Source of the DNA: Dyella acidisoli
GTDB taxonomy: Bacteria; Pseudomonadota; Gammaproteobacteria; Xanthomonadales; Rhodanobacteraceae
Assembly (NCBI RefSeq): GCF_030160295.1
Contig: NZ_BSOB01000046.1
Coordinates: forward strand, 440,673-504,672
Direction: 5' to 3'
DNA: 64,000 nucleotides
Shown: one piece after another, positions 1 through 64,000 of the stretch
Numbering within the stretch: the stretch's first letter is position 1
How the letters are laid out: each line of letters begins with the position of its first letter
The notes under the pieces: generated by a model
Told to the model about the DNA's origin: nothing
Database searches by the model: none
Seen by the model: the letters and a program-made list of their open reading frames with translations, nothing else
Made by a program: the position numbers and the translations under genes

Positions 1-1
1 G

Positions 2-277
2 CGCACGTTGGGTGCACGCCGCGGTTTGCTGCGTATCGCCGCGGCATGCGAATTTGCCCTGCTCGGCTTGATTGCCGGCATTACCGCCGCATGCGGCTCG
101 ATGGTCGGTGGGTGGTGGCTGGGACGCAGCGTATTCCACATCAAGGATTTCATGCCGCAACCGGTGCCGCTTCTGCTGTCGGCACTCGCTGCGGCGATCG
201 TGGTGATGCTGCTTGGTCTAGCCGGCACGCGGAAAGTCACGCATACGCCGCCGATGCGTTTGTTGCGCGCGGAATGA
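2..277 (+). CDS. FtsX-family ABC transporter permease, C-terminal fragment
   Basis: This is the 3' end of a gene that begins before the window; the frame is open from base 2 to a TGA stop. The visible 91 residues start with RTLGARRGLLRIA, the cytoplasmic coupling segment that precedes the last two membrane helices in FtsX/MacB/YbbP permeases. Two hydrophobic segments (about residues 15-38 and 55-75) follow, then a short basic tail. Such permeases work with an ATPase to drive lipoprotein or mechanotransmission tasks at the inner membrane rather than classical solute import. The length of the missing part and the partner ATPase cannot be seen, so the substrate is unknown. Confidence 0.75.
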   Translation, partial: RTLGARRGLLRIAAACEFALLGLIAGITAACGSMVGGWWLGRSVFHIKDFMPQPVPLLLSALAAAIVVMLLGLAGTRKVTHTPPMRLLRAE

Positions 278-285
278 TGCGTTAT

Positions 286-398
286 GCCCCCTCTCCCCTT
301 CGGGGGAGAGGGCTGGGGTGAGGGGCCAACCTCGCCATGAAGTGACTGATACGCAAGATTGTCCCCTCAACCTAACCCTCTCCCCGAAGGGGAGAGGG
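286..398. repeat. Inverted doublet of family-1 palindromic repeat
   Basis: Two copies face each other, at 286-325 and 350-398. Each is a CCCTCTCCCC / GGGGAGAGGG hairpin followed by a tail GGGTGAGGGG and then a CAATCTTGCG-like end. The tails point inwards. The doublet fills most of the gap between the permease stop and the glutathione transferase gene. Confidence 0.85.
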
Positions 399-447
399 AA
401 TAAATGCATGCGGTACGATGCGCCTTCCTTCCCGACAAGGACCGCAC

Positions 448-1077
448 ATGTACACGCTCTACTATTCCCCCGGCACCGCCAGCATGGTCGTCCATCTCGC
501 CTTGCTGGAAATCGGCGCACCCTATCAGCTGAAGCTGGTGGACATCGACAACAAAGCGCAATACGACGCCGAGTATCTGAAGCTCAATCCTGGCGCCAAG
601 GTACCGACGCTGCTAATCGATGGCCGAGCGGTGTACGAGTCGGGAGCACTGCTGATCATCCTGGCCGAGCGTCATCCGGAAGCGAAGTTGATCCCACCAG
701 TGGGGACGCCCGAACGCGAGACGTGGTTGCAATGGACGGTATTCCTCAGCAACGCGCTGATGTCGACGTATCGGTTCTGGTTCTATCCGCAGGAACTCGG
801 CCATCAGGAATCGCCGCCGGATATCCGCGCCGCCGTGCAACACAAGATCGAGGGAATCTGGGATCGCCTTGAAGCGCATCTCTCTGCGCATGGTCCCTAC
901 ATGCTCGGCACCGATTTCTCCGGCGTGGATTTGATGCTCACCATGCTGATGCGTTGGTCGCGCAACATGCCGCGCCCGGCGACCGAATGGTCGGCGCTGA
1001 AACGATTGGCCGATAACGTGCGTGCGCGACCAAGCTGGAAGAAGTTGTATGAACTGGAAGGGCTGACGGAGTGGTGA
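448..1077 (+). CDS. Glutathione S-transferase family protein
   Basis: A 209-residue cytosolic protein with the two-domain GST layout. The N-terminal thioredoxin-like half begins MYTLYYSPGTAS and carries the cis-proline region (AKVPTLLIDG, about residues 51-60) and the glutathione gamma-glutamyl contact (YESGALLIIL, about 64-73). The C-terminal half is helical. The start at 448 was preferred over an in-frame ATG at 418 because it places the first beta strand at residue 2, as in the family. It probably conjugates or reduces electrophiles with glutathione; the substrate cannot be inferred. The gene stands between two repeat doublets and is probably its own transcription unit. Confidence 0.9.
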   Translation: MYTLYYSPGTASMVVHLALLEIGAPYQLKLVDIDNKAQYDAEYLKLNPGAKVPTLLIDGRAVYESGALLIILAERHPEAKLIPPVGTPERETWLQWTVFLSNALMSTYRFWFYPQELGHQESPPDIRAAVQHKIEGIWDRLEAHLSAHGPYMLGTDFSGVDLMLTMLMRWSRNMPRPATEWSALKRLADNVRARPSWKKLYELEGLTEW

Positions 1078-1089
1078 GGCAGTTTTTCT

Positions 1090-1222
1090 CCCTCTCCCTC
1101 CCGGGGAGAGGGCTGGGGTGAGGAGTCAAGGCTTGCCTCAGGCTCCATAAAAGCCACGCTTCGATTTACTTGCACCGCAAGATTGTCCCCTCACCCTAAC
1201 CCTCTCCCCGGAGGGGAGAGGG
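1090..1222. repeat. Inverted doublet of family-1 palindromic repeat
   Basis: Copies at 1090-1123 (hairpin then GGGGTGAGG tail) and 1176-1222 (inverted, starting CGCAAGATTG), about 50 bases apart. The doublet occupies the region between the GST stop and the transporter start, so the transporter leader is largely repeat-derived. Confidence 0.85.
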
Positions 1223-1247
1223 AACAGGAATATCGCGCATATCGACG

Positions 1248-2381
1248 ATGACCTCGCAGACATCTACCACCCACACCTGGCTCGACCGTCTCAAGCACGA
1301 ATGGCTGCTGCTGTTGTTCACTGCGCTTACCGTGCTGCTGGCCTTTGTCGATCCGCAACCGTGGGCGCGCTACCAACGTTGGCTGCAAGTACCCACCTTG
1401 TGCGGCTTGCTGGGGCTGATGATCGCGATTCAAGGCATTCGCGACAGCGGGCTGGTGCAACGCTTGGCGGGCATGCTGGTGGCACGCATGCATTCGCTGC
1501 GCGGCGTGGGCCTGGTGCTGGTGAGCATGACGGCGGTGTTGTCGATGGTGCTCACCAACGATGTGAGCCTGTTCCTGGTGGTGCCGCTGACGGTGGCGAT
1601 CGGCGGCATGTCCAATTTGCCGATCCTGCGCTTGGCGGTGCTGGAAGCGCTGGCCGTCAACGCCGGCTCCACGCTCAGTCCGATCGGCAATCCGCAGAAT
1701 CTGCTGATTTGGCAGCATGCGCAGATTCCTTTCCTGCAATTCGTCGGCAGCCTGCTGCCCGCGTCCGCAGTGATGTTCGTGATGGTCGCCGTGCTCACCT
1801 GGTTCTGGCTACCAAAAGAACGTGTGGAACTGCAGGCCGACAAGCTCGATGGGCACCCAATTTCGGTATCGCTGGCAGTGCTGTCCCTGGTCGCACTCGC
1901 CATGATGGTACTGATGATGGAACGCGGCTATGCACCGCTTGGTGCGCTGCTGTTGGTGATTCCCTTCGCCTCATTTTCCTGGCGCACGCTTCGGTGCATC
2001 GATGGGTGGCTGATGGCGACCTTCGCCGCGATCTTCCTGGGGCTTGGCCATTTCGCCGCGCTGCCGATCGTGGGCCATGCACTCGGCAAGATCGACTTCA
2101 CCCAGCCACTGGCCCTTTATCTAGGCGGCATCGTGAGCTCACAGCTGATCAGCAATGTGCCGGCCACGGTGTTGCTGCTTGATCGCTCGCCGGATGCGAT
2201 GGCGTTGGCCGTGGCGGTAAACGTAGGCGGCTTTGGCGTGGTAATCGGCTCGCTGGCGAACCTGATCGCACTCCGCTTGGCAAAACAGCCGCATGGCATG
2301 CGGCTGTTTCATGAAGTGTCGATTCCGTTTTTGCTGGTTTGCGCAGCGGTGGTTTATGTCGTGATGCGCTTGCTTGCCTGA
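1248..2381 (+). CDS. ArsB/CitM-type (ion transporter superfamily) anion permease
   Basis: A 377-residue polytopic inner-membrane protein with about ten hydrophobic segments. Two signatures of the ion-transporter superfamily are visible: a discontinuous-helix motif LTNDVSLFLVVPLT near residues 103-116, and its counterpart NAGSTLSPIGNPQNLL near 139-154. A second such region, SNVPATVLLL, lies near 302-311. Family members move arsenite, citrate, dicarboxylates or sodium/proton; the sequence does not decide which. No ars genes are nearby, which argues against a dedicated arsenite pump. No clear ribosome-binding site precedes the ATG. Confidence 0.8.
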   Translation: MTSQTSTTHTWLDRLKHEWLLLLFTALTVLLAFVDPQPWARYQRWLQVPTLCGLLGLMIAIQGIRDSGLVQRLAGMLVARMHSLRGVGLVLVSMTAVLSMVLTNDVSLFLVVPLTVAIGGMSNLPILRLAVLEALAVNAGSTLSPIGNPQNLLIWQHAQIPFLQFVGSLLPASAVMFVMVAVLTWFWLPKERVELQADKLDGHPISVSLAVLSLVALAMMVLMMERGYAPLGALLLVIPFASFSWRTLRCIDGWLMATFAAIFLGLGHFAALPIVGHALGKIDFTQPLALYLGGIVSSQLISNVPATVLLLDRSPDAMALAVAVNVGGFGVVIGSLANLIALRLAKQPHGMRLFHEVSIPFLLVCAAVVYVVMRLLA

Positions 2382-2406
2382 GAGCTGAAGCGGCAGCGAA
2401 TGACGA

Positions 2407-3174
2407 TCAATCGTTGTCGTTCGGCACACTCACCTTGCCGCCAATCTCACTGTGCGTCACGTCACCGCTGCCCTTGGCGGCCACAACCAAATCGCCGCGC
2501 ACGTCCTTGGCCGTTACATCGCCGGAACCGATGGTGTCCACGTGGACGCTGCCTCCCACATGCTCCAGGGTGACGTCGCCGGAACCAACGTTGCCAATAT
2601 TGACGCCGTTGCGGACATTGCGCGCTTTCAGATCGCCCGAGCCCACCGAATCGGCACGCACGCTGCCCACGTCGGAAAGTTCAACATCGCCAGAACCCGT
2701 CGTCACGGAGACTTCGCCAGCGACATGATCGACATGCAGATCGCCCGAGCCGGTCTGCGCGTCGAGCTGCGCCAGCCCACTCACGTAGGCGTCGCCCGAG
2801 CCGGTATTGATACTGACGGGCATGTTGGCAGGCAGTTGCGCCTGCAGGTCCAGATAGGCGTAAGAAACACCAAAGACACGGACATTGAATGTGTTATGTG
2901 CGCCGATGTCGATGATGAGCTGATCGCCTTCGCGCCGCGAGGTGACTTGGAGGTTATCCAGCTCGGACTGCGAAGAAGCGCAGGCACGGCCATTGACTTG
3001 CAAGCCACTGGCGTTGCCGGTGCCTACCAGGTGCAAGTCCTGACTATGCAATTCGATCTGGACACGACGGATGCCGGCCAGGTCGTCGTGCAGAGTGCGG
3101 GGGGCACTGTAGCGACATTCCGAGGCGGCAGCGGTGAGGGGAAGCAAGGCCAGCAGGGCAAGTAGGTAACGCAT
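2407..3174 (-). CDS. Secreted DUF4097-like beta-solenoid protein with GSGD repeats
   Basis: The 255-residue product starts with a signal peptide (MRYLLALLALLPLTAAASE, cleavage after about residue 18) and continues as a repetitive beta-rich protein. Seven GSGD motifs (TGSGDA, TGSGDL, TGSGDV, VGSGDL, VGSGDV, IGSGDV, KGSGDV) recur about every 18-20 residues in the C-terminal two thirds, as expected of a right-handed beta-helix of the DUF4097 adhesin-like family. The start at 3174 has a good ribosome-binding site (CCGGAG) and the signal peptide directly after it, whereas the frame upstream has neither. It is probably periplasmic or surface exposed; function unknown. It follows mazG on the same strand. 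Confidence 0.8.
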   Translation of the reverse strand: MRYLLALLALLPLTAAASECRYSAPRTLHDDLAGIRRVQIELHSQDLHLVGTGNASGLQVNGRACASSQSELDNLQVTSRREGDQLIIDIGAHNTFNVRVFGVSYAYLDLQAQLPANMPVSINTGSGDAYVSGLAQLDAQTGSGDLHVDHVAGEVSVTTGSGDVELSDVGSVRADSVGSGDLKARNVRNGVNIGNVGSGDVTLEHVGGSVHVDTIGSGDVTAKDVRGDLVVAAKGSGDVTHSEIGGKVSVPNDND

Positions 3175-3251
3175 ACGAAAGCTCCGGAGGTGTTCGAATG
3201 CTTCAGATGCTTGAAGTGTGAAAAAGGTTGAAACGGGCAGATAGATGAAGA

Positions 3252-4058
3252 TTACCGCTCTTCTGCCTTCGCCCGCTGCCAAAGCGCTTCCTGCTCCATC
3301 AGCTCCATCGACTCAAGTGTCTTGCCCGCTCCTGCCGCCAGCTGCTCCATGCGCCGAAAACGGCGCTCGAACTTGGCATTGGCGTGCTTCAACGCGCGCG
3401 CGAAATCGACCTTGGCGTGACGCGCCAGATTGACCGCCACGAACAGCACGTCGCCGATCTCATCTTCCAGTCGAGCGGGATCGGCGCCGGCTTCGAACTC
3501 GGCGTCAACTTCGGATAGCTCTTCATGCAGCTTGCCGATGACCGGGCGATGATCGGGCCAGTCGAAGCCGACCGTCGCCGCACGCTGCTGCAACTTCAGT
3601 GCGCGCTGCCATTCCGGCTGGCCGGGTGAAACACCGGCGAGCACACTGTCGTCGCTGTGCGCGCCTTTCGCAGCGCGCTCGCTGGCTTTGATCTCATCCC
3701 AGGCGCGCTTCTGCTCTTCCACGTCCGCGTAAGTGACGTCGCCGAACACGTGTGGATGTCGACGCAGCATTTTCTCGCTGATGGTGTGCGCTACATCGTC
3801 GAAATCGAATAGCCCTTGCTCTTTCGCCATCTGCGAGTGAAACACCACCTGCAACAGCAAATCACCCAGTTCATCGCGCAGGTCGTGCCAGTCCTTGCGA
3901 TCGATGGCATCGGCGACTTCGTAGGCTTCCTCGACGGTATAGGGCGCTATGGTGCTGAAATCCTGCTGCACATCCCACGGACAACCGCGTTCCGGATCGC
4001 GTAGGCGCGCCATGATGGCGAGCAGGTCGGCGAGGCTTTGGCGTTTTTCAACCTTCAT
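3252..4058 (-). CDS. mazG: Nucleoside triphosphate pyrophosphohydrolase MazG
   Basis: A 268-residue protein with two tandem MazG domains. The first holds the metal-binding EExxE motif (EEAYE, residues 43-47) and DELGD (62-66). The second holds HEELSEVD and EDEIGD. MazG cleaves (d)NTPs to NMP and pyrophosphate and removes damaged nucleotides; in E. coli it also lowers ppGpp during starvation. RDPERGCPWD near the N-terminus is typical. The gene lies 44 bases after cysQ and in the same direction, in a run of nucleotide and phosphate hydrolases. Length matches the family. Confidence 0.95.
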   Translation of the reverse strand: MKVEKRQSLADLLAIMARLRDPERGCPWDVQQDFSTIAPYTVEEAYEVADAIDRKDWHDLRDELGDLLLQVVFHSQMAKEQGLFDFDDVAHTISEKMLRRHPHVFGDVTYADVEEQKRAWDEIKASERAAKGAHSDDSVLAGVSPGQPEWQRALKLQQRAATVGFDWPDHRPVIGKLHEELSEVDAEFEAGADPARLEDEIGDVLFVAVNLARHAKVDFARALKHANAKFERRFRRMEQLAAGAGKTLESMELMEQEALWQRAKAEER

Positions 4059-4102
4059 CGATATCTCTCATTGCCGTTGCCGGGGCGATGGAATCGATAG
4101 AT

Positions 4103-4915
4103 TCACGGCAATCCCGCTTCGCGCAGGCGCGCGGGCCAATCGATGCCGGCATCGCCCACGGCGAGGAATTCTGGATTGATCAACGATTCCCCGCGGTTGT
4201 AATGCAGCGGTTTGCCGGAGAGATCGAGCACTGCACCACCGGCTTCTTCCAGCACGCATTGTGCAGCGGCGGTATCCCATTCGCTGGTCGGGCCACGGCG
4301 CAAGTACACATCCGCTGAGCCACGGGCAATCAGGCAAAACTTCAGCGAGGAGCCAAGCGCATGCAGTTGGTAATCCTCACCCAGCAGACGGCGCAGCGTC
4401 GCTTCCGACGAACCACCATGCGAGCGGCTGCCCGCGGCAACCGGTGGATTGGCCAGCGTGCGCGTGGAAATACGTTCCCACTCGGCATCGCGTTGCACTT
4501 GCCACCATGCGCCATGTCCGCGCGCGGCGACAAACAGTTCTCCCGTGACCGGTGCCAGCACCACGCCCAGCACGGGATCGCCGTTCTCGATCAAAGCGAT
4601 GTTGACAGTGAATTCACCGTTGCGCTTGACGAATTCGCGCGTGCCGTCGAGGGGATCGACCAGCCAGTACCGCGACCATTCGCGACGTTGTTCCCACGGC
4701 AACTGGCTCGCTTCTTCCGAAACTACCGGCAACACGGGATCAAGCTGCGCCAAGCCGGAAGCGATGACTTTTTGCGCGGCCAGGTCAGCTGCCGTGAGCG
4801 GCGACCGATCGCTTTTCATCTCGACGTCGAAATCTTCGCGATAGACGACCATGATGGCGTCGCCGGCAAGTCGCGCCAGCGTGCCGACTTCGAGCAGCAG
4901 AGGATGATCGGGCAT
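4103..4915 (-). CDS. cysQ: 3'(2'),5'-bisphosphate nucleotidase CysQ
   Basis: A 270-residue member of the magnesium-dependent, lithium-sensitive phosphatase superfamily. Metal ligands are visible in SEEAS (66-70), DPLDGT (87-92) and SEWDTAAAQ (Asp214), and the segment DGTREFVKRNGEF is characteristic of CysQ. It converts 3'-phosphoadenosine 5'-phosphate, the by-product of sulfate reduction and sulfotransfer, to AMP. The start at 4915 was chosen because the family begins directly before the first helix; the frame extends further upstream but without homology. The nudE stop lies 8 bases upstream, so the two are probably co-transcribed. Confidence 0.93.
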   Translation of the reverse strand: MPDHPLLLEVGTLARLAGDAIMVVYREDFDVEMKSDRSPLTAADLAAQKVIASGLAQLDPVLPVVSEEASQLPWEQRREWSRYWLVDPLDGTREFVKRNGEFTVNIALIENGDPVLGVVLAPVTGELFVAARGHGAWWQVQRDAEWERISTRTLANPPVAAGSRSHGGSSEATLRRLLGEDYQLHALGSSLKFCLIARGSADVYLRRGPTSEWDTAAAQCVLEEAGGAVLDLSGKPLHYNRGESLINPEFLAVGDAGIDWPARLREAGLP

Positions 4916-4923
4916 GATGCTCA

Positions 4924-5481
4924 CTAGATGTGCAAACGTCCGGCAAGGTATTCGCGCGCAAGGAACAGCGCGGCGATGGAGCGGCCTTCGGTGACATCGT
5001 CCCGTGAGACCAGGGTGTGCAATTCGGCGAGTTTCCACGGCACGACTTCAAGCGGCTCGGGTTCGTCGCCCTGCAGTCGTTCGGGGTAAAGATCTTGTGC
5101 CAGCACCACGTGCGCCATGTGCGTCATGTACGACGGCGACAACGAGAGGTTGTGCAGGATCTTGAGCTTGCGCGCGCCGTAGCCGACTTCTTCCTTCAGC
5201 TCGCGATCCGCGCCCTGCTCCACCGTTTCGTCCTGGTCGAGCCGACCTTTGGGCAGGCCCAGTTCGTAACGGTCCACGCCGACGCCGTATTCGCGGACCA
5301 GCAGCACGGTTTCATCGTCCAGCATGGGCACGATGATGACCGCGCCCAGGCCCCGCCCTTTGAGCCGCTCATAGGTACGGTGCTGGCCGTTGGAGAATTC
5401 CAGATCCACCTGCTCCACATGCAGGAAGCTGCTGGTGGTGGTGTCGCGCGTGGCGTGGATGACGGGGTAGCGAGGCGGCAT
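4924..5481 (-). CDS. nudE: ADP compounds hydrolase NudE (Nudix family)
   Basis: A 185-residue Nudix hydrolase. The Nudix box runs from Gly79 to Gly100 with the catalytic REXXEE core at RELKEE (93-98). The N-terminal part (HVEQVDLEFSNG) and the segment VREYGVGVDRYELGLPKG match NudE, which hydrolyses ADP-ribose, AP3A and NADH-type dinucleotides. The ATG at 5481 was chosen since the frame upstream runs into a palindromic repeat at 5509-5555. It heads the run nudE-cysQ-mazG on the minus strand. Confidence 0.9.
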   Translation of the reverse strand: MPPRYPVIHATRDTTTSSFLHVEQVDLEFSNGQHRTYERLKGRGLGAVIIVPMLDDETVLLVREYGVGVDRYELGLPKGRLDQDETVEQGADRELKEEVGYGARKLKILHNLSLSPSYMTHMAHVVLAQDLYPERLQGDEPEPLEVVPWKLAELHTLVSRDDVTEGRSIAALFLAREYLAGRLHI

Positions 5482-5508
5482 GGGAAGGGATTGTAACTGG
5501 CTTTTGCT

Positions 5509-5555
5509 CCCTCTCCCCGCCGGGGGAGAGGGCTGGGGTGAGGGGCAACCTTGCG
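5509..5555. repeat. Single family-1 palindromic repeat
   Basis: One hairpin unit with GGGGTGAGGGG tail and a CAACCTTGCG end, lying between the hisN-like stop and the nudE start. It is the only isolated, undiverged copy in the window. Its spelling shows the consensus unit: hairpin, tail, CAAYCTTGCG. Confidence 0.8.
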
Positions 5556-5575
5556 CAATGTCTTGGGCAGCTCGG

Positions 5576-6355
5576 CTATCGACTGAAACGATTGAGCGCC
5601 TGCGCATGAATCGCCGGCGTACCGGCCAACACACTGCGGGTTTCCAGATTCAGCGACTTGCCTTCCAGATCAGTGAATACGCCACCCGCCTCGCGCACGA
5701 TCACTGCCAGCGCAGCCACGTCGAGAATATTCACATCGGACTCGATCACCAGATCCAGCCCTCCGCGCGCAAGCAGGTGGTAATGGCAGAAATCGCCATA
5801 ACCGCGGATGCGGTTGCTGTCGCGAATCATCTGGCCCAATGCCTGCCATCGCGCATCGCCCGTAAGCGTCTTGACGTTGCCGGTGGAGATGGACGCCTGC
5901 GCCATTTCAGTCGTTGCCGCCACGTGCACGCGCTCGCCGTTGAACCACGTGCCGCCGCCTGCATGAGCCCACATGGTTTCGCCATAGACCGGTGCACTCG
6001 ATAAACCCAGCACCAGTTCCCCCCGATACATCAGCGCGATTTGAGTGGAGAAAAACGGCGTGCGGCGCACGAAGCTTTTGGTGCCATCCAGTGGATCGAC
6101 CAACCAGAGCCATTCCGCGCTGTCGTTGTCGAGGCCGAACTCCTCACCGTAGATCGCCGCACCTGGCAGTGCCGGCGCAAGGATGGCGCGAATCGCCTGC
6201 TCGGCTTCGCGGTCGGCGATCGTCACCGGCGTAGCGTCGGATTTGATCTCCACATCGACGCCACGACGCCAGTAATGCCTAATCACCTCGGCGGCTGCGT
6301 CCGCCGCTTCGCGCGCGGCTTTCAGCGCCGCGCCCCATCGCTGTTCGTTCATCAT
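5576..6355 (-). CDS. Inositol monophosphatase family protein (histidinol-phosphatase HisN type)
   Basis: A 259-residue phosphatase of the same superfamily as CysQ but a different branch. Metal-binding motifs are GEEFG (70-74), DPLDGT (87-92) and NILDVAAL (Asp212). The segment DPLDGTKSFVRRTPFFST resembles HisN-type histidinol-phosphatases and distinguishes it from suhB-type inositol monophosphatases. No his genes are nearby, so a role in histidine synthesis is uncertain. The start overlaps the gspN stop by 4 bases (ATGA), implying translational coupling; a second ATG follows directly at 6352. Confidence 0.8.
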   Translation of the reverse strand: MMNEQRWGAALKAAREAADAAAEVIRHYWRRGVDVEIKSDATPVTIADREAEQAIRAILAPALPGAAIYGEEFGLDNDSAEWLWLVDPLDGTKSFVRRTPFFSTQIALMYRGELVLGLSSAPVYGETMWAHAGGGTWFNGERVHVAATTEMAQASISTGNVKTLTGDARWQALGQMIRDSNRIRGYGDFCHYHLLARGGLDLVIESDVNILDVAALAVIVREAGGVFTDLEGKSLNLETRSVLAGTPAIHAQALNRFSR

Positions 6356-7122
6356 TGCCTTGCCGCAGGACTCAGTTGTGCCAAACCACCACGATAGCGG
6401 AGTTCGAGCGTGCCGTCCGCTGCAGGTGTGCCCAGGCTGCGTAGCCAGCTCAGCACAGCGGGATCATCGTTGCGGGGAATAAGGCGAATTTGCAAATCCC
6501 AGCCCAAAGGGCTGAGAGATAGCCGTCCGGACGTCTGTACCGGGCCGCTGCCATTGTCGTTGAGCGTGCCCTGGATGGCGCCCGACTGGCCGGTGACTGC
6601 CAGCATCATCGTGCCCAAAGGAACTTCGCCTTGCGCGGTGCGGACTGAAGCCTGCCACCAGTTGCCGGTAGCATCGAGCTGCATCGGCCAAATGCCCTGT
6701 AACTGTGCCTGCGGCATCTGCACATCAAGCAGGCCTTGCGGCGCTCCGTGCAGCCACGGTTGCGTGCCGAGCATCGCCATATTCATATGCAGAGTGAGGT
6801 CACGCACGTCCATCTGTGTCGAGGAAGGACGATGTATCTGGGCCTTCAGCTGCAGCTGCGGCTGATGGAGGTCCACGCCTACGTGGATATCGCCGAGCAG
6901 GGCGCGATGAGAAAGCGTCCAATCGAGGCTACCGAGCGGCGGACCATTCGCAATCGACACTTGCTCAGCCCGGCCCTGCCACAGCGTTCCGCTGACTCCC
7001 TCCAAGTGCACGCCACGCAGCTGCGACTGCAACAAGGGCAAGGCCCAGCTTGCCGGAACGAACCATATCAGCGCACCTACAGCAAGCACACCTACCAGAA
7101 AAATCGACAACCAACGCTTCAT
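6352..7122 (-). CDS. gspN: Type II secretion system protein N (GspN)
   Basis: A 256-residue bitopic inner-membrane protein: one N-terminal membrane anchor (about residues 5-25), then a beta-rich periplasmic domain with the T2SSN signatures LEGVSGTLWQGRA and LGSLDWTLS, and a terminal LELRYRGGL. GspN is an accessory subunit of the type II secretion machine. None of the other gsp/xps genes are in the window, so this copy is detached from the main cluster or serves elsewhere. It is the first gene of the minus-strand run gspN-hisN-like, and faces bioA across about 50 bases, implying divergent promoters. Confidence 0.8.
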   Translation of the reverse strand: MKRWLSIFLVGVLAVGALIWFVPASWALPLLQSQLRGVHLEGVSGTLWQGRAEQVSIANGPPLGSLDWTLSHRALLGDIHVGVDLHQPQLQLKAQIHRPSSTQMDVRDLTLHMNMAMLGTQPWLHGAPQGLLDVQMPQAQLQGIWPMQLDATGNWWQASVRTAQGEVPLGTMMLAVTGQSGAIQGTLNDNGSGPVQTSGRLSLSPLGWDLQIRLIPRNDDPAVLSWLRSLGTPAADGTLELRYRGGLAQLSPAARQ

Positions 7123-7174
7123 CAGCCTTCCGTCAATGCTTGAGCCCTATCGCGGCTACCCCGATCATAGCCAC

Positions 7175-8539
7175 ATGAATCATCAACTCGACGCCAACGC
7201 CGCCCTCGCCCAGCGCGATCTCCGCCACATCTGGCACCCCTGCACCCAGATGCACGATCACGAATACGTACCGATGGTGCCGATTGTGCGAGGTGAAGGC
7301 GCGTGGCTGATCGACGCGGACGGGCGCCGCTATCTGGATGGCATCAGCTCCTGGTGGACCAATCTGTTCGGCCATGCCAATCCGCGTATCGCCGCGGCGC
7401 TGGCCGAACAGGCCCGCACGCTGGAGCACGTGATTTTTGCCGGTTTTACGCATCCGGTCGCGATCGAATTGGCCGAGCGGCTGGTGGACATCACGCCGCA
7501 AGGTTTGGAGAAGGTCTTCTTCGCCGACAACGGTTCGGCGGCCATCGAAGTGGCGCTGAAAATGAGCTTCCACTATTGGCTCAACCAGGGACATGGTGAA
7601 AAGACGCGATTCATTGCGCTCACCGGCAGTTATCACGGCGAAACGCTTGGTGCCTTGTCGGTCAGCGACGTAGCGCTGTACCGCAAGACCTATGCGCCCT
7701 TGCTGCTTACTCCGATACTCGCGCCCTCACCCGATATATACGAAGGTGAACCGGGCGAATCGCCCGAACAAATCGCCGCGCGCCGGTTGGAAACCATGCG
7801 CGAGCTGCTGGAGCGCCACGCGCAAGAAGCCTGCGCAGTAATCGTGGAGCCATTGGTGCAATGCGCTGGCGGCATGCGCATGTATCACCCGAGTTATCTC
7901 AGCGGCCTGCGTGCGTTGTGCGATCAGTATCACGTGCACCTCATCGCTGATGAAATCGCCGTGGGTTTCGGTCGCACCGGCACGATGTTCGCGTGCGAAC
8001 AGGCCGCTATTGCGCCGGATTTCATGTGCCTGTCCAAGGGGCTGACTGGCGGCACCCTGCCGCTCTCCGCCGTGCTCACCACGCAGCGCATGTATGACGC
8101 CTTCTACGCCGAATACAGTGCAGGCAAAGCGTTTCTGCACTCGCACAGCTACACCGGCAATCCGCTTGCATGCCGAGCTGCGCTGGAAACCTTGAACATC
8201 TTTCGCGACGAACCGGTGCTGGAACATAACCGGACGCTAACTGCGCATCTTGCCAAGCGACTGGCACCACTACGCGAGCATCCAAACGTGGCTGACGTAC
8301 GTCAGCACGGCATGATCGCTGCGGTGGAGTTGGTGGCTGACAAGGCAACGCGACGCGCGTTTCCTTCGGAGGAACGGCGCGGCTTGCGCGTCTATTTGCA
8401 TGGACTGGAACACGGCGCGTTGCTGCGGCCGTTGGGCAACATCATCTACTTCATGCCGCCCTACGTGGTGAGCGAAGACGAGATTGATCATCTCGTGGAT
8501 GTAGCTAGCGCAGGGATTGCGCGTGCGGTCGTAGCCTGA
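7175..8539 (+). CDS. bioA: Adenosylmethionine--8-amino-7-oxononanoate aminotransferase BioA
   Basis: A 455-residue PLP-dependent class III aminotransferase that makes 7,8-diaminopelargonate in biotin synthesis, using S-adenosylmethionine as amino donor. Visible features are HIWHPCTQMHDHE (19-30), the glycine turn DNGSAAIEVALKM (118-130), SYHGETLGALSVSD (152-165), Asp259 in IADEIAVGFGRTG and the PLP lysine Lys288 in LSKGLTGG. WHPCTQ and GFGRTG are BioA hallmarks. The ATG at 7175 fits the family length; an in-frame ATG at 7136 would add 13 residues. The other bio genes are not here. Confidence 0.95.
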   Translation: MNHQLDANAALAQRDLRHIWHPCTQMHDHEYVPMVPIVRGEGAWLIDADGRRYLDGISSWWTNLFGHANPRIAAALAEQARTLEHVIFAGFTHPVAIELAERLVDITPQGLEKVFFADNGSAAIEVALKMSFHYWLNQGHGEKTRFIALTGSYHGETLGALSVSDVALYRKTYAPLLLTPILAPSPDIYEGEPGESPEQIAARRLETMRELLERHAQEACAVIVEPLVQCAGGMRMYHPSYLSGLRALCDQYHVHLIADEIAVGFGRTGTMFACEQAAIAPDFMCLSKGLTGGTLPLSAVLTTQRMYDAFYAEYSAGKAFLHSHSYTGNPLACRAALETLNIFRDEPVLEHNRTLTAHLAKRLAPLREHPNVADVRQHGMIAAVELVADKATRRAFPSEERRGLRVYLHGLEHGALLRPLGNIIYFMPPYVVSEDEIDHLVDVASAGIARAVVA

Positions 8540-8547
8540 TGCAAATG

Positions 8548-8688
8548 CCCCTCTCCATCTTCGGGAGAGGGGTTGGGGTGAGGGTGCGATCAACGCGCAA
8601 AAACCAAGACTTGCGTGAAAAGTCTAGATCACGCTTCGCCCGAACCCTCATCCGCCCTTCGGGCACCTTCTCCCAAAGGAAGAAGGAA
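8548..8688. repeat. Diverged family-1 copy and a related CCGCCCTTCGGGC repeat
   Basis: A family-1 hairpin at 8548-8584 follows bioA, with GGGGTTGGGGTGAGGG tail. A second element at 8645-8688 reads CCCTCATCCGCCCTTCGGGC followed by an imperfect TTCTCCC/GGAAGAAGG hairpin. This is a distinct subtype of the same general design, in inverted orientation. Together they separate bioA from the convergent small secreted protein gene and could serve as a transcription stop. Confidence 0.7.
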
Positions 8689-8699
8689 GGGTGCAGCAG

Positions 8700-9020
8700 C
8701 TAATGACCACCGCCGCCGCGAATCGTAACGGCCGGATCCAGTCTCTCCAGCGCTGGCCCAAGCTGGGTTTCGCCAGTGGCATCGATATCCTGCTTGCTAT
8801 ACGAACGGCCCGCGACCGGCAAGCATTCACCCGGCTTGGCCTTGATCAGGCTGCCGGTATCACGGATGCAATTACGATCGCCCGGTTTGAGCGGCGAGCG
8901 CGGCACGGTCTTGGCCGGTGCGGACGCTTGCTGATCCGCTTGAGGCGCGCTTTGCGGTGCAGCGAATGCCACGGTCACCATACCAGCCGCCAGAGCTGCG
9001 CAAATAACCCGTTTGAACAT
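8700..9020 (-). CDS. Small secreted protein of unknown function
   Basis: A 106-residue protein with a clear signal peptide (MFKRVICAALAAGMVTVAFA, cleavage about residue 21), a proline/alanine/glutamine-rich stretch, and a C-terminal block containing two cysteines (NCIRDTGS and GECLPVAGRSYS), an LDP motif and a glycine-rich end. The start was fixed by a strong ribosome-binding site, AGGAGG, 6 bases before the ATG at 9020. I recognise no catalytic motif. The cysteine pair suggests a periplasmic disulfide. It sits alone between bioA and rsmE, transcribed towards bioA. Confidence 0.75.
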   Translation of the reverse strand: MFKRVICAALAAGMVTVAFAAPQSAPQADQQASAPAKTVPRSPLKPGDRNCIRDTGSLIKAKPGECLPVAGRSYSKQDIDATGETQLGPALERLDPAVTIRGGGGH

Positions 9021-9188
9021 GGCAAACCTCCTGCTCGCAAATGGGGGAAAAGAGCGAGCTACGTAGGTAAGACCATGCTGATACCAGCTTAGGTTCATCG
9101 CAAGGCCTATTTTACTGGAACGCGTTCAGATGGCTGAACAACGATGCGCCTAGCGCTATGCTGGACAACCTGCCATTGATCGAAGCTT

Positions 9189-9923
9189 ATGCGCACCATC
9201 CGCATCCACGTCGACCAGCCGCTGACGCCTGCCGCCACACTGAGCTTGCCTGTGCAAGCCGCGGAGCACGTGGCGCGCGTGCTGCGCATGAATGCGGGGG
9301 ACGCACTAACCGTTTTCAACGGCGATGGCTACGACTACGTAACCACGATCGTGAGCGTCGGCAAGCGCGATGTAGTCGTCCACATCGACGGCTGCGAAGA
9401 AGTTGCGAATGAATCACCGCTGCAACTTACGTTGGCGCAAGGTGTTGCGCGTGGCGAGAAGATGGATCTGATCGTGCAGAAAGCCACTGAACTGGGTGTT
9501 GCGCGCATCGTGCCCTTGTTTACCGAACGCTCCGAAGTAAAGCTCGATCCCGCCCGCGCGGAAAAACGCCTACAGCATTGGCGCGCGGTGGCTGCCAGTG
9601 CGTGCGAGCAAAGCGGTCGCGTACGCCTCCCCGAAGTGATGCCTGCGCAACCACTGCAAACCTGGCTGGAAGGTCTTGCCAATGATGGCGCCCAGCGTCT
9701 GGCGTTGCTGCCCGAGGGTACTCAGCGAGCGCGTGAAGTGCGCTTCAGCGAGTCAGGTGGCTTGCTGGTGGTGGGACCCGAAGGCGGCTTAGGCGAGCGC
9801 GATGTTGCGGCACTGCGCGAAGCTGGCTTTCGAGGGCTGCAACTAGGGCCGCGCATTTTGCGCACAGAAACTGCGGGATTGGCCGCGCTGGCTGCGTTGC
9901 AAGCGTTGCACGGGGATTTGTAG
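9189..9923 (+). CDS. rsmE: 16S rRNA (uracil(1498)-N(3))-methyltransferase RsmE
   Basis: A 244-residue SPOUT methyltransferase. The N-terminal PUA-like part (VLRMNAGDALTVFNGDG) is followed by the knotted SAM-binding domain: KATELGVARIVPLFTERS, VVGPEGGLGERDV (about 193-205) and LGPRILRTETA near the C-terminus. It methylates U1498 in the decoding centre of 16S rRNA. Its TAG stop codon (9921-9923) is also the first triplet of a palindromic repeat, yet the protein has normal length. It lies near bioA on the same strand with a minus-strand gene in between. Confidence 0.95.
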   Translation: MRTIRIHVDQPLTPAATLSLPVQAAEHVARVLRMNAGDALTVFNGDGYDYVTTIVSVGKRDVVVHIDGCEEVANESPLQLTLAQGVARGEKMDLIVQKATELGVARIVPLFTERSEVKLDPARAEKRLQHWRAVAASACEQSGRVRLPEVMPAQPLQTWLEGLANDGAQRLALLPEGTQRAREVRFSESGGLLVVGPEGGLGERDVAALREAGFRGLQLGPRILRTETAGLAALAALQALHGDL

Positions 9924-9994
9924 GTTGGGTTAGCCCAGCGTAACCCAACAACAATGGCCTGAAATTGTTGGGTTACGTTGCGCTAACCCAACCT
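9921..9994. repeat. Inverted doublet of family-4 repeat (TAGGTTGGGTTA)
   Basis: Arm one, 9921-9951, reads TAGGTTGGGTTAGCCCAGCG and continues with GTAACCCAACAA overlapping. Arm two, 9965-9994, is its inverted copy. The arms are about 30 bases with only one or two mismatches and a 13-base loop. Each arm is itself a GTTGGGTTA/TAACCCAAC palindrome. It lies between convergent rsmE and chpC and would form a strong hairpin in either transcript. Confidence 0.9.
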
Positions 9995-10015
9995 GCATGA
10001 TCTAGGCAGTAGAAA

Positions 10016-10492
10016 TCAGCTCGCCTGACGCAGCAACTCGGTCACCTCGATCTCGATACCTTCGAGATCCGGAATCACTGCAATGTCATCGCGCACCAGC
10101 ACCTGCGCTTTCACGCCGCGCGGCAATGGCTTGCCATCATGCGTGGGAATGATCAGCTCGGCGTTGAGTGTGGTCAGGCGCGGGAAACCTTGCGTGACCA
10201 CCGCAACGAACGGCACGTCGGGATTGTCGCCAAGCGCCTTGAGCACAGCCACACGCACGCTGAGTTCGGTGTCGCCTTCCTCGGCATTGGCCAGCTTGGT
10301 GAATGACACCAGCGGCACGCGCCAACCACGCCAAGCAATGCGGCCGAGCAACCACTCAGGGGCGCCGGCAACGGGTTCGGGGGTGGCGAAGGTGATCACT
10401 TCGGCCACGGTCGCATTCGGCAGCAGCAGGCGCAGATTGCCTACTGGTACCAGCACGCAGCGGATTTCGCGGGGTAACGGCTGTTCACTCAT
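10016..10492 (-). CDS. chpC: CheW-like adaptor protein ChpC
   Basis: A 158-residue CheW-domain protein. The CheW fold runs through VLVPVGNLRLLLPNATVAEV, LLGRIAWRGWRVPLVSF and the terminal LVRDDIAVIPDLEGIEIEV. In the pil-chp system of Pseudomonas, ChpC is a second CheW adaptor that can link further receptors to the ChpA kinase. The start overlaps the chpB stop by 4 bases (10489-10492). It is the last gene of the minus-strand pil-chp operon; a family-4 repeat doublet follows. Confidence 0.85.
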   Translation of the reverse strand: MSEQPLPREIRCVLVPVGNLRLLLPNATVAEVITFATPEPVAGAPEWLLGRIAWRGWRVPLVSFTKLANAEEGDTELSVRVAVLKALGDNPDVPFVAVVTQGFPRLTTLNAELIIPTHDGKPLPRGVKAQVLVRDDIAVIPDLEGIEIEVTELLRQAS

Positions 10493-12318
10493 CGGAAGTC
10501 CTCCACCAGCCGCACCGCCAATTCCTGCGGCGAACCGGAAAAGCTGGCCAGGCGTTCGGCCATCACGCCGTTGACCATGTCTGTGTAGTGATCGCTGAAG
10601 GCCGCTTCCACCCACACCTGCCCGCCACGATCATGGATGGCTTGTGCGCCAGCCACGGCATCGGTGGCTTGGCCGGCGAACACGATCGCCAGTGCGTCAC
10701 GCCCAAATACGTTCGCCGCCATCGTGAAGCTGCTGTCGATGGAGGGCAGCATGCCACTGACGTCATCGTTCGCGGCACTGAGTTCCACGCGACCGTCGCG
10801 AGTGATGCGCACCTGCTGCCCACGCGGCACCACCACGACTTCGCCATTGCGCGCGCGCATACCCGTAGCGGCAACCTTGATCGGCAAGCTGCAACGTGTG
10901 GTCAGTGATGCAATCAACGGTTCCAATGCATCCCGGCTGTGATGCTGGGTGAGCAGGATCGGCATTTTCAGATTGCCCGGCAGTGCGCCGAGGAAAGTCG
11001 CCAACGATGCATCGCTGTCACGCGCTGCACCGAGTACGAGCAAGTTCGCGAACGCGGAATCCAGCTCCTGCAGATGCGACTCGACTGGCACGTATTCGTC
11101 CTGGGGCGCGATAGCTTCTTCCATCGACACCAGTTCCAGGCTCATACCCGGCTCGACCGGCGACTCGTGTTCCAGAAACTCGACATCGGGTGCCAGATAG
11201 TCCGACGCGCTGACTTTCTCGATACCGAACGCCTTATCGCCCGCGGGTGGCGTCGCCGCATGATCATCCTCCGCCATGAAGCCCCATTCCGGTGCGACAG
11301 GCGAGGGTGTCTGTTGGGCAAGCGTCGCCTTTTCGATCACCGGCGGGGTGAACTCCTCGTCAAGCGAAGCGAGCGAGAGGTGATCCAGGTTGATGTTGAA
11401 CGCTGGGGCCTGCATACGCGCCGGCTCCGGTTCAGGTACCGGCGCAGGAGCGAATCCAGGCGACGTCGGAATGTCATCGTGATTGATGTTGAACGTCGGC
11501 GCTTCCATCCGAGCCGGTTCCGGTACGGCTGCGGGCGCGAACGCAAGCGAGGTCGGAATGTCATCGTGCGCAACAGGCACGGCGTCGTCATGCCAACTGA
11601 AATCGCCGTCGTGCAGCGGCTGCAAATCCTCTTCCGCCTTGAATTTCAGCGAACCGAATTCGTTTTCCGGCTCGTGCGGCGCTTCGTCGGACGCCAGCAG
11701 CGCTTCCAATTCAGCCGCCAGTGTTTCGGACGAGGCCGGCGCGGCAGCAACTTCCTCGTGCACCAGCGATGTGTCTACGATGGGTTCGTGCGCCGCGGGA
11801 ACTTCCGCCACCGGCTCAGGCAGTGGTTCCAGTTCGGGCTCCGGTTCGAGCAGCGGTTCTACAACGGGCAGTGCAGCGGCGGCAGCCAGTGGCTCGGGCT
11901 GTGGTTCCACCGCAGCAGGCATCACCGGCGTCACGGGTACTTCCACCGCACGCGCATGCTCTGGGCGCGGCGGATCAATGGTGTCGCTCTTGAGCGTTTT
12001 AGCGGCCAGATGGCGCGCCCACCGCGCACGATCCCAGCCGTCCAGGCCACGACTGGCCTGCGCATCGTTGAAGACGACGGGAATGTCGCCGGCAGCGACC
12101 AGCTCATAGATCAGGTCAAGCGCGGCGTCGTCCACCGAGTCGTCCAGATTCACCACCAGCACGTTCACGCCGGCTTGCCGCAGTTTCACTACGTCGAAGC
12201 TGCTGACCGGACCTTCGTGCGCAATCCGAGCACCGTGCTCGGAAAGTGCGGTGCGCAGATGACTTCCCAACTCCACGTCATCGAACAGCAGCGCTACCGC
12301 AACAGCGTTATTGCTCAT
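10489..12318 (-). CDS. chpB: ChpB-like protein with degenerate CheB methylesterase domain
   Basis: A 609-residue protein in three parts. The N-terminal 110 residues look like a receiver-type fold without clear phosphorylation motif. Residues 115-420 form a low-complexity Pro/Ala/Glu linker with a 29-31 residue tandem repeat (HDDIPTS...FNIN). The C-terminal 185 residues match the CheB methylesterase domain. Of the CheB catalytic triad, the histidine (His459 in LLTQHH) and aspartate (Asp553 in AGQATD) are present, but the GASTGG nucleophile site reads GAARDS (430-435), so the serine is alanine. It is therefore predicted inactive as a methylesterase. The start overlaps the chpA stop by 11 bases. 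Confidence 0.75.
   Translation of the reverse strand: MSNNAVAVALLFDDVELGSHLRTALSEHGARIAHEGPVSSFDVVKLRQAGVNVLVVNLDDSVDDAALDLIYELVAAGDIPVVFNDAQASRGLDGWDRARWARHLAAKTLKSDTIDPPRPEHARAVEVPVTPVMPAAVEPQPEPLAAAAALPVVEPLLEPEPELEPLPEPVAEVPAAHEPIVDTSLVHEEVAAAPASSETLAAELEALLASDEAPHEPENEFGSLKFKAEEDLQPLHDGDFSWHDDAVPVAHDDIPTSLAFAPAAVPEPARMEAPTFNINHDDIPTSPGFAPAPVPEPEPARMQAPAFNINLDHLSLASLDEEFTPPVIEKATLAQQTPSPVAPEWGFMAEDDHAATPPAGDKAFGIEKVSASDYLAPDVEFLEHESPVEPGMSLELVSMEEAIAPQDEYVPVESHLQELDSAFANLLVLGAARDSDASLATFLGALPGNLKMPILLTQHHSRDALEPLIASLTTRCSLPIKVAATGMRARNGEVVVVPRGQQVRITRDGRVELSAANDDVSGMLPSIDSSFTMAANVFGRDALAIVFAGQATDAVAGAQAIHDRGGQVWVEAAFSDHYTDMVNGVMAERLASFSGSPQELAVRLVEDFR
11390..11570 (-). repeat. Two-copy 93-bp tandem repeat in the chpB linker
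   Basis: The segment TTGATGTTGAACG recurs at 11390 and 11483, a period of 93 bases (31 codons). The encoded units are HDDIPTSLAFAPAAVPEPAR... and HDDIPTSPGFAPAPVPEPEP..., each ending in FNIN. This is an in-frame duplication in a disordered linker. Confidence 0.8.
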
Positions 12319-15300
12319 TCACCGGCTCCTGCGCGTGTTGCTCCAGTACTTCGCTGATTTGAGCCAGCAACTCGGCTTCTTGATACGGCTTGCCGAGATA
12401 ACGTTCCACACCGATGTCGAAGGCGCGCTGGCGATGCTTTTCGCCGGTACGCGAGGTGATCATGATGATCGGCACGTGGCGCAGGCGCGGATCGGCCTTC
12501 ATCTGCGTCGCCAGTTCGTAGCCGTCCATGCGCGGCATTTCGATGTCGAGCAGCATCAGATTCGGCACGCGTTCGTGCAGTTTTTCCAACGCGTCGAGGC
12601 CGTCCTTCGCGGTTTCCACTTCGTATTCGTGGCGTTCGAGCACGCGGCCGGTGACCTTGCGCATGGTGATCGAGTCGTCGACCACCATCACCAGCGGGCG
12701 CAAGCGTTCTTCTTCGATCACCGGCGCGACGGTGGCGTAATGCACGCCTTCGGCCAGGCGCTGTTCGCGACGGGCCAGGCCATGACGCACCAGCGGCGCG
12801 AGGTCGAGAATCACCAGCACCGAGCCATCGCCCATGATGGTCGCACCGAGGATGCCGGGCACCGAGCTCACTTGCGGGCCGACCGACTTCACCACGATTT
12901 CGCGCGAACCGATCACGGCGTCGACGCGGATGGCGGCACGCAGTTCACCCGAACGAGTCAGCAGCAACGGCAGCTGTTCTTCATCGCCCATGCCTGGGGT
13001 CAGGCCAAGCAGGCCGGCCAGGTCGTGGATGGCGTAATCCTCGCCGTTGTAATCGAACTGCGGATTTTCTTCCACCAGACGCTGTGACAGCTCATCTGGA
13101 CTGATGCGTGCAACACCCTGTACCGAGGTCATCGGGATGGCGAAAGTGGATTCGCCGATGCGCACCAGGATCGCCTGCGTCACCGCGAGGGTGAACGGCA
13201 GTCGCAGCACAAAGGTGGTGCCTTCGCCCTGACGCGACTCGATCGCGAGCGAACCGCCCATTGCCTTGATCTCGCTGGCCACCACGTCCATGCCCACGCC
13301 GCGGCCGGCGAGCTGGGTGACGGTGCTGGCGGTGGAGAAACCGGTCAGGGTGATCAGCGAGAGCAACTGGTCGTCGAACAAGCGTGTATCAGCGCGAATC
13401 AGCCCACGCTCGATCGCACGCTTGCGAATCGCCTCGCGGTCCAGGCCGCGGCCGTCGTCGCTGACGCGGATCACCACCTCGGTGGCTTCGCGCGCCACGC
13501 GGATGCGCACTGCGCCCTCTTCCGACTTGCCGGACGCGCGGCGCGCTTCCGGCGTTTCGATACCGTGCGCCACGGCGTTGCGCAGCATGTGCTCGAACGG
13601 CGCCTTGATGCGGTCGAGCAGGTTGCGGTCCATTTCACCGTGCGCGCCTTCCACGTACAGCTGCGCGCTCTTGCCTTCTTCTTGCGCGGCCTGACGCAGC
13701 GTGCGGCGCAGGTTCGGCACCATGGTGTCGAACGGCAGCATGCGCGTGCGCAACAGACCTTCCTGCAGTTCCGAACTTACGCGGGACTGCTGGATCAGCA
13801 GCGTTTCGGCCTGACGGGTGAGATCGTCCAGCATGCTCTGGATCGACACCAAGTCCGACACCGATTCGGCCAGCGCACGTGAGTACTGCTGCAGCTGCGA
13901 GAAGCGGTCCAGTTCCAGCGGATCGAACACCGCCATGCCCGCTTCGCGATGCTCGCGCTGGAAGCGCGCGATGATCTGCGCTTCGGTTTCGATTTCGAGC
14001 ATGCGCAGCTGGCTGCGCAGACGCGATACGGTCTGTTCAAGTTCGACCAGGTTGAAGCGGTAGGCCGAAACCTGCTGCTCCAGACGCGAACGGTAGATCG
14101 CTACTTCGCCCGCGTGATTTACCAGGCTGTCCAGCAGTTCCGCACGTACGCGAATCTGTTCCTGCGCGGTGCGGCCTGCTTCTTCGGCCTGCGCGTCGTT
14201 TTCCGCGGGCAGCAGCGAAGGCAGTTCCAACGCGCTGACTTCCGGAGCCGGCGCTGCTGCAACGGGCGCAGGAGCGGGCGCTTCGGCAACGGGGGCTTCT
14301 TCGGCAACGAGTGCTGACGCTTCATGCGCCTGCGTCTCGTGCACGTCACCGCCCGTCAGGCGCGCGATCATGGCATGCGGATAGGCAATGGCCTTGCCTT
14401 GCGATACGCGCTGCACGAGGCCATGCATTTCGTCGAACGCAGCTTCAAGCGTGCCGATCAGCGAACCGGTCTTCTGCGGGTCGATGCCATGCGAATGTTC
14501 GAGCAAGCTTTCCAGCGCGTGGCTAAGATCGCCCACCGGTGTGACACCGGCGATGCGCGCGCCACCCTTGAGGGTGTGCAGCGCACGCAGGAGTCCGGCC
14601 ATGTGTGAAACATCGGTCGGCTCGGCATGCCATTTCGCGAGCGTGCCGTCGGCGTCGTCGAGAATCTCGCGCGCTTCTTCGCTGAAGATTTCCAGCAAAT
14701 CCGGGTCGATGTGGTTGAAGCTCATCAGCTCGCCGGCCGGCACGCGTTCTGCCGGCTGACGTTCGATCGTTTCCTGTTGCGGTGCTTCAGCGACAACAGG
14801 TTCTTCGTGATGCGGCGCCTGTACGACCGGCTCTTCCACCGGCTGCTCGATCTCATGCTCGACGGCTTGATGCTCGATAGCCTGATGATCGACAACTTCG
14901 GGCTCGACCACTTCAGGTTGAGCCACTTCTGGCGCAGCCGCTTCCGGCTCGGCCACAGTCGGTTCTTCGAGCATGGTCTCGCTGACGAACGCATGCACGG
15001 GTTCTTCGTGCGCCGGTTCTTCCACCGGCTCGTTCGCCGCTTCGAAACCAAAGTCGAGATGATGTTCGATCGCGGCTGGTTCTTCGGCCGCTTCCTCGCT
15101 AACAGCGTGGTGACCGGTGTCGAGCGCTTCGAGGCTGGCGAGAAGTTCCGCGAAATCTGCGTCCTGCGCGCTGGGTTCGGGCTCGAGATGCTGCAGCACG
15201 GGCTCGGGCTCAGCTTCGCCAGGACCTTCCGCGGCGAGCGCATCGAGCAACTCGGCGGTGTAGTCCTCTCCCGCGATGGCGGGCGATTCGACAAACGGTT

Positions 15301-18300
15301 CCGCAGTCGTCTCGACCGGCGTTTCAACCGTTGGCTCTTCGGCCGCAATGTGCGCTTGTTCTTCGGGTTCGACCGGCTCGGCCACGCGCACCGGCTCGAA
15401 CGACACCGGCTCGACGGCGTGCGGCTCGAACACCACGTGCGCCATCTGCGGTTCGGGTTGGTGATCGCGCAGCTCGGTGAGGCGCGTGATCAGCGCGGTC
15501 GCATCCGGCAACTGCGGATGTGGCGTGTCGAACTGGGCCATGACTTCATCGACGACGTCGGCACTCTGGCGCAGCAGGCTCAAGCCTTCGAGCGAGAGCG
15601 GCTGACCGGCTGCGCGCAAGCGCTTGAGCAGGCTTTCCAACGGCGACAGCAGCTGGATCAGCAGCGGAATGTCGACCATCGCGATGGCGCCATGCAGGGT
15701 GTGCACGGCGCGCAACAGACCGTCTTCGACCGGCAGTTCGCCCTTGGCGAAAGTCACTGCATTGCGGATGGTTTGGAGGTACTGCGCCACTTCGCTGCGC
15801 AGGATTTCCAACAGCACCGGGTCGACCGGCGGCAGCACCGGCGCTTCCATCGCCATGACGGCGGGAATGACCGGCTCCTCGATCGGCTGTGCAGCAGCAA
15901 CCGAGTGATCGGTGTGCGTAGCGGTCGGAATCGCATCGGTCGCTACGCGTGGCACGCGGCGGCGTACCACATGCCGCACAGTCTGCGTGCCCGTGGTGAG
16001 GAACTGCGCCACATCGGCCTGCTCGCCGGCGGAGAGATGATCGGCAGCCTGCATGATCGCGCTGAGCGGCACGGTCGGCACGGTGCCTTCCTTCAGCATG
16101 GAATACAGCTGGGGCAGTGCCTCGATGGCGTGACCGACCAGCGCCTGTACGCCGCTGTGCGCCTGGATGCTGCCGTCCAGCACGCGATTGAGCATGTTCT
16201 CCACGCGCCAGGCGAATTCGCCCAGCACGGCGGCGCCGACCAGGCGGCCCGAACCCTTCAGCGTGTGGAACGAACGGCGGATCGACGTGAGCTCGGACAG
16301 CTGCGCCGGATCCGTCATCCAGGTCTGCTGCGCATGGCGCAGGTTGCTGATCTCTTCCTGCATTTCCTCCAGGAAGATGTCGCGGATGTCGTCGTCGATG
16401 CCTTCGGTGCTGGCCTGGAAGCCGGCCGTGAAGGCCAGCGGATCGACGCCCGAAACCTGTTCCTCGATTTCCTCTTCGATCTCGACCCAGTCGCTACTTT
16501 CCTCAGCCGCATGCGTGTACGCGTGCGGTTCGGTTTCGACCAAGTGCAGACCGGTGACGTCGTGCGCAGCCGGTACAGGCGTTTCGCTGCTGCCGACGAA
16601 GAGCGCTGTGGCGTCTTCGCCGTGCGCGACCGTGACCGACTCGTTGAGAGCGGGTGCGGATGCGGGTACTGGCGCAGAGACGGCCTCCACCGGCGCAGCT
16701 GCCGGTGCGTGTATCTCCGGCGCGCTTTCCGGTGCTTCCTTGGCCTCCGGCGGAGGCCAGTAGCCCAATCCACCCAGGCTGTGCTCGGCGACGTCCAGGA
16801 CATGTTCGAGCCCACCGCGATGTTCACGCGCAGCTTCGAGGTAATACTCCAATGCGGCGATCGCGTCGGCCAGCTGATCCATCTGCGCACTGCTGGGAAT
16901 GCGCTTGTCGATGCACAGCTCGTTGCCGATGAAGCGGCCCACGCCTTCGGCGATCTCCGCCGAGCGCGGCGAAGACAGCATGCGCATGGCGCCGGCCACT
17001 TCGTCCATCATCGCCGGCAAACCATCGAGCTGTTCGTGCTGCCAGCCGGATTCGACGAACGCGACGATGCCGTTCTTCACCTTGCCGGTGTTGCCCACGG
17101 CCTCGTTCATCAGCGTGGCAAGAATGTGCCGCGCCTCGCTGCGCGGCAGCATCGAGACCTTTTGTTCTTCCTCGTGCACGTTGTCCGCGCCAAGGCTTTC
17201 GATGTGATCGTCCAGCGACGCTTCCACATAGAGCAATGCGCCGGCCACGTCGAGCAGCGATTCCTCATCGGGACTGCGCATGCGATTGGCGACTTCTTCC
17301 AGCACTCGACGCTGTTCGTTCACCACGCGGCGCGGCACGTTCAGCGCGAGCATCCCGAGCGTATCGCCGACGCGTTCCAGCACTTCGGCTTGCGCACCGA
17401 GTTGCGCCGGATCGGCATCGTTCTGGCGCAGGAACAGATCCAGCGCTTCCTTCACGCGCAGCAGATCGTCCTTCAGCGCGCGCGCCACGGAGTCGAGCAA
17501 GGCGCGGTTATGCCCGGCCATCGACCCGCGAGCATGTTCCAGCTCGGTGGCATCGGGCATCAGGTTGTCGAGGTTGTATGTCTGCGCCAGCAGCGCCATC
17601 TGTTGGCTGCGTTGCTTGGACTGCGCCACGATGTACAGCAGCTTGCGCGCCAGATCGTCGGAGTCACCGCCCTGCATGGCGTCTTCGCCCTGCTCGATCA
17701 GTTGGCGGATGCTGCGATCGACCTTGCCGATCAGCTGCCGCACGTCGGCGGCGTAGCTCTTGAGCATGCCCTGATCGAGGCCTTCCAGCACACCGGAGGT
17801 GATCCACCACAGGCGACGCCCCGGCACGGTGCTACAGCGAGCGCCGATGGCAGCAAGCGTGTTGCGCATGCCGGCGAGTTGCTGCGAGCCACCTTGGCCG
17901 CGGAACCAGGCCAGCAATTGCTGCTGGAAGCGCAGGCGCAATTCGTTGATTTCGGTCTTGCGGCGCTGCACGTCGACAGCCGCAGCGGCCACCGGTGCCT
18001 GCGGCGGCAGCGGGGTATCCAGATTAGGCGCGAACAGAGCCGCTTCGCTCAGCGCTTCCTGCTCACGGCTGGCGCGCAGTTCGTTCAATAGCGGCAGCAG
18101 CACCACCGGTACGTCGCGGTGACCGCTGGAAAGGCGTTCCAGATAATCGGGCAGCTGCATCAGGCCGCGCATCAGCGCGGCATAAGCGTCTTCGCGGTTG
18201 CGTACGTGGTCTTCGAGCAGCGAGATGGCGAGTGTCTCCATCTCCTCGGCGACCATCGCGGCGCCATACAGCTCGACCATGCGCAAGGTGCCTTGCACCT

Positions 18301-18454
18301 GATGCAGGTTCTCGGCGCAGTTGCGCATGACCTGGCGCTCGCCGGGATTGTCCACGTAGGACTCAAGCGCCTGTCGCGCGAGCGCAAGCGTCTCGTCAAG
18401 CTCAGGCTTGACCCACTGGAGCGTGGTGAAATCGATGTGGTCTTGAAGTCTCAT
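12308..18454 (-). CDS. chpA: Hybrid chemotaxis histidine kinase ChpA (PilL)
   Basis: A 2048-residue CheA-type kinase controlling type IV pili. Phosphotransfer modules come first: a variant near residue 50 (LHQVQGTL), canonical sites HTLKGSG (about 740) and HTLKGGA (about 1310), a weaker VHTLHGA (about 960), and an HPt-like helical region without histidine near 440-510. Acidic/proline linkers separate them. Then follow the dimerisation domain, the ATPase (NAVAHGIE, DDGRGLD, GRGVGMDVV), a CheW-like domain, and a C-terminal receiver (MVVDDS, phosphoacceptor in MLLDIEMPRMDG, KPY). The order matches P. aeruginosa ChpA, though that protein is longer with more HPt domains. It is flanked by pilJ and chpB. 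Confidence 0.95.
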   Translation of the reverse strand: MRLQDHIDFTTLQWVKPELDETLALARQALESYVDNPGERQVMRNCAENLHQVQGTLRMVELYGAAMVAEEMETLAISLLEDHVRNREDAYAALMRGLMQLPDYLERLSSGHRDVPVVLLPLLNELRASREQEALSEAALFAPNLDTPLPPQAPVAAAAVDVQRRKTEINELRLRFQQQLLAWFRGQGGSQQLAGMRNTLAAIGARCSTVPGRRLWWITSGVLEGLDQGMLKSYAADVRQLIGKVDRSIRQLIEQGEDAMQGGDSDDLARKLLYIVAQSKQRSQQMALLAQTYNLDNLMPDATELEHARGSMAGHNRALLDSVARALKDDLLRVKEALDLFLRQNDADPAQLGAQAEVLERVGDTLGMLALNVPRRVVNEQRRVLEEVANRMRSPDEESLLDVAGALLYVEASLDDHIESLGADNVHEEEQKVSMLPRSEARHILATLMNEAVGNTGKVKNGIVAFVESGWQHEQLDGLPAMMDEVAGAMRMLSSPRSAEIAEGVGRFIGNELCIDKRIPSSAQMDQLADAIAALEYYLEAAREHRGGLEHVLDVAEHSLGGLGYWPPPEAKEAPESAPEIHAPAAAPVEAVSAPVPASAPALNESVTVAHGEDATALFVGSSETPVPAAHDVTGLHLVETEPHAYTHAAEESSDWVEIEEEIEEQVSGVDPLAFTAGFQASTEGIDDDIRDIFLEEMQEEISNLRHAQQTWMTDPAQLSELTSIRRSFHTLKGSGRLVGAAVLGEFAWRVENMLNRVLDGSIQAHSGVQALVGHAIEALPQLYSMLKEGTVPTVPLSAIMQAADHLSAGEQADVAQFLTTGTQTVRHVVRRRVPRVATDAIPTATHTDHSVAAAQPIEEPVIPAVMAMEAPVLPPVDPVLLEILRSEVAQYLQTIRNAVTFAKGELPVEDGLLRAVHTLHGAIAMVDIPLLIQLLSPLESLLKRLRAAGQPLSLEGLSLLRQSADVVDEVMAQFDTPHPQLPDATALITRLTELRDHQPEPQMAHVVFEPHAVEPVSFEPVRVAEPVEPEEQAHIAAEEPTVETPVETTAEPFVESPAIAGEDYTAELLDALAAEGPGEAEPEPVLQHLEPEPSAQDADFAELLASLEALDTGHHAVSEEAAEEPAAIEHHLDFGFEAANEPVEEPAHEEPVHAFVSETMLEEPTVAEPEAAAPEVAQPEVVEPEVVDHQAIEHQAVEHEIEQPVEEPVVQAPHHEEPVVAEAPQQETIERQPAERVPAGELMSFNHIDPDLLEIFSEEAREILDDADGTLAKWHAEPTDVSHMAGLLRALHTLKGGARIAGVTPVGDLSHALESLLEHSHGIDPQKTGSLIGTLEAAFDEMHGLVQRVSQGKAIAYPHAMIARLTGGDVHETQAHEASALVAEEAPVAEAPAPAPVAAAPAPEVSALELPSLLPAENDAQAEEAGRTAQEQIRVRAELLDSLVNHAGEVAIYRSRLEQQVSAYRFNLVELEQTVSRLRSQLRMLEIETEAQIIARFQREHREAGMAVFDPLELDRFSQLQQYSRALAESVSDLVSIQSMLDDLTRQAETLLIQQSRVSSELQEGLLRTRMLPFDTMVPNLRRTLRQAAQEEGKSAQLYVEGAHGEMDRNLLDRIKAPFEHMLRNAVAHGIETPEARRASGKSEEGAVRIRVAREATEVVIRVSDDGRGLDREAIRKRAIERGLIRADTRLFDDQLLSLITLTGFSTASTVTQLAGRGVGMDVVASEIKAMGGSLAIESRQGEGTTFVLRLPFTLAVTQAILVRIGESTFAIPMTSVQGVARISPDELSQRLVEENPQFDYNGEDYAIHDLAGLLGLTPGMGDEEQLPLLLTRSGELRAAIRVDAVIGSREIVVKSVGPQVSSVPGILGATIMGDGSVLVILDLAPLVRHGLARREQRLAEGVHYATVAPVIEEERLRPLVMVVDDSITMRKVTGRVLERHEYEVETAKDGLDALEKLHERVPNLMLLDIEMPRMDGYELATQMKADPRLRHVPIIMITSRTGEKHRQRAFDIGVERYLGKPYQEAELLAQISEVLEQHAQEPVNEQ

Positions 18455-18521
18455 GCGCCCCCCTCAGCGGCTGCGCTCTTGGCGCTTTGACACAACCGTC
18501 GAGGTTGCCCTCTTGTAGATG

Positions 18522-18566
18522 CCTAATAACACCCGGCCTAATAACAGCAGGTCCAGTAACACCGGT
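18522..18566. repeat. Three 15-bp tandem units at the pilJ-chpA junction
   Basis: Units are 18522-18536 CCTAATAACACCCGG, 18537-18551 CCTAATAACAGCAGG and 18552-18566 TCCAGTAACACCGGT. They fill the non-coding gap directly after the pilJ stop and before chpA, the place where pilK lies in Pseudomonas. Confidence 0.75.
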
Positions 18567-20599
18567 CAGCCCGGCAGCTTGAAGTGCGCCACCGAGCGGC
18601 GCAGGTCGCTTGCCAGTTGCGCCAGGTAGCCAATCGATTCGGCCGTTTGGCTTGCGCCTTGCGACGTCTGCGAGGTGATTTCCTGAATCGCATTCATGGA
18701 TTGGGAAATATCCGTCGCGGCGATCGACTGCTGACGCGCAGCGGCGGAGATGTTTTGAATCAGTGCGGACAAGTCGTGCGATACGCGCTCGATGTCGCCC
18801 AGTGCGCTGCCGGCGTCCTCGGCCTTGCGGGCACCTGCCACCACTTCGGCGGTGGTCTGTTCCATCGAGTTCACCGCTTCGTTGGTGTCGGACTGAATCG
18901 TCTGCACCAGCGTTTCAATTCGCTTCGTGGCGCTCGCGGAGCGTTCCGCGAGGCGCTGCACTTCGTCCGCCACCACCGCGAAACCGCGGCCCGCTTCACC
19001 CGCCGAGGCTGCTTGGATAGCCGCGTTCAAGGCGAGGATGTTGGTCTGTTCGGCAATGTCGTTAATCAGTTCCACGATGGAGCCGATTTCCTGCGAGGAT
19101 TCACCCAGTCGCTTAATACGCTTGGACGTTTCCTGGATCTGGTCGCGGATCGAGTCCATGCCGGAAATCGTCTCGCGCACCACCTCGGCACCGCGGGAAG
19201 CGATTTGCACCGAGCGCTCGGCCACGTCGGCCGATTCGGCGGAATTCTTCGACACATCGTCCATCGACGTCGCGATCTGGTTGATCGCGGTGGTCGCCGT
19301 GCTGATGCGGTGCGCCTGCGCTTTCGCGGCGTCGGCCAGATGGCGTGCGGTAGTCTGCGTTTCCTGCGCCGAAGACGACACCTGCTCGGAGGTTTCGTTA
19401 ATCGTCGTCACCAGGGTGCGCAACTCGTCGATAGCGTAGTTCACCGAGTCGGCGATCGCACCCGTGATGTCTTCGGACACGGTGGTCTTTACGGTCAGGT
19501 CACCTTCGGCGAGCGAACCCATTTCGTCCAGCAGGCGCATGATGGCCTCCTGGTTACGCTGGTTGAGTTCGGTACTCTCGCGGAAGCGGCGACGCTGGTC
19601 GGTCACCAGTTGGAACACCAGCAAGACGGCGAAGGCCACGGCGCCAAGCGCACCGACCACGCCCCAGCCCACGTTCGGGAACAAACGACGCACGGGAAGC
19701 TGGCCAATCTGTTCGGCAAGGTCGTTCGCGCGCAGCAGCACGTTCTGCGAATCCAGCGAAGCCTGGTTGCCGGCGCTCTTCACCACGGCGAGGTTGCTGG
19801 CCGCGGCCACGAGCTTGGAGACTGGATCGCTCAGCTTGTCCCAGTCGCCCTGCATCTGCGAAAGAATCTTGCGACCGTTCGCATCGCCCAGCTGCTGCAC
19901 GCCCATGCTCTGGTTGCCTTGCAGCAAGCCCTTGAGCACTTCGCCGTAGCTCTGCGCGTCGCGCGACAGGCCGTCAGCGGAGGCCTGTGCCGATTCACCA
20001 CCCTGCAGCACTTCCTGCACGCGGCGGATGATACGGTCGGCCAGCAACATCTGACGCGAAGCGCCAAGCATTTCGTCCGCGCTGCTGCCCTTGCGCTGCT
20101 GCAGGATGTTGACCACCTGCTCCATGTTGGAGTTGAGCAGCGGCAACTGCTTGGACAGATCGTCCGCGCGCTGCGTCGAATCGAGCACGACCGCCTTGTT
20201 GGAAAGGATCTTGCCGATATCGCCGTCGAGCTGTTTCCACGCATCGGCCAGCTTGCTGACGGAACGGCCGGTGGGCGTGGCGTTCTGGTCGGCATAGGGC
20301 TTCATGCCGGTCTTGGTGTCGCCGTTGACCAGGCGCTGTGTGGCCGAATCGATCGCGTCGCGCGCGTTCTCCAGCTCAGCGAACGAATCGGGGTTACCGC
20401 CGGAAGCTTCCAGCGCGTACTTGGCCGTCTGCTGCGACAACACCTGGATCTGCGTGGTCAACGCAATCGCCTGGCGGTCTTCGCCGTTCTTGAGGTTGAG
20501 TAATACGAAGTCGATCGCCGCGAAGCCGATCGAAACCACCAGCAATACGATGAGGATGGTGTATCCCCTTTCCTTGCCGACGCCCCCTGTAGTGCTCAT
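18566..20599 (-). CDS. pilJ: Methyl-accepting chemotaxis protein PilJ
   Basis: A 677-residue transmembrane receptor of the pil-chp system. A first membrane helix (about residues 14-35), a long helical periplasmic PilJ-type region, a second helix (about 300-325), a HAMP-like segment and the MCP signalling hairpin follow; the hairpin tip carries [15 protein letters not shown] and [12 protein letters not shown]. It senses pilin or surface contact and signals through PilI to ChpA. The ATG at 20599 was chosen over a GTG at 20608 because GAGGTGA lies at a good distance. The gene ends 111 bases before chpA; there is no pilK between them. Confidence 0.93.
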
Positions 20600-20710
20600 G
20601 ATCTTCACCTCATCCGTCTACTGCACCGGCACGCCAACGCGTGCCAGTCAAGAATTTCCGAAGCTCTCGCCCCGCTCCGGGCGCAACCCGTGCCGACAAC
20701 AACCGCTTCA

Positions 20711-21256
20711 TCAGGCAGCTGCCTGGCGAAAATCGGGTGCACGAACCAACTTGCCCATGCTGAACAGCGCCAGGCGCTGTCCGTCCACTTCCACGCGATC
20801 GTCGACGAAACGCGTCAGGCGTGGATCGTCTTCGCGCTCGGCATCGCGGCGTTGTTCCGCGTCCACCGTGCGCTGTCCGAATACTTCATCGACCAGTAGC
20901 GCCACGCTGCCGGCACCCTGGCGCACCACCAAGAGGCGTGCGCGCTCGGAATGCAGCGTGCGCTCGCTGAACAGGAAGCGCGCCATGTCCACCACCGGCA
21001 TCAGGTTGCCGCGCACGTTCGCCACGCCCAGCAGCCACGGCTTGGTACCGGGCACGGGGGTAAGCGTGGGCACGGCCAACAACTCGTTGATCTCTTCGAT
21101 GGCGCTTACAAACAGGTAGCCGCCGGCGCGATAACCGATGCCACGCCACAGACCGGGCGCTTCGAAACGCTCCTGCGTACCGGACGCGTGCGCCAGTGAA
21201 AGCCGTTCGTAGCGGGCCAGGATCTCGAAGGGCGACTGGGCGACTGCTACCGTCAT
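20711..21256 (-). CDS. pilI: CheW-like adaptor PilI
   Basis: A 181-residue CheW homologue that couples the receptor PilJ to the kinase ChpA. CheW features include a C-terminally placed ligand region with PWLLGVANVRGNLMPVVDM (about 90-108) and VALLVDEVFGQRTV (about 135-148). The ATG at 21256 was chosen because it follows the pilH stop with a 1-base overlap region and gives the usual length; the upstream frame shows no homology. Third gene of the pil-chp operon. Confidence 0.93.
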   Translation of the reverse strand: MTVAVAQSPFEILARYERLSLAHASGTQERFEAPGLWRGIGYRAGGYLFVSAIEEINELLAVPTLTPVPGTKPWLLGVANVRGNLMPVVDMARFLFSERTLHSERARLLVVRQGAGSVALLVDEVFGQRTVDAEQRRDAEREDDPRLTRFVDDRVEVDGQRLALFSMGKLVRAPDFRQAAA

Positions 21257-21257
21257 T

Positions 21258-21656
21258 TCAGGCAGCCTTCGGCAGCAGTTCGTTGATGCATGCCAGCAGG
21301 TCCTTCTCATTCACCGGTTTGGTGATGAAGGCCTTGGCGCCCTGCCGCATGCCCCACACACGGTCGGTTTCCATCGACTTGGTGGTGATGATCACGATCG
21401 GCACGCTGGCGGTGGCCGGGTCGCGCGTGAGCGTGCGCGTCGCCTGGAAACCGTTCATGCCCGGCATGATGACGTCCATGATGACGAGATCCGGCCGTGT
21501 GGCGCGCACGCGCTCGATGCCGTCCTCCGCATTGTTGCAGGAGTCGACGCGATGCCCTGCCCGTTCGAGCATGGTGGAAAACACGCGCACGTCCGTGGGC
21601 GAATCGTCGATGATGAGGATGTTGGCCACAGCTCCCCCTTCAGAGCTCTTCTTCAC
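21258..21656 (-). CDS. pilH: Twitching motility response regulator PilH
   Basis: A single receiver domain of 132 residues. The acidic pair Asp17/Asp18 (LIIDDS), phosphoacceptor Asp61 (VIMDVIMPGMNG), and Lys113 (FITKPV) are all present. PilH is the CheY-like regulator linked to pilus retraction control. The start is uncertain: a GTG at 21656 sits 4 bases after the pilG stop, while a GTG at 21629 would start directly before the first beta strand (VANILIIDDS), as in most PilH proteins. Confidence 0.92.
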   Translation of the reverse strand: MKKSSEGGAVANILIIDDSPTDVRVFSTMLERAGHRVDSCNNAEDGIERVRATRPDLVIMDVIMPGMNGFQATRTLTRDPATASVPIVIITTKSMETDRVWGMRQGAKAFITKPVNEKDLLACINELLPKAA

Positions 21657-21661
21657 AACCT

Positions 21662-22066
21662 TTAAACCGTGCTGGCGACATGACGGTGGATGGCACCAAG
21701 CAGTTCATCGCGTGTGAACGGCTTGGTGAGGTATTGCTCCGCGCCGACAATGCGGCCACGCGCTTTGTCGAACAAACCGTCCTTCGAGCTCAGCATGATC
21801 ACCGGCGTCGAACGGAATTGCGGATTGTTCTTGATCAGCGCGCACGTCTGATAGCCATCCAGCCGCGGCATCATGATGTCCACGAAAATGATGGCCGGTT
21901 TCTGGTCGGAAATCTTAGCCAACGCCTCGAAGCCGTCGACGGCGGTAAGCACCTCGCATCCTTCTTTCTTGAGCAAGGTTTCCGCCGTGCGGCGGATGGT
22001 CTTTGAGTCGTCAATGACCATGACCTTCAGACCAGCCAGGCCGTTCGTAGCTACGTTCAAGTTCAC
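21662..22066 (-). CDS. pilG: Twitching motility response regulator PilG
   Basis: A 134-residue receiver-only protein. Asp19/Asp20 (VIDDSKTIRR), phosphoacceptor Asp63 (FVDIMMPRLDG) and Lys115 (YLTKPF) are intact. PilG is the CheY-like output of ChpA that promotes pilus extension. It starts with GTG at 22066, preceded by a strong AGGGGGG ribosome-binding site. It heads the minus-strand operon pilG-H-I-J-chpA-B-C, and its promoter must lie in the gap shared with gshB. Confidence 0.94.
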   Translation of the reverse strand: MNLNVATNGLAGLKVMVIDDSKTIRRTAETLLKKEGCEVLTAVDGFEALAKISDQKPAIIFVDIMMPRLDGYQTCALIKNNPQFRSTPVIMLSSKDGLFDKARGRIVGAEQYLTKPFTRDELLGAIHRHVASTV

Positions 22067-22417
22067 TTAACCCCCCTGCTGCCTGCCCCAGGCTCAGGTA
22101 TGTCATCCCGCACGCGGCAAACGGCCGCCCGCCGAACGCTGATAAAAAATTCCTGCTGAAACGCTTTTTGGGCGCCCGATCTTTGTCGGGCACTCCGTCG
22201 TTGCTGTTTACTGCCTGGGCGGTCTTCCGTCAAGGAAAAAACGTTGTGGCGGGGGCGTTTATCACCAAAATCGCGAACACAAATGTGAAGAAAGACCTAT
22301 AGAGATACCTTCCTGACAAGAGAGTGTCCCTGCCCGGCCGGGTTTCGCGCACACCACCCTTGTGGCCTCCCAATCACCTCGGCGAACATGCACGCCCCAC
22401 CCGCTACCGGAACCGCC
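22067..22417. promoter_or_regulatory. Divergent pilG / gshB intergenic region
   Basis: About 350 bases without a gene, holding promoters for both the pil-chp operon and the gshB operon. A TATAGA hexamer at 22298-22303 could be a -10 element for gshB, but the matching -35 (about 22275) is weak. A 6-bp hairpin GCCCGA/TCGGGC at 22174-22191 has no T-run. No further structure was seen. Confidence 0.5.
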
Positions 22418-23380
22418 ATGCCCCGTTCGGTCGCTGTGCTGATGGATCCCATCGGCAGCATCAAGATTGCCAAGGACACCACCTTCGCCCTGCTTTTGGA
22501 AGCCCAGCGCCGCGGCCACCGGCTGCACTACATGGAACAAGGCGACCTGGCCTTGCGTGATGGCGCACCGTGGGCGCGATTGCGCCCATTGAGTGTGAAG
22601 GATGACCCTGCCGGCTGGTACACCCTTGGCGAAGCGCGCTGGACCGATCTGCGCGAAATAGGCACCGTGCTGTTGCGCAAGGATCCGCCGGTCGATGCCC
22701 AGTTCGTCTACGACACCCTGGTCATGGACGTGGCCCAACGCGATGGCGTGCAGGTGGTGAACGATCCGCGCGCACTGCGTGACTGCAACGAGAAAGTGTT
22801 CGCCATGCACTTCCCGCAGTGCATGGCACCGACCCTGGTGGCACGCGATCCGGCCGAGCTGCGCCGCTTCGTGGCTGAGCACGGCGACGCCGTGCTCAAG
22901 CCGCTGGATGGCATGGGCGGACGTGGCATCTTCCGTGTGCAGTCGGGTGACAAGAATCTCAACTCGATGCTGGAAACCCTGCTCGTCGGCGACTCGCACG
23001 GCCATGGCCGCCACTTCGCCATGGCGCAGAAATTCATTCCGCAGATCAGTGCGGGCGACAAGCGCATCCTGATGATTGACGGTGAACCGATACCCTACGC
23101 ACTGGCGCGCATCCCGCAGGGCGACGAATTCCGCGGCAACCTTGCCGCCGGCGGACGCGGCGAAGGCGTGCCGCTTTCCGACCGCGATCGCTGGATCGCG
23201 GCCGAGATCGGTCCGGAATTGCGCCGCCGCGGCCTGCGCTTCGTGGGTCTGGACGTGATCGGCGACTACCTGACCGAGATCAACGTCACATCGCCGACCT
23301 GCGCGCGCGAACTGGACAAGCAGTTCGGGCTTAATATCGCCGGATTGCTATTTGACGCTCTCGAGACCAGGTCCGCGTGA
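22418..23380 (+). CDS. gshB: Glutathione synthetase GshB
   Basis: A 320-residue ATP-grasp enzyme that joins gamma-glutamylcysteine and glycine. Family features are VLMDPIGSIKIAKDTTFALL near the N-terminus, LLRKDPPVDAQFVYDT, the glycine-rich ATP loop KPLDGMGGRGIF, and LDVIGDYLTEINVTSPT at the C-terminus. The start at 22418 matches other GshB proteins; an ATG at 22388 is also in frame. The stop overlaps the next gene's GTG start (GTGA), so the two are coupled. gshB next to pilG is a conserved arrangement in Pseudomonas and Xanthomonadales. Confidence 0.95.
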   Translation: MPRSVAVLMDPIGSIKIAKDTTFALLLEAQRRGHRLHYMEQGDLALRDGAPWARLRPLSVKDDPAGWYTLGEARWTDLREIGTVLLRKDPPVDAQFVYDTLVMDVAQRDGVQVVNDPRALRDCNEKVFAMHFPQCMAPTLVARDPAELRRFVAEHGDAVLKPLDGMGGRGIFRVQSGDKNLNSMLETLLVGDSHGHGRHFAMAQKFIPQISAGDKRILMIDGEPIPYALARIPQGDEFRGNLAAGGRGEGVPLSDRDRWIAAEIGPELRRRGLRFVGLDVIGDYLTEINVTSPTCARELDKQFGLNIAGLLFDALETRSA

Positions 23381-24240
23381 ATGCTGTAGCCCGCCGCCCC
23401 GGCGATAACAAGATCGGGGCCACTTTTGTTTTTTCGCTGCTGGTTCACGGCCTGCTGCTGTTCGGCATCGGCGTCAGCTATGTGGTGACGCGTCCGGCCC
23501 TGCCCACACTCGACGTGACGCTGGTGAACGTCGCCAACAGCGAGGCGCCGGACAAGGCTGATTTTCTCGCCCAGGCCAACAACAAGGGCGGTGGCGAAAG
23601 CGACAAATCGCAACGCCCTTCACAGCCCTTCTCCGGCCTGCTGCCGATGCCCAGCCAGGGCACGGCCGTGCAGCCGGTGCAGGCCGCGACGCCCTCGCCG
23701 CAGCAAGCCACTGATCAACGCATGCTCACCACCACTGGGCAAGCCAGCTTCAGCGTCAACAGCGACACTGCCAAGAACGCACGGGATACACCGGACACCA
23801 CCGCGGATGAAGCCCGCATCGAACAACAAGCCGCGCAGCTCGCCGCGGAATTGCGCCAGCAATCGCAGGCCTATGCGAAGCGGCCGCACAAGAAATTCAT
23901 CTCCGCCAGCACCAAGGAATACGCCTATGCCGCCTACATGCGCGGCTGGGTGGATCGCATCGAGCGCGTGGGCAATCTGAATTACCCACAGCAAGCCCGC
24001 GACCAGCAACTGCACGGCGATGTGATTCTCACCGTGGGCCTGAATCGGGATGGCAGCATCCATGACATCGACGTTACGAAAAGCTCAGGCTACAGCGTCA
24101 TCGACAAAGCGGCGATCGCGATCGTGAAACTATGCGCGCCGTTCCCGCCGTTGCCACCGGACAGCAAGGAGAAGGTGGACATCCTCTACATCACGCGCAC
24201 CTGGGAGTTCCAGCCGGGCGACGTGCTCAAGACGCGCTGA
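23377..24240 (+). CDS. TonB-like energy transducer (TonB3-like)
   Basis: A 287-residue protein with one N-terminal membrane anchor (about residues 14-36) and a C-terminal TonB domain (GDVILTVGLNRDGSIHDIDVTKSSG, split across about residues 215-240, ending in YITRTWEFQPGD). The middle is Gln/Ala-rich with only modest proline, unlike classical TonB. The start is a GTG overlapping the gshB stop. In P. aeruginosa the gene at this place is tonB3, which is needed for twitching motility, so a role in pilus function rather than iron uptake is likely. No exbB/exbD is nearby. Confidence 0.85.
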   Translation: MNAVARRPGDNKIGATFVFSLLVHGLLLFGIGVSYVVTRPALPTLDVTLVNVANSEAPDKADFLAQANNKGGGESDKSQRPSQPFSGLLPMPSQGTAVQPVQAATPSPQQATDQRMLTTTGQASFSVNSDTAKNARDTPDTTADEARIEQQAAQLAAELRQQSQAYAKRPHKKFISASTKEYAYAAYMRGWVDRIERVGNLNYPQQARDQQLHGDVILTVGLNRDGSIHDIDVTKSSGYSVIDKAAIAIVKLCAPFPPLPPDSKEKVDILYITRTWEFQPGDVLKTR

Positions 24241-24255
24241 ACGCATCGCTCCGCG

Positions 24256-24455
24256 TAGATTGGGATGCAAACCCAAGCATCACCATGCCCGTCGACATCA
24301 CACAAGCTGCCGCACGCCTCAACCCGTCCCGCTTCCGCCCATGACGGCTTCGTAAAATGCTCCGGCGCATGACGCAATAACAGTGCTGTAACACCGTCGA
24401 GCGCGATACTGGCGCATCGGCTGGTACCAGCGATGTTGGGGCTTGCACCCCAACC
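24256..24455. repeat. Two family-3 repeats (TGGGGTGCAAACCCCA type)
   Basis: Units at 24256-24278 (TAGATTGGGATGCAAACCCA) and 24432-24455 (GTTGGGGCTTGCACCCCAAC), in inverted orientation and about 150 bases apart. They occupy much of the 259-base gap between the TonB-like gene and yqgE. Confidence 0.75.
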
Positions 24456-24499
24456 ACCCTATTTGTTTGCCGCAGACGCGACCACGCACAGCGCATACA

Positions 24500-25078
24500 A
24501 TGGCCACCATGCAGACCAAGTCTCCCCCGACCCTCGCCGGCCAGTTCCTGATTGCAATGCCCAGCCTGACCGAACCACCGTTCTCGCGCGGCGTAGCTTT
24601 CATCTGCCAGCACGATGAGGACGGCGCAGTGGGGCTGCTGGTGAACCAGCTTTCCGAATACCGTTTCGGCGACGTGCTGGCGCAGATGAAGCTCGACTGC
24701 AAGGACCCTGAACTCGCCGACGCGCCGGTGCTGATCGGTGGCCCGGTACAGCAGGAGCGCGGCTTCGTACTGCATCGCGAGCACGGCCACTGGGAATCGA
24801 GCTATCGCATCAACGCGGACTGGTCGGTGACGACTTCGCGCGACATCCTGGTCGCCATGGCATCGGGTGACGGCCCTCGTCTGGCGCTGATGGCGCTCGG
24901 TTACTCGGGCTGGGGTGCCGGTCAGCTCGAGCAGGAACTGAAAGACAACACGTGGCTCACCGCCGAAGCAAGCGAGCGAGTGATCTTCCACACCCCGTTG
25001 GAAGAACGCTGGAGCGCCGCCGCCGGACTGGTCGGCATCGACCCGCTGCAACTCCCCGGCTACGCGGGCCACGCATGA
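24500..25078 (+). CDS. yqgE: YqgE/AlgH family protein
   Basis: A 192-residue cytosolic protein of the UPF0301 (YqgE/AlgH) family. Signatures are GQFLIAMPSLTEPPF at the N-terminus, GLLVNQ, GGPVQQERGFVLH and LGYSGWGAGQLEQEL. Its biochemical function is unknown; in Pseudomonas AlgH affects alginate regulation. Starts at 24500 and 24509 are both possible, since neither has a good ribosome-binding site. The stop overlaps the ruvX start (ATGA), and this yqgE-ruvX pair is one of the most conserved in gammaproteobacteria. Confidence 0.92.
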   Translation: MATMQTKSPPTLAGQFLIAMPSLTEPPFSRGVAFICQHDEDGAVGLLVNQLSEYRFGDVLAQMKLDCKDPELADAPVLIGGPVQQERGFVLHREHGHWESSYRINADWSVTTSRDILVAMASGDGPRLALMALGYSGWGAGQLEQELKDNTWLTAEASERVIFHTPLEERWSAAAGLVGIDPLQLPGYAGHA

Positions 25079-25497
25079 GCTGCGTCTTCGGCTTTGACGT
25101 CGGCAGCAAGCTTATCGGCGTCGCGGTCGGCAATCGCATCACAGCCAGCGCCCGCGCCATCGCCACCATTCCGATGCGCGACGACATGCCCGACTGGGCG
25201 ACACTCGATGCCTTGCGCGGTGAATGGTTGCCCGAGAGCTTCGTGGTGGGATTGCCGCTTACACTCGAAGGTGAAGAACAAACCGCCAGCAAACGCGCAC
25301 GCCGCTTCGCCGAGCGCTTGCACGAGCGCTATAGCATGCCCGTGGATCTGGTGGACGAACGCCACAGTTCGCGCGAAGCCGCGCAGCGTTTCGCCCAAGC
25401 ACGCTCCGCCGGCTTGAAGCGTCGCCGCGATGCCACACAGCTCGACGCGGAAGCCGCCGCAGTGATTCTCGAACGCTGGTTACATCAAGCCGCATAA
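25075..25497 (+). CDS. ruvX: Holliday junction resolvase-like protein RuvX (YqgF)
   Basis: A 140-residue RNase H-fold protein. The first catalytic acid sits in FGFDVGSKLIGVAVG (Asp8), the second region in VVGLPLTLEGEEQ and the third in VDERHSSREA; the terminal LDAEAAAVILERWL is typical. YqgF proteins are essential in E. coli and act in 16S rRNA 5' end processing. It overlaps yqgE by 4 bases and is followed by a long hairpin before pyrB. Confidence 0.93.
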   Translation: MSCVFGFDVGSKLIGVAVGNRITASARAIATIPMRDDMPDWATLDALRGEWLPESFVVGLPLTLEGEEQTASKRARRFAERLHERYSMPVDLVDERHSSREAAQRFAQARSAGLKRRRDATQLDAEAAAVILERWLHQAA

Positions 25498-25500
25498 GAT

Positions 25501-25545
25501 CCTGATTATGGTCTCGGCGTGGCCCACACCGAGGCCATAATCAGG
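25501..25545 (+). promoter_or_regulatory. 17-bp stem hairpin between ruvX and pyrB
   Basis: CCTGATTATGGTCTCGG (25501-25517) pairs with CCGAGGCCATAATCAGG (25529-25545) around an 11-base loop; only one G-T pair breaks the perfect stem. No T-run follows, so it is not a standard intrinsic terminator. It lies in the 79-base gap before pyrB, where Pseudomonas carries pyrR. It could be a leader hairpin, a processing site or a Rho-aided stop. Confidence 0.7.
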
Positions 25546-25576
25546 CTCTAACAACAACAGTCAAAAGACCATCGCC

Positions 25577-26503
25577 ATGATTTCACGCCTGCGCCACCTC
25601 ACCACCCTGGAAAATCTGTCGCGCGATTGCATTGAGCGACTGCTGGACCGAGCCATCATCATGCGCGACGCCTGCGCACACGGCACGCGCAAGCTGGATC
25701 TGCTCAACGGGCGCACCATTCTCAATTTGTTCTTCGAGCCGTCTACGCGCACCCGCACGTCATTCGAGCTGGCCGCACGCCGCCTGGGCGCGGACGTGAT
25801 CAATTTCGACATCGGCTTTTCCTCCACCGCCAAGGGCGAGGAACTGTTCGACACCTTGCACACGTTGGAAGCGATGCATCTGGACGCCATCATCGTGCGC
25901 CACAAAGTGTCGGGCACACCAGACGAACTAGTGCGCCATGCCATGAGCGGTGTGTCGGTGATCAACGCCGGCGACGGCAATCGCGCGCACCCCACGCAAG
26001 GCCTGCTCGACGCGTTGACCATCCGCCAGCATCGGCCGGATTTCAGCCAGCTCATCGTGGTGATCTGCGGCGACGTGAAACATTCGCGTGTCGCCCGCTC
26101 GGATGTGCATGCCTTCACCCGGCTTGGCGCGCGCGAAGTGCGTCTGTGCGGCCCTGCCTCGCTGATGCCGGACCAGAGCGAATTCCCCGCCTGCAAGTTC
26201 TACGACAACTTCGACGATGCCATCGAAGGCGCCGATGTGGCCATCACGCTTCGCCTGCAGAAAGAACGCATGGCCAGCATCGAGCTGCCCGACGAAGCGG
26301 CCTATTTTCGTGAATACGGGCTCGACGCCCGCCGCCTGGCCAAGGCCGCGCGCGGTTGCCTGGTGATGCATCCGGGCCCGATCAATCGTGGTATCGAAAT
26401 TGCCCCCGAAGTCGCCGACGGTCCGCAGTCGCGCATCCTCGAGCAGGTGGGTAACGGCGTGTTCGTGCGCATGGCCGTGCTGGGCGAGATGCTGGCGCGA
26501 TAA
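25577..26503 (+). CDS. pyrB: Aspartate carbamoyltransferase catalytic subunit PyrB
   Basis: A 308-residue enzyme making N-carbamoyl-aspartate, the first committed step of pyrimidine synthesis. The carbamoyl-phosphate loop STRTRTSFE begins at residue 55, and HPTQGLLDAL and MHPGPINRG are also present. It resembles the class found with pyrR and a PyrC-like subunit in Pseudomonas, but here neither pyrR nor the dihydroorotase-like gene is adjacent. It ends the plus-strand run gshB to pyrB. Confidence 0.96.
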   Translation: MISRLRHLTTLENLSRDCIERLLDRAIIMRDACAHGTRKLDLLNGRTILNLFFEPSTRTRTSFELAARRLGADVINFDIGFSSTAKGEELFDTLHTLEAMHLDAIIVRHKVSGTPDELVRHAMSGVSVINAGDGNRAHPTQGLLDALTIRQHRPDFSQLIVVICGDVKHSRVARSDVHAFTRLGAREVRLCGPASLMPDQSEFPACKFYDNFDDAIEGADVAITLRLQKERMASIELPDEAAYFREYGLDARRLAKAARGCLVMHPGPINRGIEIAPEVADGPQSRILEQVGNGVFVRMAVLGEMLAR

Positions 26504-26514
26504 GAGGCCACACT

Positions 26515-26586
26515 TAGGTTGGGGTGCAAACCCTAACGTCGGCGTACACGCGCACATGGCCATGTTGGGGTTTGCACCCCAACCCA
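26515..26586. repeat. Inverted doublet of family-3 repeat
   Basis: TAGGTTGGGGTGCAAACCCT at 26515-26534 and ATGTTGGGGTTTGCACCCCA at 26562-26581, with arms extending a few bases further. The loop contains ACATGGCCATGT. It lies 11 bases after the pyrB stop and before the lipoprotein gene. Confidence 0.85.
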
Positions 26587-26691
26587 CGACCTGTCGCCAT
26601 CGAAACGGGAAATGGCGCGCTGCAACCACAGCGGCAACACGCCAAAGCAGGCATAATGCTGCGGTTGAACACGACACCCCTGGGGAAGAAT

Positions 26692-28455
26692 ATGCGTAGA
26701 CCCAAGCGCGTGCTGGCGCTGGCGTTCTCCGGCTTGCTGCTGGCCGCCTGCTCGCACAAAGACAAGGATGCCCCCCTGGCCTTCGCGCCGGCGGATACCC
26801 CTTACGTGATCGCCAACCTGGACGTGCTGGATGACAGCACGCGCAAGGCCATCCTGGCCCAGGTCGATGCGGAGATGCCCGCGCAAGTCGCACAGATGAA
26901 AGCGCAGGCCGACCAGTTGGCCGAGAAAGATCAGGACATGGCGAAATACCTGCGGACTGTTGCCGGCGAATTCGACGGCAACACGGCCGAACAGGTGATC
27001 CAGGAAACCGGCCTCAATCCCAAGGGCTACATGGCGCTGTATGGCCTGGGCCTGTCGCCGGTGCTGCGCATGGAGCTGGCAGACGCGAACGCGTTCCAGC
27101 AGTTCGTCGCCAAGCTGCAAAATGATTACGGCAAGAAGTTCGATACAGTGACGCTCGGTACGCAGAGCTATCAGCGTTACGTCACGCCGGCTTCGCATGT
27201 GCAGTTCATCATTGCCGTGGTCGGCAAGCACGCCGTGATCGCCATGCTGCCGCAGGATGCCGCCCAGCCACTGCTGCGCCAGGCACTGGGCCTCGATCGT
27301 CCGGCCAAGAGCGTGCAGGACACGGATCGCCTCACGGACCTGGCCAAGTCCAAGGGCTACGCCAAGTGGGCGGTGGGTGAAATCGACCTGACGCGCTTGC
27401 TCCCGCTGTTCGTCAGCGGCCAGGATCCGCTGGCGCAGTCGCTGCAAAAGATGCGCGCAGAAAACGAATCTGCCAAAACCGGCGAACCCGTGACCAACCT
27501 GATGCAGGTTGCGCCCAGTTGCTCAGGTGAAGCCGACCGCATTGCCGCGCGCGTGCCCAGGATGAGCGTGGGCTACACCACGCTGGACGAAAAACATCGC
27601 GACATGCGATTCGATGTGACACTGGCCAACGACATCGTCAGCGCGTTCAACGGTTTGAAGGTGGAGCTGCCCGGCCTCGGCAGCGACCCCACTGCACCGT
27701 TCGAAATGAGCCTGGCGTTGCCAATGCAGCAGATCCGCGCGTTCTGGGGCGCCCAGGCACAAGCGGTCACGGACAAGCCGTTCACTTGCCCCATGCTGGA
27801 CAACCTCAACGAAACCTTCAGCAGCCTTGGTGACGCCGTGCAGAAGGCTGCGGTACCGCCGATCGGCGATCTGCTCGGTCTGCACGTTGCGGTGGACAGC
27901 TACACGCCCAACCCAGGTGGCGGCATGCCGAAGCTCTCCGGCCGCGTGGTGATCGGCACCAACAACCCGGCGGGCTTGCTGGCGATGGCACAGGTCACCA
28001 GCCCCATGCTCAACGGCGTGAAACCCACCAGCGATGGCAAGCCCGTCGTACTGCCTGCCCAGCTTACCAATGCGCTGGGCGAATCAGGTTGGGCAGCCAT
28101 GGCCAACAAGTCCATCGGCATTGCGGTGGGCACTGACGAAGACGGCAAGCTGGCCGACACGATCAAGCAGCAAGGCGGTGACGCCGGCGAGCTGATGCGC
28201 GTGCGCCTGGACGGCGACATGTACGCCAACTGGATCACCCTGTTGCAGCAGCGCGCCGAAAACGCCGCCGCCATGGCGGCCACCATGAATCCGGACGACA
28301 GCAACCCGCAGAACGATGAGAAGACGGCGATCGCCAACACCAAGGCGCAGTTCGAAGCGATGAAGTCGGAAGCGGCGCGCATCAAGGCGATCGGCATGCG
28401 GGTGCAGATGCAGGATCAGGGCCTGGTGATTACGACGCACACAGAGATGAAGTGA
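26692..28455 (+). CDS. Large lipoprotein of unknown function
   Basis: A 587-residue protein beginning with a lipoprotein signal peptide: a basic start (MRRPKR), hydrophobic core and lipobox LLAAC (Cys near residue 19). The mature part begins SHKDKDAPLAFAPADTPYV and is alpha/beta throughout, with Gln/Ala/Met-rich helices (MPAQVAQMKAQADQL; MRVQMQDQG). I recognise no enzyme motif. The residue after the cysteine is serine, so outer-membrane sorting is expected. The ATG at 26692 was chosen because the signal peptide starts there; the frame is open further up through a repeat. A terminator follows. Confidence 0.8.
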   Translation: MRRPKRVLALAFSGLLLAACSHKDKDAPLAFAPADTPYVIANLDVLDDSTRKAILAQVDAEMPAQVAQMKAQADQLAEKDQDMAKYLRTVAGEFDGNTAEQVIQETGLNPKGYMALYGLGLSPVLRMELADANAFQQFVAKLQNDYGKKFDTVTLGTQSYQRYVTPASHVQFIIAVVGKHAVIAMLPQDAAQPLLRQALGLDRPAKSVQDTDRLTDLAKSKGYAKWAVGEIDLTRLLPLFVSGQDPLAQSLQKMRAENESAKTGEPVTNLMQVAPSCSGEADRIAARVPRMSVGYTTLDEKHRDMRFDVTLANDIVSAFNGLKVELPGLGSDPTAPFEMSLALPMQQIRAFWGAQAQAVTDKPFTCPMLDNLNETFSSLGDAVQKAAVPPIGDLLGLHVAVDSYTPNPGGGMPKLSGRVVIGTNNPAGLLAMAQVTSPMLNGVKPTSDGKPVVLPAQLTNALGESGWAAMANKSIGIAVGTDEDGKLADTIKQQGGDAGELMRVRLDGDMYANWITLLQQRAENAAAMAATMNPDDSNPQNDEKTAIANTKAQFEAMKSEAARIKAIGMRVQMQDQGLVITTHTEMK

Positions 28456-28481
28456 CGCTTCGTCGCTGAAATCATTAAACG

Positions 28482-28509
28482 AAAAAGGAGCCGCGAGGCT
28501 CCTTTTTTT
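28482..28509 (+). terminator. Intrinsic terminator after the lipoprotein gene
   Basis: AAAAAGGAGCC (28482-28492) and GGCTCCTTTTT (28497-28507) form an 11-bp stem with a GCGA loop; the T-run extends to 28509. It starts 26 bases after the stop codon. Confidence 0.93.
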
Positions 28510-28550
28510 GGCAAATCCATGCTCTCCAATACGTTCCATCATTACCTCGC

Positions 28551-28570
28551 CGTCATTCCCGCGAAAGCGG
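28551..28570. repeat. Family-2 REP (CATTCCCGCGAAAGCGG), truncated
   Basis: CGTCATTCCCGCGAAAGCGG ends at the left border of the IS element; the usual GAATCC continuation is missing. A second, 5'-shortened copy starts at 29671, at the right border. Confidence 0.8.
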
Positions 28571-28614
28571 AAAGTTTGCAAAACTAAGCATTGCTCCAAC
28601 GAAGGGCCATAGTG

Positions 28615-29556
28615 ATGCGCAAACAACCGACGATGAGCCTGGTGGATGGTTTAGTGGTAGGTGGTGGTAACGCCCGCCTGGAACGCATCGACACCTTGAT
28701 TGACTGGTCCTCGTTGGAGCAAGCGCTGACGCCGCGTGGGACGGCCCGAACGGGTCGTCCGGCGTATCCGGCGTTGATGATGCTGAAGATTCTGTTGCTG
28801 CAAAGCTGGTATGGCTTGGGTGATCCGGAGATGGAAGAAGCCCTGGGCGACCGACTGTCGTTTCGGCGCTTTGTGGGACTAAGCCTGGGCGAGAAGGTGC
28901 CGGATCATTCGAGCCTGTGTCGGTTTCGCCAAAGCCTGCAAGGGCAAGCCGAAGCGGTGTTTGCGGAAGTGAATCGGCAGTTGGATGCGCATGGATTGAT
29001 CTTGCGGCGAGGCACGCTCATCGATGCGACCCTGATTCCGGCGGCGGTGAGCGAACCGCCCAAACAGAAAGGCGGTGGACGTTCGGCCACCGATCCGGAC
29101 GCTGCCTGGACCAAACGCGGCGCGAAGGCGACATTTGGCTACAAGCTGCATGTGGCGGTGGATCGCGATTCGCAGTTGGTGAGGGCGGCGCAGGTGACGC
29201 CAGCGAACGTCAACGAGGTATGCATCGGTCACGCCTTGGTGCAAGGGGACGAAGCGGCGGTATGGGCCGATAAAGGTTACGTAGGTCCGGCCATGCGCGA
29301 GCGACTGCACGCGGCGAAGATCAAGGATCGCGTGCAACGCCGTGCGGCACGAGGCCGTCCGCTTCGCCGCTGGGAGATCGTGCGTAATCGGCTGATTGGA
29401 CGCGTGCGTGGTCGAGTTGAAGGGGTGTTTGGAGCGCTGAAGCGATCCTACGGATTGATGCGCATGCGTTACTACGGTTTGGCGCGCAATACAGCCGCGA
29501 CGTTATTAACCCTGACGGCATGGAATCTGGCGCGAGCGGCGGATCGGATCGCATAG
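28615..29556 (+). CDS. IS5-family transposase
   Basis: A 313-residue DDE transposase. An N-terminal DUF772-type region (TGRPAYPALMMLKILLLQ) is followed by the catalytic domain: first Asp in TLIDATLIPA, second Asp in WADKGYVG, and the Glu region in RVRGRVEGVFGALKRSYG. It catalyses cut-and-paste movement of the element. The frame is uninterrupted, so it may be active. The ATG at 28615 is preferred; a TTG at 28591 would add 8 residues. Confidence 0.92.
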   Translation: MRKQPTMSLVDGLVVGGGNARLERIDTLIDWSSLEQALTPRGTARTGRPAYPALMMLKILLLQSWYGLGDPEMEEALGDRLSFRRFVGLSLGEKVPDHSSLCRFRQSLQGQAEAVFAEVNRQLDAHGLILRRGTLIDATLIPAAVSEPPKQKGGGRSATDPDAAWTKRGAKATFGYKLHVAVDRDSQLVRAAQVTPANVNEVCIGHALVQGDEAAVWADKGYVGPAMRERLHAAKIKDRVQRRAARGRPLRRWEIVRNRLIGRVRGRVEGVFGALKRSYGLMRMRYYGLARNTAATLLTLTAWNLARAADRIA

Positions 29557-29561
29557 ATGAC

Positions 29562-29595
29562 TAACGATGGCGACCTCACGAGGTTGCCATCGTTA
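29562..29595. terminator. Hairpin after the transposase gene
   Basis: TAACGATGGCGACCT (29562-29576) pairs with AGGTTGCCATCGTTA (29581-29595) over a 4-base loop, with one G-T pair. Only a short AAAAG follows, so termination efficiency on the plus strand is uncertain. It lies within the IS, 6 bases after the stop. Confidence 0.65.
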
Positions 29596-29670
29596 AAAGA
29601 CGGCACGCTATGGGCGCTTGTTTCACAATGTGTCGCGGGTGACTGCATGTGAACAGGCAGGTTTTTCAAA

Positions 29671-29746
29671 CGTCCCGCGAAAGCGGGAATCCACTTTGCT
29701 CTGGTGCGAAAAGGCAAATTGAATTCCCGCTTTCGCGGGAATGACG
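29671..29746. repeat. Inverted doublet of family-2 REP
   Basis: CGTCCCGCGAAAGCGGGAAT (29671-29690) and, inverted, ATTCCCGCTTTCGCGGGAAT (29723-29742), about 35 bases apart. The spacer includes TTTGCTCT, found at the same place in the other doublets of this family. It separates the IS from the pilU 3' end. Confidence 0.85.
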
Positions 29747-29806
29747 ACATCAACATCATGTTATAGCTTGGCTCCTTCCCCTGACGGGAAAGTGAGTTGA
29801 GCTACA

Positions 29807-30976
29807 TCAACGCCGCAGGAACCCTCCACCAATCCCATTCTGGTTGGTGCGATCCTCTTCCAGTTCCACACCTTCCAGGCCTTGCGACAGCGTATGCGCA
29901 TCGCCGCCCTGCGACAGCTTGATGCGCAGGCGCACTTCGTTGGCGCTGTCCGCGTGACGCAGGGCATCTTCGTAGCTGATTTCGCCGGCCTGATACAGCT
30001 GCACCAGGCTCTGGTCGAAGGTCATCATGCCGAGGTTGCTGGATTCCTTCATCACTTCCTTGAGCTTGTGAATCTCGCCCTGGCGGATGTAGTCCTGCAC
30101 CAGCGGCGTGCCCAGCATCACTTCCATCGCCACACGGCGCGCCTTGCCGTCCGGCGTGGGAATCAGCTGCTGCGCGACGATGCCCTTCAGGTTCAAGGAC
30201 AAATCCATGAACAACTGTTGGCGCCGATCTTCCGCGAAGAAGTGCAGGATGCGGTCGATCGCCTGGTTCGCGTTGTTGGCGTGCAGCGTACATAGGCACA
30301 AGTGACCGGTTTCGGCGAAGTTGATCGCGTACTCCATCGTCTCGCGCGTACGCACTTCGCCGATCAGAATCACGTCGGGCGCCTGACGCAGCGTGTTCTT
30401 CAGCGCGTTTTCCCAGCTATCGGTATCAATGCCCAGCTCGCGCTGGGTGATGATGCAACCCTCGTGCTTGTGCACGTATTCGATCGGGTCTTCGATGGTG
30501 ATGATGTGACCGGTCGAATTCTGGTTGCGATAGCCGACCATCGACGCCAGCGAGGTGGATTTACCTGTACCGGTCGCACCCACGAAGATGATGATGCCGC
30601 GCTTGGTCATCGCCAGTTGCTTGATGACCGGCGGCAGGCCCAGCTCCTCGATGGTGGGGATCTTCGATTCGATCCGGCGCAGCACCATGCCCACGCAATT
30701 GCGCTGATAGAAACACGACACACGGAAACGGCCGACGCCCTGCGCGGAAATCGCGAACTGGCATTCGTGTGTTTTCTCGAACTCTTCACGCTGGTTGGGC
30801 GTCATGACGTTGATCACCATGTCGCGCGACTGCTGCGCAGACAGCGGGCTCTGGGTGATCGGCACGACGCGTCCCTGCACTTTCATGGACGGCGGTACGC
30901 CGGCCGTGATGAACAGGTCCGACGCCTTCTTGTGGACCATCAACTTCAGGAATGAGGTGAAATCAAATTCGCTCAT
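29807..30976 (-). CDS. pilU: Type IV pilus retraction ATPase paralogue PilU
   Basis: A 389-residue secretion ATPase of the PilT/PilU branch. Walker A is GATGTGKST (133-141), the Asp box is ITIEDPIEYVHKHE, Walker B is VILIGEVRTRETM, and the His box is TGHLCLCTLHANN. The C-terminal extension after the ATPase core (GLEGVELEED) is longer than in PilT, as usual for PilU. It assists PilT-driven pilus retraction. It lies 28 bases after pilT and is co-transcribed. Downstream lies the IS element. Confidence 0.96.
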   Translation of the reverse strand: MSEFDFTSFLKLMVHKKASDLFITAGVPPSMKVQGRVVPITQSPLSAQQSRDMVINVMTPNQREEFEKTHECQFAISAQGVGRFRVSCFYQRNCVGMVLRRIESKIPTIEELGLPPVIKQLAMTKRGIIIFVGATGTGKSTSLASMVGYRNQNSTGHIITIEDPIEYVHKHEGCIITQRELGIDTDSWENALKNTLRQAPDVILIGEVRTRETMEYAINFAETGHLCLCTLHANNANQAIDRILHFFAEDRRQQLFMDLSLNLKGIVAQQLIPTPDGKARRVAMEVMLGTPLVQDYIRQGEIHKLKEVMKESSNLGMMTFDQSLVQLYQAGEISYEDALRHADSANEVRLRIKLSQGGDAHTLSQGLEGVELEEDRTNQNGIGGGFLRR

Positions 30977-31004
30977 GGCGGGCTCCCGTAGGGGCGTCCC
31001 CTAG

Positions 31005-32042
31005 TCACTTGAATACTTCTTTGTTCTTCGCATACCCGATCGCCTGCTGCTTCGCGATCAAACCGCGCTTCACCAGGTCGAGCAGGATCTGATCCAGCGT
31101 TTGCATGCCGTACTGCTGGCCGGTCTGGATAGAGGAATACATCTGCGCAACCTTGTCCTCGCGGATCAGGTTACGGATGGCAGGGATGCCCACCATGATC
31201 TCGTGCGCCGCAATACGGCCGCCGCCGACTTTCTTCAGCAGCGTCTGCGAAATGACCGCACGCAGCGACTCGGACAGCATCGAGCGCACCATCGGCTTTT
31301 CGCCGGCCGGGAACACGTCGATGATGCGGTCGATGGTCTTGGCCGCCGAACTGGTGTGCAGGGTGCCGAACACCAAGTGACCGGTTTCCGCGGCGGTGAG
31401 CGCCAGGCGGATGGTTTCCAGGTCGCGCAACTCGCCCACCAGGATGTAGTCCGGGTCTTCACGCAGCGCGGAACGAAGCGCTTCGTTGAAGCCGTGCGTA
31501 TCGCGGTGTACTTCGCGCTGATTCACCAGACACTTCTGCGAGGTATGCACGAATTCGATCGGGTCCTCGACGGTGAGGATGTGCGCGTATTCGTTCTTGT
31601 TGATGTGATCGACCATCGCCGCCAGTGTGGTCGACTTGCCCGAACCGGTTGGACCGGTCACCAGGATCAGTCCCTGCGGCTGCTCGATCAGCTCACGGAA
31701 CACCTTGGGACAACCCAGGTCGTCCAGCGTGAGCACTTCGGAAGGAATGGTACGGAACACCGAACCGGCACCGCGGTTCTGATTGAACGCGTTGACGCGG
31801 AAACGCGCGAGGCCGGGAATCTCGAACGAGAAATCGACCTCGAAAAATTCTTCATAGTCGCGGCGCTGCTTGTCCGACATGATGTCGTAGATCAGCGAAT
31901 GCACCTGCTTATGATCCAGCGCCGGGATGTTGATGCGGCGCACGTCGCCGTCCACGCGGATCATCGGCGGCAAGCCCGCTGACAGATGCAAGTCGGACGC
32001 CTTGTTCTTCACCGAGAAGGCAAGCAGTTCGGCGATATCCAT
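31005..32042 (-). CDS. pilT: Type IV pilus retraction ATPase PilT
   Basis: A 345-residue hexameric retraction motor. Walker A GPTGSGKST spans 130-138, the Asp box is TVEDPIEFVH, Walker B YILVGELRD, the His box ETGHLVFGTLHT (209-220), and the PilT signature AIRNLIRED (about 288-296) is intact. It depolymerises pili to power twitching motility and DNA uptake. First gene of the pilT-pilU unit, divergent from proC across 380 bases. Confidence 0.97.
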   Translation of the reverse strand: MDIAELLAFSVKNKASDLHLSAGLPPMIRVDGDVRRINIPALDHKQVHSLIYDIMSDKQRRDYEEFFEVDFSFEIPGLARFRVNAFNQNRGAGSVFRTIPSEVLTLDDLGCPKVFRELIEQPQGLILVTGPTGSGKSTTLAAMVDHINKNEYAHILTVEDPIEFVHTSQKCLVNQREVHRDTHGFNEALRSALREDPDYILVGELRDLETIRLALTAAETGHLVFGTLHTSSAAKTIDRIIDVFPAGEKPMVRSMLSESLRAVISQTLLKKVGGGRIAAHEIMVGIPAIRNLIREDKVAQMYSSIQTGQQYGMQTLDQILLDLVKRGLIAKQQAIGYAKNKEVFK

Positions 32043-32422
32043 CAGTAGTTTCCCCTAGAAACCGATCGTCTTGGTCGAAAGCAGGCCACAATCGGGACGA
32101 CGGCAGGTCACCCGGACAGATGCATAGGTGCAGTACACCTGCCCCACCATTCCCCCGATCCTTTGCAGCGCCCCCGATACTACTCGCGGGGTGGGGCGGG
32201 CAGCCAGTCTTTGGGTGGTCTAATTGCGGGACCGAGCACAGAAAAGCTGGAAACGGGGAATGTGAGGCGTAAGGGAGCGGGTAGCACTTATCCCCAAAGA
32301 CTTAATTTGGCAAGCGTGAAAGACCGGTTGAACTCTGTCCGCTGTGACTCGCACGTTCTCTGTTCCCCATTCCCCAACGTCCAGTAAGGTATAGACCCGC
32401 AAAACCCTGGAACCACCCATAC
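32043..32422. promoter_or_regulatory. Divergent pilT / proC intergenic region
   Basis: A 380-base gap with no credible gene. In Pseudomonas yggS lies here, between pilT and proC; no yggS-like sequence is visible. It must hold the promoters of both units. A TAAGGTATAG stretch at about 32386-32395 is a possible -10 region for proC, without a convincing -35. Confidence 0.45.
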
Positions 32423-33244
32423 ATGACCCGTATCGCATTCATCGGCGGCGGCAACATGGCGCGGAGCCTGATCGGCGGCCTGCTCAAGACCGGCGCACCG
32501 GCCGCCAACCTGCGCGTAGCCGAACCCATGGCACAGGCGCGTGAAAGCCTGGGCCGCGATTTCGGCGTCGCCACCTTCGCCGACAACCGGCTGGCCGTGG
32601 CCGAAGCCGATGTGCTGGTACTGGCAGTGAAACCGCAGGTGATGCCGGCGATCCATGCCGAACTGCGCGACACCTTGCAACGCAACCGTCCCCTGCTGAT
32701 CTCCATCGCCGCGGGGGTACGCATCGATCAGTTGGAACGATGGTTCGGCAATCTGCTGCCCATCGTGCGCTGCATGCCCAATACGCCTGCCTTGATCGGC
32801 GCCGGTGCCACCGGGCTATGCGCCAACCTGCGTGTGACACCGCAACAACGGGAGCATGCGCAGCACATCCTGGATGCGGTCGGCATCACGCGCTGGCTCG
32901 ACGACGAAGCGCTGATGGACACGGTGACCGCGATCTCTGGCTCCGGCCCGGCGTACTTCTTCGCCGTGGTCGAGGCGCTTGAAGACGCTGCCGTGGCGCA
33001 AGGCATGCCGCGCGAGACTGCGCGCATCCTTGCCACACAGACATGCCTTGGCGCCGGCCGCATGCTGGTGGAAAGCAACGAAGCGCCCGCCACGCTGCGT
33101 CAACGCGTCACCTCGCCTAACGGCACCACCCAGGCTGCGCTGGAAAGCTTCAGCGCCGACCAGCTTCCGCGCGTCGTGGCCCGTGCCGTGGCTGCTGCCA
33201 CCAAGCGTGGTGCTGAACTTGCCGCCGCGCTGGATAAGGAATGA
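32423..33244 (+). CDS. proC: Pyrroline-5-carboxylate reductase ProC
   Basis: A 273-residue NAD(P)H-dependent enzyme performing the last step of proline synthesis. The Rossmann motif IAFIGGGNMARSLIGG is at the N-terminus, followed by VLAVKPQVM, RCMPNTPALIGAGATG and the C-terminal signature AISGSGPAYFF...QTCLGAGRML. Family length is normal. It is followed 3 bases later by yggT. Confidence 0.96.
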   Translation: MTRIAFIGGGNMARSLIGGLLKTGAPAANLRVAEPMAQARESLGRDFGVATFADNRLAVAEADVLVLAVKPQVMPAIHAELRDTLQRNRPLLISIAAGVRIDQLERWFGNLLPIVRCMPNTPALIGAGATGLCANLRVTPQQREHAQHILDAVGITRWLDDEALMDTVTAISGSGPAYFFAVVEALEDAAVAQGMPRETARILATQTCLGAGRMLVESNEAPATLRQRVTSPNGTTQAALESFSADQLPRVVARAVAAATKRGAELAAALDKE

Positions 33245-33247
33245 TCC

Positions 33248-33823
33248 ATGTCATATCTGCTCAGCGCCCTCGCATTGCTGGTCCAGGTCGTATTCGGTGC
33301 CATCGCCACGCTGTTTCTGGTTCGCTTGCTGGCGGAAGCCAATCGCGCGGACTTCCATAATCCGCTCAGCCAGTTCGTCTACCGTTACACCAATCCGATC
33401 CTGGCACCCATTCGCCGCGTGCTGCCGAACTGGCGGCGCATCAACCTGACCGCGTTGCTCATCCTGCTGATTACTTTCGTGGTCGAGCGTACGTTGATTT
33501 CCGTGCTGGATGGTTTCCTTCCACCATGGTTGAGCCTGTTGGTGATTTCGCTGGCTGACCTGCTCAGATTCGTGCTCCTGTTCTACATCGTGGTGATCTT
33601 CGGCTGGTCCTTACTCAGCATGTTTTCACCCGACACATATCACCCGATGTACCGACTTGCCGGCACCATCGTGCAACCCTTGCTACGCCCGCTGCGTGGC
33701 AAGCTAGTAGTGGGGAGCATTGATTTTTCTCCCACTGTGGTCGTGATCGTGTTGCTGCTCGCCATGCGGTTGATTGCTGATCCGCTGTTCGATTTCGGCG
33801 CAAGCCTGGCGCGAGGCGGGTGA
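33248..33823 (+). CDS. yggT: YggT family membrane protein
   Basis: A 191-residue inner-membrane protein with two YGGT repeats, each with paired helices and an NPxLAPIRR / QPLLRPLRG amphipathic motif (about residues 50-58 and 145-153). The family is linked to osmotic-shock tolerance and potassium handling, but its mechanism is unknown. It is coupled to proC, as in many gammaproteobacteria. Confidence 0.9.
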   Translation: MSYLLSALALLVQVVFGAIATLFLVRLLAEANRADFHNPLSQFVYRYTNPILAPIRRVLPNWRRINLTALLILLITFVVERTLISVLDGFLPPWLSLLVISLADLLRFVLLFYIVVIFGWSLLSMFSPDTYHPMYRLAGTIVQPLLRPLRGKLVVGSIDFSPTVVVIVLLLAMRLIADPLFDFGASLARGG

Positions 33824-33830
33824 CGCCATC

Positions 33831-34379
33831 ATGCGAAAGCGATGGCTTCTGCTCTGCCTTGGCCTCGTCTTTAGTACGTCGGTGATGTCACAGCAGCAAC
33901 CGCCCCAGGTCATCCTGCATGGCACAGTCACCACTGAGAGCGGCGAACATCCCGCGTGGTTCACGCTGATGTGCACGCAAGGTTCCGGCGGCGCGTTGTC
34001 CTTGCAACTGTCGCTGATGAGCGAAACCGCGCCGGGCTTTCCTTTCGATGCATTTGAAGGGCCACGCGCGCCAGCATCATTTCAACCCAGCGCAGAACTG
34101 CGGGCAGGAAACCAGTCCTTCGGGCAGATCGCAGTCTCGGGTTGGTACGGCGGTGATGGTCCGGGCGTATTCGTGTTCGGCATGGCTACAACGCCAGGGC
34201 AACACAACGCAGCAGCGAGTGCTGCGATGGCATTGAGCAAACCAGGCATGACGTTTACCTGGATTCAGAACAGCGGCAATGCACAAACACCGCCGCTAGT
34301 GGCGCAGTTTGTGCCGGATGCTGCGCAGCGCCGAGAGCTATCCCGCATCGCCGCACCATGCCTACCTCATCATCGTTAA
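33831..34379 (+). CDS. Secreted protein of unknown function
   Basis: A 182-residue protein with a signal peptide (MRKRWLLLCLGLVFSTSVMS, cleavage about residue 20). The mature part is beta-rich with Gly/Ser/Thr-rich segments (SGWYGGDGPGVFVFG) and two cysteines (MCTQ, PCLP). No family was recognised. It starts 7 bases after the yggT stop and probably shares its transcript. A family-3 repeat doublet begins 4 bases after the stop. Confidence 0.7.
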   Translation: MRKRWLLLCLGLVFSTSVMSQQQPPQVILHGTVTTESGEHPAWFTLMCTQGSGGALSLQLSLMSETAPGFPFDAFEGPRAPASFQPSAELRAGNQSFGQIAVSGWYGGDGPGVFVFGMATTPGQHNAAASAAMALSKPGMTFTWIQNSGNAQTPPLVAQFVPDAAQRRELSRIAAPCLPHHR

Positions 34380-34383
34380 TTCG

Positions 34384-34441
34384 TAGGTTGTTGGGGTGCA
34401 AACCCCAAGTATGGTCATGTTGGGGTTTGCACCCTAACCCA
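34384..34441. repeat. Inverted doublet of family-3 repeat
   Basis: Arms 34384-34409 (containing TTGGGGTGCAAACCCCAA) and 34417-34441 (containing TTGGGGTTTGCACCCTAA). The short loop includes TATGGTCAT. It lies between two convergent genes, where it would form a hairpin in both transcripts. Confidence 0.85.
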
Positions 34442-34447
34442 CGATGG

Positions 34448-35251
34448 TCATTCCTGCTTACGCACCCAATCGGCAATCACGCCATGAATCGCATCCAGCC
34501 CATCGAACAACGCGGCTGGACCGGGCTGCAGAATGATCGGCGATTTGATTTCGTGCAGGTCACCGTTACGCACCGCTGGAATTGCATCCCAGCCTGGTCG
34601 TTGCGCCACGCGCTCCGGACGAAAGCGCTTGCCGCACCAGGAGCCGAGAATGATATCCGGTGCGCGCCGCACCACTTCACTGCCATCCGCAAGAATGCGG
34701 TACTTGGCCAGCGATTCGCGGGCGAGTTCGGGAAATAGATCGTCGCCGCCGGCAACGCCGATCAACTCGGCCACCCAACGAATGCCGGTGATGATCGGCT
34801 CATCCCATTCTTCGAAGTAAACCTTCGGTCGCTTCGGCCACGCTGCAGCGGCGGCACGCACTTCGGCAAGATGCGCTTCGGCACGCTGCGCATAGCGCTC
34901 GGCCTTTTCGTGTGCACCCACCATCGCGCCAAGGCGACGGATATAGGCGAGGATGCCTTCCACGCTGCGATGATTGCTGATCCACACTTCGATGCCTGCG
35001 TGGATCAGCTCCCGCGCGATATCGGCCTGAATATCGGAAAAGCCGATAACCAGATCCGGTTCAAGCGCAAGGATTTCGCCCAGCTTCGCACTGGTGAACA
35101 CGGATACCTTCGGCTTCTCCTTGCGTGCGCGTGCCGGGCGCACGGTGAAGCCGGAGATACCGACGATGCGATGTTCTTCACCAAGCGCGTAGAGCACTTC
35201 GGTGGGTTCTTCGGTGAGGCAGACGATGCGGTGGGGAAAGGGATCGGACAT
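34448..35251 (-). CDS. BtuF-like periplasmic-binding-fold protein without signal peptide
   Basis: A 267-residue protein of the helical-backbone metal/cobalamin-binding family (Fe-siderophore and B12 binding fold). Features are RIVCLTEEPTEVLYALGE, EILALEPDLVIGFSDIQAD and the closing FDGLDAIHGVIADWV. It begins directly with the first beta strand; no signal peptide or lipobox precedes it, and none is encoded upstream in frame. It may be cytosolic or the annotation of its role as a transporter subunit may not apply. No ABC permease or ATPase genes are nearby. Confidence 0.8.
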   Translation of the reverse strand: MSDPFPHRIVCLTEEPTEVLYALGEEHRIVGISGFTVRPARARKEKPKVSVFTSAKLGEILALEPDLVIGFSDIQADIARELIHAGIEVWISNHRSVEGILAYIRRLGAMVGAHEKAERYAQRAEAHLAEVRAAAAAWPKRPKVYFEEWDEPIITGIRWVAELIGVAGGDDLFPELARESLAKYRILADGSEVVRRAPDIILGSWCGKRFRPERVAQRPGWDAIPAVRNGDLHEIKSPIILQPGPAALFDGLDAIHGVIADWVRKQE

Positions 35252-35297
35252 GGAAATGAGATAGCGCTCGTTGGTCTCTTAGAAGAGCCCGTTGTTT

Positions 35298-35738
35298 TCA
35301 GTGCCCAAGTACCGTCACGGTCACCTTGCGTTGATGCGGGTCTACGCGATGCTCCCACAAGTAAATGCCTTGCCACGTTCCGAGCTGTGGTTTGCCACCG
35401 TGTATGGGAAGCGTCAGGCTCACGCCGGTGAGGATGGCGCGTACATGCGAAGGCATGTCGTCAGGCCCTTCGGCGTCGTGCTGGAAGATGGCATCGCCAT
35501 CGGGCACGGCGCGGGTGAACCAGCGTTCCAGATCGGCGCGCACGGCCGGGTCGGCGTTCTCGCTGATCAGCAGCGAACAGCTGGTATGCGTGGTGAAGAT
35601 GTTGACGATGCCGGTATGCACGCCGCTGGCCGCTACCAGCTCGACCACCTTCTCGGTGATTTCGCTGAAGCCGCGACCGCGTGTGTGCACGGTAAAGCCG
35701 TTCTGCGCGACATGTTCCGCGGGGGTAGCTCGGCTCAT
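35298..35738 (-). CDS. YjbQ family protein (UPF0047)
   Basis: A 146-residue protein of the YjbQ family. The signature is visible as NIFTTHTSCSLLISENADP (about 47-65), HVRAILTGVSLTLPI and GTWQGIYLWEHR. Conserved histidines suggest a metal- or phosphate-binding site; some members have weak thiamine-phosphate synthase activity. AAGGAG before the ATG at 35738 fixes the start. It follows pdxH, 28 bases apart, on the same strand. Confidence 0.88.
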   Translation of the reverse strand: MSRATPAEHVAQNGFTVHTRGRGFSEITEKVVELVAASGVHTGIVNIFTTHTSCSLLISENADPAVRADLERWFTRAVPDGDAIFQHDAEGPDDMPSHVRAILTGVSLTLPIHGGKPQLGTWQGIYLWEHRVDPHQRKVTVTVLGH

Positions 35739-35766
35739 AGCGCGCTCCTTGGGATGCTCTGATCTA

Positions 35767-36354
35767 TCAGGGATACAACAATCGGCTGGTCCAGGTCTGG
35801 CCGTGGCGGTCCCAGCGCACGCGCTCGTGCAGTCGGAAATTGGCGCCGTACCAGAATTCAATCATGTCGGGCTCCACCACATAACCGCCCCAATGCGGCG
35901 GACGCGGTACGTCGCGATCGGCATATTGCCGCTCGTAATGAGCGACACGCTGTTCGAATGTCTCGCGCACGGCCAGCGTTTGCGATTGCAACGAAGCCCA
36001 TGCGCCAATCTGGCTGCCGCGCGGGCGGCTGGCGAAATAGGCGTCGGATTCCTCCGCTGGGGCCTTACGCGTCAGGCCTTCCACGCGCACCTGCACGCCC
36101 TCGCGCAGACGCTTCCAGTGAAAGCACAATGCGACTTGTGGATGGGCGTCGATCTGCACACCTTTGTCGCTCTCGTAATTGGTGAAGAATCGAAACCCGC
36201 GCTGATCGGCCCCTTTCAGCAGTACGATGCGCGAGCTGACACGGCCCGCGGCATCCACGCTGGACAAGTTCATTGCAGTAGGCTCAGGATCGCCACTTGC
36301 CACGGCCTGATCCAGCAGGGTATTGAAAGTGTCAAGAATCTCGGGTTTGAGCAT
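35767..36354 (-). CDS. pdxH: Pyridoxine/pyridoxamine 5'-phosphate oxidase PdxH
   Basis: A 195-residue FMN-dependent oxidase producing pyridoxal 5'-phosphate. FMN and substrate motifs are SSRIVLLKGADQRGFRFFTN, FHWKRLREGVQVRVEG, SRPRGSQIGAWAS and the C-terminal RLHERVRWDR followed by RLLYP. Length is normal for the shorter PdxH form. It is probably co-transcribed with the YjbQ gene and diverges from the kinase gene at 36407. Confidence 0.95.
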   Translation of the reverse strand: MLKPEILDTFNTLLDQAVASGDPEPTAMNLSSVDAAGRVSSRIVLLKGADQRGFRFFTNYESDKGVQIDAHPQVALCFHWKRLREGVQVRVEGLTRKAPAEESDAYFASRPRGSQIGAWASLQSQTLAVRETFEQRVAHYERQYADRDVPRPPHWGGYVVEPDMIEFWYGANFRLHERVRWDRHGQTWTSRLLYP

Positions 36355-36406
36355 GGGATGGTCTGTCAGGTCTTGAATCGTAGCCAGCGCACGTCATGAT
36401 TACGCG

Positions 36407-37237
36407 ATGAAGGATGATGCTAGCACGCAGAACGAGGCCCTCGCCGGCCACCTGCTGGATCATTACGCCGGCCGCATCGCGCGAACGCAGCGGCCGTACG
36501 TACTTGGTCTGTCGGGCCTGCAGGGAAGCGGCAAGAGCACTCTTGCACGGGTGATCAAGACCCAGGCCGAACATCGTGGCTGGCCGACCGAGGTATTTTC
36601 GCTGGACGACTTCTACTACTCGCGCAGTGAACGCGAGGCGTTGGCCCATCAGGTGCATCCGCTGCTGCGCACGCGCGGCGTTCCAGGTACTCACGAGATC
36701 GAACTGCTGCTGTCTGTGCTAGCTGCCCTGCCGCACGCGTCGGACAAATTTCCGGTGAGCTGGCCGCGCTTCGACAAAGGCCGCGACACGCGCACACCGC
36801 CCTCACGCTGGCCACGCGCCACCCGCCCGCCACGCTTGGTGGTGCTGGAAGGCTGGGCGCTGGGCCTGAGGCCTCAACTGGAAAGTGCACTTGAAGAACC
36901 AGTCAACGAGCTAGAGCGTACCGAAGATTCGGATGGCCGCTGGCGGCATTGGGTGAATAAGCAACTGCGCGCCTATCAGCCACTATGGCGCAAGCTGGAC
37001 GCCCTGATCGTGCTGCAGGCACCGAACTGGGAAGTAGTGCGCGAATGGCGCAGCGAAACCGAAAAGGAATTGCTGGCGCGCGGCGCGCCGTTGGCGATGG
37101 ATGCCACGGCCATGAAACGTTTCCTTGCTCATTTCGAGCGACTCAGTCGGCATGCTCTTTCCACCCTGCCCGTGCTGGCCGATACTTGCGTGGAATACGA
37201 CACGAAGCATCATGTGATGGGCCTCAGTCACAGCTGA
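36407..37237 (+). CDS. P-loop kinase, D-glycerate 3-kinase-like
   Basis: A 276-residue kinase with Walker A GLQGSGKST (about 36-44), the acidic segment FSLDDFYYSRSERE typical of glycerate/phosphoribulokinase-like enzymes, WPRFDKGRDTRTPPSRW and LVVLEGWALG. These match the YggC/GlxK-like D-glycerate 3-kinase family. It probably makes 3-phosphoglycerate from glycerate, though other small-molecule substrates remain possible. It stands alone. Confidence 0.82.
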   Translation: MKDDASTQNEALAGHLLDHYAGRIARTQRPYVLGLSGLQGSGKSTLARVIKTQAEHRGWPTEVFSLDDFYYSRSEREALAHQVHPLLRTRGVPGTHEIELLLSVLAALPHASDKFPVSWPRFDKGRDTRTPPSRWPRATRPPRLVVLEGWALGLRPQLESALEEPVNELERTEDSDGRWRHWVNKQLRAYQPLWRKLDALIVLQAPNWEVVREWRSETEKELLARGAPLAMDATAMKRFLAHFERLSRHALSTLPVLADTCVEYDTKHHVMGLSHS

Positions 37238-37288
37238 AAAACGCCATGCTGCAGGCGCGACACATGCGCGATTTCAGACAAGCCATTT

Positions 37289-37318
37289 CGGAAATGTTCT
37301 ATGTGTTCGAACATTCCG
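37289..37318. promoter_or_regulatory. Inverted repeat upstream of the RcsB-like gene
   Basis: CGGAAATGTTC (37289-37299) faces GAACATTCCG (37309-37318) over 9 bases. It is about 190 bases before the regulator start and 50 bases after the kinase stop. It could be an operator or a transcript hairpin; no T-run follows. The rest of the 271-base gap shows nothing else. Confidence 0.45.
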
Positions 37319-37508
37319 CCCTTCCATAATCGATACACAGCAACGTCAAGTGAAAGCGAACTGTCTCGTTGACAGCTTGCCCAAGCTTTTTTTGTCGTTG
37401 CAGGCCCGACGGCCCATCCCGCTACACGCATATTAGGACGCTGCGTAATCGCCGAACGATCCATGGCACAGCCGGCAGCGTGACCATAACCCATCATAGC
37501 TGCGCATC

Positions 37509-38234
37509 ATGTCCACGAAATTCGTCAACGACTCCTCTCCGTCCAGCGAACGCACTATCCGCGTGGCTATTGCGGACGATCATCCGCTGCTAGTTGCCGG
37601 TCTGCTGCATGAATTGCGCGGACAGGCCGACATCCGCATCGTCGGCTCCGCTGCGAATTCCACCGCGTTGATCGAATTGCTGGAAACGCAGACCGTCGAC
37701 GTGATCATCTCCGACTACGCGATGCCAGGCGGCAGCTATGGCGATGGCATCACGCTGTTTGGCCTGCTGCGGCAACGTTTTCCCAACGTGCGCTTGATCG
37801 CGCTCACCATGATGAGCAATGCCGACGTGATCCGTTCGCTGCTTGCGCAGGACGTAACCTGCATCCTGAGCAAAGCCGATCCGCTGGAATACCTCACCAC
37901 TGCGCTGTATGCCGCGCTCGCCGGCAAGCGTTACCTCTCGCCTGGCATCGAGGCCATCGTGCATCGGCACGGCATTCAGGGCGGCGCATCGATCTCACGT
38001 ACACGCCATTTGTCCACGCGCGAACTGGAAGTAGTACGTCTGTTCGTATCAGGCCTCACCATCAGCGAAATCGCCGCGCGCCTGCATCGCAGCAAGCAGA
38101 CGGTAAGCACGCAAAAAATGAGCGCGATGCGCAAGCTCGGTATCAGCCGCGATGCGGATCTCATCAAATACGGCATCGAGGAACACCTGACCTCGCAGAA
38201 CGCCGAACCGCACGCCGAGCCGAAGCAGATCTAG
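37509..38234 (+). CDS. RcsB-like LuxR-family response regulator
   Basis: A 241-residue regulator. The receiver domain has the acidic pocket ADDH (22-25), phosphoacceptor Asp69 (VIISDYAMPGG) and Lys122 (ILSKAD). The C-terminal LuxR helix-turn-helix spans about 168-225 (LSTRELEVVRLFVSGL and IAARLHRSKQTVSTQKMSA). The AMPGGSYGDG sequence after the phosphoacceptor and the HTH resemble RcsB, which controls capsule and motility. No cognate kinase or phosphorelay gene is adjacent. Its last 4 bases overlap the convergent epimerase stop. Confidence 0.88.
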   Translation: MSTKFVNDSSPSSERTIRVAIADDHPLLVAGLLHELRGQADIRIVGSAANSTALIELLETQTVDVIISDYAMPGGSYGDGITLFGLLRQRFPNVRLIALTMMSNADVIRSLLAQDVTCILSKADPLEYLTTALYAALAGKRYLSPGIEAIVHRHGIQGGASISRTRHLSTRELEVVRLFVSGLTISEIAARLHRSKQTVSTQKMSAMRKLGISRDADLIKYGIEEHLTSQNAEPHAEPKQI

Positions 38235-39061
38235 CTCCGCAAACATTCGGCATACCCATGCCGTGAATCCGGCCAGCAAAGTTCAAAGCCACTGGCTCGA
38301 AGCCGAGCATTACTGAGCCGTTTGCTGCCAATGCCCGCAGGCGCAGGTCCGTCAGCAACAGGTGGCGCACCGATCAAAGCGGCAAGATGATCGTAGAGAA
38401 CGTCCAACGGTAACGGCGTGTTGTCGACGCCTACATAGACGCTCTGCGGATCGTGTAGCGCAAGCAGATGCACGATAGCCGCCGCCGCATCATCGACATG
38501 CATGCGATTGGCCCAATGTTGCTGACCGTGCGGCGCGCACGCCTGTCCCGCGCGTATACGATCAACGAGCTGCAGCCGCCCCGGCCCATAAAGGCCAGCT
38601 AGACGCAATACCACGGTCTCAACCGGCTGATTCGAAAGCCATTGCTCCGCTTCCCACAACACTTGGCCGCTGAAACCCGGCGGTGCGGGTGGTGTTGCTT
38701 CATCTACCCATGCATCGCCATGTTCGCCATACACGCCACTGGAAGAGACGAACAGGACACGCTTCAGTGAAGCCGCGTCCAACGCTTCGAGCACATTGCG
38801 CAATCCATCGATATACACCGCTCGGTAAGCCTCCGGCTCTCGTGCCTGCGGTGCCGGCATGTACGCCAATTGGGTGATGCTTGACGGAAGCGCTGTGAGT
38901 GTTTCCGGAGAAGCCAGATCCGCCGCCACCCAGCGGATAGCATCATTGTTACCAGGGGGATGGCGCCGCAGCGCATATACCTCGTCGCCCTGCTTCAGCA
39001 GCAGGCGCGCCACCCGTTCACCCAGGTCGCCGCAGCCGGCGATCAAAATCCGTTCGGACAT
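38231..39061 (-). CDS. NAD-dependent epimerase/dehydratase-like protein (YeeZ type)
   Basis: A 276-residue extended short-chain dehydrogenase-like protein. The dinucleotide loop is ILIAGCGDLGERVARLL at the N-terminus, followed by VLFVSSSGVYGEHG and a LRLAGLYGPGR segment. The catalytic YxxxK tyrosine is not in its usual form: the region after VYGEH reads SGQVLWEAEQWL, so enzymatic activity is doubtful, as in YeeZ. It converges with the RcsB-like gene (4-base overlap) and diverges from aroK. Confidence 0.82.
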   Translation of the reverse strand: MSERILIAGCGDLGERVARLLLKQGDEVYALRRHPPGNNDAIRWVAADLASPETLTALPSSITQLAYMPAPQAREPEAYRAVYIDGLRNVLEALDAASLKRVLFVSSSGVYGEHGDAWVDEATPPAPPGFSGQVLWEAEQWLSNQPVETVVLRLAGLYGPGRLQLVDRIRAGQACAPHGQQHWANRMHVDDAAAAIVHLLALHDPQSVYVGVDNTPLPLDVLYDHLAALIGAPPVADGPAPAGIGSKRLSNARLRASGFELCWPDSRHGYAECLRS

Positions 39062-39095
39062 CCATTCACCTGCTTGTGCTTGCTACTATCCACGC

Positions 39096-39638
39096 ATGAA
39101 CCCTTCGTGCAACCTGTTCCTGGTCGGTCCCACCGGCGCTGGCAAGACGTCGATCGGCCGGCAGCTCGCCGTTCGCTACGACCTGCCGTTTCTCGATCTC
39201 GACCAGGAAATCGAACGAGTCACCGGCGTTCCCGTCAGCACCATCTTCGATATCGAAGGCGAGGCAGGTTTTCGTCGGCGCGAGCGCGCGTTGCTGGAGG
39301 AGTGTAGCGGCCGACGCGGTGTGGTGTTGGCGAGCGGTGCGGGCGCCGTGCTCGATCCGGCCAACCGCCGCACATTGATGGAGCGCGGCTACGTCGTCTG
39401 GCTGCAAACCACGGTGCCGGTGCAGTTGCAGCGGCTTGCACTCGACACCTCGCGCCCGTTACTGGCCGATACCGATCGTCAACGCAAATTGGAAGCGATG
39501 GCGGAAGCACGCACCTCGCTGTATGAAGAAATCACCGATCTGATCATTCCGCACGGCCACGAACAGGAAGGTGTGGCCGCGGCGAGCGAACGCTGTATCG
39601 CCCTTATCGATCGGAACTGGAACCGACAAGCCGCATGA
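39096..39638 (+). CDS. aroK: Shikimate kinase AroK
   Basis: A 180-residue P-loop kinase that phosphorylates shikimate. Walker A GPTGAGKT is at 11-18, the shikimate-binding segment is [12 protein letters not shown] (about 33-44), and GEAGFRRRE with the lid-region arginine ([10 protein letters not shown]) follow. The stop overlaps the aroB start (ATGA). aroK-aroB is a classical pair, here without the pilMNOPQ genes that precede it in many relatives. Confidence 0.95.
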
Positions 39639-40744
39639 GCACAAGCACAACTACACCATCCGAAACCATTCACGTCACGCTAGGCGAACGCAGCTATCCG
39701 GTGTGGATCGGCCGCGGCCTGCTCGACGATCACGCGCGTTGGCGCGCTGCATTACGCGGCAAGCATGCGCTGGTGATCAGCAATCACACGGTGGCGCCGC
39801 TCTATTTGGAGCGCGTGGCACGCGGGTTGGATGGTTTGCACTGGTCTTCGTTCCTGCTCGACGACGGTGAAGCGCACAAGAGCTTCGCCAATGTGGGACT
39901 CGCGCTCGATGCGCTGTCCACGCTCGGCGCGACGCGCGATGCTTGCGTCGTTGCCCTGGGCGGTGGCGTAGTCGGCGATCTTGCCGGCTTCACCGCGGCC
40001 TGCTGGATGCGCGGCATCGACTTCATCCAGATGCCGACTACCTTGCTGTCGATGGTCGACTCTTCGGTGGGTGGCAAGACTGGCGTGAATCTTCCCGCCG
40101 GCAAGAATCTGGTTGGCGCCTTTCACCAGCCACGCGCGGTAGTAGCCGATATCGGCACCCTGGATAGCTTGCCCGTGCGCGAATACCGCGCTGGCCTGGC
40201 GGAAGTCATCAAGGGCGCAGCGATCGGCGATGAGACCTTCTTCGCATGGCTGGAACAGCATGCCGATGCGCTGGCCGCACGCGACGAAAACGCGCTGGTG
40301 CAGGCCATCGCCACCAAGGTGCGTTACAAGGCTGGCGTGGTGGCACGCGATGAAACTGAGCAAGGTGAGCGCGCCCTGCTCAACTTTGGCCACACCTTCG
40401 GACATGCATTGGAGACAGCAGGCCACTACACCACGCTGCTGCATGGCGAAGGCGTCGCCGTGGGCATGCTACTGGCCGCACGCCTGTCCGAGCGCCTGGG
40501 CATGAGCGCTCAGGCCGATACCTTGCGACTGGAGCGACTGCTGCTCGCTGTCGGTTTGCCGACAGAGGTGCCGTCCGGCTTTGATCCCGAACAACTGCTG
40601 GCACTGATGCGGCTGGACAAAAAGAACACCGCCGGCACGCTGCGGTTGATCCTTTGGCGCGGTATTGGCCGGGCAGAGATCGTGTCCGGGGTGAACGAGG
40701 CGGAGGTTTTGGCGGTGTTGCGCGAGGCGTGCCATCAACGTTGA
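39635..40744 (+). CDS. aroB: 3-dehydroquinate synthase AroB
   Basis: A 369-residue NAD- and metal-dependent enzyme converting DAHP to 3-dehydroquinate. The NAD-binding region [14 protein letters not shown], the substrate loop [20 protein letters not shown], the metal ligands in LAEVIKGA and [13 protein letters not shown], and [10 protein letters not shown] are intact. It is translationally coupled to aroK. Confidence 0.97.
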
Positions 40745-40852
40745 GCGGTACCTTTTCCGGCCAATAACCAAGCACCCTCGCTTGCAAGCCCTCCCGCCCT
40801 CTAAAATGCCTTACCTTGCGGCCGCTTAGCCGCACCTCTATTCAGGGACGCC

Positions 40853-41116
40853 ATGCGCCTCTATCTGCAAACCATGCCAGCCTCGGCCGAGCCGCCGCGC
40901 TATGTTCAGATCGTGCTGGAGCAGGATCTGCTCGGCGGCTGGACGCTGTATCGCGAGTCCGGCACGCAAGGTGGCCGCGCCACACTCAAGCGTGATCAAT
41001 ACCTGGAGCGCGACGAAGCCATCGCCGCCTTCGAAAAAGTGCGCGATGCCCAGCTCAAGCGCGGCTATCGCGTGGTCTTTGCCCAGGGCGTCGAAGGCCC
41101 TTACGGACGCCGATAA
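40853..41116 (+). CDS. WGR domain mini-protein
   Basis: An 87-residue protein made of a single WGR-like domain: [21 protein letters not shown] shows the family pattern of a tryptophan strand and a glycine-rich turn (here GGR in place of WGR), followed by [19 protein letters not shown]. In larger proteins this domain binds nucleic acid ends, for instance in PARPs. As a free-standing domain its role is unknown. It lies 5 bases before hemE and is likely co-transcribed. Confidence 0.8.
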
Positions 41117-41121
41117 ACAAC

Positions 41122-42192
41122 ATGCCTATGCCGTTGAAGAATGATCGCTTCCTGCGCGCGCTGCGCCGCGAACCCGTCGACACCACGCCCGTATGGGTGA
41201 TGCGCCAAGCTGGCCGTTATCTGCCCGAATACCGCGCCACGCGTGCGAAAGCCGGCAGCTTCATGGCGCTGGCGCAGAATCCGGAACTGGCCTGCGAGGT
41301 GACACTGCAGCCGCTGGACCGCTACGAGCTGGACGCGGCCATCCTGTTCTCCGACATCCTCACCATTCCGGATGCCATGGGTCTGGGCCTGTCTTTCGCA
41401 CACGGCGAAGGTCCACAGTTTGCGCGTCCCGTGCGTACGCGCGCCGAGGTGGAACGCCTTGGCGTCCCGGACATGGAAAGCGAACTGCGCTATGTGATGG
41501 ATGCCGTCCGCGTCATCCGCCGCGAACTCGCCGGCCGCGTGCCGCTGATCGGTTTTTCCGGTAGCCCATGGACGCTCGCCTGCTACATGGTGGAAGGCGA
41601 AGGCTCCCGCGATTTCGCCACCGTCAAGGCGATGTGCTGGAGCGATCCAGCCATGGCGCACATGCTGCTCGAGACGCTCGCGCGTTCGGTTGCTGCGTAT
41701 CTCAGTGCCCAAGCCGCCGCTGGTGCGCAGGCATTGATGATCTTCGACACCTGGGGCGGCTTACTCGGCCCGGCGGCATTCCGCGAATTCTCGCTGCGCT
41801 ATTTGTCGCAGGTGGTCGACGTGTTGAAGTCGGATATCCACGCGCGCGACCTACCGCTGATCCTGTTCTCCAAGGGCGCCAACGGACATCTTGCAGAGAT
41901 GGCGGCCACCGGCTGTGCGGCACTTGGCGTCGACTGGACTATCGATCTCTCCGATGCACGCAAAGCGGTGGACGGCAAGGTGGCGCTGCAAGGCAATCTC
42001 GATCCGGCTGTGCTGCGTGCCAGTCCCGAAGTGATTCGCCGCGAAGTGCGCCGTGTGCTCGACAGCTACGGCAATCATCCTGGGCACGTATTCAACCTCG
42101 GACACGGCGTGACGCCGGAGGTTGATCCTGAGCACGTGAAGGTGCTGGTGGATGAAGTACACGCGTATAGCCGCATATTGCGCGCTGCTTGA
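41122..42192 (+). CDS. hemE: Uroporphyrinogen decarboxylase HemE
   Basis: A 356-residue heme-pathway enzyme that converts uroporphyrinogen III to coproporphyrinogen III. Family motifs are [16 protein letters not shown] (about 22-37), the catalytic aspartate in [34 protein letters not shown]-like LMIFDTWGG and [15 protein letters not shown] at the end. A second ATG at 41128 is possible. Downstream lies a large palindromic REP doublet. Confidence 0.96.
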
Positions 42193-42260
42193 AACCTTTC
42201 CCTCTCTTTTCCAAGAAAGGGGTGAGGCAACACGCCAACCTCACGAGAAAAATCGTCGTA

Positions 42261-42360
42261 CCCTCACGGCCGTCATTCCCGCGAAAGCGGGGATCCATCT
42301 TGCTCTCAAGCAAAAGCCAAAATGGATTCCCGCTTTCGCGGGAATGACGGCCGTGAGGGT
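42261..42360. repeat. Inverted doublet of family-2 REP with 38-bp arms
   Basis: Arms 42261-42298 and 42323-42360 are almost perfect inverted copies; they include CCCTCACGGCCGTCATTCCC and the GCGAAAGCGGG core. The spacer holds CTTGCTCTCAAGCAAAAG. It lies between convergent hemE and the hydrolase gene. A diverged family-1-like hairpin (42191-42227) precedes it. Confidence 0.88.
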
Positions 42361-42367
42361 TAGCAGT

Positions 42368-43975
42368 TCAATGTAGCGATACAGTAAGTGTCGCTGGCGT
42401 TGCAGCCGACGAACTGAAACTCACCGCGCTCCCCACCGGCGTCACACCTGCATAGCGAATGTCGCTAGTACCGATGATCAAAGCTAGTTGATTGCCCGGG
42501 CCGATTTCCCAATTCGTCGCTTCCAGATTCATGCTGACGGTTTGTGGCACACCTACCGGCACGTTGCGCAACGTATAAGGTTTCCACGTGATCAACTGAC
42601 CAATGCCGGTACTCGCATTCACGCTATAGAGATACGCGATCAAGGTGAGCTGATTCGCCGTTGGCGTGACTGTTACATGCAACGACGGCATGCCCATCAG
42701 ATTCTGCGTCTGCGTGAACACCGGCCCGGTCCAAACACTGGCGTTTGACCGATTCACCAAAGCCAGCTCCACAGGCGGCGGCAATTGCAGAAAACCCGTC
42801 AGTGCGCCGCTCACCAAGGCCACGCCGGTGGTTGCTGTAGTGAGATAACCGCCCGTAATGCCGTATTGCCAATTGCTGCCCGCACCCGTTGACAAACTGC
42901 CGGTAGGAAGAATGCCAAGCCAGCCCTTGGGTTGGGTGAGGCTGTACGTGACAGCACCTTGCTGCACAGCGTTCCAATCCGCGAACGTGCTCCACGTGCC
43001 GGCTTGCGATTTCAATTGCACTGGCAACTGCGTGTCGATGCCATTTTGCACACCCTTGAGGTAGTGCTCGAACCAATCGTTCACCGCCGTATAGATTTCG
43101 TTGGGAAATCCCATCGCGCCGCCCATCTCGGCAGTGGTGTGATCGCCGTGCGCGAGCAACAACATCTTCGGCCCATTGAGCCGGCTGTAGAAGTTGACGA
43201 GCTGGCTAGGCACAAAGAGGCTGTCTTCGAAATCATTTGCCAGCAACACTGCTGGACCGTTTGCGTTGATCGCTGCAATGTCATTGATGGCCGAACGCCC
43301 TGGCGTCGCAGAATCATTTTCCACGGTCTGCACCGCGCCATCAAAGTTTAACGCGAGCACATCCGCATTCACCTTCTGCATCAACGTGCCCGGCTTGCCG
43401 AGATAACTCGCAAACGACAGCAAGCCAATCGCCTGTGAACTGGCCGTCTGGTTGGCATCCAGCGATGCAAGCAGATCTGCCCACGAACTCAGCGCCGCCA
43501 CTGCCTTGATGCGCGGATCATGCTCGGCAGCAAGCAGGCTGGTACCTCCGCCGTACGAAATCCCCGAAATGCCGATTTCGTTCGAATCGGCCGGCGTGTT
43601 GCTCAATGCCCAATCGATCACCGTGCTTGCATCGCCTACCGTAAGCGGACCATCGATATCGATATAGCCGCATTGGGGACTCAGCGAACAACCCAAGCCG
43701 AATCCACGCGAGCTGTAACTGATTACGATGAATCCATCACTGGCGAGCTTGTTAGCTTCGCCCACGTACTCTGTGTCACTTTCACTCCAGCTCGAAGGCA
43801 TCACTACGAGCGGGAAAGGCCCACTTCCCGAAGGAACCGCGACATAAGCCTGCAGTTGATAGCCATCCGCTGTAGGAATCGAAACCAATGAACCGGGAAG
43901 ACTTTGAGCTTTCGCCGGCGCATTCACCGCCAACATCGACACCAGCAGGGTAAACACCATAGCAACGTATCGCAT
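42368..43975 (-). CDS. Secreted alpha/beta hydrolase, X-Pro dipeptidyl-peptidase (S15/CocE) type
   Basis: A 535-residue exported protein: signal peptide MRYVAMVFTLLVSMLAVNAPAKA (about 1-23), an alpha/beta-hydrolase core with nucleophile Ser140 in GISGISYGGG and a later His in LLAHGDHTT, and a beta-rich C-terminal jelly-roll-like domain (about 390-535) as in the S15/CocE group. It probably cleaves a peptide or ester outside the cytoplasm; the substrate cannot be inferred. GGAGGGCG before the ATG at 43975 fixes the start. Confidence 0.83.
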   Translation of the reverse strand: MRYVAMVFTLLVSMLAVNAPAKAQSLPGSLVSIPTADGYQLQAYVAVPSGSGPFPLVVMPSSWSESDTEYVGEANKLASDGFIVISYSSRGFGLGCSLSPQCGYIDIDGPLTVGDASTVIDWALSNTPADSNEIGISGISYGGGTSLLAAEHDPRIKAVAALSSWADLLASLDANQTASSQAIGLLSFASYLGKPGTLMQKVNADVLALNFDGAVQTVENDSATPGRSAINDIAAINANGPAVLLANDFEDSLFVPSQLVNFYSRLNGPKMLLLAHGDHTTAEMGGAMGFPNEIYTAVNDWFEHYLKGVQNGIDTQLPVQLKSQAGTWSTFADWNAVQQGAVTYSLTQPKGWLGILPTGSLSTGAGSNWQYGITGGYLTTATTGVALVSGALTGFLQLPPPVELALVNRSNASVWTGPVFTQTQNLMGMPSLHVTVTPTANQLTLIAYLYSVNASTGIGQLITWKPYTLRNVPVGVPQTVSMNLEATNWEIGPGNQLALIIGTSDIRYAGVTPVGSAVSFSSSAATPATLTVSLH

Positions 43976-44276
43976 ATCGCCCTCCGCAGATATGACCGAG
44001 ACAGAATGTGATTCCCCGCACACGCGTACATGCACACGTGGCAGCGCGCACATGTGCACTCTCGCGAGTGATATCCGCGTGAACGCTTGAGAGAAAAAAC
44101 TCAGCTATCGAACGGAAGTGACGGTGTATATCGAAAATATTGCACGCCACCCACTTGAACAAAGACGGCCATCCACCTGTCCTCGTTTTGATATTCGCCT
44201 AGTGCAAATGCATGCATGCGAATCTGCTTGAAACGCATAAAACGCGCCGACACACTCACATGCCGGCGCGTAGTCA
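43976..44276. promoter_or_regulatory. Upstream region of the hydrolase gene with short palindromes
   Basis: About 300 bases without a gene, running from the hydrolase start to the sugar-porter stop. Perfect short palindromes GCACATGTGC (44048-44057) and CTCGCGAG (44061-44068) lie close together about 75 bases upstream of the hydrolase and could be operator sequence. At the far end is the sugar-porter terminator. Confidence 0.4.
44239..44270 (-). terminator. Terminator of the sugar porter gene
   Basis: On the minus strand CGCGCCG (44270-44264) pairs with CGGCGCG (44249-44243) over a 14-base loop, followed by TTTTATG. The T-run is short, so strength is moderate. Confidence 0.6.
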
Positions 44277-45716
44277 TCAGGATGCGCGCATATCTTCCAG
44301 TTCCATACCGCGCGTTTCGCGCACGGCGCGCATCACAAACAGGAGTGACACGAAAGCAAACAATGCGTACAAACCGTACGCGAAGCTAAGACCGATCTGC
44401 GCCAACCACGGGAACGTGCTGGTGATGACAAAGTTAGCCACCCACTGCGCGGCAGCAGCCACGGCCAGTGCAATCGCACGAATGCTGTTGGGGAACATCT
44501 CGCCCAACAACACCCATACCATCGGCCCCCAGCTCAATCCGAAGCACACGACGTAGGCATTCGCTGCCACCAGCGCGATCATTCCCCACGGCGCCGGCAG
44601 GCTCATTGCCGCTCCACTGCCGACGGATTGCGAAAAGCACCACGCCATCAAAGCTAAGGTGATGGTCATGCCGGCCGAGCCAATCAACAGCAACGGCTTG
44701 CGCCCGATCTTGTCGACCAGCGCGATGGCCACCAGTGTCACCAATACATTGACGATGGATGTGAACACCGTGATCGAAAATGAATCGGCCTCACTGAAAC
44801 CCACTGAGTGCCACAGCGTCGACGAGTAATAGAAGATCACGTTGATGCCGACGAACTGCTGGAACACCGAAAGCAAAATGCCTACCCATACGATCGGCAG
44901 CAGGCCCGCACGCGGACCGCGCAGATCCTTCAACGTGGGACGGTATTCCACCTTCAGGCTGTGGGCGATGTCATTGATCTTCGCATCCAGTGCGTGATCG
45001 CTATGCAGATCCAACACTTTCGCCAGCACTACGCGCGCTTCAGCAGGACGTCCACGCGCGACGAGGTAACGCGGCGATTCCGGCACGCCCAGCACGAGCA
45101 CACCGTAGATCAAGGCCGGCAGCGTGGCGACCAGGAACATCCAGCGCCAAGCCTCCAGGCCAAACCAGAGCTTTCCCGCTGCGCCACCCGCCGTGCTCGC
45201 CAGCCATGCATCGCTGAGTAGCGCCACGAAAATGCCGAGCACGATTGCCAACTGCTGCATCGAACCGAGCCGTCCGCGCACATGAGCCGGCGATACTTCG
45301 GCGATATACGCCGGTGCAATCACCGAAGCGACACCCACGCCGATACCGCCGATCGCGCGCCAGAACATCAGATCCCACACACCGTGCACAAGCCCGGAAC
45401 CGATCGCGCACAGCACCAGGAACAACGCGGCCACCTGCATGGTGCGCACGCGTCCAAGGCGATCTGCCAACGGACCCGCATACCACGCGCCCAGTGCAGA
45501 ACCGAGCAGCGCGCAAGACACTGCGATACCGATCCGTCCCGCGCTCAGGCCGAAACCATGACGCACCGCATCAACCGCGCCATTGATTACCGCGGTGTCG
45601 AATCCGAACAGAAAACCGCCGATCGCCGCCGCCGCTGCAATCAGCACGACTCTTGCCGTGGTGCGCCCTTCATCCCCCTGCGCCACACCCGCACTTGTAT
45701 TGGTATTCATGTGCAT
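44277..45716 (-). CDS. Sugar porter family MFS transporter
   Basis: A 479-residue inner-membrane transporter with twelve predicted helices. Sugar-porter signatures are present: GFLFGFDTAVINGA in helix 1, PLADRLGRVRT after helix 2, PESPRYLVARGR after helix 6, QQFVGINVIFYYSS in helix 7 and DKIGRKPLL after helix 8. These match the XylE/GalP/AraE proton symporters; the exact sugar is unknown. Three ATGs (45725, 45716, 45710) are possible; 45716 has GGGGAG at a suitable distance. It stands alone. Confidence 0.92.
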   Translation of the reverse strand: MHMNTNTSAGVAQGDEGRTTARVVLIAAAAAIGGFLFGFDTAVINGAVDAVRHGFGLSAGRIGIAVSCALLGSALGAWYAGPLADRLGRVRTMQVAALFLVLCAIGSGLVHGVWDLMFWRAIGGIGVGVASVIAPAYIAEVSPAHVRGRLGSMQQLAIVLGIFVALLSDAWLASTAGGAAGKLWFGLEAWRWMFLVATLPALIYGVLVLGVPESPRYLVARGRPAEARVVLAKVLDLHSDHALDAKINDIAHSLKVEYRPTLKDLRGPRAGLLPIVWVGILLSVFQQFVGINVIFYYSSTLWHSVGFSEADSFSITVFTSIVNVLVTLVAIALVDKIGRKPLLLIGSAGMTITLALMAWCFSQSVGSGAAMSLPAPWGMIALVAANAYVVCFGLSWGPMVWVLLGEMFPNSIRAIALAVAAAAQWVANFVITSTFPWLAQIGLSFAYGLYALFAFVSLLFVMRAVRETRGMELEDMRAS

Positions 45717-45900
45717 ATCGATCATGCTCCCCACATGATGGTTCTTCAGTGATGGCCGATTCTGCGCAGGGCGGCTGATCTTGTCCGCCTGAATACGTAT
45801 GCAGGGCAAGACTGTAGCAGTCTGTGGCCGGAGCAACACCCCTACTACCACTGAAGCGCGAGCACCTCTTTCGCCGAAATCACTTCATGGTGAACAAGCA

Positions 45901-47847
45901 TCACGAAGAAACGGCCGCTACGCCTGCCTGCGGACGTTCAAAGAACCTCTGCACTTCACCAATATCCCGCGTTCGAGGCATCGGCGGCAGGCTGTTGAGG
46001 AACAACTTGCCGTAACCCTTGGTCGTCAAACGCGGATCGCAAAGCACCAGTACGCCGCGATCGTGCACGTCACGAATCAGCCGCCCTGCCCCTTGCTTGA
46101 GCGCAATCACGGCCGAAGGAACCTGCCACCCCATGAAAGGATTGATGCCCGCCTGCTCCAGCGATTCCAGTCGTGCCTGCAGCACCGGATCGTCCGGCGC
46201 GGCAAACGGCAGCTTGTCGATCATCACCACAGACAGCGCTTCGCCGGCCACGTCCACGCCTTCCCAAAAGCTCGCTGCGCCAAGCAGAACGCCATGACCG
46301 CTGGCGCGAAAATCCTCCAGCAACTGGTGACGCGGCGCACTGCCCTGCACGAACAGCGGCCAAGGCACGCGATCGGTCAGCAGATCCGCAGCGCGGCGCA
46401 ATGCGCGGTGCGAGGTGAATAGCAGGAACGCGCGACCGTTGGAGGCTTCCAGCACAGGCAGCGTGGCATCGATCACACGATCGGTGTAATCGCGCATCGC
46501 TGGATCGGGAAGACCATCCGGCATGTAACACAAGGCTTGTCGCGCGTAATCGAAAGGACTTTCCAGGCTCAACGTCTGTGGATCGTCTAAGCCCAGCTGA
46601 CGCGCGAAGTGGTCAAACTGCCCCGCGACTGACAGCGTCGCCGAGGTATGAATCCACGCCGCATGCGTGCGCTCGCGCATCGCACGCAATGGCGCTGCCA
46701 GATCCAGCGGCGTGGCATGCAATGCAAACCCGCGTGGAAACAGTTCGTACCAGCGCACGTCCTGCTCGGACGATGTTTCGGCGACGCGATCCAGGCGTTC
46801 GCTCAGATGCGCTGCTCGCTCGTGTACGTTCATCAGACCGCGCGAACGTTCGGCTTGCGAAGCCAGCGCATCGGTCAGCGCGGCCAGCACTTCGCTCAGG
46901 TCGCGCAGTGAGGAGGACACGCCGTCGCGTCGCAATAGTTCGTGGAATGGTCCGCGTGTTGGCAGTGTGTCGATCGCCAGGCGGAACTTGCGTACCGCTT
47001 CCTGCAAGGCTTCCACGGGTTCCAGCACAAGACCCATCGCACCGGTGACGCCATTGCATTCGGCGAGCGCATCCTGCGCCAGTTCGGTGAGCTGCCGTGC
47101 GCTGATGCTTTGCGAAAAGAACTGTCCAGCCAGTTCCGGTATCTGATGTGCCTCGTCCAGAATGAAAGCCTGCGCGCCCGGCAGAATTTCACCGAAGCCC
47201 TCCTGCTTCAACGCCAGATCGGCGAACAGCAGATGGTGATTCACCACGACCAGATCCGCTTCCTGCGCTTCACGGCGCGCGGTGACCACATGGCAATCGT
47301 CGTAGAACGGACATTCGACGCCCAGGCAGTTTTCTGGCGTGGACGTTACGCGCACCCATAACGGTGAATCCTCTGGCACTTCCGCCAGCTCCATGCGATC
47401 ACCACGACGCGTGCGCGCGGACCACGCGCGGATCGATGCCAATTGCGCGGCCTGGCTGCGCTCCATGCTCGAACCTTCGCGTACCGTCTGATCGAGGCGA
47501 TACAAGCACAGATAATTGGCACGTCCTTTCAGCAACGCTGTCTTCAGACGCGCACCGAGCACCGAACGCACTTTCGGTATGTCGCGGAAAAAGAGCTGAT
47601 CCTGCAGCGCCTTCGTGCCAGTGGAAACAATCACCCGCTCGCCCGACAGCATGGCCGGCACCAGGTACGCATACGTTTTGCCCGTGCCCGTGCCCGCTTC
47701 GGCAATCAGCGTCTCGCATTCGGCAATGGCGTGCTGCACCGCGTGCGCCATTTCCTGCTGCGCGGGGCGTGGGGCGAAATTCGGCAACTCGCGGGCAAAC
47801 GGGCCGTCGGCGCCGAGCAGTGCGCCGATGTCGTCGGGGTCGGTCAT
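45901..47847 (-). CDS. ATP-dependent DNA helicase of the DinG/YoaA (XPD-like) family
   Basis: A 648-residue superfamily-2 helicase. Walker A is AGTGTGKT (51-58) and the DEAH box is at 231-234. Four cysteines, Cys114 (NYLCLYRLD), Cys174, Cys179 and Cys185 (NCLGVECPFYDDC), are spaced as the iron-sulfur cluster ligands of XPD-like helicases. C-terminal motifs GAASFWEGVDVAGE and QGAGRLIRD are present. Length and motifs are closest to YoaA, which acts with Pol III chi in replication repair; DinG itself is longer. Confidence 0.9.
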   Translation of the reverse strand: MTDPDDIGALLGADGPFARELPNFAPRPAQQEMAHAVQHAIAECETLIAEAGTGTGKTYAYLVPAMLSGERVIVSTGTKALQDQLFFRDIPKVRSVLGARLKTALLKGRANYLCLYRLDQTVREGSSMERSQAAQLASIRAWSARTRRGDRMELAEVPEDSPLWVRVTSTPENCLGVECPFYDDCHVVTARREAQEADLVVVNHHLLFADLALKQEGFGEILPGAQAFILDEAHQIPELAGQFFSQSISARQLTELAQDALAECNGVTGAMGLVLEPVEALQEAVRKFRLAIDTLPTRGPFHELLRRDGVSSSLRDLSEVLAALTDALASQAERSRGLMNVHERAAHLSERLDRVAETSSEQDVRWYELFPRGFALHATPLDLAAPLRAMRERTHAAWIHTSATLSVAGQFDHFARQLGLDDPQTLSLESPFDYARQALCYMPDGLPDPAMRDYTDRVIDATLPVLEASNGRAFLLFTSHRALRRAADLLTDRVPWPLFVQGSAPRHQLLEDFRASGHGVLLGAASFWEGVDVAGEALSVVMIDKLPFAAPDDPVLQARLESLEQAGINPFMGWQVPSAVIALKQGAGRLIRDVHDRGVLVLCDPRLTTKGYGKLFLNSLPPMPRTRDIGEVQRFFERPQAGVAAVSS

Positions 47848-48080
47848 GCATCCAGTATCTCGCAGCGAGGGTGGCAGAAACTAGCTACCGCTCGCTTTCG
47901 TCATACACGATGGCACAACCGCAAGACGTGCTTATGAGCGCTTACGCGGTTTTCAAAGAAACGCCTGACTTATAAGTGCGTGTCATCGAGTGAAATCATT
48001 TAAAGGCTGCCTCACGTCGTCATTGCTGGCGCGAGTGACCCGTGAGGTCCACCATAACGCCACCCAACCGGAGATGCGCC

Positions 48081-48470
48081 ATGAACGTCGAACTGCAGAT
48101 GTTGGCCTGGAGTATCGTGCTTGGCCTGGTCCAGATCGTCATCGCTGTCAGCGGTCTGATCGGAAAGCGGGGCCTGGGCTGGGCCGCTAGCCCACGTGAT
48201 GCGCAGTTGCCGCCCGTCGTCGGCGTTACGGCAAGACTCGATCGCGCCAGCGCAAATTTCCTCGAAACGTTCGTCTTCTTTGCGGCGGCGGTGCTCGCCG
48301 GCTATGTGCTGCAACGTCATTCCGCCATGACCGCCTTGGGAGCGCAGCTTTATTTCTGGGCTCGCCTCATCTACGTGCCTATTTATGCGCTGGGCATTCC
48401 TTATCTAAGGACACTGGTCTGGAGCGTCAGCATCGTAGGCATCGTGCTTTTGCTGATGCCTTTGTTGTGA
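48081..48470 (+). CDS. MAPEG family membrane protein
   Basis: A 129-residue protein with four membrane helices. The segment ARLDRASANFLETFVFFAA (about 58-76) is the MAPEG hallmark, and the family includes membrane glutathione transferases and related small enzymes. The catalytic role in bacteria is usually unproven. CCGGAG before the ATG at 48081 supports the start. It stands alone; the 230 bases before it show no other feature. Confidence 0.85.
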   Translation: MNVELQMLAWSIVLGLVQIVIAVSGLIGKRGLGWAASPRDAQLPPVVGVTARLDRASANFLETFVFFAAAVLAGYVLQRHSAMTALGAQLYFWARLIYVPIYALGIPYLRTLVWSVSIVGIVLLLMPLL

Positions 48471-48506
48471 CAGGCGATGCCGGTTTCAGCCCGAGAGGCT
48501 AGATGG

Positions 48507-49628
48507 CTACCCCGGCGCATCGACGACGCGGCCGATGCCTTCCGCTTCGATCGCGCTCATTGCCGAGCGCAACGCAAGCGTGTCGCCGTCCCTGCTCACG
48601 CCGATGCGGAACAGCAGATCCCCGTCGGCACTGCGCGAGGAGTGGATGGAATCGAGATTGATGCCACGTTGTTCGAATACGGAAAGCAGCGCGCGCAACG
48701 AGCCGGGGCGATCCACCGGCAAGAACACACTGATGTAGCGCGGCTCGTGTAGATCGGCGAGCAGATAGCCCAGCCGCTCGAATGCATAACTGCCTTCGGC
48801 TATGGCCTGCTCGCCGACATAGGCACGGCTTTGTTCCAGCAAGGTTTCGCGCATGCGATCGCGCGCTTCATCGTCGCCCTGGCGCACCAAGTCACGCAGT
48901 GTATCCAGATGTGCTGCCAGGCGTTCCAGCATCGGCGCCACATGCGGGTTTTCGAACTGGATGTCCTGATAGATCGCCGGATTGCTGGCGAGAATGCGGC
49001 GTGTCACCGCCACATCCAGTTCATAGCCCACCGAACTGAAAGGGCGGATACCGTCGAGATCGCCGACCGCCGGTGCGAGTTCACGCAACACGGCGCCCTG
49101 CGCCATATGCGTGGCATGCACCATGCCTTGCACGAGCGCCATGATGCGATCGTGCTGCTCGGCATCGGCACGCACGCAATCGGCTTCGGTGGCGGCAAGA
49201 AAATCTTCGAGCCACGGACGCCATTTATCCAGGCGCGCTTCGCACACCACCATCGAACGGCCACGCAAGGTGGCGGCTTTGGGCGCGGCGCTCATCGGAT
49301 GCAGGCCGACGACTTCGGCTTGCGAAGTCAGCATGACTGCTACCGGCACGGCTTTGATCGAAGTGATGTCCAGCCAGAGCTGCTCGCGTTCGATGCCAGC
49401 CGCCTGGGCGACGTAGTGGCTGATGACGGCGGGTGTCTGGCGGATCGGTGCACAGAAGATCAGTACATCGACGGCTTCGATGAGTGCGCGTTCGGAGAGC
49501 GCCGTGTCGCCGCTTGGATCATGGCCGAAGACGTGCAGACCCATGCGGTCTTCGAAAAAGTGACGCAGCCAGCGGCCGTAGGCGCCTTGGCTTCCGACGA
49601 GGCCGATCCGTGGCTTATCGTTGGTCAT
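48507..49628 (-). CDS. tyrA: Prephenate dehydrogenase TyrA with C-terminal ACT domain
   Basis: A 373-residue enzyme for tyrosine synthesis. The N-terminal NAD-binding loop is GLVGSQGAYGRWL (about 9-21); CAPIRQTP, LDITSIK and VGLHPMSAAPKA follow, and a helical dimerisation region comes next. Residues from about 295 form an ACT domain (YISVFLPVDRPGSLRALL), which implies allosteric control by an aromatic amino acid. There is no chorismate mutase domain. The ATG at 49628 was chosen over a TTG 9 bases upstream. Confidence 0.92.
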   Translation of the reverse strand: MTNDKPRIGLVGSQGAYGRWLRHFFEDRMGLHVFGHDPSGDTALSERALIEAVDVLIFCAPIRQTPAVISHYVAQAAGIEREQLWLDITSIKAVPVAVMLTSQAEVVGLHPMSAAPKAATLRGRSMVVCEARLDKWRPWLEDFLAATEADCVRADAEQHDRIMALVQGMVHATHMAQGAVLRELAPAVGDLDGIRPFSSVGYELDVAVTRRILASNPAIYQDIQFENPHVAPMLERLAAHLDTLRDLVRQGDDEARDRMRETLLEQSRAYVGEQAIAEGSYAFERLGYLLADLHEPRYISVFLPVDRPGSLRALLSVFEQRGINLDSIHSSRSADGDLLFRIGVSRDGDTLALRSAMSAIEAEGIGRVVDAPG

Positions 49629-49698
49629 GAGAAGCAATTCCGTAAGGGAGGCGTGCGCAAGATTGTCTTTCCTGTCACGTGATGCACTTACTTTAGCC

Positions 49699-49808
49699 GT
49701 CCGTCATTCCCGCGAAAGTGGAGGCGCTTTTCAACAGCGAAGCTGGTCAATCCAATTTCAAGTATGCATCAGAGCAAGATGGATTCCCGCTTTCGCGGGA
49801 ATGACGGC
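49699..49808. repeat. Inverted doublet of family-2 REP
   Basis: Copies at 49699-49722 (GTCATTCCCGCGAAAGTGG, slightly diverged) and 49779-49808 (inverted, ATGGATTCCCGCTTTCGCGG). The inner end carries AGAGCAAGAT, the inverse of the ATCTTGCTCT found beside other family-2 copies. It lies upstream of tyrA and downstream of the lipoprotein gene. Confidence 0.85.
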
Positions 49809-49904
49809 CATAAGGGAATGGTGATTTTCATAGCAACCTACCCGGCCGCAAGCTTTCCCGGATAGCAGTAGCGAAGGTCTGAATGACGAGCGACTAGCTC
49901 GAAC

Positions 49905-50441
49905 TCAAAGCCGCTGCATACCCGGCTCGCGACATTCGCCCACCCATTTGCTGGCGGACGCAGCTCCCTGCTGATCGTTGGCTTGCAAGCGAATCTCCGC
50001 AATGGTCTGCCAATTGCGCGCGCACAGCGGGCCTTGCTTGGAACCCAAGGTCCACGACTGATGCGCAAGCTTTTCGGCAAGCTGGAAGTCGCCCATATAG
50101 ATCGCGACTTCGGCGCGATCCTGCAGCACATCCGGCGCATCGGGATTGCGCTTCAATGCCATATCGAGCTTCGCGGCAGCAGCCTGATACTGACCGTTGC
50201 GCTCATCCTGGCGCGCAGCATCCTGCAGCGCGGTGATGCCCGGGTCGCTGAGCGGGTGCACGTTGATCACTGACTTATCGCGCTCACCGGCAGCACGAAT
50301 CTCATCCACCATCGCCACGTTGGATTTTCCCGGCGGCGGCTTCGGCGCTTCGGGCGCAGGCTGGGCACAGGCGGCGAGCAGGACACCCGCCAGCGCGGCG
50401 AGCAGGAAGGGATGGCGGAGCGAACGGTACGACATGGTCAT
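49905..50441 (-). CDS. TPR outer-membrane lipoprotein, LpoP-like candidate
   Basis: A 178-residue lipoprotein. The signal peptide ends in the lipobox LLAAC (Cys about residue 25), followed by AQPAPEAPKPPPG, a proline-rich stalk, and a small helical TPR-like domain (DERNGQYQAAAAKLDMALKRNPDAPDVL and GDFQLAEKLAHQSW, given in parts). It starts 5 bases after the mrcB stop. In Pseudomonas the TPR lipoprotein LpoP, encoded beside ponB, activates PBP1b; the same layout here suggests the same job. A start at 50435 is also possible. Confidence 0.75.
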   Translation of the reverse strand: MTMSYRSLRHPFLLAALAGVLLAACAQPAPEAPKPPPGKSNVAMVDEIRAAGERDKSVINVHPLSDPGITALQDAARQDERNGQYQAAAAKLDMALKRNPDAPDVLQDRAEVAIYMGDFQLAEKLAHQSWTLGSKQGPLCARNWQTIAEIRLQANDQQGAASASKWVGECREPGMQRL

Positions 50442-50446
50442 GCTGG

Positions 50447-52783
50447 CTACTGATTAGTGACGGTGGTTGGCGTATCGGAGGAAGGCGCAGAGGCGCTCTG
50501 GCCGGAGCCGAACAGATTACCGATCTTTTGCCAGAAACACCCCTCCGAATCGGTGGACAGGGTACCGGCGATCACCGGCACCTGCTTGGCGCCCGAACAG
50601 GCCGGGTCACTGCGGCGGCCGTCGGAGGGGTTGATCCAGGCCATTTCCAGCCCGTCGCCCGGCGCCGGAGACAGCGGCTGGGTGGGCAGTTTGCGGAACA
50701 ACTCTTGCCACGCGCGCAAAGCGCCGGTGGAACCCCACAGATGGCTGGGCTTGTTGTCGTCGCGGCCCATCCAGAACACCGCCAGCCGATCGCCGGTGAA
50801 ACCGGCAAACCAGCTGTCGCGCAGGTCGTTGCTGGTGCCGGTCTTGCCGGCCGTATGCAGGTACGCGAGGCTTCCATCAGCCAGCGACTTGGCCGTGCCG
50901 TAAGTGGCCACTTGTTGCATCGCCCAGGTCATCAGTCGTACCGCGGGCTGGTATTCGCCTTTGCCGCTTTCCACTTCGTAGCGCTTGATGGTGCGGCCAT
51001 TGCCGTCGACCACGCCACTCACTGCCAGCAACGGCAGTGCATGGCCGTCCGACGCGATGTACTGATAAAGCTGCGTCACCTGGATCGGGGCCAGGTCGAC
51101 CGCGCCGATCAACAGCGAAGGGCCAGGCTGGATCTGGGTCAATCCGAATGAATCGAGAAACGCCTTGACGCGCGGTACGCCCACGGACATGCCGAGGTGA
51201 ATGGTGGCGAGGTTCCAGGAATTGGCTAGCGCATCGACCATCGGCACCATGCCATGGCTCTGGTTGTCGTCGTTATGCGGCGTCCACCACGTGCCATCGG
51301 GCTGCTTCATGCTGATCGGCGAATCGTCCAACTGCGTGGCGAGATTCCAGCGATCGGGCTGCGTCAGGGCCACCAGATAGACGAACGGTTTGATGGTGGA
51401 ACCGATCGGCCGCTGTGCATCCAGCGCACGATTGAAGCCCTGCTCGTCGGCAAACTTGCTGCCCACGACAGCAAGCACATGGCCGGTCTTGGAATCGGTG
51501 ACCACCCCCGCGCCCTGCGTATCCTCGCCGCGCTTGCCGAGATTGTTGATCGCGGTGCTGAGCGACTGCTCGGTATAAAGCTGCGTGGCCGGATCGAGCG
51601 TGGTGAAGATCGACAGGTTGCCCTGCATCAGCGTGTCTTCATCGAAATCATTGGTGATCTGCTGACGCACCAGTTCCATGAAGGCCGGGAAACGGTTGTG
51701 TGGCAATTGACCGTCAGGGATCACGCCTAGCTGTGTCTGCTTCGCGGAGCGGGCCTGTTCTTCCGTGAGCAATCCTGTGCTGGCGAACATATCCAGCACC
51801 AGGTTGCGCCGCGCCAATGCACGATCGGGATAACGGCGCGGATCAAGCTGGCTGGGGCCTTTCACCAGACCAATCAGCAAGGCCATTTCCTGCGGGCGCA
51901 GATATTCCAGGCGCCGACCGAAATAGAACTCCGCGCCCGCCGCAAAACCGTGCACGGCCTGATTGCCCTGCTGCCCCAGGAACACTTCGTTGACGTACGC
52001 CTCGAGAATGCGCGACTTGCTGTAGTGCATCTCCAGCAGGATCGCCATCAGCGCTTCGTTCAACTTGCGCCCCATGGTCTGTTCGCGATTGAGGAACAGA
52101 TTGCGCACCAGCTGCTGGGTGAGCGTGGACGCACCTTGCACGGCATGGCCTGCGCGCAAGTCAGCGAACAAGGCACGCAGGATCGCGGTGAAGTCGACAC
52201 CAATGTGATGCTTGAAGTCGCGGTCTTCCACCGCCTGCAAACCGGCGATCAGCAACGGCGGCACGTCGTTCAACTGTACGTAGCTGCGGTCTTCCTGCTT
52301 GGCGCCATACACGGTGGCGATGCGTGCAGGATCCAGGTGCACTTCGCTCAACGCCTTGTTCGAGCCCACGTCGGCGACCGATTGCACGACACCGCTGCCC
52401 ACCGCAACACGAACGTGCTTGGGCAGTTCGCCACCGTCAGGCCCTGCATAGCCACGCGAGGAAATGAAATAGATGCTGCCCTTTTTCGCCCAGCTACCCG
52501 GGACATCGCCGTGACCGTCGCTCACGTAGCCGGAGAAGGTGAGTTCCACTTCCAAGGTGTTGGGCGTCATCGGCACGCCGGGCGCGAGGCGCAGCGGCTG
52601 CGAGTAGATGCGCGTAGGCACGGCGAAAACAAGATCGTTGAAACGGTTCTGCACGCGCTTGTTGAGGATTAGCGAGTACGGCAGCAGGAACCCGAACAAC
52701 AGGCCCGTGCAAACCCAGAACGGAATGCGTAGCCAGGGCCAGCACGCGCTTGCGATGGATCGGATGCGGCTCAAAGCGTCCAA
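50447..52783 (-). CDS. mrcB: Penicillin-binding protein 1B (bifunctional)
   Basis: A 778-residue class A PBP. A cytoplasmic stub and one membrane helix (about 20-40) precede a UB2H-like region. The glycosyltransferase has catalytic Glu186 in EDRDF and GASTLTQQLVRN. The transpeptidase has Ser462/Lys465 (STIK), Ser522-x-Asn524 (SWN) and Lys647-Thr-Gly (KTGTS). It polymerises and cross-links peptidoglycan in the periplasm. A Ser/Thr-rich tail follows. It is the upstream partner of the TPR lipoprotein. Confidence 0.95.
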   Translation of the reverse strand: MDALSRIRSIASACWPWLRIPFWVCTGLLFGFLLPYSLILNKRVQNRFNDLVFAVPTRIYSQPLRLAPGVPMTPNTLEVELTFSGYVSDGHGDVPGSWAKKGSIYFISSRGYAGPDGGELPKHVRVAVGSGVVQSVADVGSNKALSEVHLDPARIATVYGAKQEDRSYVQLNDVPPLLIAGLQAVEDRDFKHHIGVDFTAILRALFADLRAGHAVQGASTLTQQLVRNLFLNREQTMGRKLNEALMAILLEMHYSKSRILEAYVNEVFLGQQGNQAVHGFAAGAEFYFGRRLEYLRPQEMALLIGLVKGPSQLDPRRYPDRALARRNLVLDMFASTGLLTEEQARSAKQTQLGVIPDGQLPHNRFPAFMELVRQQITNDFDEDTLMQGNLSIFTTLDPATQLYTEQSLSTAINNLGKRGEDTQGAGVVTDSKTGHVLAVVGSKFADEQGFNRALDAQRPIGSTIKPFVYLVALTQPDRWNLATQLDDSPISMKQPDGTWWTPHNDDNQSHGMVPMVDALANSWNLATIHLGMSVGVPRVKAFLDSFGLTQIQPGPSLLIGAVDLAPIQVTQLYQYIASDGHALPLLAVSGVVDGNGRTIKRYEVESGKGEYQPAVRLMTWAMQQVATYGTAKSLADGSLAYLHTAGKTGTSNDLRDSWFAGFTGDRLAVFWMGRDDNKPSHLWGSTGALRAWQELFRKLPTQPLSPAPGDGLEMAWINPSDGRRSDPACSGAKQVPVIAGTLSTDSEGCFWQKIGNLFGSGQSASAPSSDTPTTVTNQ

Positions 52784-52935
52784 AGGGTGTCCAGATGTAG
52801 GGAGAGTTGGATCGGCGGTGTCGGGATCATAGGGCTCGCCACCCGGCGGCCGGATGAACGCAGGCCTGTCATAGATGGCACAGGGCGGGCATTTCGGGGG
52901 TTTTCACGTGGCCTCTACTCCGCAAAGGCCCCGTG

Positions 52936-52955
52936 TAGGTTTGCACCTCAACCTA
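52936..52955 (-). repeat. Single family-3 repeat overlapping the epimerase stop codon
   Basis: Read on the minus strand it is TAGGTTGAGGTGCAAACCTA; its first triplet (52955-52953) is the TAG stop of the NAD-binding protein gene. Confidence 0.75.
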
Positions 52956-53786
52956 CAGCCGCCAGCACTCGGCATCCGGCTGAAACGGCCGTGGTTGCAC
53001 GCCAAGCAGCCGTGTCACCTCGGTATTGTCGGCAATAAGATCCGCCTCCAGGCGACTCAGCGGCCCCCGCAGTTTGCCTACTCCGCGACTCGCCGTTCGC
53101 AACAGCCACGCCGGAAGCGGCAAAGGCACCGTATCGACCGGCAGGCTGCGGCGCACGCGCTGGAACATTTCGCTTACCGGCAGCCGTTCGCCACCGCCGA
53201 TCGCGAGAACTTTGCCTGCCGCGGCGGCGTTATCCAGCGCCGCGAGCGCAGCGTGGGCCAGATCCTGCGCATGGACGGGCTGGCGCAAGCCGCTGCCGGC
53301 CGGGAGTGGAAACACCCGCGTGCGCATCGCACGCTGGGCCATCGGCGTGAGGCTTTTATCCATGCCAGCACCATAAACCAACGTAGGGCGCAGCACTGTC
53401 CAGGCACTGCCGTGCTTTTCACAGGCTTCAACCATCACCTTTTCGCTATCGCGAATCAGTTGCGACAGCTCACGCTCCGTATGCACTTCTGAATCGCGCT
53501 TGCTGTCTGCGCTCATCGAACTGACCACCACCACGCGCGGCGCATGCGGCAGTTCAACCTGCTGCAACCAGTCGGCAAGATGGTTCAAAGGACCGAAGCT
53601 GAAAATGGCCGATATGTCTCCGACCACCGGCACCGCGTCAGGAAGACGGCCGGACAGCCACGTCACGTTTTGCGCCGGGGATTGTGCAGTCCGGCTCAAT
53701 GCCAAGACCGGCTCATCGCGAGCGGCGAGCAATGGCAGCAAGTAGTGCCCGATCTGGCTGCTGCCGCCAAAGACCAATACCGTCAT
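52953..53786 (-). CDS. NAD(P)-binding epimerase-like protein
   Basis: A 277-residue atypical short-chain dehydrogenase. The N-terminal loop is VLVFGGSSQIGHYLL, then VVVVSSMSADSKR and LRPTLVYGAGMD, typical of NAD-dependent epimerases of the NmrA-like or complex I 39-kDa-like type. No clear YxxxK was found, so its activity is unclear. The TAG stop is part of a family-3 repeat. The ATG overlaps the stop of the upstream TPR gene by 4 bases. Confidence 0.82.
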   Translation of the reverse strand: MTVLVFGGSSQIGHYLLPLLAARDEPVLALSRTAQSPAQNVTWLSGRLPDAVPVVGDISAIFSFGPLNHLADWLQQVELPHAPRVVVVSSMSADSKRDSEVHTERELSQLIRDSEKVMVEACEKHGSAWTVLRPTLVYGAGMDKSLTPMAQRAMRTRVFPLPAGSGLRQPVHAQDLAHAALAALDNAAAAGKVLAIGGGERLPVSEMFQRVRRSLPVDTVPLPLPAWLLRTASRGVGKLRGPLSRLEADLIADNTEVTRLLGVQPRPFQPDAECWRL

Positions 53787-55525
53787 CGACTTCCCTGCTG
53801 CATGCGTGCAATAAGTTCTCGCACGCGCGGATCGTTCGGCAGCAGATTTCGCCCCTGCTCCAGTGACGAGGCCGCGTTGTTGCGATCACCACTGTCAAAC
53901 TGCTGCTCGGCCTGATCGATCCAGGCGTTAGCCAGGCGCTGGCGTGATATCGACAAGGCCGCATCGCCCGGCTCGAGATTGTCGAGTGCATCGAGCAAGC
54001 TGCCGGCTTTCTTGAGATTGCCGGCGCGTAAGGCCTGATTGAATTGCTGCTGCACTGCTCCCGGCAATCCTTGCAGTCCAGCCAGCGCTTCCGGGTTGTT
54101 GCCGTCGATGGCGAGCGCGCCGCGATAAAGGTCGTAAGCGCAATCGCCCGGCGGCGACATGATGTCGCCTCGCGCCGTGGCCTGCTTGGCGCGGCTGACC
54201 ATATCCGCAACCTTGATTTGCTGCTGCCCTGTCAAAGGCGCTTGTTGCGGTGGCGCGATGCCTTCCTCCTGGCCACCCTTGCTAACCGTTGGCGCCTTAT
54301 TGGTGGTCGCCGTAGTGTTGTCGACAACGGGGAGCTGCGCAGGTGTTTGACCCAAACGCGCCCGCGCTGCAACCAGATCGGCCGATCCCGGCGCGAGCGT
54401 TTCGGCCTGATCGAGCAGTTGCTTTGCGTGTTCGGCATCACCGTCATCGATTGCGGCATTCGCTTGCACTACCAGTGCTTGCGCAACTTGCCCAATCCCA
54501 GCCTTGGCCTGTGTGTTGTTAGGATCGATCGCCAGCGCCGCCTTGAAATGCGCGAGCGCGGTGTCGTTGCCATCGCCCGCAATGCGGCCGGCACGCAACG
54601 CATCATTGCCCTGATTGATGGCATCGGTCAGCGCACCGTTGGCTTGCGCCTGCAGTGCGGAAAGCGACGCGCGCAAGTTAGGCAATTGCGCATAGTTGGG
54701 CAGCACAGCCGCGAGACGATCGATGCCGGCGGAAGCGTTGGCGATATCGTTCGCATTCAGTGCTTTCTGGATTTGCGCAGCCATCGCATCGCCGACTTGA
54801 TCCATGCCATGCCGCGCCACTGCGTTATCTGGCTCTGCTGACAGAACGCGTTGGTAGAGCGCGGCGGCGCCGTCCGGACCATCGAGCTTGTTCTGGCTGA
54901 GCGCCTGTTGCGCTTGCGCGACCAAGCTGTCCGTCTGACCCGACGAAACCTGCGCCTTGGCGATGGCCTGCGTAAGGCGATCCACGTCGCTGCCGCCGCC
55001 AAGCAATTCGCGAGCATTGGTCAATGCCTGGGATGCTTCGTCGGGCTTGCCTGCTTGCAAGGCGGCATCGGCGCGCGAAATCTCCGCACGCCCCACGTCG
55101 TTGAGGCCTTGTCGCGCAGCATCATTATCCGGTTCGAGTGCGCGCGCCGCTTCGAACAGCTCGCGCGCGCTGGTGCCATCGGTGCCATCGAGGTGACCTT
55201 GCTGCAAGGCGACCTGCGCCCGATGCAGCACGTCATCGAAATCGGTGCGCGGTACCAGGCTGCGCAAACGGCTCTGGTTGAACCACAAGCCGGCGACCGC
55301 CGCCAGCAGCACGGCGATCAAGGTGGGTAGGATCCAGTGGCGCTTTTTATAAGGGTCTTTGTTACTGGATGCGTCACGTCGATAAGCAGGCTCCACCTGA
55401 ATGCGCGGCAGACCGTCATCCGGCTCGGCAGCCGGATGCGGCCGATCCACCTGGTCCAGGTTGCCCAGTTTCGGTTCGGTTCGGCCGGAATTACTCGGGT
55501 CGTTCGGGTCGCGTTTTCTGCCCAT
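53783..55525 (-). CDS. TPR-repeat membrane-anchored protein
   Basis: A 580-residue protein with a charged cytoplasmic N-terminus (MGRKRDPNDPSNSGR), one membrane helix (about 65-82, WILPTLIAVLLAAVAGLWF) and a long, Ala/Gln-rich helical region of degenerate tetratricopeptide-like repeats (units such as AARALEPDNDAARQGLNDVG, ALAIDPNNTQAKAGIGQ, LLPNDPRVRELI). A low-complexity Thr/Gln/Pro spacer lies near 410-440. It is a likely scaffold facing the periplasm. Function unknown; it is coupled to the epimerase gene downstream. Confidence 0.78.
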   Translation of the reverse strand: MGRKRDPNDPSNSGRTEPKLGNLDQVDRPHPAAEPDDGLPRIQVEPAYRRDASSNKDPYKKRHWILPTLIAVLLAAVAGLWFNQSRLRSLVPRTDFDDVLHRAQVALQQGHLDGTDGTSARELFEAARALEPDNDAARQGLNDVGRAEISRADAALQAGKPDEASQALTNARELLGGGSDVDRLTQAIAKAQVSSGQTDSLVAQAQQALSQNKLDGPDGAAALYQRVLSAEPDNAVARHGMDQVGDAMAAQIQKALNANDIANASAGIDRLAAVLPNYAQLPNLRASLSALQAQANGALTDAINQGNDALRAGRIAGDGNDTALAHFKAALAIDPNNTQAKAGIGQVAQALVVQANAAIDDGDAEHAKQLLDQAETLAPGSADLVAARARLGQTPAQLPVVDNTTATTNKAPTVSKGGQEEGIAPPQQAPLTGQQQIKVADMVSRAKQATARGDIMSPPGDCAYDLYRGALAIDGNNPEALAGLQGLPGAVQQQFNQALRAGNLKKAGSLLDALDNLEPGDAALSISRQRLANAWIDQAEQQFDSGDRNNAASSLEQGRNLLPNDPRVRELIARMQQGSR

Positions 55526-55666
55526 GGGTCCTGAGCTAGCGGGTGAATGCGTTCAGCTTAGCATTGCCATGAAGACAGAAACTGACAGCGAAAAGTTGCG
55601 TTCAGCGATGCGAAGACACTCTCTTCTCTGCTGGCGGGGAAGAATTGAACTGAGAGCTTCCGCAAC

Positions 55667-57793
55667 CTAACCCGCCCCTACTCTGCGCGCCTCCACCACG
55701 TTTGGCAGCACGCCCAGCCGGTCCAGCAGGGTGGAAAGCTGCTCAAAATCCCGCACACGCAGCGTGTAATGCATTTCCACCTCGCCGGTACGCGGAAACA
55801 GCCGGCTGCTGGACGCGATGATGCCGACGTTGGCGTTGCTGATCACGCCGACCACGTCCTTTTGCAAGCCTTTGCGATCGTAGCCGTTGAGCTGGATGGT
55901 GACCTCATAAGCCTGCGCGTCAGCCCGGCCCCAGCTCACTTCGATCACCCGGTCCGGATCACTCCGCGCCAAACGCACCAAACTCGCGCAATTGGCGCGA
56001 TGAACGGATACCCCACGCGTGCGCGTGATGAAGCCGCGCACCGGATCGCCGGGCAGCGGCTGACAGCATTTGGCCAGCACCGTAAGGAGATTGCCCACGC
56101 CTTCGATGGTGATGGCGCTGTGGTCGAATACGGCCGGACGTGCCGTGGGATGCGGTGCACTCGGCGCAGGTTCGGACGGCTGCTGCGCTTCCTGCAGCAC
56201 GCGCGCCACCTGCCCCAGGCTGATCTCGCCCAGCGCAAGCGCGACTAACAGTTCGTCTTGCGTCTGCAGATGGAACAGCGCCGGCAACTTGACGAGATCC
56301 ACCTCCGGCAGTGCCAGCCGTTTCAGTTCACGCTCCAGCAGTGCGCGCCCCGCGGAGAGGTTGGCTTCATGCGCACTGCGGCGGAACCAGGCGCGCACCT
56401 TGTCGCGCGCGCGGCTGGTATGCAAATAGCCATGGTGCGGCGATAGCCAGTCGCGGCGAGGCTCAGGCACTTTGGTGGTGAGAATCTCCACGCGATCGCC
56501 GCTGTGCGGCTGATGCGTGAGCGGCACGATGCGCCCGTTGACTTTGGCGCCGCGACAGCGATGACCTACTTCAGTATGTACGTGATAGGCGAAATCGAGC
56601 ACGGTGGCGCCGTGCGGCAAGTCGACCACCTCACCCCTGGGCGTGAGCACGTAGACGCGGTCTTCCAGCAACTCGGTCTGCAACTCGGCAGCCAATTCAC
56701 CGTCGTCATTGCGCGGCTCGAGCAGCTTGCGTATCCAGGCGATCTTCGCTTCAAAATCCGCATCGCCGCTGCCGCCTTCCTTGTAACGCCAGTGTGCGGC
56801 CACGCCCAATTCGTTGGCGCGATGCATCTCGTGTGTGCGGATCTGCACTTCCAGCGTCTTGCCACGCGGGCCGATCACGGCAGTATGCAGCGAGCGATAA
56901 CCGTTGCTTTTGGGGCGCGCCACGTAGTCGTCGAATTCGCCAGGCAGATGCGGCCACAGTGAGTGCACGATGCCAAGCGCGGCGTAACAATCCGCCACGC
57001 TGTCGACCAGGATGCGCACGGCGCGAATGTCATAGAGATCGGAAAACTCCACCGCCTTGCGCTGCATCTTCTTCCAGATGGAATAGATGTGCTTGGGTCG
57101 TCCGGCCAGGTCAGCGTGGATGCCCACTTCGCGCAACGCACCACCCAGTTCGGCCAGCGCTTCGCGAATGAAGGTTTCGCGATCGCTGCGGCGTTCGTCC
57201 AGCAGCTTGGCGATACGCCGGTAGGTGTCCGGCTGCAGGTAGCGGAAAGCCAGATCTTCCAACTCCCACTTCAACTGCCAGATACCGAGCCGGTTGGCGA
57301 GCGGCGACTGGATGTCGCGCGTGAGTCGCGCCAGTTCCTGCCGCTCCTCCTCGGGCAGGCTACTGGCTGCACGCATGCGGGCGAGTTGGCGGGACAGCAG
57401 AATGAACACCACGCGTACGTCGCGGATGATCGCCAGCAACAGACGCCGCAGACCTTCGGAACCACCCTGCGGCGGCCGTTGTGCATGCAACGCCCACACG
57501 CGCTCCGCGGCCACTTGGCCGGCGACCAGGCGTTGCAATTCGTCCGGCAGCGATGCCTCACGCTGCTCCCACACCAGCGGATGTGTACGTGCGAGCTCAA
57601 ACCACAACGCGGCAGCCTGAGTCTGCGCATCGCAGCCGAGCATGGCGAGCAGATCCAGCACGTCGCCACACTCGTGTTCGTTCACCCCGTTTTGCGCGCA
57701 TGCCGCGAGCGCGTCGGCCAGTACGGCGGGCAGCGTGCCCGCTCGTGACTGCCACGCCGCCAGGTGGCTTGCGATAGTGGTGGCGTGAACCAT
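55667..57793 (-). CDS. relA: GTP pyrophosphokinase RelA
   Basis: A 708-residue long RelA/SpoT homologue. The N-terminal domain lacks the HD hydrolase residues. The synthetase has GRPKHIYSIWKKMQRK (231-246), YDIRAVRI, and EFDD at 286-289, the acidic motif of monofunctional RelA, followed by ARPKSNGYRSLHTA. TGS (YVLTPRGEVVDLPHGATVLDF), zinc-finger/helical and C-terminal ACT regions follow. It makes (p)ppGpp on starved ribosomes. It lies directly downstream of hrpA, separated by a repeat doublet. Confidence 0.95.
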   Translation of the reverse strand: MVHATTIASHLAAWQSRAGTLPAVLADALAACAQNGVNEHECGDVLDLLAMLGCDAQTQAAALWFELARTHPLVWEQREASLPDELQRLVAGQVAAERVWALHAQRPPQGGSEGLRRLLLAIIRDVRVVFILLSRQLARMRAASSLPEEERQELARLTRDIQSPLANRLGIWQLKWELEDLAFRYLQPDTYRRIAKLLDERRSDRETFIREALAELGGALREVGIHADLAGRPKHIYSIWKKMQRKAVEFSDLYDIRAVRILVDSVADCYAALGIVHSLWPHLPGEFDDYVARPKSNGYRSLHTAVIGPRGKTLEVQIRTHEMHRANELGVAAHWRYKEGGSGDADFEAKIAWIRKLLEPRNDDGELAAELQTELLEDRVYVLTPRGEVVDLPHGATVLDFAYHVHTEVGHRCRGAKVNGRIVPLTHQPHSGDRVEILTTKVPEPRRDWLSPHHGYLHTSRARDKVRAWFRRSAHEANLSAGRALLERELKRLALPEVDLVKLPALFHLQTQDELLVALALGEISLGQVARVLQEAQQPSEPAPSAPHPTARPAVFDHSAITIEGVGNLLTVLAKCCQPLPGDPVRGFITRTRGVSVHRANCASLVRLARSDPDRVIEVSWGRADAQAYEVTIQLNGYDRKGLQKDVVGVISNANVGIIASSSRLFPRTGEVEMHYTLRVRDFEQLSTLLDRLGVLPNVVEARRVGAG

Positions 57794-57821
57794 GATGCGC
57801 GTCAGGTAGGCATAGCCTGCG

Positions 57822-57896
57822 TAGGTTGGGTTAGCGCAGCGTAACCCAACAATACCGCCCCGAACATGTTGGGTTACGCTGCACTAACCCAATCTA
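57822..57896. repeat. Inverted doublet of family-4 repeat
   Basis: Arms 57822-57852 (TAGGTTGGGTTAGCGCAGCG and on) and 57867-57896 (inverted). The outer end of the second arm supplies the hrpA stop codon (TAG on the minus strand, 57896-57894). It fills the space between hrpA and the relA start. Confidence 0.9.
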
Positions 57897-60800
57897 CGAT
57901 TGGCGGAGGGTTTCGAGTGACTTCGCCAGGCGTTTGGGCGACACCGGCTCGGCCGTCTTCAATTCTTGCGCGAACAGCGATACCCGCCATTCCTCGATCA
58001 ACCAGCGCAGTTCATCCAAACCGTCGCTACCACCCGCGCGATGGTTGAGGTACTCGCGCCAATACGGCAGCACCTGCAGCATGCGCTGCTGATCCTTGGC
58101 CGGATCCTGTCGCAAGCGCTCGGCACGCAAGCGCATGGCTTTCAGGTAGCGCGGGAAGTGCGCAAGTCGCGTAGTCGATAGCTCGCGCAAAAAGCCGGAT
58201 GCCAGCAACGCATCGAGCTGCTCACGCAGGTCGTCGTAGCTCGCGCGCGCAAAACCGATCAACGGTGGCTGCAGCCAGGGTTTCAGGTCGGCCTGCGCCT
58301 CAATGATTGGCTCGGCGAGCTTCAATCGCTCCACCGCCGCAGCGAACAACTCACGTGCCGCATGCGTACGCAACACTTCGAATGACGCGGCACTGCGTAC
58401 GTTGAGATTCTGCGTTTCCAGCAAATCGGTAAAACCGCCTTCCACCAGGTCTTCGCGCAAGCTATCCACACTGCCCAGCGATGCGTACTTCAAGGACATG
58501 GGATTGGAAATCGGCAGACGCCGACGCGCTTGCTTGACCTCGCTGTCAAGCGAGTTGCGCAGCAGACGTTCCACACCTTCGACGTGTGCTGCCTTCGCTT
58601 CGTCACGCCGTTCAAATACGCGAAAGGCCACTGCTTCGCCGAGATCGACCAGCGCGGGAAACGCCATCAATCCGCCTTCGGAGCGCACCTGCTCGGGGAT
58701 TTCCTCAAAATCCCAGCTGGTCACGTCTTCGCGCGTGAGTTCGATATCGGTCTTGCGCGAAAACGCTTCACGCGCCTGCCCTTCCCATTGCGCACGCAAT
58801 GCGGCGAGATCGCGACCGGTAGCGAGCGTGCGTCCGCTCTCATCGTGCAGGCGGAAGCGCATCGCAAAGTGCGGCGCAAGTTCCACGGGTGCGAATTCGC
58901 TCGCTTCGATCTCCACGCCGGTCGTGCGCCGCAGGAATGCAGCAAGCACTTTCGCCAACATCTCATCGCGCGGCGCTTCCGCTTCGACGAAGGCCCGCGC
59001 GAAGTCCGGCGCGGGTACGAAGTTGCGGCGCAAGGCCTTGGGCAATCCACGGATCAGCTCCGCCACCTTGTCACCCAGCAAACCAGGCACCAGCCACTCG
59101 CAGCGTGCGGCTGGCAGCGCATTGAGCATCGCCAACGGCAAATGCAAGGTGACACCGTCGGCCTCGTCGCCGGGCACGAAACGGTATTCCAAACGATAGC
59201 GTTGCGGCGGAATATCGAGCGAAGCGGGAAACGCCTTCGGGTCCAATCCGGCACCGCCCACCATCACGTCATCGATCGACCAGCGCAATGCTGCCTGTTC
59301 GGTAGGGCGCGCGTTGCGATACCACGCGTCCAAAGCGCGGCTGCTGGCGATGTCTTCAGGCAATTTTCTGCGAAAGAAATCCACCAGTTCGTCTTCATGG
59401 CGGATCAACCCTTCGCGGCGCTGGCGTGCTTCGATGCCGCGTGCGTCTTCCAGCACGCGCTGGTTCGCGCGTATGAAATCCGCACGCGCTTCGATGTCGC
59501 CGCGTGCAAGCGCTTCGCGCAGAAAGATATCGTGCGCAAGGGCTGGGTCCTGCTTCTGGAAAGTCACAGGGCGGCGTTCAACCAGCACCAGTCCGAACAG
59601 ACTGATTTGCTCGTACGCCACCACGGTACCGCGCTTGCGCGACCAATGCGCGTCGCGGCAGGCGCTACGCAGCAGATGCGCGGCTTGCTGTTCGATCCAC
59701 AATGGTTCGATACGCGCACACATCATGCCCCACACGCGGCCACCGATATCCAGGATTTGCGCGGCGAAGATCCAGTTCGACGGGGTCTTGGCCAGCGCAG
59801 AGCCGGGGAAGACTTGGAAGCGGCGTTCGCGGGTGCTGCGGTAGACGCCCTTCTCGTCTTTATTGCCCACCTGCGTGGGAAGACCGGCTAGCAAACTGCG
59901 GTGGATGGATTCGTAGCGATGTTCGCTCTCGCTGCCGCCTTCGCTCCCTCTCCCCTCCGGGGAGAGGGTTGGGGTGAGGGGTTGGGGCTTGCCGGAAGAC
60001 GCATCCCCGCGAGTTTTTTGAGAAGACCTTGCACGCACGTTTGCCGTATCACGCGAGATTGCCCCCTCACCCCGGCCCTCTCCCCGAAGGGGAGAGGGAG
60101 AAGTGGTTGCAGCATCCAGCTTCCACCCGAGCTCCTGCGTCACCAGCAACAACTGCCGATGCAGCTCGCGCCACTCGCGCATCCGCAAGAAGCTCAAAAA
60201 GTGCCGCGTACACCAATCGCGCAATTTCGACTGCGTCAGTTCCTCATGCACGTGGTCGTACTCACGCCAGAGATTCAACACACCGACGAAATCCGACTTG
60301 GGATCGGCAAACGCTGCATGCGCCGCATCCGCCTGCTGGCGCGCATCAGCCGGACGCTCGCGCGGGTCCTGGATGCTGAGAAAGGCCACGACCACCAGCA
60401 GCTCGCGCAGACTGCCCAGCTTCTGCGCTTCCACCAACATGCGCGCGAGTTGCACGTCGATGGGTAAACGCGCAAGCGTGCGGCCAATGGGGGTGAGCTG
60501 ACGCTTGTCGTCGATCGCGCTGATTTCGGCGAGGCGCCGATAGCCATCGGCCACCACACGCGGATCGGGCGATTCAAGGAACGGGAATTCGTCAACCTCG
60601 CCCAACTGCAACGACAACATGCGCAGGATCACATTGGCGAGCGACGAACGCAGCAGTTCCGGATCCGTGAAAGCCACACGCGAGGCGTAGTCGGCTTCGT
60701 CGTACAAGCGATAGCAGATGCCGGGCCCGACACGACCGCAGCGCCCTTTGCGCTGATCCGCGGCGGCCTGCGAGACCGGCTCCACGTGCAGACGTTCGAG

Positions 60801-61976
60801 CTGGCTGCGCTGGCTGTAGCGCTTAACGCGTGCGGTACCGGTATCGATCACATAGCGGATGCGCGGCACGGTGAGCGAGGTTTCCGCCACGTTGGTGGCA
60901 AGCACCACGCGTCGCTTTGGACCGGGTTTGAACACGCGATCCTGATCGGTGGCGGAAAGACGCGCGTACAACGGCAGGATTTCTGTCTCGCGATATTGGC
61001 GGCGCGACAGCATCAAGTGTGCATCGCGGATCTCGCGTTCGCCGGGCATGAAGACCAGCACGTCGCCCTGTGGATCGTCGTGTGTGATTTCGTCCAGCAC
61101 GGCGGCCACGTGTTCGGCACTGCCCTGCTGTAGCTCGCTGTTGCGCTGGTTGCGGCGCGCAGCCACTTCGTCCACCGAGCGCCAACGCAACTCCACCGGA
61201 TAGGCACGGCCTTCGACCGAGACAACCGGCGCGTTGCCGAAGTGTTCGGCGAAGCGCGCAGTGTCGATGGTGGCCGAGGTGACGATGATCTTCAGCTCGG
61301 ACCGCTTCACCGCGAGCCGTTTCAAATAGCCCAGCAGGAAATCGATGTTGAGGCTGCGTTCGTGGGCTTCGTCGATGATCAGCGTGTCGTAGGCGGACAG
61401 CCAGGGATCGTTCTGCGTCTCGGCTAGCAAGATGCCGTCGGTCATGAACTTGATCAGGCTCTGCTCGGACACCTGGTCGGTAAAGCGCACCTGAAAACCG
61501 ACCTTGTCGCCGACTTGGGTGCCCAACTCTTCCGCCACGCGACGCGCTACCGAGCGGGCGGCCAGGCGCCGCGGCTGCGTGCAGCCGATCACACCGGCTT
61601 CGCCGCGCCCTGCCGCCAGGCACAGTTTGGGTAGCTGTGTGGTTTTGCCCGAACCGGTTTCGCCCGCGATCACCACGACTTGATGCTCGCGAATCAGCTT
61701 CACGATCTCATCGGCACGCGCGGTGATCGGTAGCGATTCGTCCAGGCGAATCTCCGGTTTGCTTTGCGCGCGCTTCTTCCTCCGCTCGGCAGAAGCGGCA
61801 ATATCGGTGGCCAGCGCTTCCAGCTTGTTCGCATCCGGATGGCGGGACAGGCCGCGCCAACGGCCCAGCAGGCGGCCGAAATCGCGGCTTGAAACCGTGT
61901 CCAGCGATTTGCGCAGCGCGCGCAAGCGGGTTTCCGGAGAAGCAGTGGAAGGGGTATCGGGTTTGGGATCACTCAT
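57894..61976 (-). CDS. hrpA: ATP-dependent RNA helicase HrpA
   Basis: A 1360-residue DEAH-box helicase. Walker A GETGSGKT is at 105-112 and DEAH at 202-205; VATNVAETSLTVP, QRKGRCGRVGPG and the ratchet/OB regions follow, then a long C-terminal domain of HrpA type. About 57 residues near 624-680 (TTSPSPLRGEGRGEG to PLTPTLSPEGRGSEGG) are translated from an inverted doublet of family-1 palindromic repeats inserted in frame between ELGWKLD and YESIHRSLLAGL, which are adjacent in relatives. HrpA acts on mRNA and ribosomes. Its TAG stop lies in a family-4 repeat. Start 61988 is an alternative. Confidence 0.93.
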   Translation of the reverse strand: MSDPKPDTPSTASPETRLRALRKSLDTVSSRDFGRLLGRWRGLSRHPDANKLEALATDIAASAERRKKRAQSKPEIRLDESLPITARADEIVKLIREHQVVVIAGETGSGKTTQLPKLCLAAGRGEAGVIGCTQPRRLAARSVARRVAEELGTQVGDKVGFQVRFTDQVSEQSLIKFMTDGILLAETQNDPWLSAYDTLIIDEAHERSLNIDFLLGYLKRLAVKRSELKIIVTSATIDTARFAEHFGNAPVVSVEGRAYPVELRWRSVDEVAARRNQRNSELQQGSAEHVAAVLDEITHDDPQGDVLVFMPGEREIRDAHLMLSRRQYRETEILPLYARLSATDQDRVFKPGPKRRVVLATNVAETSLTVPRIRYVIDTGTARVKRYSQRSQLERLHVEPVSQAAADQRKGRCGRVGPGICYRLYDEADYASRVAFTDPELLRSSLANVILRMLSLQLGEVDEFPFLESPDPRVVADGYRRLAEISAIDDKRQLTPIGRTLARLPIDVQLARMLVEAQKLGSLRELLVVVAFLSIQDPRERPADARQQADAAHAAFADPKSDFVGVLNLWREYDHVHEELTQSKLRDWCTRHFLSFLRMREWRELHRQLLLVTQELGWKLDAATTSPSPLRGEGRGEGAISRDTANVRARSSQKTRGDASSGKPQPLTPTLSPEGRGSEGGSESEHRYESIHRSLLAGLPTQVGNKDEKGVYRSTRERRFQVFPGSALAKTPSNWIFAAQILDIGGRVWGMMCARIEPLWIEQQAAHLLRSACRDAHWSRKRGTVVAYEQISLFGLVLVERRPVTFQKQDPALAHDIFLREALARGDIEARADFIRANQRVLEDARGIEARQRREGLIRHEDELVDFFRRKLPEDIASSRALDAWYRNARPTEQAALRWSIDDVMVGGAGLDPKAFPASLDIPPQRYRLEYRFVPGDEADGVTLHLPLAMLNALPAARCEWLVPGLLGDKVAELIRGLPKALRRNFVPAPDFARAFVEAEAPRDEMLAKVLAAFLRRTTGVEIEASEFAPVELAPHFAMRFRLHDESGRTLATGRDLAALRAQWEGQAREAFSRKTDIELTREDVTSWDFEEIPEQVRSEGGLMAFPALVDLGEAVAFRVFERRDEAKAAHVEGVERLLRNSLDSEVKQARRRLPISNPMSLKYASLGSVDSLREDLVEGGFTDLLETQNLNVRSAASFEVLRTHAARELFAAAVERLKLAEPIIEAQADLKPWLQPPLIGFARASYDDLREQLDALLASGFLRELSTTRLAHFPRYLKAMRLRAERLRQDPAKDQQRMLQVLPYWREYLNHRAGGSDGLDELRWLIEEWRVSLFAQELKTAEPVSPKRLAKSLETLRQS
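59946..60098. repeat. Family-1 repeat doublet inside hrpA
   Basis: Copies at 59946-59981 and 60051-60098 in inverted orientation, tails inwards, as in the intergenic doublets at 286-398 and 1090-1222. The reading frame of hrpA runs through without a stop or frame change. Confidence 0.9.
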
Positions 61977-61988
61977 GCAGTCGCACAT

Positions 61989-62026
61989 GATAGCTCGCGA
62001 CTATCGCCGGCATCTGCTTTATTCAT
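61989..62026 (+). promoter_or_regulatory. OxyR-like binding site upstream of dps
   Basis: ATAGCTCGCGACTAT (61990-62004) matches the OxyR half-operator ATAGnTnnnAnCTAT at all but one defined position and is part of the inverted repeat GATAG/CTATC. A weaker second half-site follows at 62012-62026. The site is about 85 bases before dps. A possible -10 is TAAGAT (62071-62076). It also overlaps the start region of divergent hrpA. Confidence 0.5.
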
Positions 62027-62089
62027 TTCCCCCGTTTCCGGGGCACGGTTAAGCTCAGTATCCAGACTCATAAGATCGGGAACACACGC

Positions 62090-62557
62090 ATGGCCACCAG
62101 CATCGGCATTGCCAAGAAAGACCGTGAAGCCATCGCCAAGCAGTTGTCCAAACTGCTGGCCGATACGTACTCGTTGTACTTGAAAACCCACAGTTTCCAC
62201 TGGAATGTGACCGGCCCGCATTTCAACAGCCTGCACACCATGTTCGAAACCCAATACAACGAACTGTGGCTGGCCGCCGATGAAGTGGCCGAGCGCATCC
62301 GAACGCTCGACGTGTTCGCACCCGGTTCCTACAGCCAGTTCGGCAAGCTCACCACCATCAAGGAAGAAGCAGGGGTGCCGGACTGGAAGGAGATGGTGGA
62401 GCAGCTCGTCACCGGCCACGAAATCGCCGCCTCCACCGCGCGCGAGGTGATCAAGGCCGCCGATGCGGCCGGTGATGAAGGCACCGTGGACATGGCCACC
62501 GGGCGACTCAAGGCGCACGAGAAGACCGCCTGGATGCTGCGTTCGTTGCTGAAGTAA
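62090..62557 (+). CDS. dps: DNA-binding ferritin-like protein Dps
   Basis: A 155-residue Dps-family four-helix protein. The ferroxidase signature runs through HSFHWNV (34-40), [12 protein letters not shown] (42-53) and DEVAERIR (64-71). The N-terminus is short with several lysines ([12 protein letters not shown]), as in Dps forms that bind DNA. It oxidises and stores iron with peroxide and protects DNA. An OxyR-like site upstream fits induction by peroxide. Confidence 0.95.
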
Positions 62558-62566
62558 ACCTCTATC

Positions 62567-62595
62567 CCCTCTCTCTCCAAAGGGGGGAGAGAGGG
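62567..62595 (+). terminator. Possible terminator-like hairpin after dps
   Basis: CTCTCTCTCC and GGAGAGAGGG form an imperfect stem 10 bases after the dps stop, resembling a decayed family-1 repeat. No T-run follows. Confidence 0.4.
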
Positions 62596-62711
62596 AAAGC
62601 CCTGACCTTGCGCTGACCACTCCACTCGCAATTTATTGAGCCCCCCGCCGCGAATTGGTTAAGCTCCACGAGATTAACGCGCCTCGTGAGAGGTGACTTG
62701 CGGGGACTTTC

Positions 62712-64000
62712 TTGAGCGCCACATCCACCCAACCCAAATCCGGGCCATCGATCATCTCTGCCATCTTCTTGGCACTCGTGGTCGCCGCGTTGAACATCGG
62801 CCTGTGGTGGTGGGGCAACCGCCCGCACGGTCCCGAGGATTGGCACGGGCAGATCAACGGATTCGCCGTATCGCTATTCCAGCGCTACCAGAACCCGTTC
62901 AACCAAAGCTTCCCCAGCGACGATGAGATCGACAGCGACCTGAAGCTCCTGCGCCAGTACACCGGCCGCATTCGTACGTACTCCATGCAGGAGAATCCGC
63001 AGGTCTACCGCCTGGCCCAAAAAGAAGGGTTGAAGGTGATGGCCAGTGCGCAAATCGACACCCGGCTGGAGAACAACGAAAAGGAACTGGAAACGCTGAT
63101 CGCGGTGTCGCGACGCTATCCGGACACGATCGAACGTGTGCTGATAGGCAACGAAGTGCTGTTCCGCAACGATCTGCCCGTCGACAAAATGATCACGTAC
63201 CTGGATCGGGCGCGTGCGCATATCCGCCAGCCGGTGTCGATCGCGGAGCCGGATTACATCTGGCTGAAGTATCCGGAACTGGCCGATCACGTGGATTACA
63301 TCACCATCCACCTGTTCCCGTTCTGGAACGGCCTGCCGGTGTCGAGCGACGAACGATATTCGGTGGCGGTCCATGCCGCCGAAGGCGCCTACAACGCCAT
63401 CAAGGAGCGCTTCCCCAACAAGCACGTAGTGGTGGGCGAAGTGGGCTGGCCCTCCAATGGCGATCGCCGCGAACGCGCTTATCCGTCCATCTCCAACGAA
63501 GCCATCTTTGACCGCCAGTGGCTGATCTGGGCCAAGCACAACAACGTCGACTACTACTTGTTTGAAGCCTTCGACCAGCCGTGGAAGGAAGGTCTGGGCG
63601 AAGGCCGCACCGGTTCCTACTGGGGCGTGTTCAATGCCGATCGCCAGCCGAAGTTCCCCTTCATCGGCCCAGTAACCGAAGACACCGGCTGGCCGTGGAA
63701 GGCGCTGGCGGCGAGCTTGCTGGCGATTGCGCCGATGATCTGGTTCGGCATCCGCTTCAGCCGCTTCAAGCTGACGGGTCGGTTGTTCTTCGACGTACTG
63801 ATCCAGCTCGCCTGCGGCCTGATCGTGTGGTCGGTGACGCTGCCGTTCAATTTCTACCTGAGCTGGGTGGACTGGAGCATGTTGGTGCTGCTGTTCCCGG
63901 CGCAGGTGGCGATCCTGGCGATCCTGCTGATCAACGGTTTCGAATTCACCGAAGTGCTGTGGCGGCGCAAATGGATCCGTCACGCAGACCTGCTGCCGCC
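62712..64000 (+). CDS. GH17-domain membrane glucan synthase, N-terminal part
   Basis: The gene runs off the window; 429 residues are visible. A membrane helix (about 14-32) is followed by a GH17 (beta-1,3-glucanase-like) domain with the proton donor Glu148 in IGNEVLF and nucleophile Glu243 in VVGEVGWPSNG. Three further helices (about 340-420) follow. This order is that of NdvC-like proteins where GH17 precedes a GT2 glycosyltransferase that makes beta-glucan; the GT2 part is expected beyond the window. The only upstream start is TTG at 62712 with GGGGA before it, since a TGA lies at 62694. Confidence 0.8.
   Translation, partial: MSATSTQPKSGPSIISAIFLALVVAALNIGLWWWGNRPHGPEDWHGQINGFAVSLFQRYQNPFNQSFPSDDEIDSDLKLLRQYTGRIRTYSMQENPQVYRLAQKEGLKVMASAQIDTRLENNEKELETLIAVSRRYPDTIERVLIGNEVLFRNDLPVDKMITYLDRARAHIRQPVSIAEPDYIWLKYPELADHVDYITIHLFPFWNGLPVSSDERYSVAVHAAEGAYNAIKERFPNKHVVVGEVGWPSNGDRRERAYPSISNEAIFDRQWLIWAKHNNVDYYLFEAFDQPWKEGLGEGRTGSYWGVFNADRQPKFPFIGPVTEDTGWPWKALAASLLAIAPMIWFGIRFSRFKLTGRLFFDVLIQLACGLIVWSVTLPFNFYLSWVDWSMLVLLFPAQVAILAILLINGFEFTEVLWRRKWIRHADLLP

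Follow-up and report, generated by a model that had tools for sequence, protein, structure and literature searches.

REPs and REP dimers are known to occur in frame inside genes; according to the accessible part of PMC3733652, many of these genes serve DNA synthesis or repair, and RNA helicases of O. terrae are among them. The same part of that study describes different REPs at about the same site of recB in X. campestris and X. oryzae, proposes that insertion into flexible linkers does no harm, and refers to the Rickettsia RPE as in-frame, protein-coding palindromic inserts in many genes. REPs inside genes are therefore already described, and what distinguishes the locus analyzed here, the RNA helicase gene hrpA of Dyella acidisoli and its relatives, is that one linker is used by several repeat families.

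The window, i.e., the whole stretch of DNA that was analyzed, comprises 64,000 nucleotides of contig NZ_BSOB01000046.1. In the following, G and L numbers denote genomes and loci, respectively, G000 is the window's own genome, and F1, F2, F3, F5, and F6 are repeat families. The genus Dyella was assigned via named relatives, and the closest named HrpA was that of D. nitratireducens (89% identical; records of the own genome may be omitted). The features referred to below are the following.

57894 to 61988, minus strand: hrpA, ATP-dependent RNA helicase (DEAH box) of 1364 amino acids, open ORF, TIGR01967
59931 to 60113, no strand assigned: in-frame inverted pair (doublet) of F1 units, HrpA residues 626 to 686, from inverted-repeat detection and RNA folding
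59946 to 59968, no strand assigned: palindrome core of one unit with a 10-bp stem and a 3-nt loop, CCCTCTCCCC(TCC)GGGGAGAGGG, from the sequence
60076 to 60098, no strand assigned: palindrome core of the other unit with a 10-bp stem and a 3-nt loop, CCCTCTCCCC(GAA)GGGGAGAGGG, from the sequence
59982 to 60062, no strand assigned: inter-arm stretch, which aligns across hrpA genes of Dyella and not with the spacers of intergenic doublets, from alignments
288 to 400, no strand assigned: F1 doublet outside a good coding frame, the best spanning frame having a negative coding score
1088 to 1224, no strand assigned: F1 doublet outside a coding frame, with no spanning ORF of 60 amino acids for the unit at 1187
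5508 to 5557, no strand assigned: single F1 copy with a negative coding score

The TIGR01967 profile of HrpA matched the ORF with 1474.2 bits (cutoff, 722.75) in two stretches, the best of which covers residues 28 to 632. The Pfam domains DEAD, Helicase_C, HA2, OB_NTP_bind (residues 695 to 770), and DUF3418 (785 to 1359) were identified, and the doublet separates the HA2 part from the OB fold. The original prediction of an in-frame palindromic doublet within hrpA proved to be real: the two arms (59931 to 59981 and 60063 to 60113) have 51 nt each and are 82% complementary, and the reading frame is open over its entire length. The coding-strand RNA at the doublet is predicted to form one long hairpin (z = -11.3), and none of 200 shuffled sequences was as stable. 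For annotators, it is noted that peptides such as PSPLRGEGRGEG and PLTPTLSPEGRG are repeat derived.

The F1 unit pattern, allowing up to 2 mismatches, had 193 matches in G000 (96 + 97), compared to none for the reversed control; because of these counts and the z value of the RNA fold, the in-gene pair is not due to chance. The F1 census in this genome was compiled from the matches listed, the window, and four regions (L279 to L282) that were picked because the insert sequence had matched there, and it comprised 88 groups. Among the matches listed, 28 of the 88 groups contained two or more units, 29 had no spanning frame of 60 amino acids, and 46 scored below -0.1; the location mostly outside genes was judged by this simple codon score rather than by annotation. 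In 12 aligned doublets the units were inverted and shared about 50 bp, with variable spacers that could not be aligned. F1 is consequently REP-like in being a short, high-copy-number palindrome that forms inverted doublets and is mostly extragenic, and inspection of the aligned units revealed neither a GTAG nor a CGTC tag at their ends. The proposal that the doublet in hrpA is the same as those at 286 to 398 and 1090 to 1222 holds in that both places contain inverted pairs of the same family outside good coding frames; what they have in common with hrpA is limited to the units of about 50 bp.

Four matches to Y1_Tnp were found in G000, and the loci of about 3.3 kb around them contained no F1, so that a mobilization of F1 by a RAYT has no support among these four loci; the carrier transposase may reside in another genome. 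Of the four Y1 matches, two have an F5-like inverted end at their flanks and one has the GTAGGTTGGGTTAGCG repeat there. The F5-type inverted ends of 24 nt (AAACCGGGGTCAGG...) are found at 1147 to 1170 and 1951 to 1974 of L223 and at 1351 to 1374 and 2162 to 2185 of L225, and the F5 pairs in hrpA of other genera may have derived from such Y1-flanking elements. The window contains two copies of a second palindromic repeat, GTAGGTTGGGTTAGCGCAGCGTAACCCAAC (9920 to 9994 and 57821 to 57895, the latter directly behind hrpA). On the same contig, this repeat also provides the inverted ends that enclose a Y1-type transposase match (L226, 1342 to 1373 and 2013 to 2044), likely a RAYT with its own GTAG-type REP. 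Another repeat family of the window consists of TTCCCGC...GCGGGAA palindromes (28549 to 28573, 29673 to 29756, 42249 to 42360, and 49737 to 49828). A phage search returned 2 Campylobacter phage records with 22% coverage.

We compared the insert with its homologues. The solved HrpA structure 9gft, which we take to be that of Escherichia coli, aligned up to residue 624 and resumed at residue 690, with 4 residues in between compared to 65 in the window, so that the insert is larger than the approximately 57 residues initially estimated. Among 131 distinct linker rows of the order, 9 have short linkers; none of these is from the genus Dyella, two are from the same bacterial family (G258 and G164), and the others are from other families. 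Another 49 of the 131 rows lack a recognized unit. This set excludes loci with N or with unrecognized anchors, such as L151, L182, L183, L211, L215, and L216; inverted repeats are present in the excluded loci L183 and L216. The insert is hence an in-frame addition to a conserved protein that is missing from distant homologues, as in RPE. The existence of short linkers and of linkers without a recognized unit also led us to reject the idea that a hairpin is required in every HrpA.

Within the genus the picture is different. The nearest relatives have similarly long inserts at this position of HrpA, and F1 units are present in the hrpA linker of 11 of the 16 Dyella genomes (L031 to L040 and L046), as a single unit in L036 and L039; two of the remaining genomes have F3-type tracts and three have no recognized unit. 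The statement that the flanking segments are contiguous in relatives is accordingly correct for 9gft and the 9 short linkers but not for the nearest relatives, and the expectation that most related strains would lack the segment turned out to be the opposite of what was found. Apparently unrelated linkers of the same length, which had been named as an observation that would speak against an insertion, do exist in some relatives (for instance, G139 and L109); several such linkers nevertheless hold other inverted repeats, and the linker middle of G009, G013, and G015 resembles, by eye, the F1 spacer. Much of the genus shares the site and has a spacer that can be aligned, which rules out a recent strain-specific insertion. 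Nor is there support for a single ancestral F1 insertion from which the entire bacterial family would have inherited it, since the right-hand subtype and the distance between units differ: many Rhodanobacter rows have a different right-hand F1 subtype, which is present elsewhere in those genomes and in G000, and the unit distance is 112 nt in many Rhodanobacter rows versus mostly 130 nt in Dyella (exceptions are L094, L121, L130, L111, and L084). Two individual loci deviate in other ways. L046 (G008, D. mobilis) shows an in-frame expansion of the left arm into several PSPLRGE copies, giving a linker of 120 amino acids with five F1 matches, which suggests slippage or repeated insertion. In L182 (G046) the frame behind the linker is apparently shifted and the open frame has only 771 amino acids, reflecting either an error or a real break.

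Several lines of data concern the persistence of the pair. The spacers can be aligned within Dyella even though 55 to 62% of their residues differ between species and their lengths vary, which speaks for descent with the gene. Synonymous difference was lower in the arms than in the flanks, namely, 0.225 versus 0.416 in 13 Dyella genomes (the 16 genomes minus L043, L044, and L045) and 0.10 versus 0.41 in the 8 genomes with both arms, a set selected for intact arms; in either set, none of 301 flank windows of 25 codons was as low as the arms. Among sets hand-picked from the labeled rows, 12 other Dyella rows gave 0.185 for the arms and 0.364 for the flanks, and the contrast was weaker in 14 Rhodanobacter F1 rows (arms, 0.192; flank, 0.289; spacer, 0.336); 12 Rhodanobacter F2 rows gave 0.133, 0.136, and 0.229 for arms, spacer, and flank, respectively. 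Several Dyella genomes have decayed arms. Arm mismatch dropped as the genome-wide F1 count rose (rho = -0.79, P = 3e-4, n = 16 Dyella genomes, uncorrected for relatedness), with the exceptions of G007, which has 23 copies and perfect arms, and G012, which has 27 copies and no F1 arm.

A left-arm variant is common to five Dyella loci (L069, L070, L071, L100, and L104). In this arm, 4 of 200 compared bases differ in the stems versus 21 of 30 in the loops, with a difference of 39% at synonymous sites of the flank. Since the five do not form one clade in the 130-row tree described below, more than one insertion is possible, and the pattern is a weaker sign of selection. With at most 1 mismatch, the variant matched hrpA alone, as judged by position and sequence, in G264 and G267, 2 sites in G266, 3 in G263, and 47 in G265; exchange with genomic copies as the sole keeper of the arms is weakened by the first two genomes, with the count in G265 pointing the other way. 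Paired double changes exceeded column shuffles in both cores, with 7 versus a mean of 2.6 in the left core (8 of 2000 shuffles as high) and 12 versus 5.6 in the right core (1 of 2000), and total pairing was hardly above shuffles in the left core (81 of 2000 as high) and clearer in the right one (4 of 2000); related rows inflate all of these counts.

At least five repeat families occupy the HrpA linker in related genera of two bacterial families, mostly as inverted pairs. Their distribution is as follows.

F1: Dyella, Rhodanobacter, Frateuria, and Fulvimonas
F2 (CCTCCCCTGCNNGCAGGGG): part of Rhodanobacter and two Dyella
F3 (GGGGAAC or GGGATTC tracts): D. tabacisoli, D. silvatica, G003, G012, G243, and one MAG
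F5 (CCGGGGTCAGAGTC): G028, G179, and G169 from another family within the order
F6 (GTGGGAGCGGCCCCTGTCCGCGA and a related sequence): genus g8, in four rows

In the examples tested, these families are also abundant in the respective carrier's own genome. F2 had 89, 79, and 109 strand matches in G183, G129, and G254, respectively, and 121 in G000, which nevertheless has F1 in its hrpA; as F2 is palindromic, most of its sites are counted twice in these numbers. F3 had 624 overlapping matches in D. tabacisoli G262 compared to 9 in G000, F5 had 29 in G028 and 34 in G169, and F6 had 272 in G245 and 179 in G088, F5 and F6 both being without a match in G000. With the patterns used, some carriers had few or no matches in their own genome, namely, G003 (3) as well as G012 and G243 (none) for F3, G179 (2) and G184 (none) for F5, G247 (2) for F6, and G178 (7) for F2; their linker copies may be variants or decayed. 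False matches in 2620 codon-shuffled linkers amounted to 29 for F5, 4 for F6, and none for F1 to F3. The family label requires 28 changes on the 130-row tree (minimum, 5; shuffled mean, 59.7), for which the weak F5 row L196 was set to none and two mixed rows were given a single label. This tree is short, comprising 229 columns, and if its starred branches are considered by themselves, no more than 3 changes are forced for F1 and 2 for each of F2, F3, and F5. What stands out is that one linker is repeatedly used by different families, since insertion into loops and linkers is general.

To compare the linker with the rest of HrpA, 69 hrpA ORFs with distinct linkers and a length of 1300 amino acids or more were scanned for five families; 14 loci that were partial, broken, or without an anchor were skipped. 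A linker unit was present in 57 of them, and 113 units lay inside the linker versus 15 elsewhere. The latter include 12 F6-type matches, one F1 unit near the C terminus of L038, a lone F5, and a lone F6. The 12 F6-type matches are distributed as two each in L083, L087, L097, L099, L114, and L127. In the four loci inspected (L083, L087, L114, and L127), two GTAGGAGCGCACCCTGTGCGCGA-like units form an inverted, in-frame pair at one place flanked by the motifs GRAYPVE and QQGSA, a second insertion site that is thus used in some Rhodanobacter; in L087, counted from the first nucleotide of the GRAYPVE motif, the units begin after 45 and 98 nt. HrpA therefore has at least two places that accept such pairs, of which the linker is the main one. 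The idea that units occur only in the linker had come from a scan restricted to F1 to F3, which placed 116 of 117 units there, with one gene piece (L047) counted twice, and was rejected upon the five-family recount.

F1 is also found in frame in other recognizable genes of G000, namely, those of an Lhr-like helicase, an ABC-F ATPase, and a dihydrolipoyl dehydrogenase among the matches listed for the 88 groups. The ABC-F ATPase gene contains a doublet, and in the dihydrolipoyl dehydrogenase gene a single site lies in the linker that joins the lipoyl part to the catalytic part. The Lhr-like ATP-dependent helicase gene has three separate apparent in-frame sites (L016 and L018; contig C4 of G000 at about 233275, 234418, and 236689), one of them scoring just below 0 on one side; the name Lhr is our assumption, as the library name is ATP-dependent helicase with a score under its cutoff. 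Less clear cases are F1 copies near gene starts or ends at L015, L241, and L281. Outside hrpA, F1 was present within about 3 kb in 7 of 72 named loci, of which only L085, L111, and L135 share a place. An eighth locus, L124, is a broken hrpA with a gap in the linker region at about 4900 to 5060, and a stretch beside this gap resembles sequencing-adapter sequence. In a different class, an F1-like doublet lies in frame, in another reading frame, in rbbA of plasmid pAB510d of Azospirillum sp. B510 (L283), between the ATPase and the membrane part as read from the sequence.

The reading that we favor, with a probability of about 0.7, is that of a permissive interdomain linker that has been repeatedly colonized by active repeats. 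F1 would be a genome-wide REP-like repeat, the doublet of which in the hrpA linker is most likely translated, giving a predicted linker of about 60 residues, and in Dyella the pair would have been inherited with hrpA for a long time. The linker would tolerate inserts of very different lengths, the survivors being the in-frame, stop-free cases, and the same tolerance would open it to colonization by other inverted-repeat families in other lineages. Where a family is common genome-wide the arms would tend to stay palindromic, and where it is rare they would be decayed or absent; the insert peptide itself would be neutral. Tolerance accounts for the number of families, the unconstrained length, the decay seen in F1-poor genomes, the second site, and the insertions in other genes. 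It explains the conservation of the arms in Dyella less well, for which genome-wide upkeep or selection on the hairpin must be added.

Selection on the hairpin can also be considered as an explanation of the entire pattern: a stem-loop in the hrpA message, or in the DNA, would slow ribosomes, time the folding of the core before the OB fold, or set the level of hrpA, and families would be swapped while the hairpin is kept. We regard this as unlikely. The arms of Dyella are conserved at synonymous sites, the stems are kept while the loops vary in five of them, paired double changes in both cores exceed shuffles, and the linker holds mostly inverted pairs from at least five families with an RNA fold z of -11.3, all of which it would explain. 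However, kinship inflates the pair counts, the left core barely surpasses shuffles in total pairing, and the five variant Dyella, not being one clade, may stem from separate insertions. In addition, the 131 linkers include 9 short ones and 49 without a recognized unit, several Dyella arms are decayed, the contrast between arms and flanks is weaker in Rhodanobacter, and pairs occur both at the second place of HrpA and within further G000 genes. As HrpA acts on stalled ribosomes, a hairpin on its own message could permit self-sensing; that the hrpA message profits in this manner, with slowed ribosomes enabling the helicase to sense and set its own level, is a quite improbable extension. If true, unrelated mobile repeats would have been recruited repeatedly as interchangeable RNA parts of one regulatory element.

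Equally improbable is selection at the protein level, in which the peptide, rich in Pro, Gly, Arg, and Glu, serves as a charged, flexible linker and greater linker length is favored. The commonness of long linkers even in the rows without recognized repeats is consistent with this, but the extent of residue and length differences among Dyella spacers, the unrelated appearance of the peptides of different families, and the short-linker homologues in the order argue against it. That the linker DNA is a preferred transposition target rather than a merely tolerant place is very doubtful. It would agree with the 113 of 128 units of HrpA ORFs that lie within the linker and with the F5-like ends that border Y1-transposase genes of G000; a common target is unlikely for families whose ends differ, though, a second HrpA site exists, and there is no F1 at the four Y1 loci of this genome. 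Furthermore, insertions into folded parts would be lost, so that survivorship alone can yield the linker pattern. An assembly artifact or a broken gene is given almost no credence. Assemblies do break at the hrpA hairpin, with runs of N inside the linker in L151 and L124; on the other hand, the copy in the window is gap free and in frame, and it is matched in many assemblies, among them the complete genome of D. jiangningensis (CP007444) and the single-contig G002, which disposes of the assembly error that had been considered at the outset.

The locus offers a natural replicate experiment, in which one linker of a conserved gene has been occupied by at least five unrelated families in related lineages. 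Together with the second-site pair, it allows insertion, persistence, decay, and replacement of coding palindromes to be traced on one tree, and the question of whether in-gene REPs are tolerated junk or used hairpins becomes testable. Among the known systems, the original prediction had pointed to the Rickettsia RPE, and rightly so, since both are in-frame, protein-coding palindromic inserts in conserved genes; the RPE differ from F1 in sequence and host. The accompanying view that no described case was known for this repeat family overstated the novelty, considering the in-gene REPs and dimers covered in the available sections of PMC3733652. Our search of the open-access literature found no report of REPs in hrpA or of F1 in Dyella or Rhodanobacter, which does not imply their absence from print. 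RAYT-associated REP doublets, or BIMEs, as presented in the accessible part of PMC2817692, resemble F1 in forming high-copy-number inverted doublets with conserved units and variable spacers, and the GTAGGAGCGCACCCTGTGCGCGA pair of the second site resembles a Xanthomonas REP given there (start, GTAGGAGCGCACC; end, GGGCGCGAC). Unlike the RAYT-linked REPs in that part of the source, F1 has, by inspection, no GT(A/G)G head, and no F1-flanked Y1 match was found in G000. Another comparable system is that of the intragenic REPs of the GTAG and CGTC superfamilies in the accessible part of PMC3733652, which are likewise palindromic units, often dimers, that lie in frame in known genes. F1 differs from these in that its ends carry, by inspection, neither GTAG nor CGTC, and the hrpA locus differs in that one linker is occupied by at least five families across two bacterial families, with alignable spacers and conserved arms within a genus.
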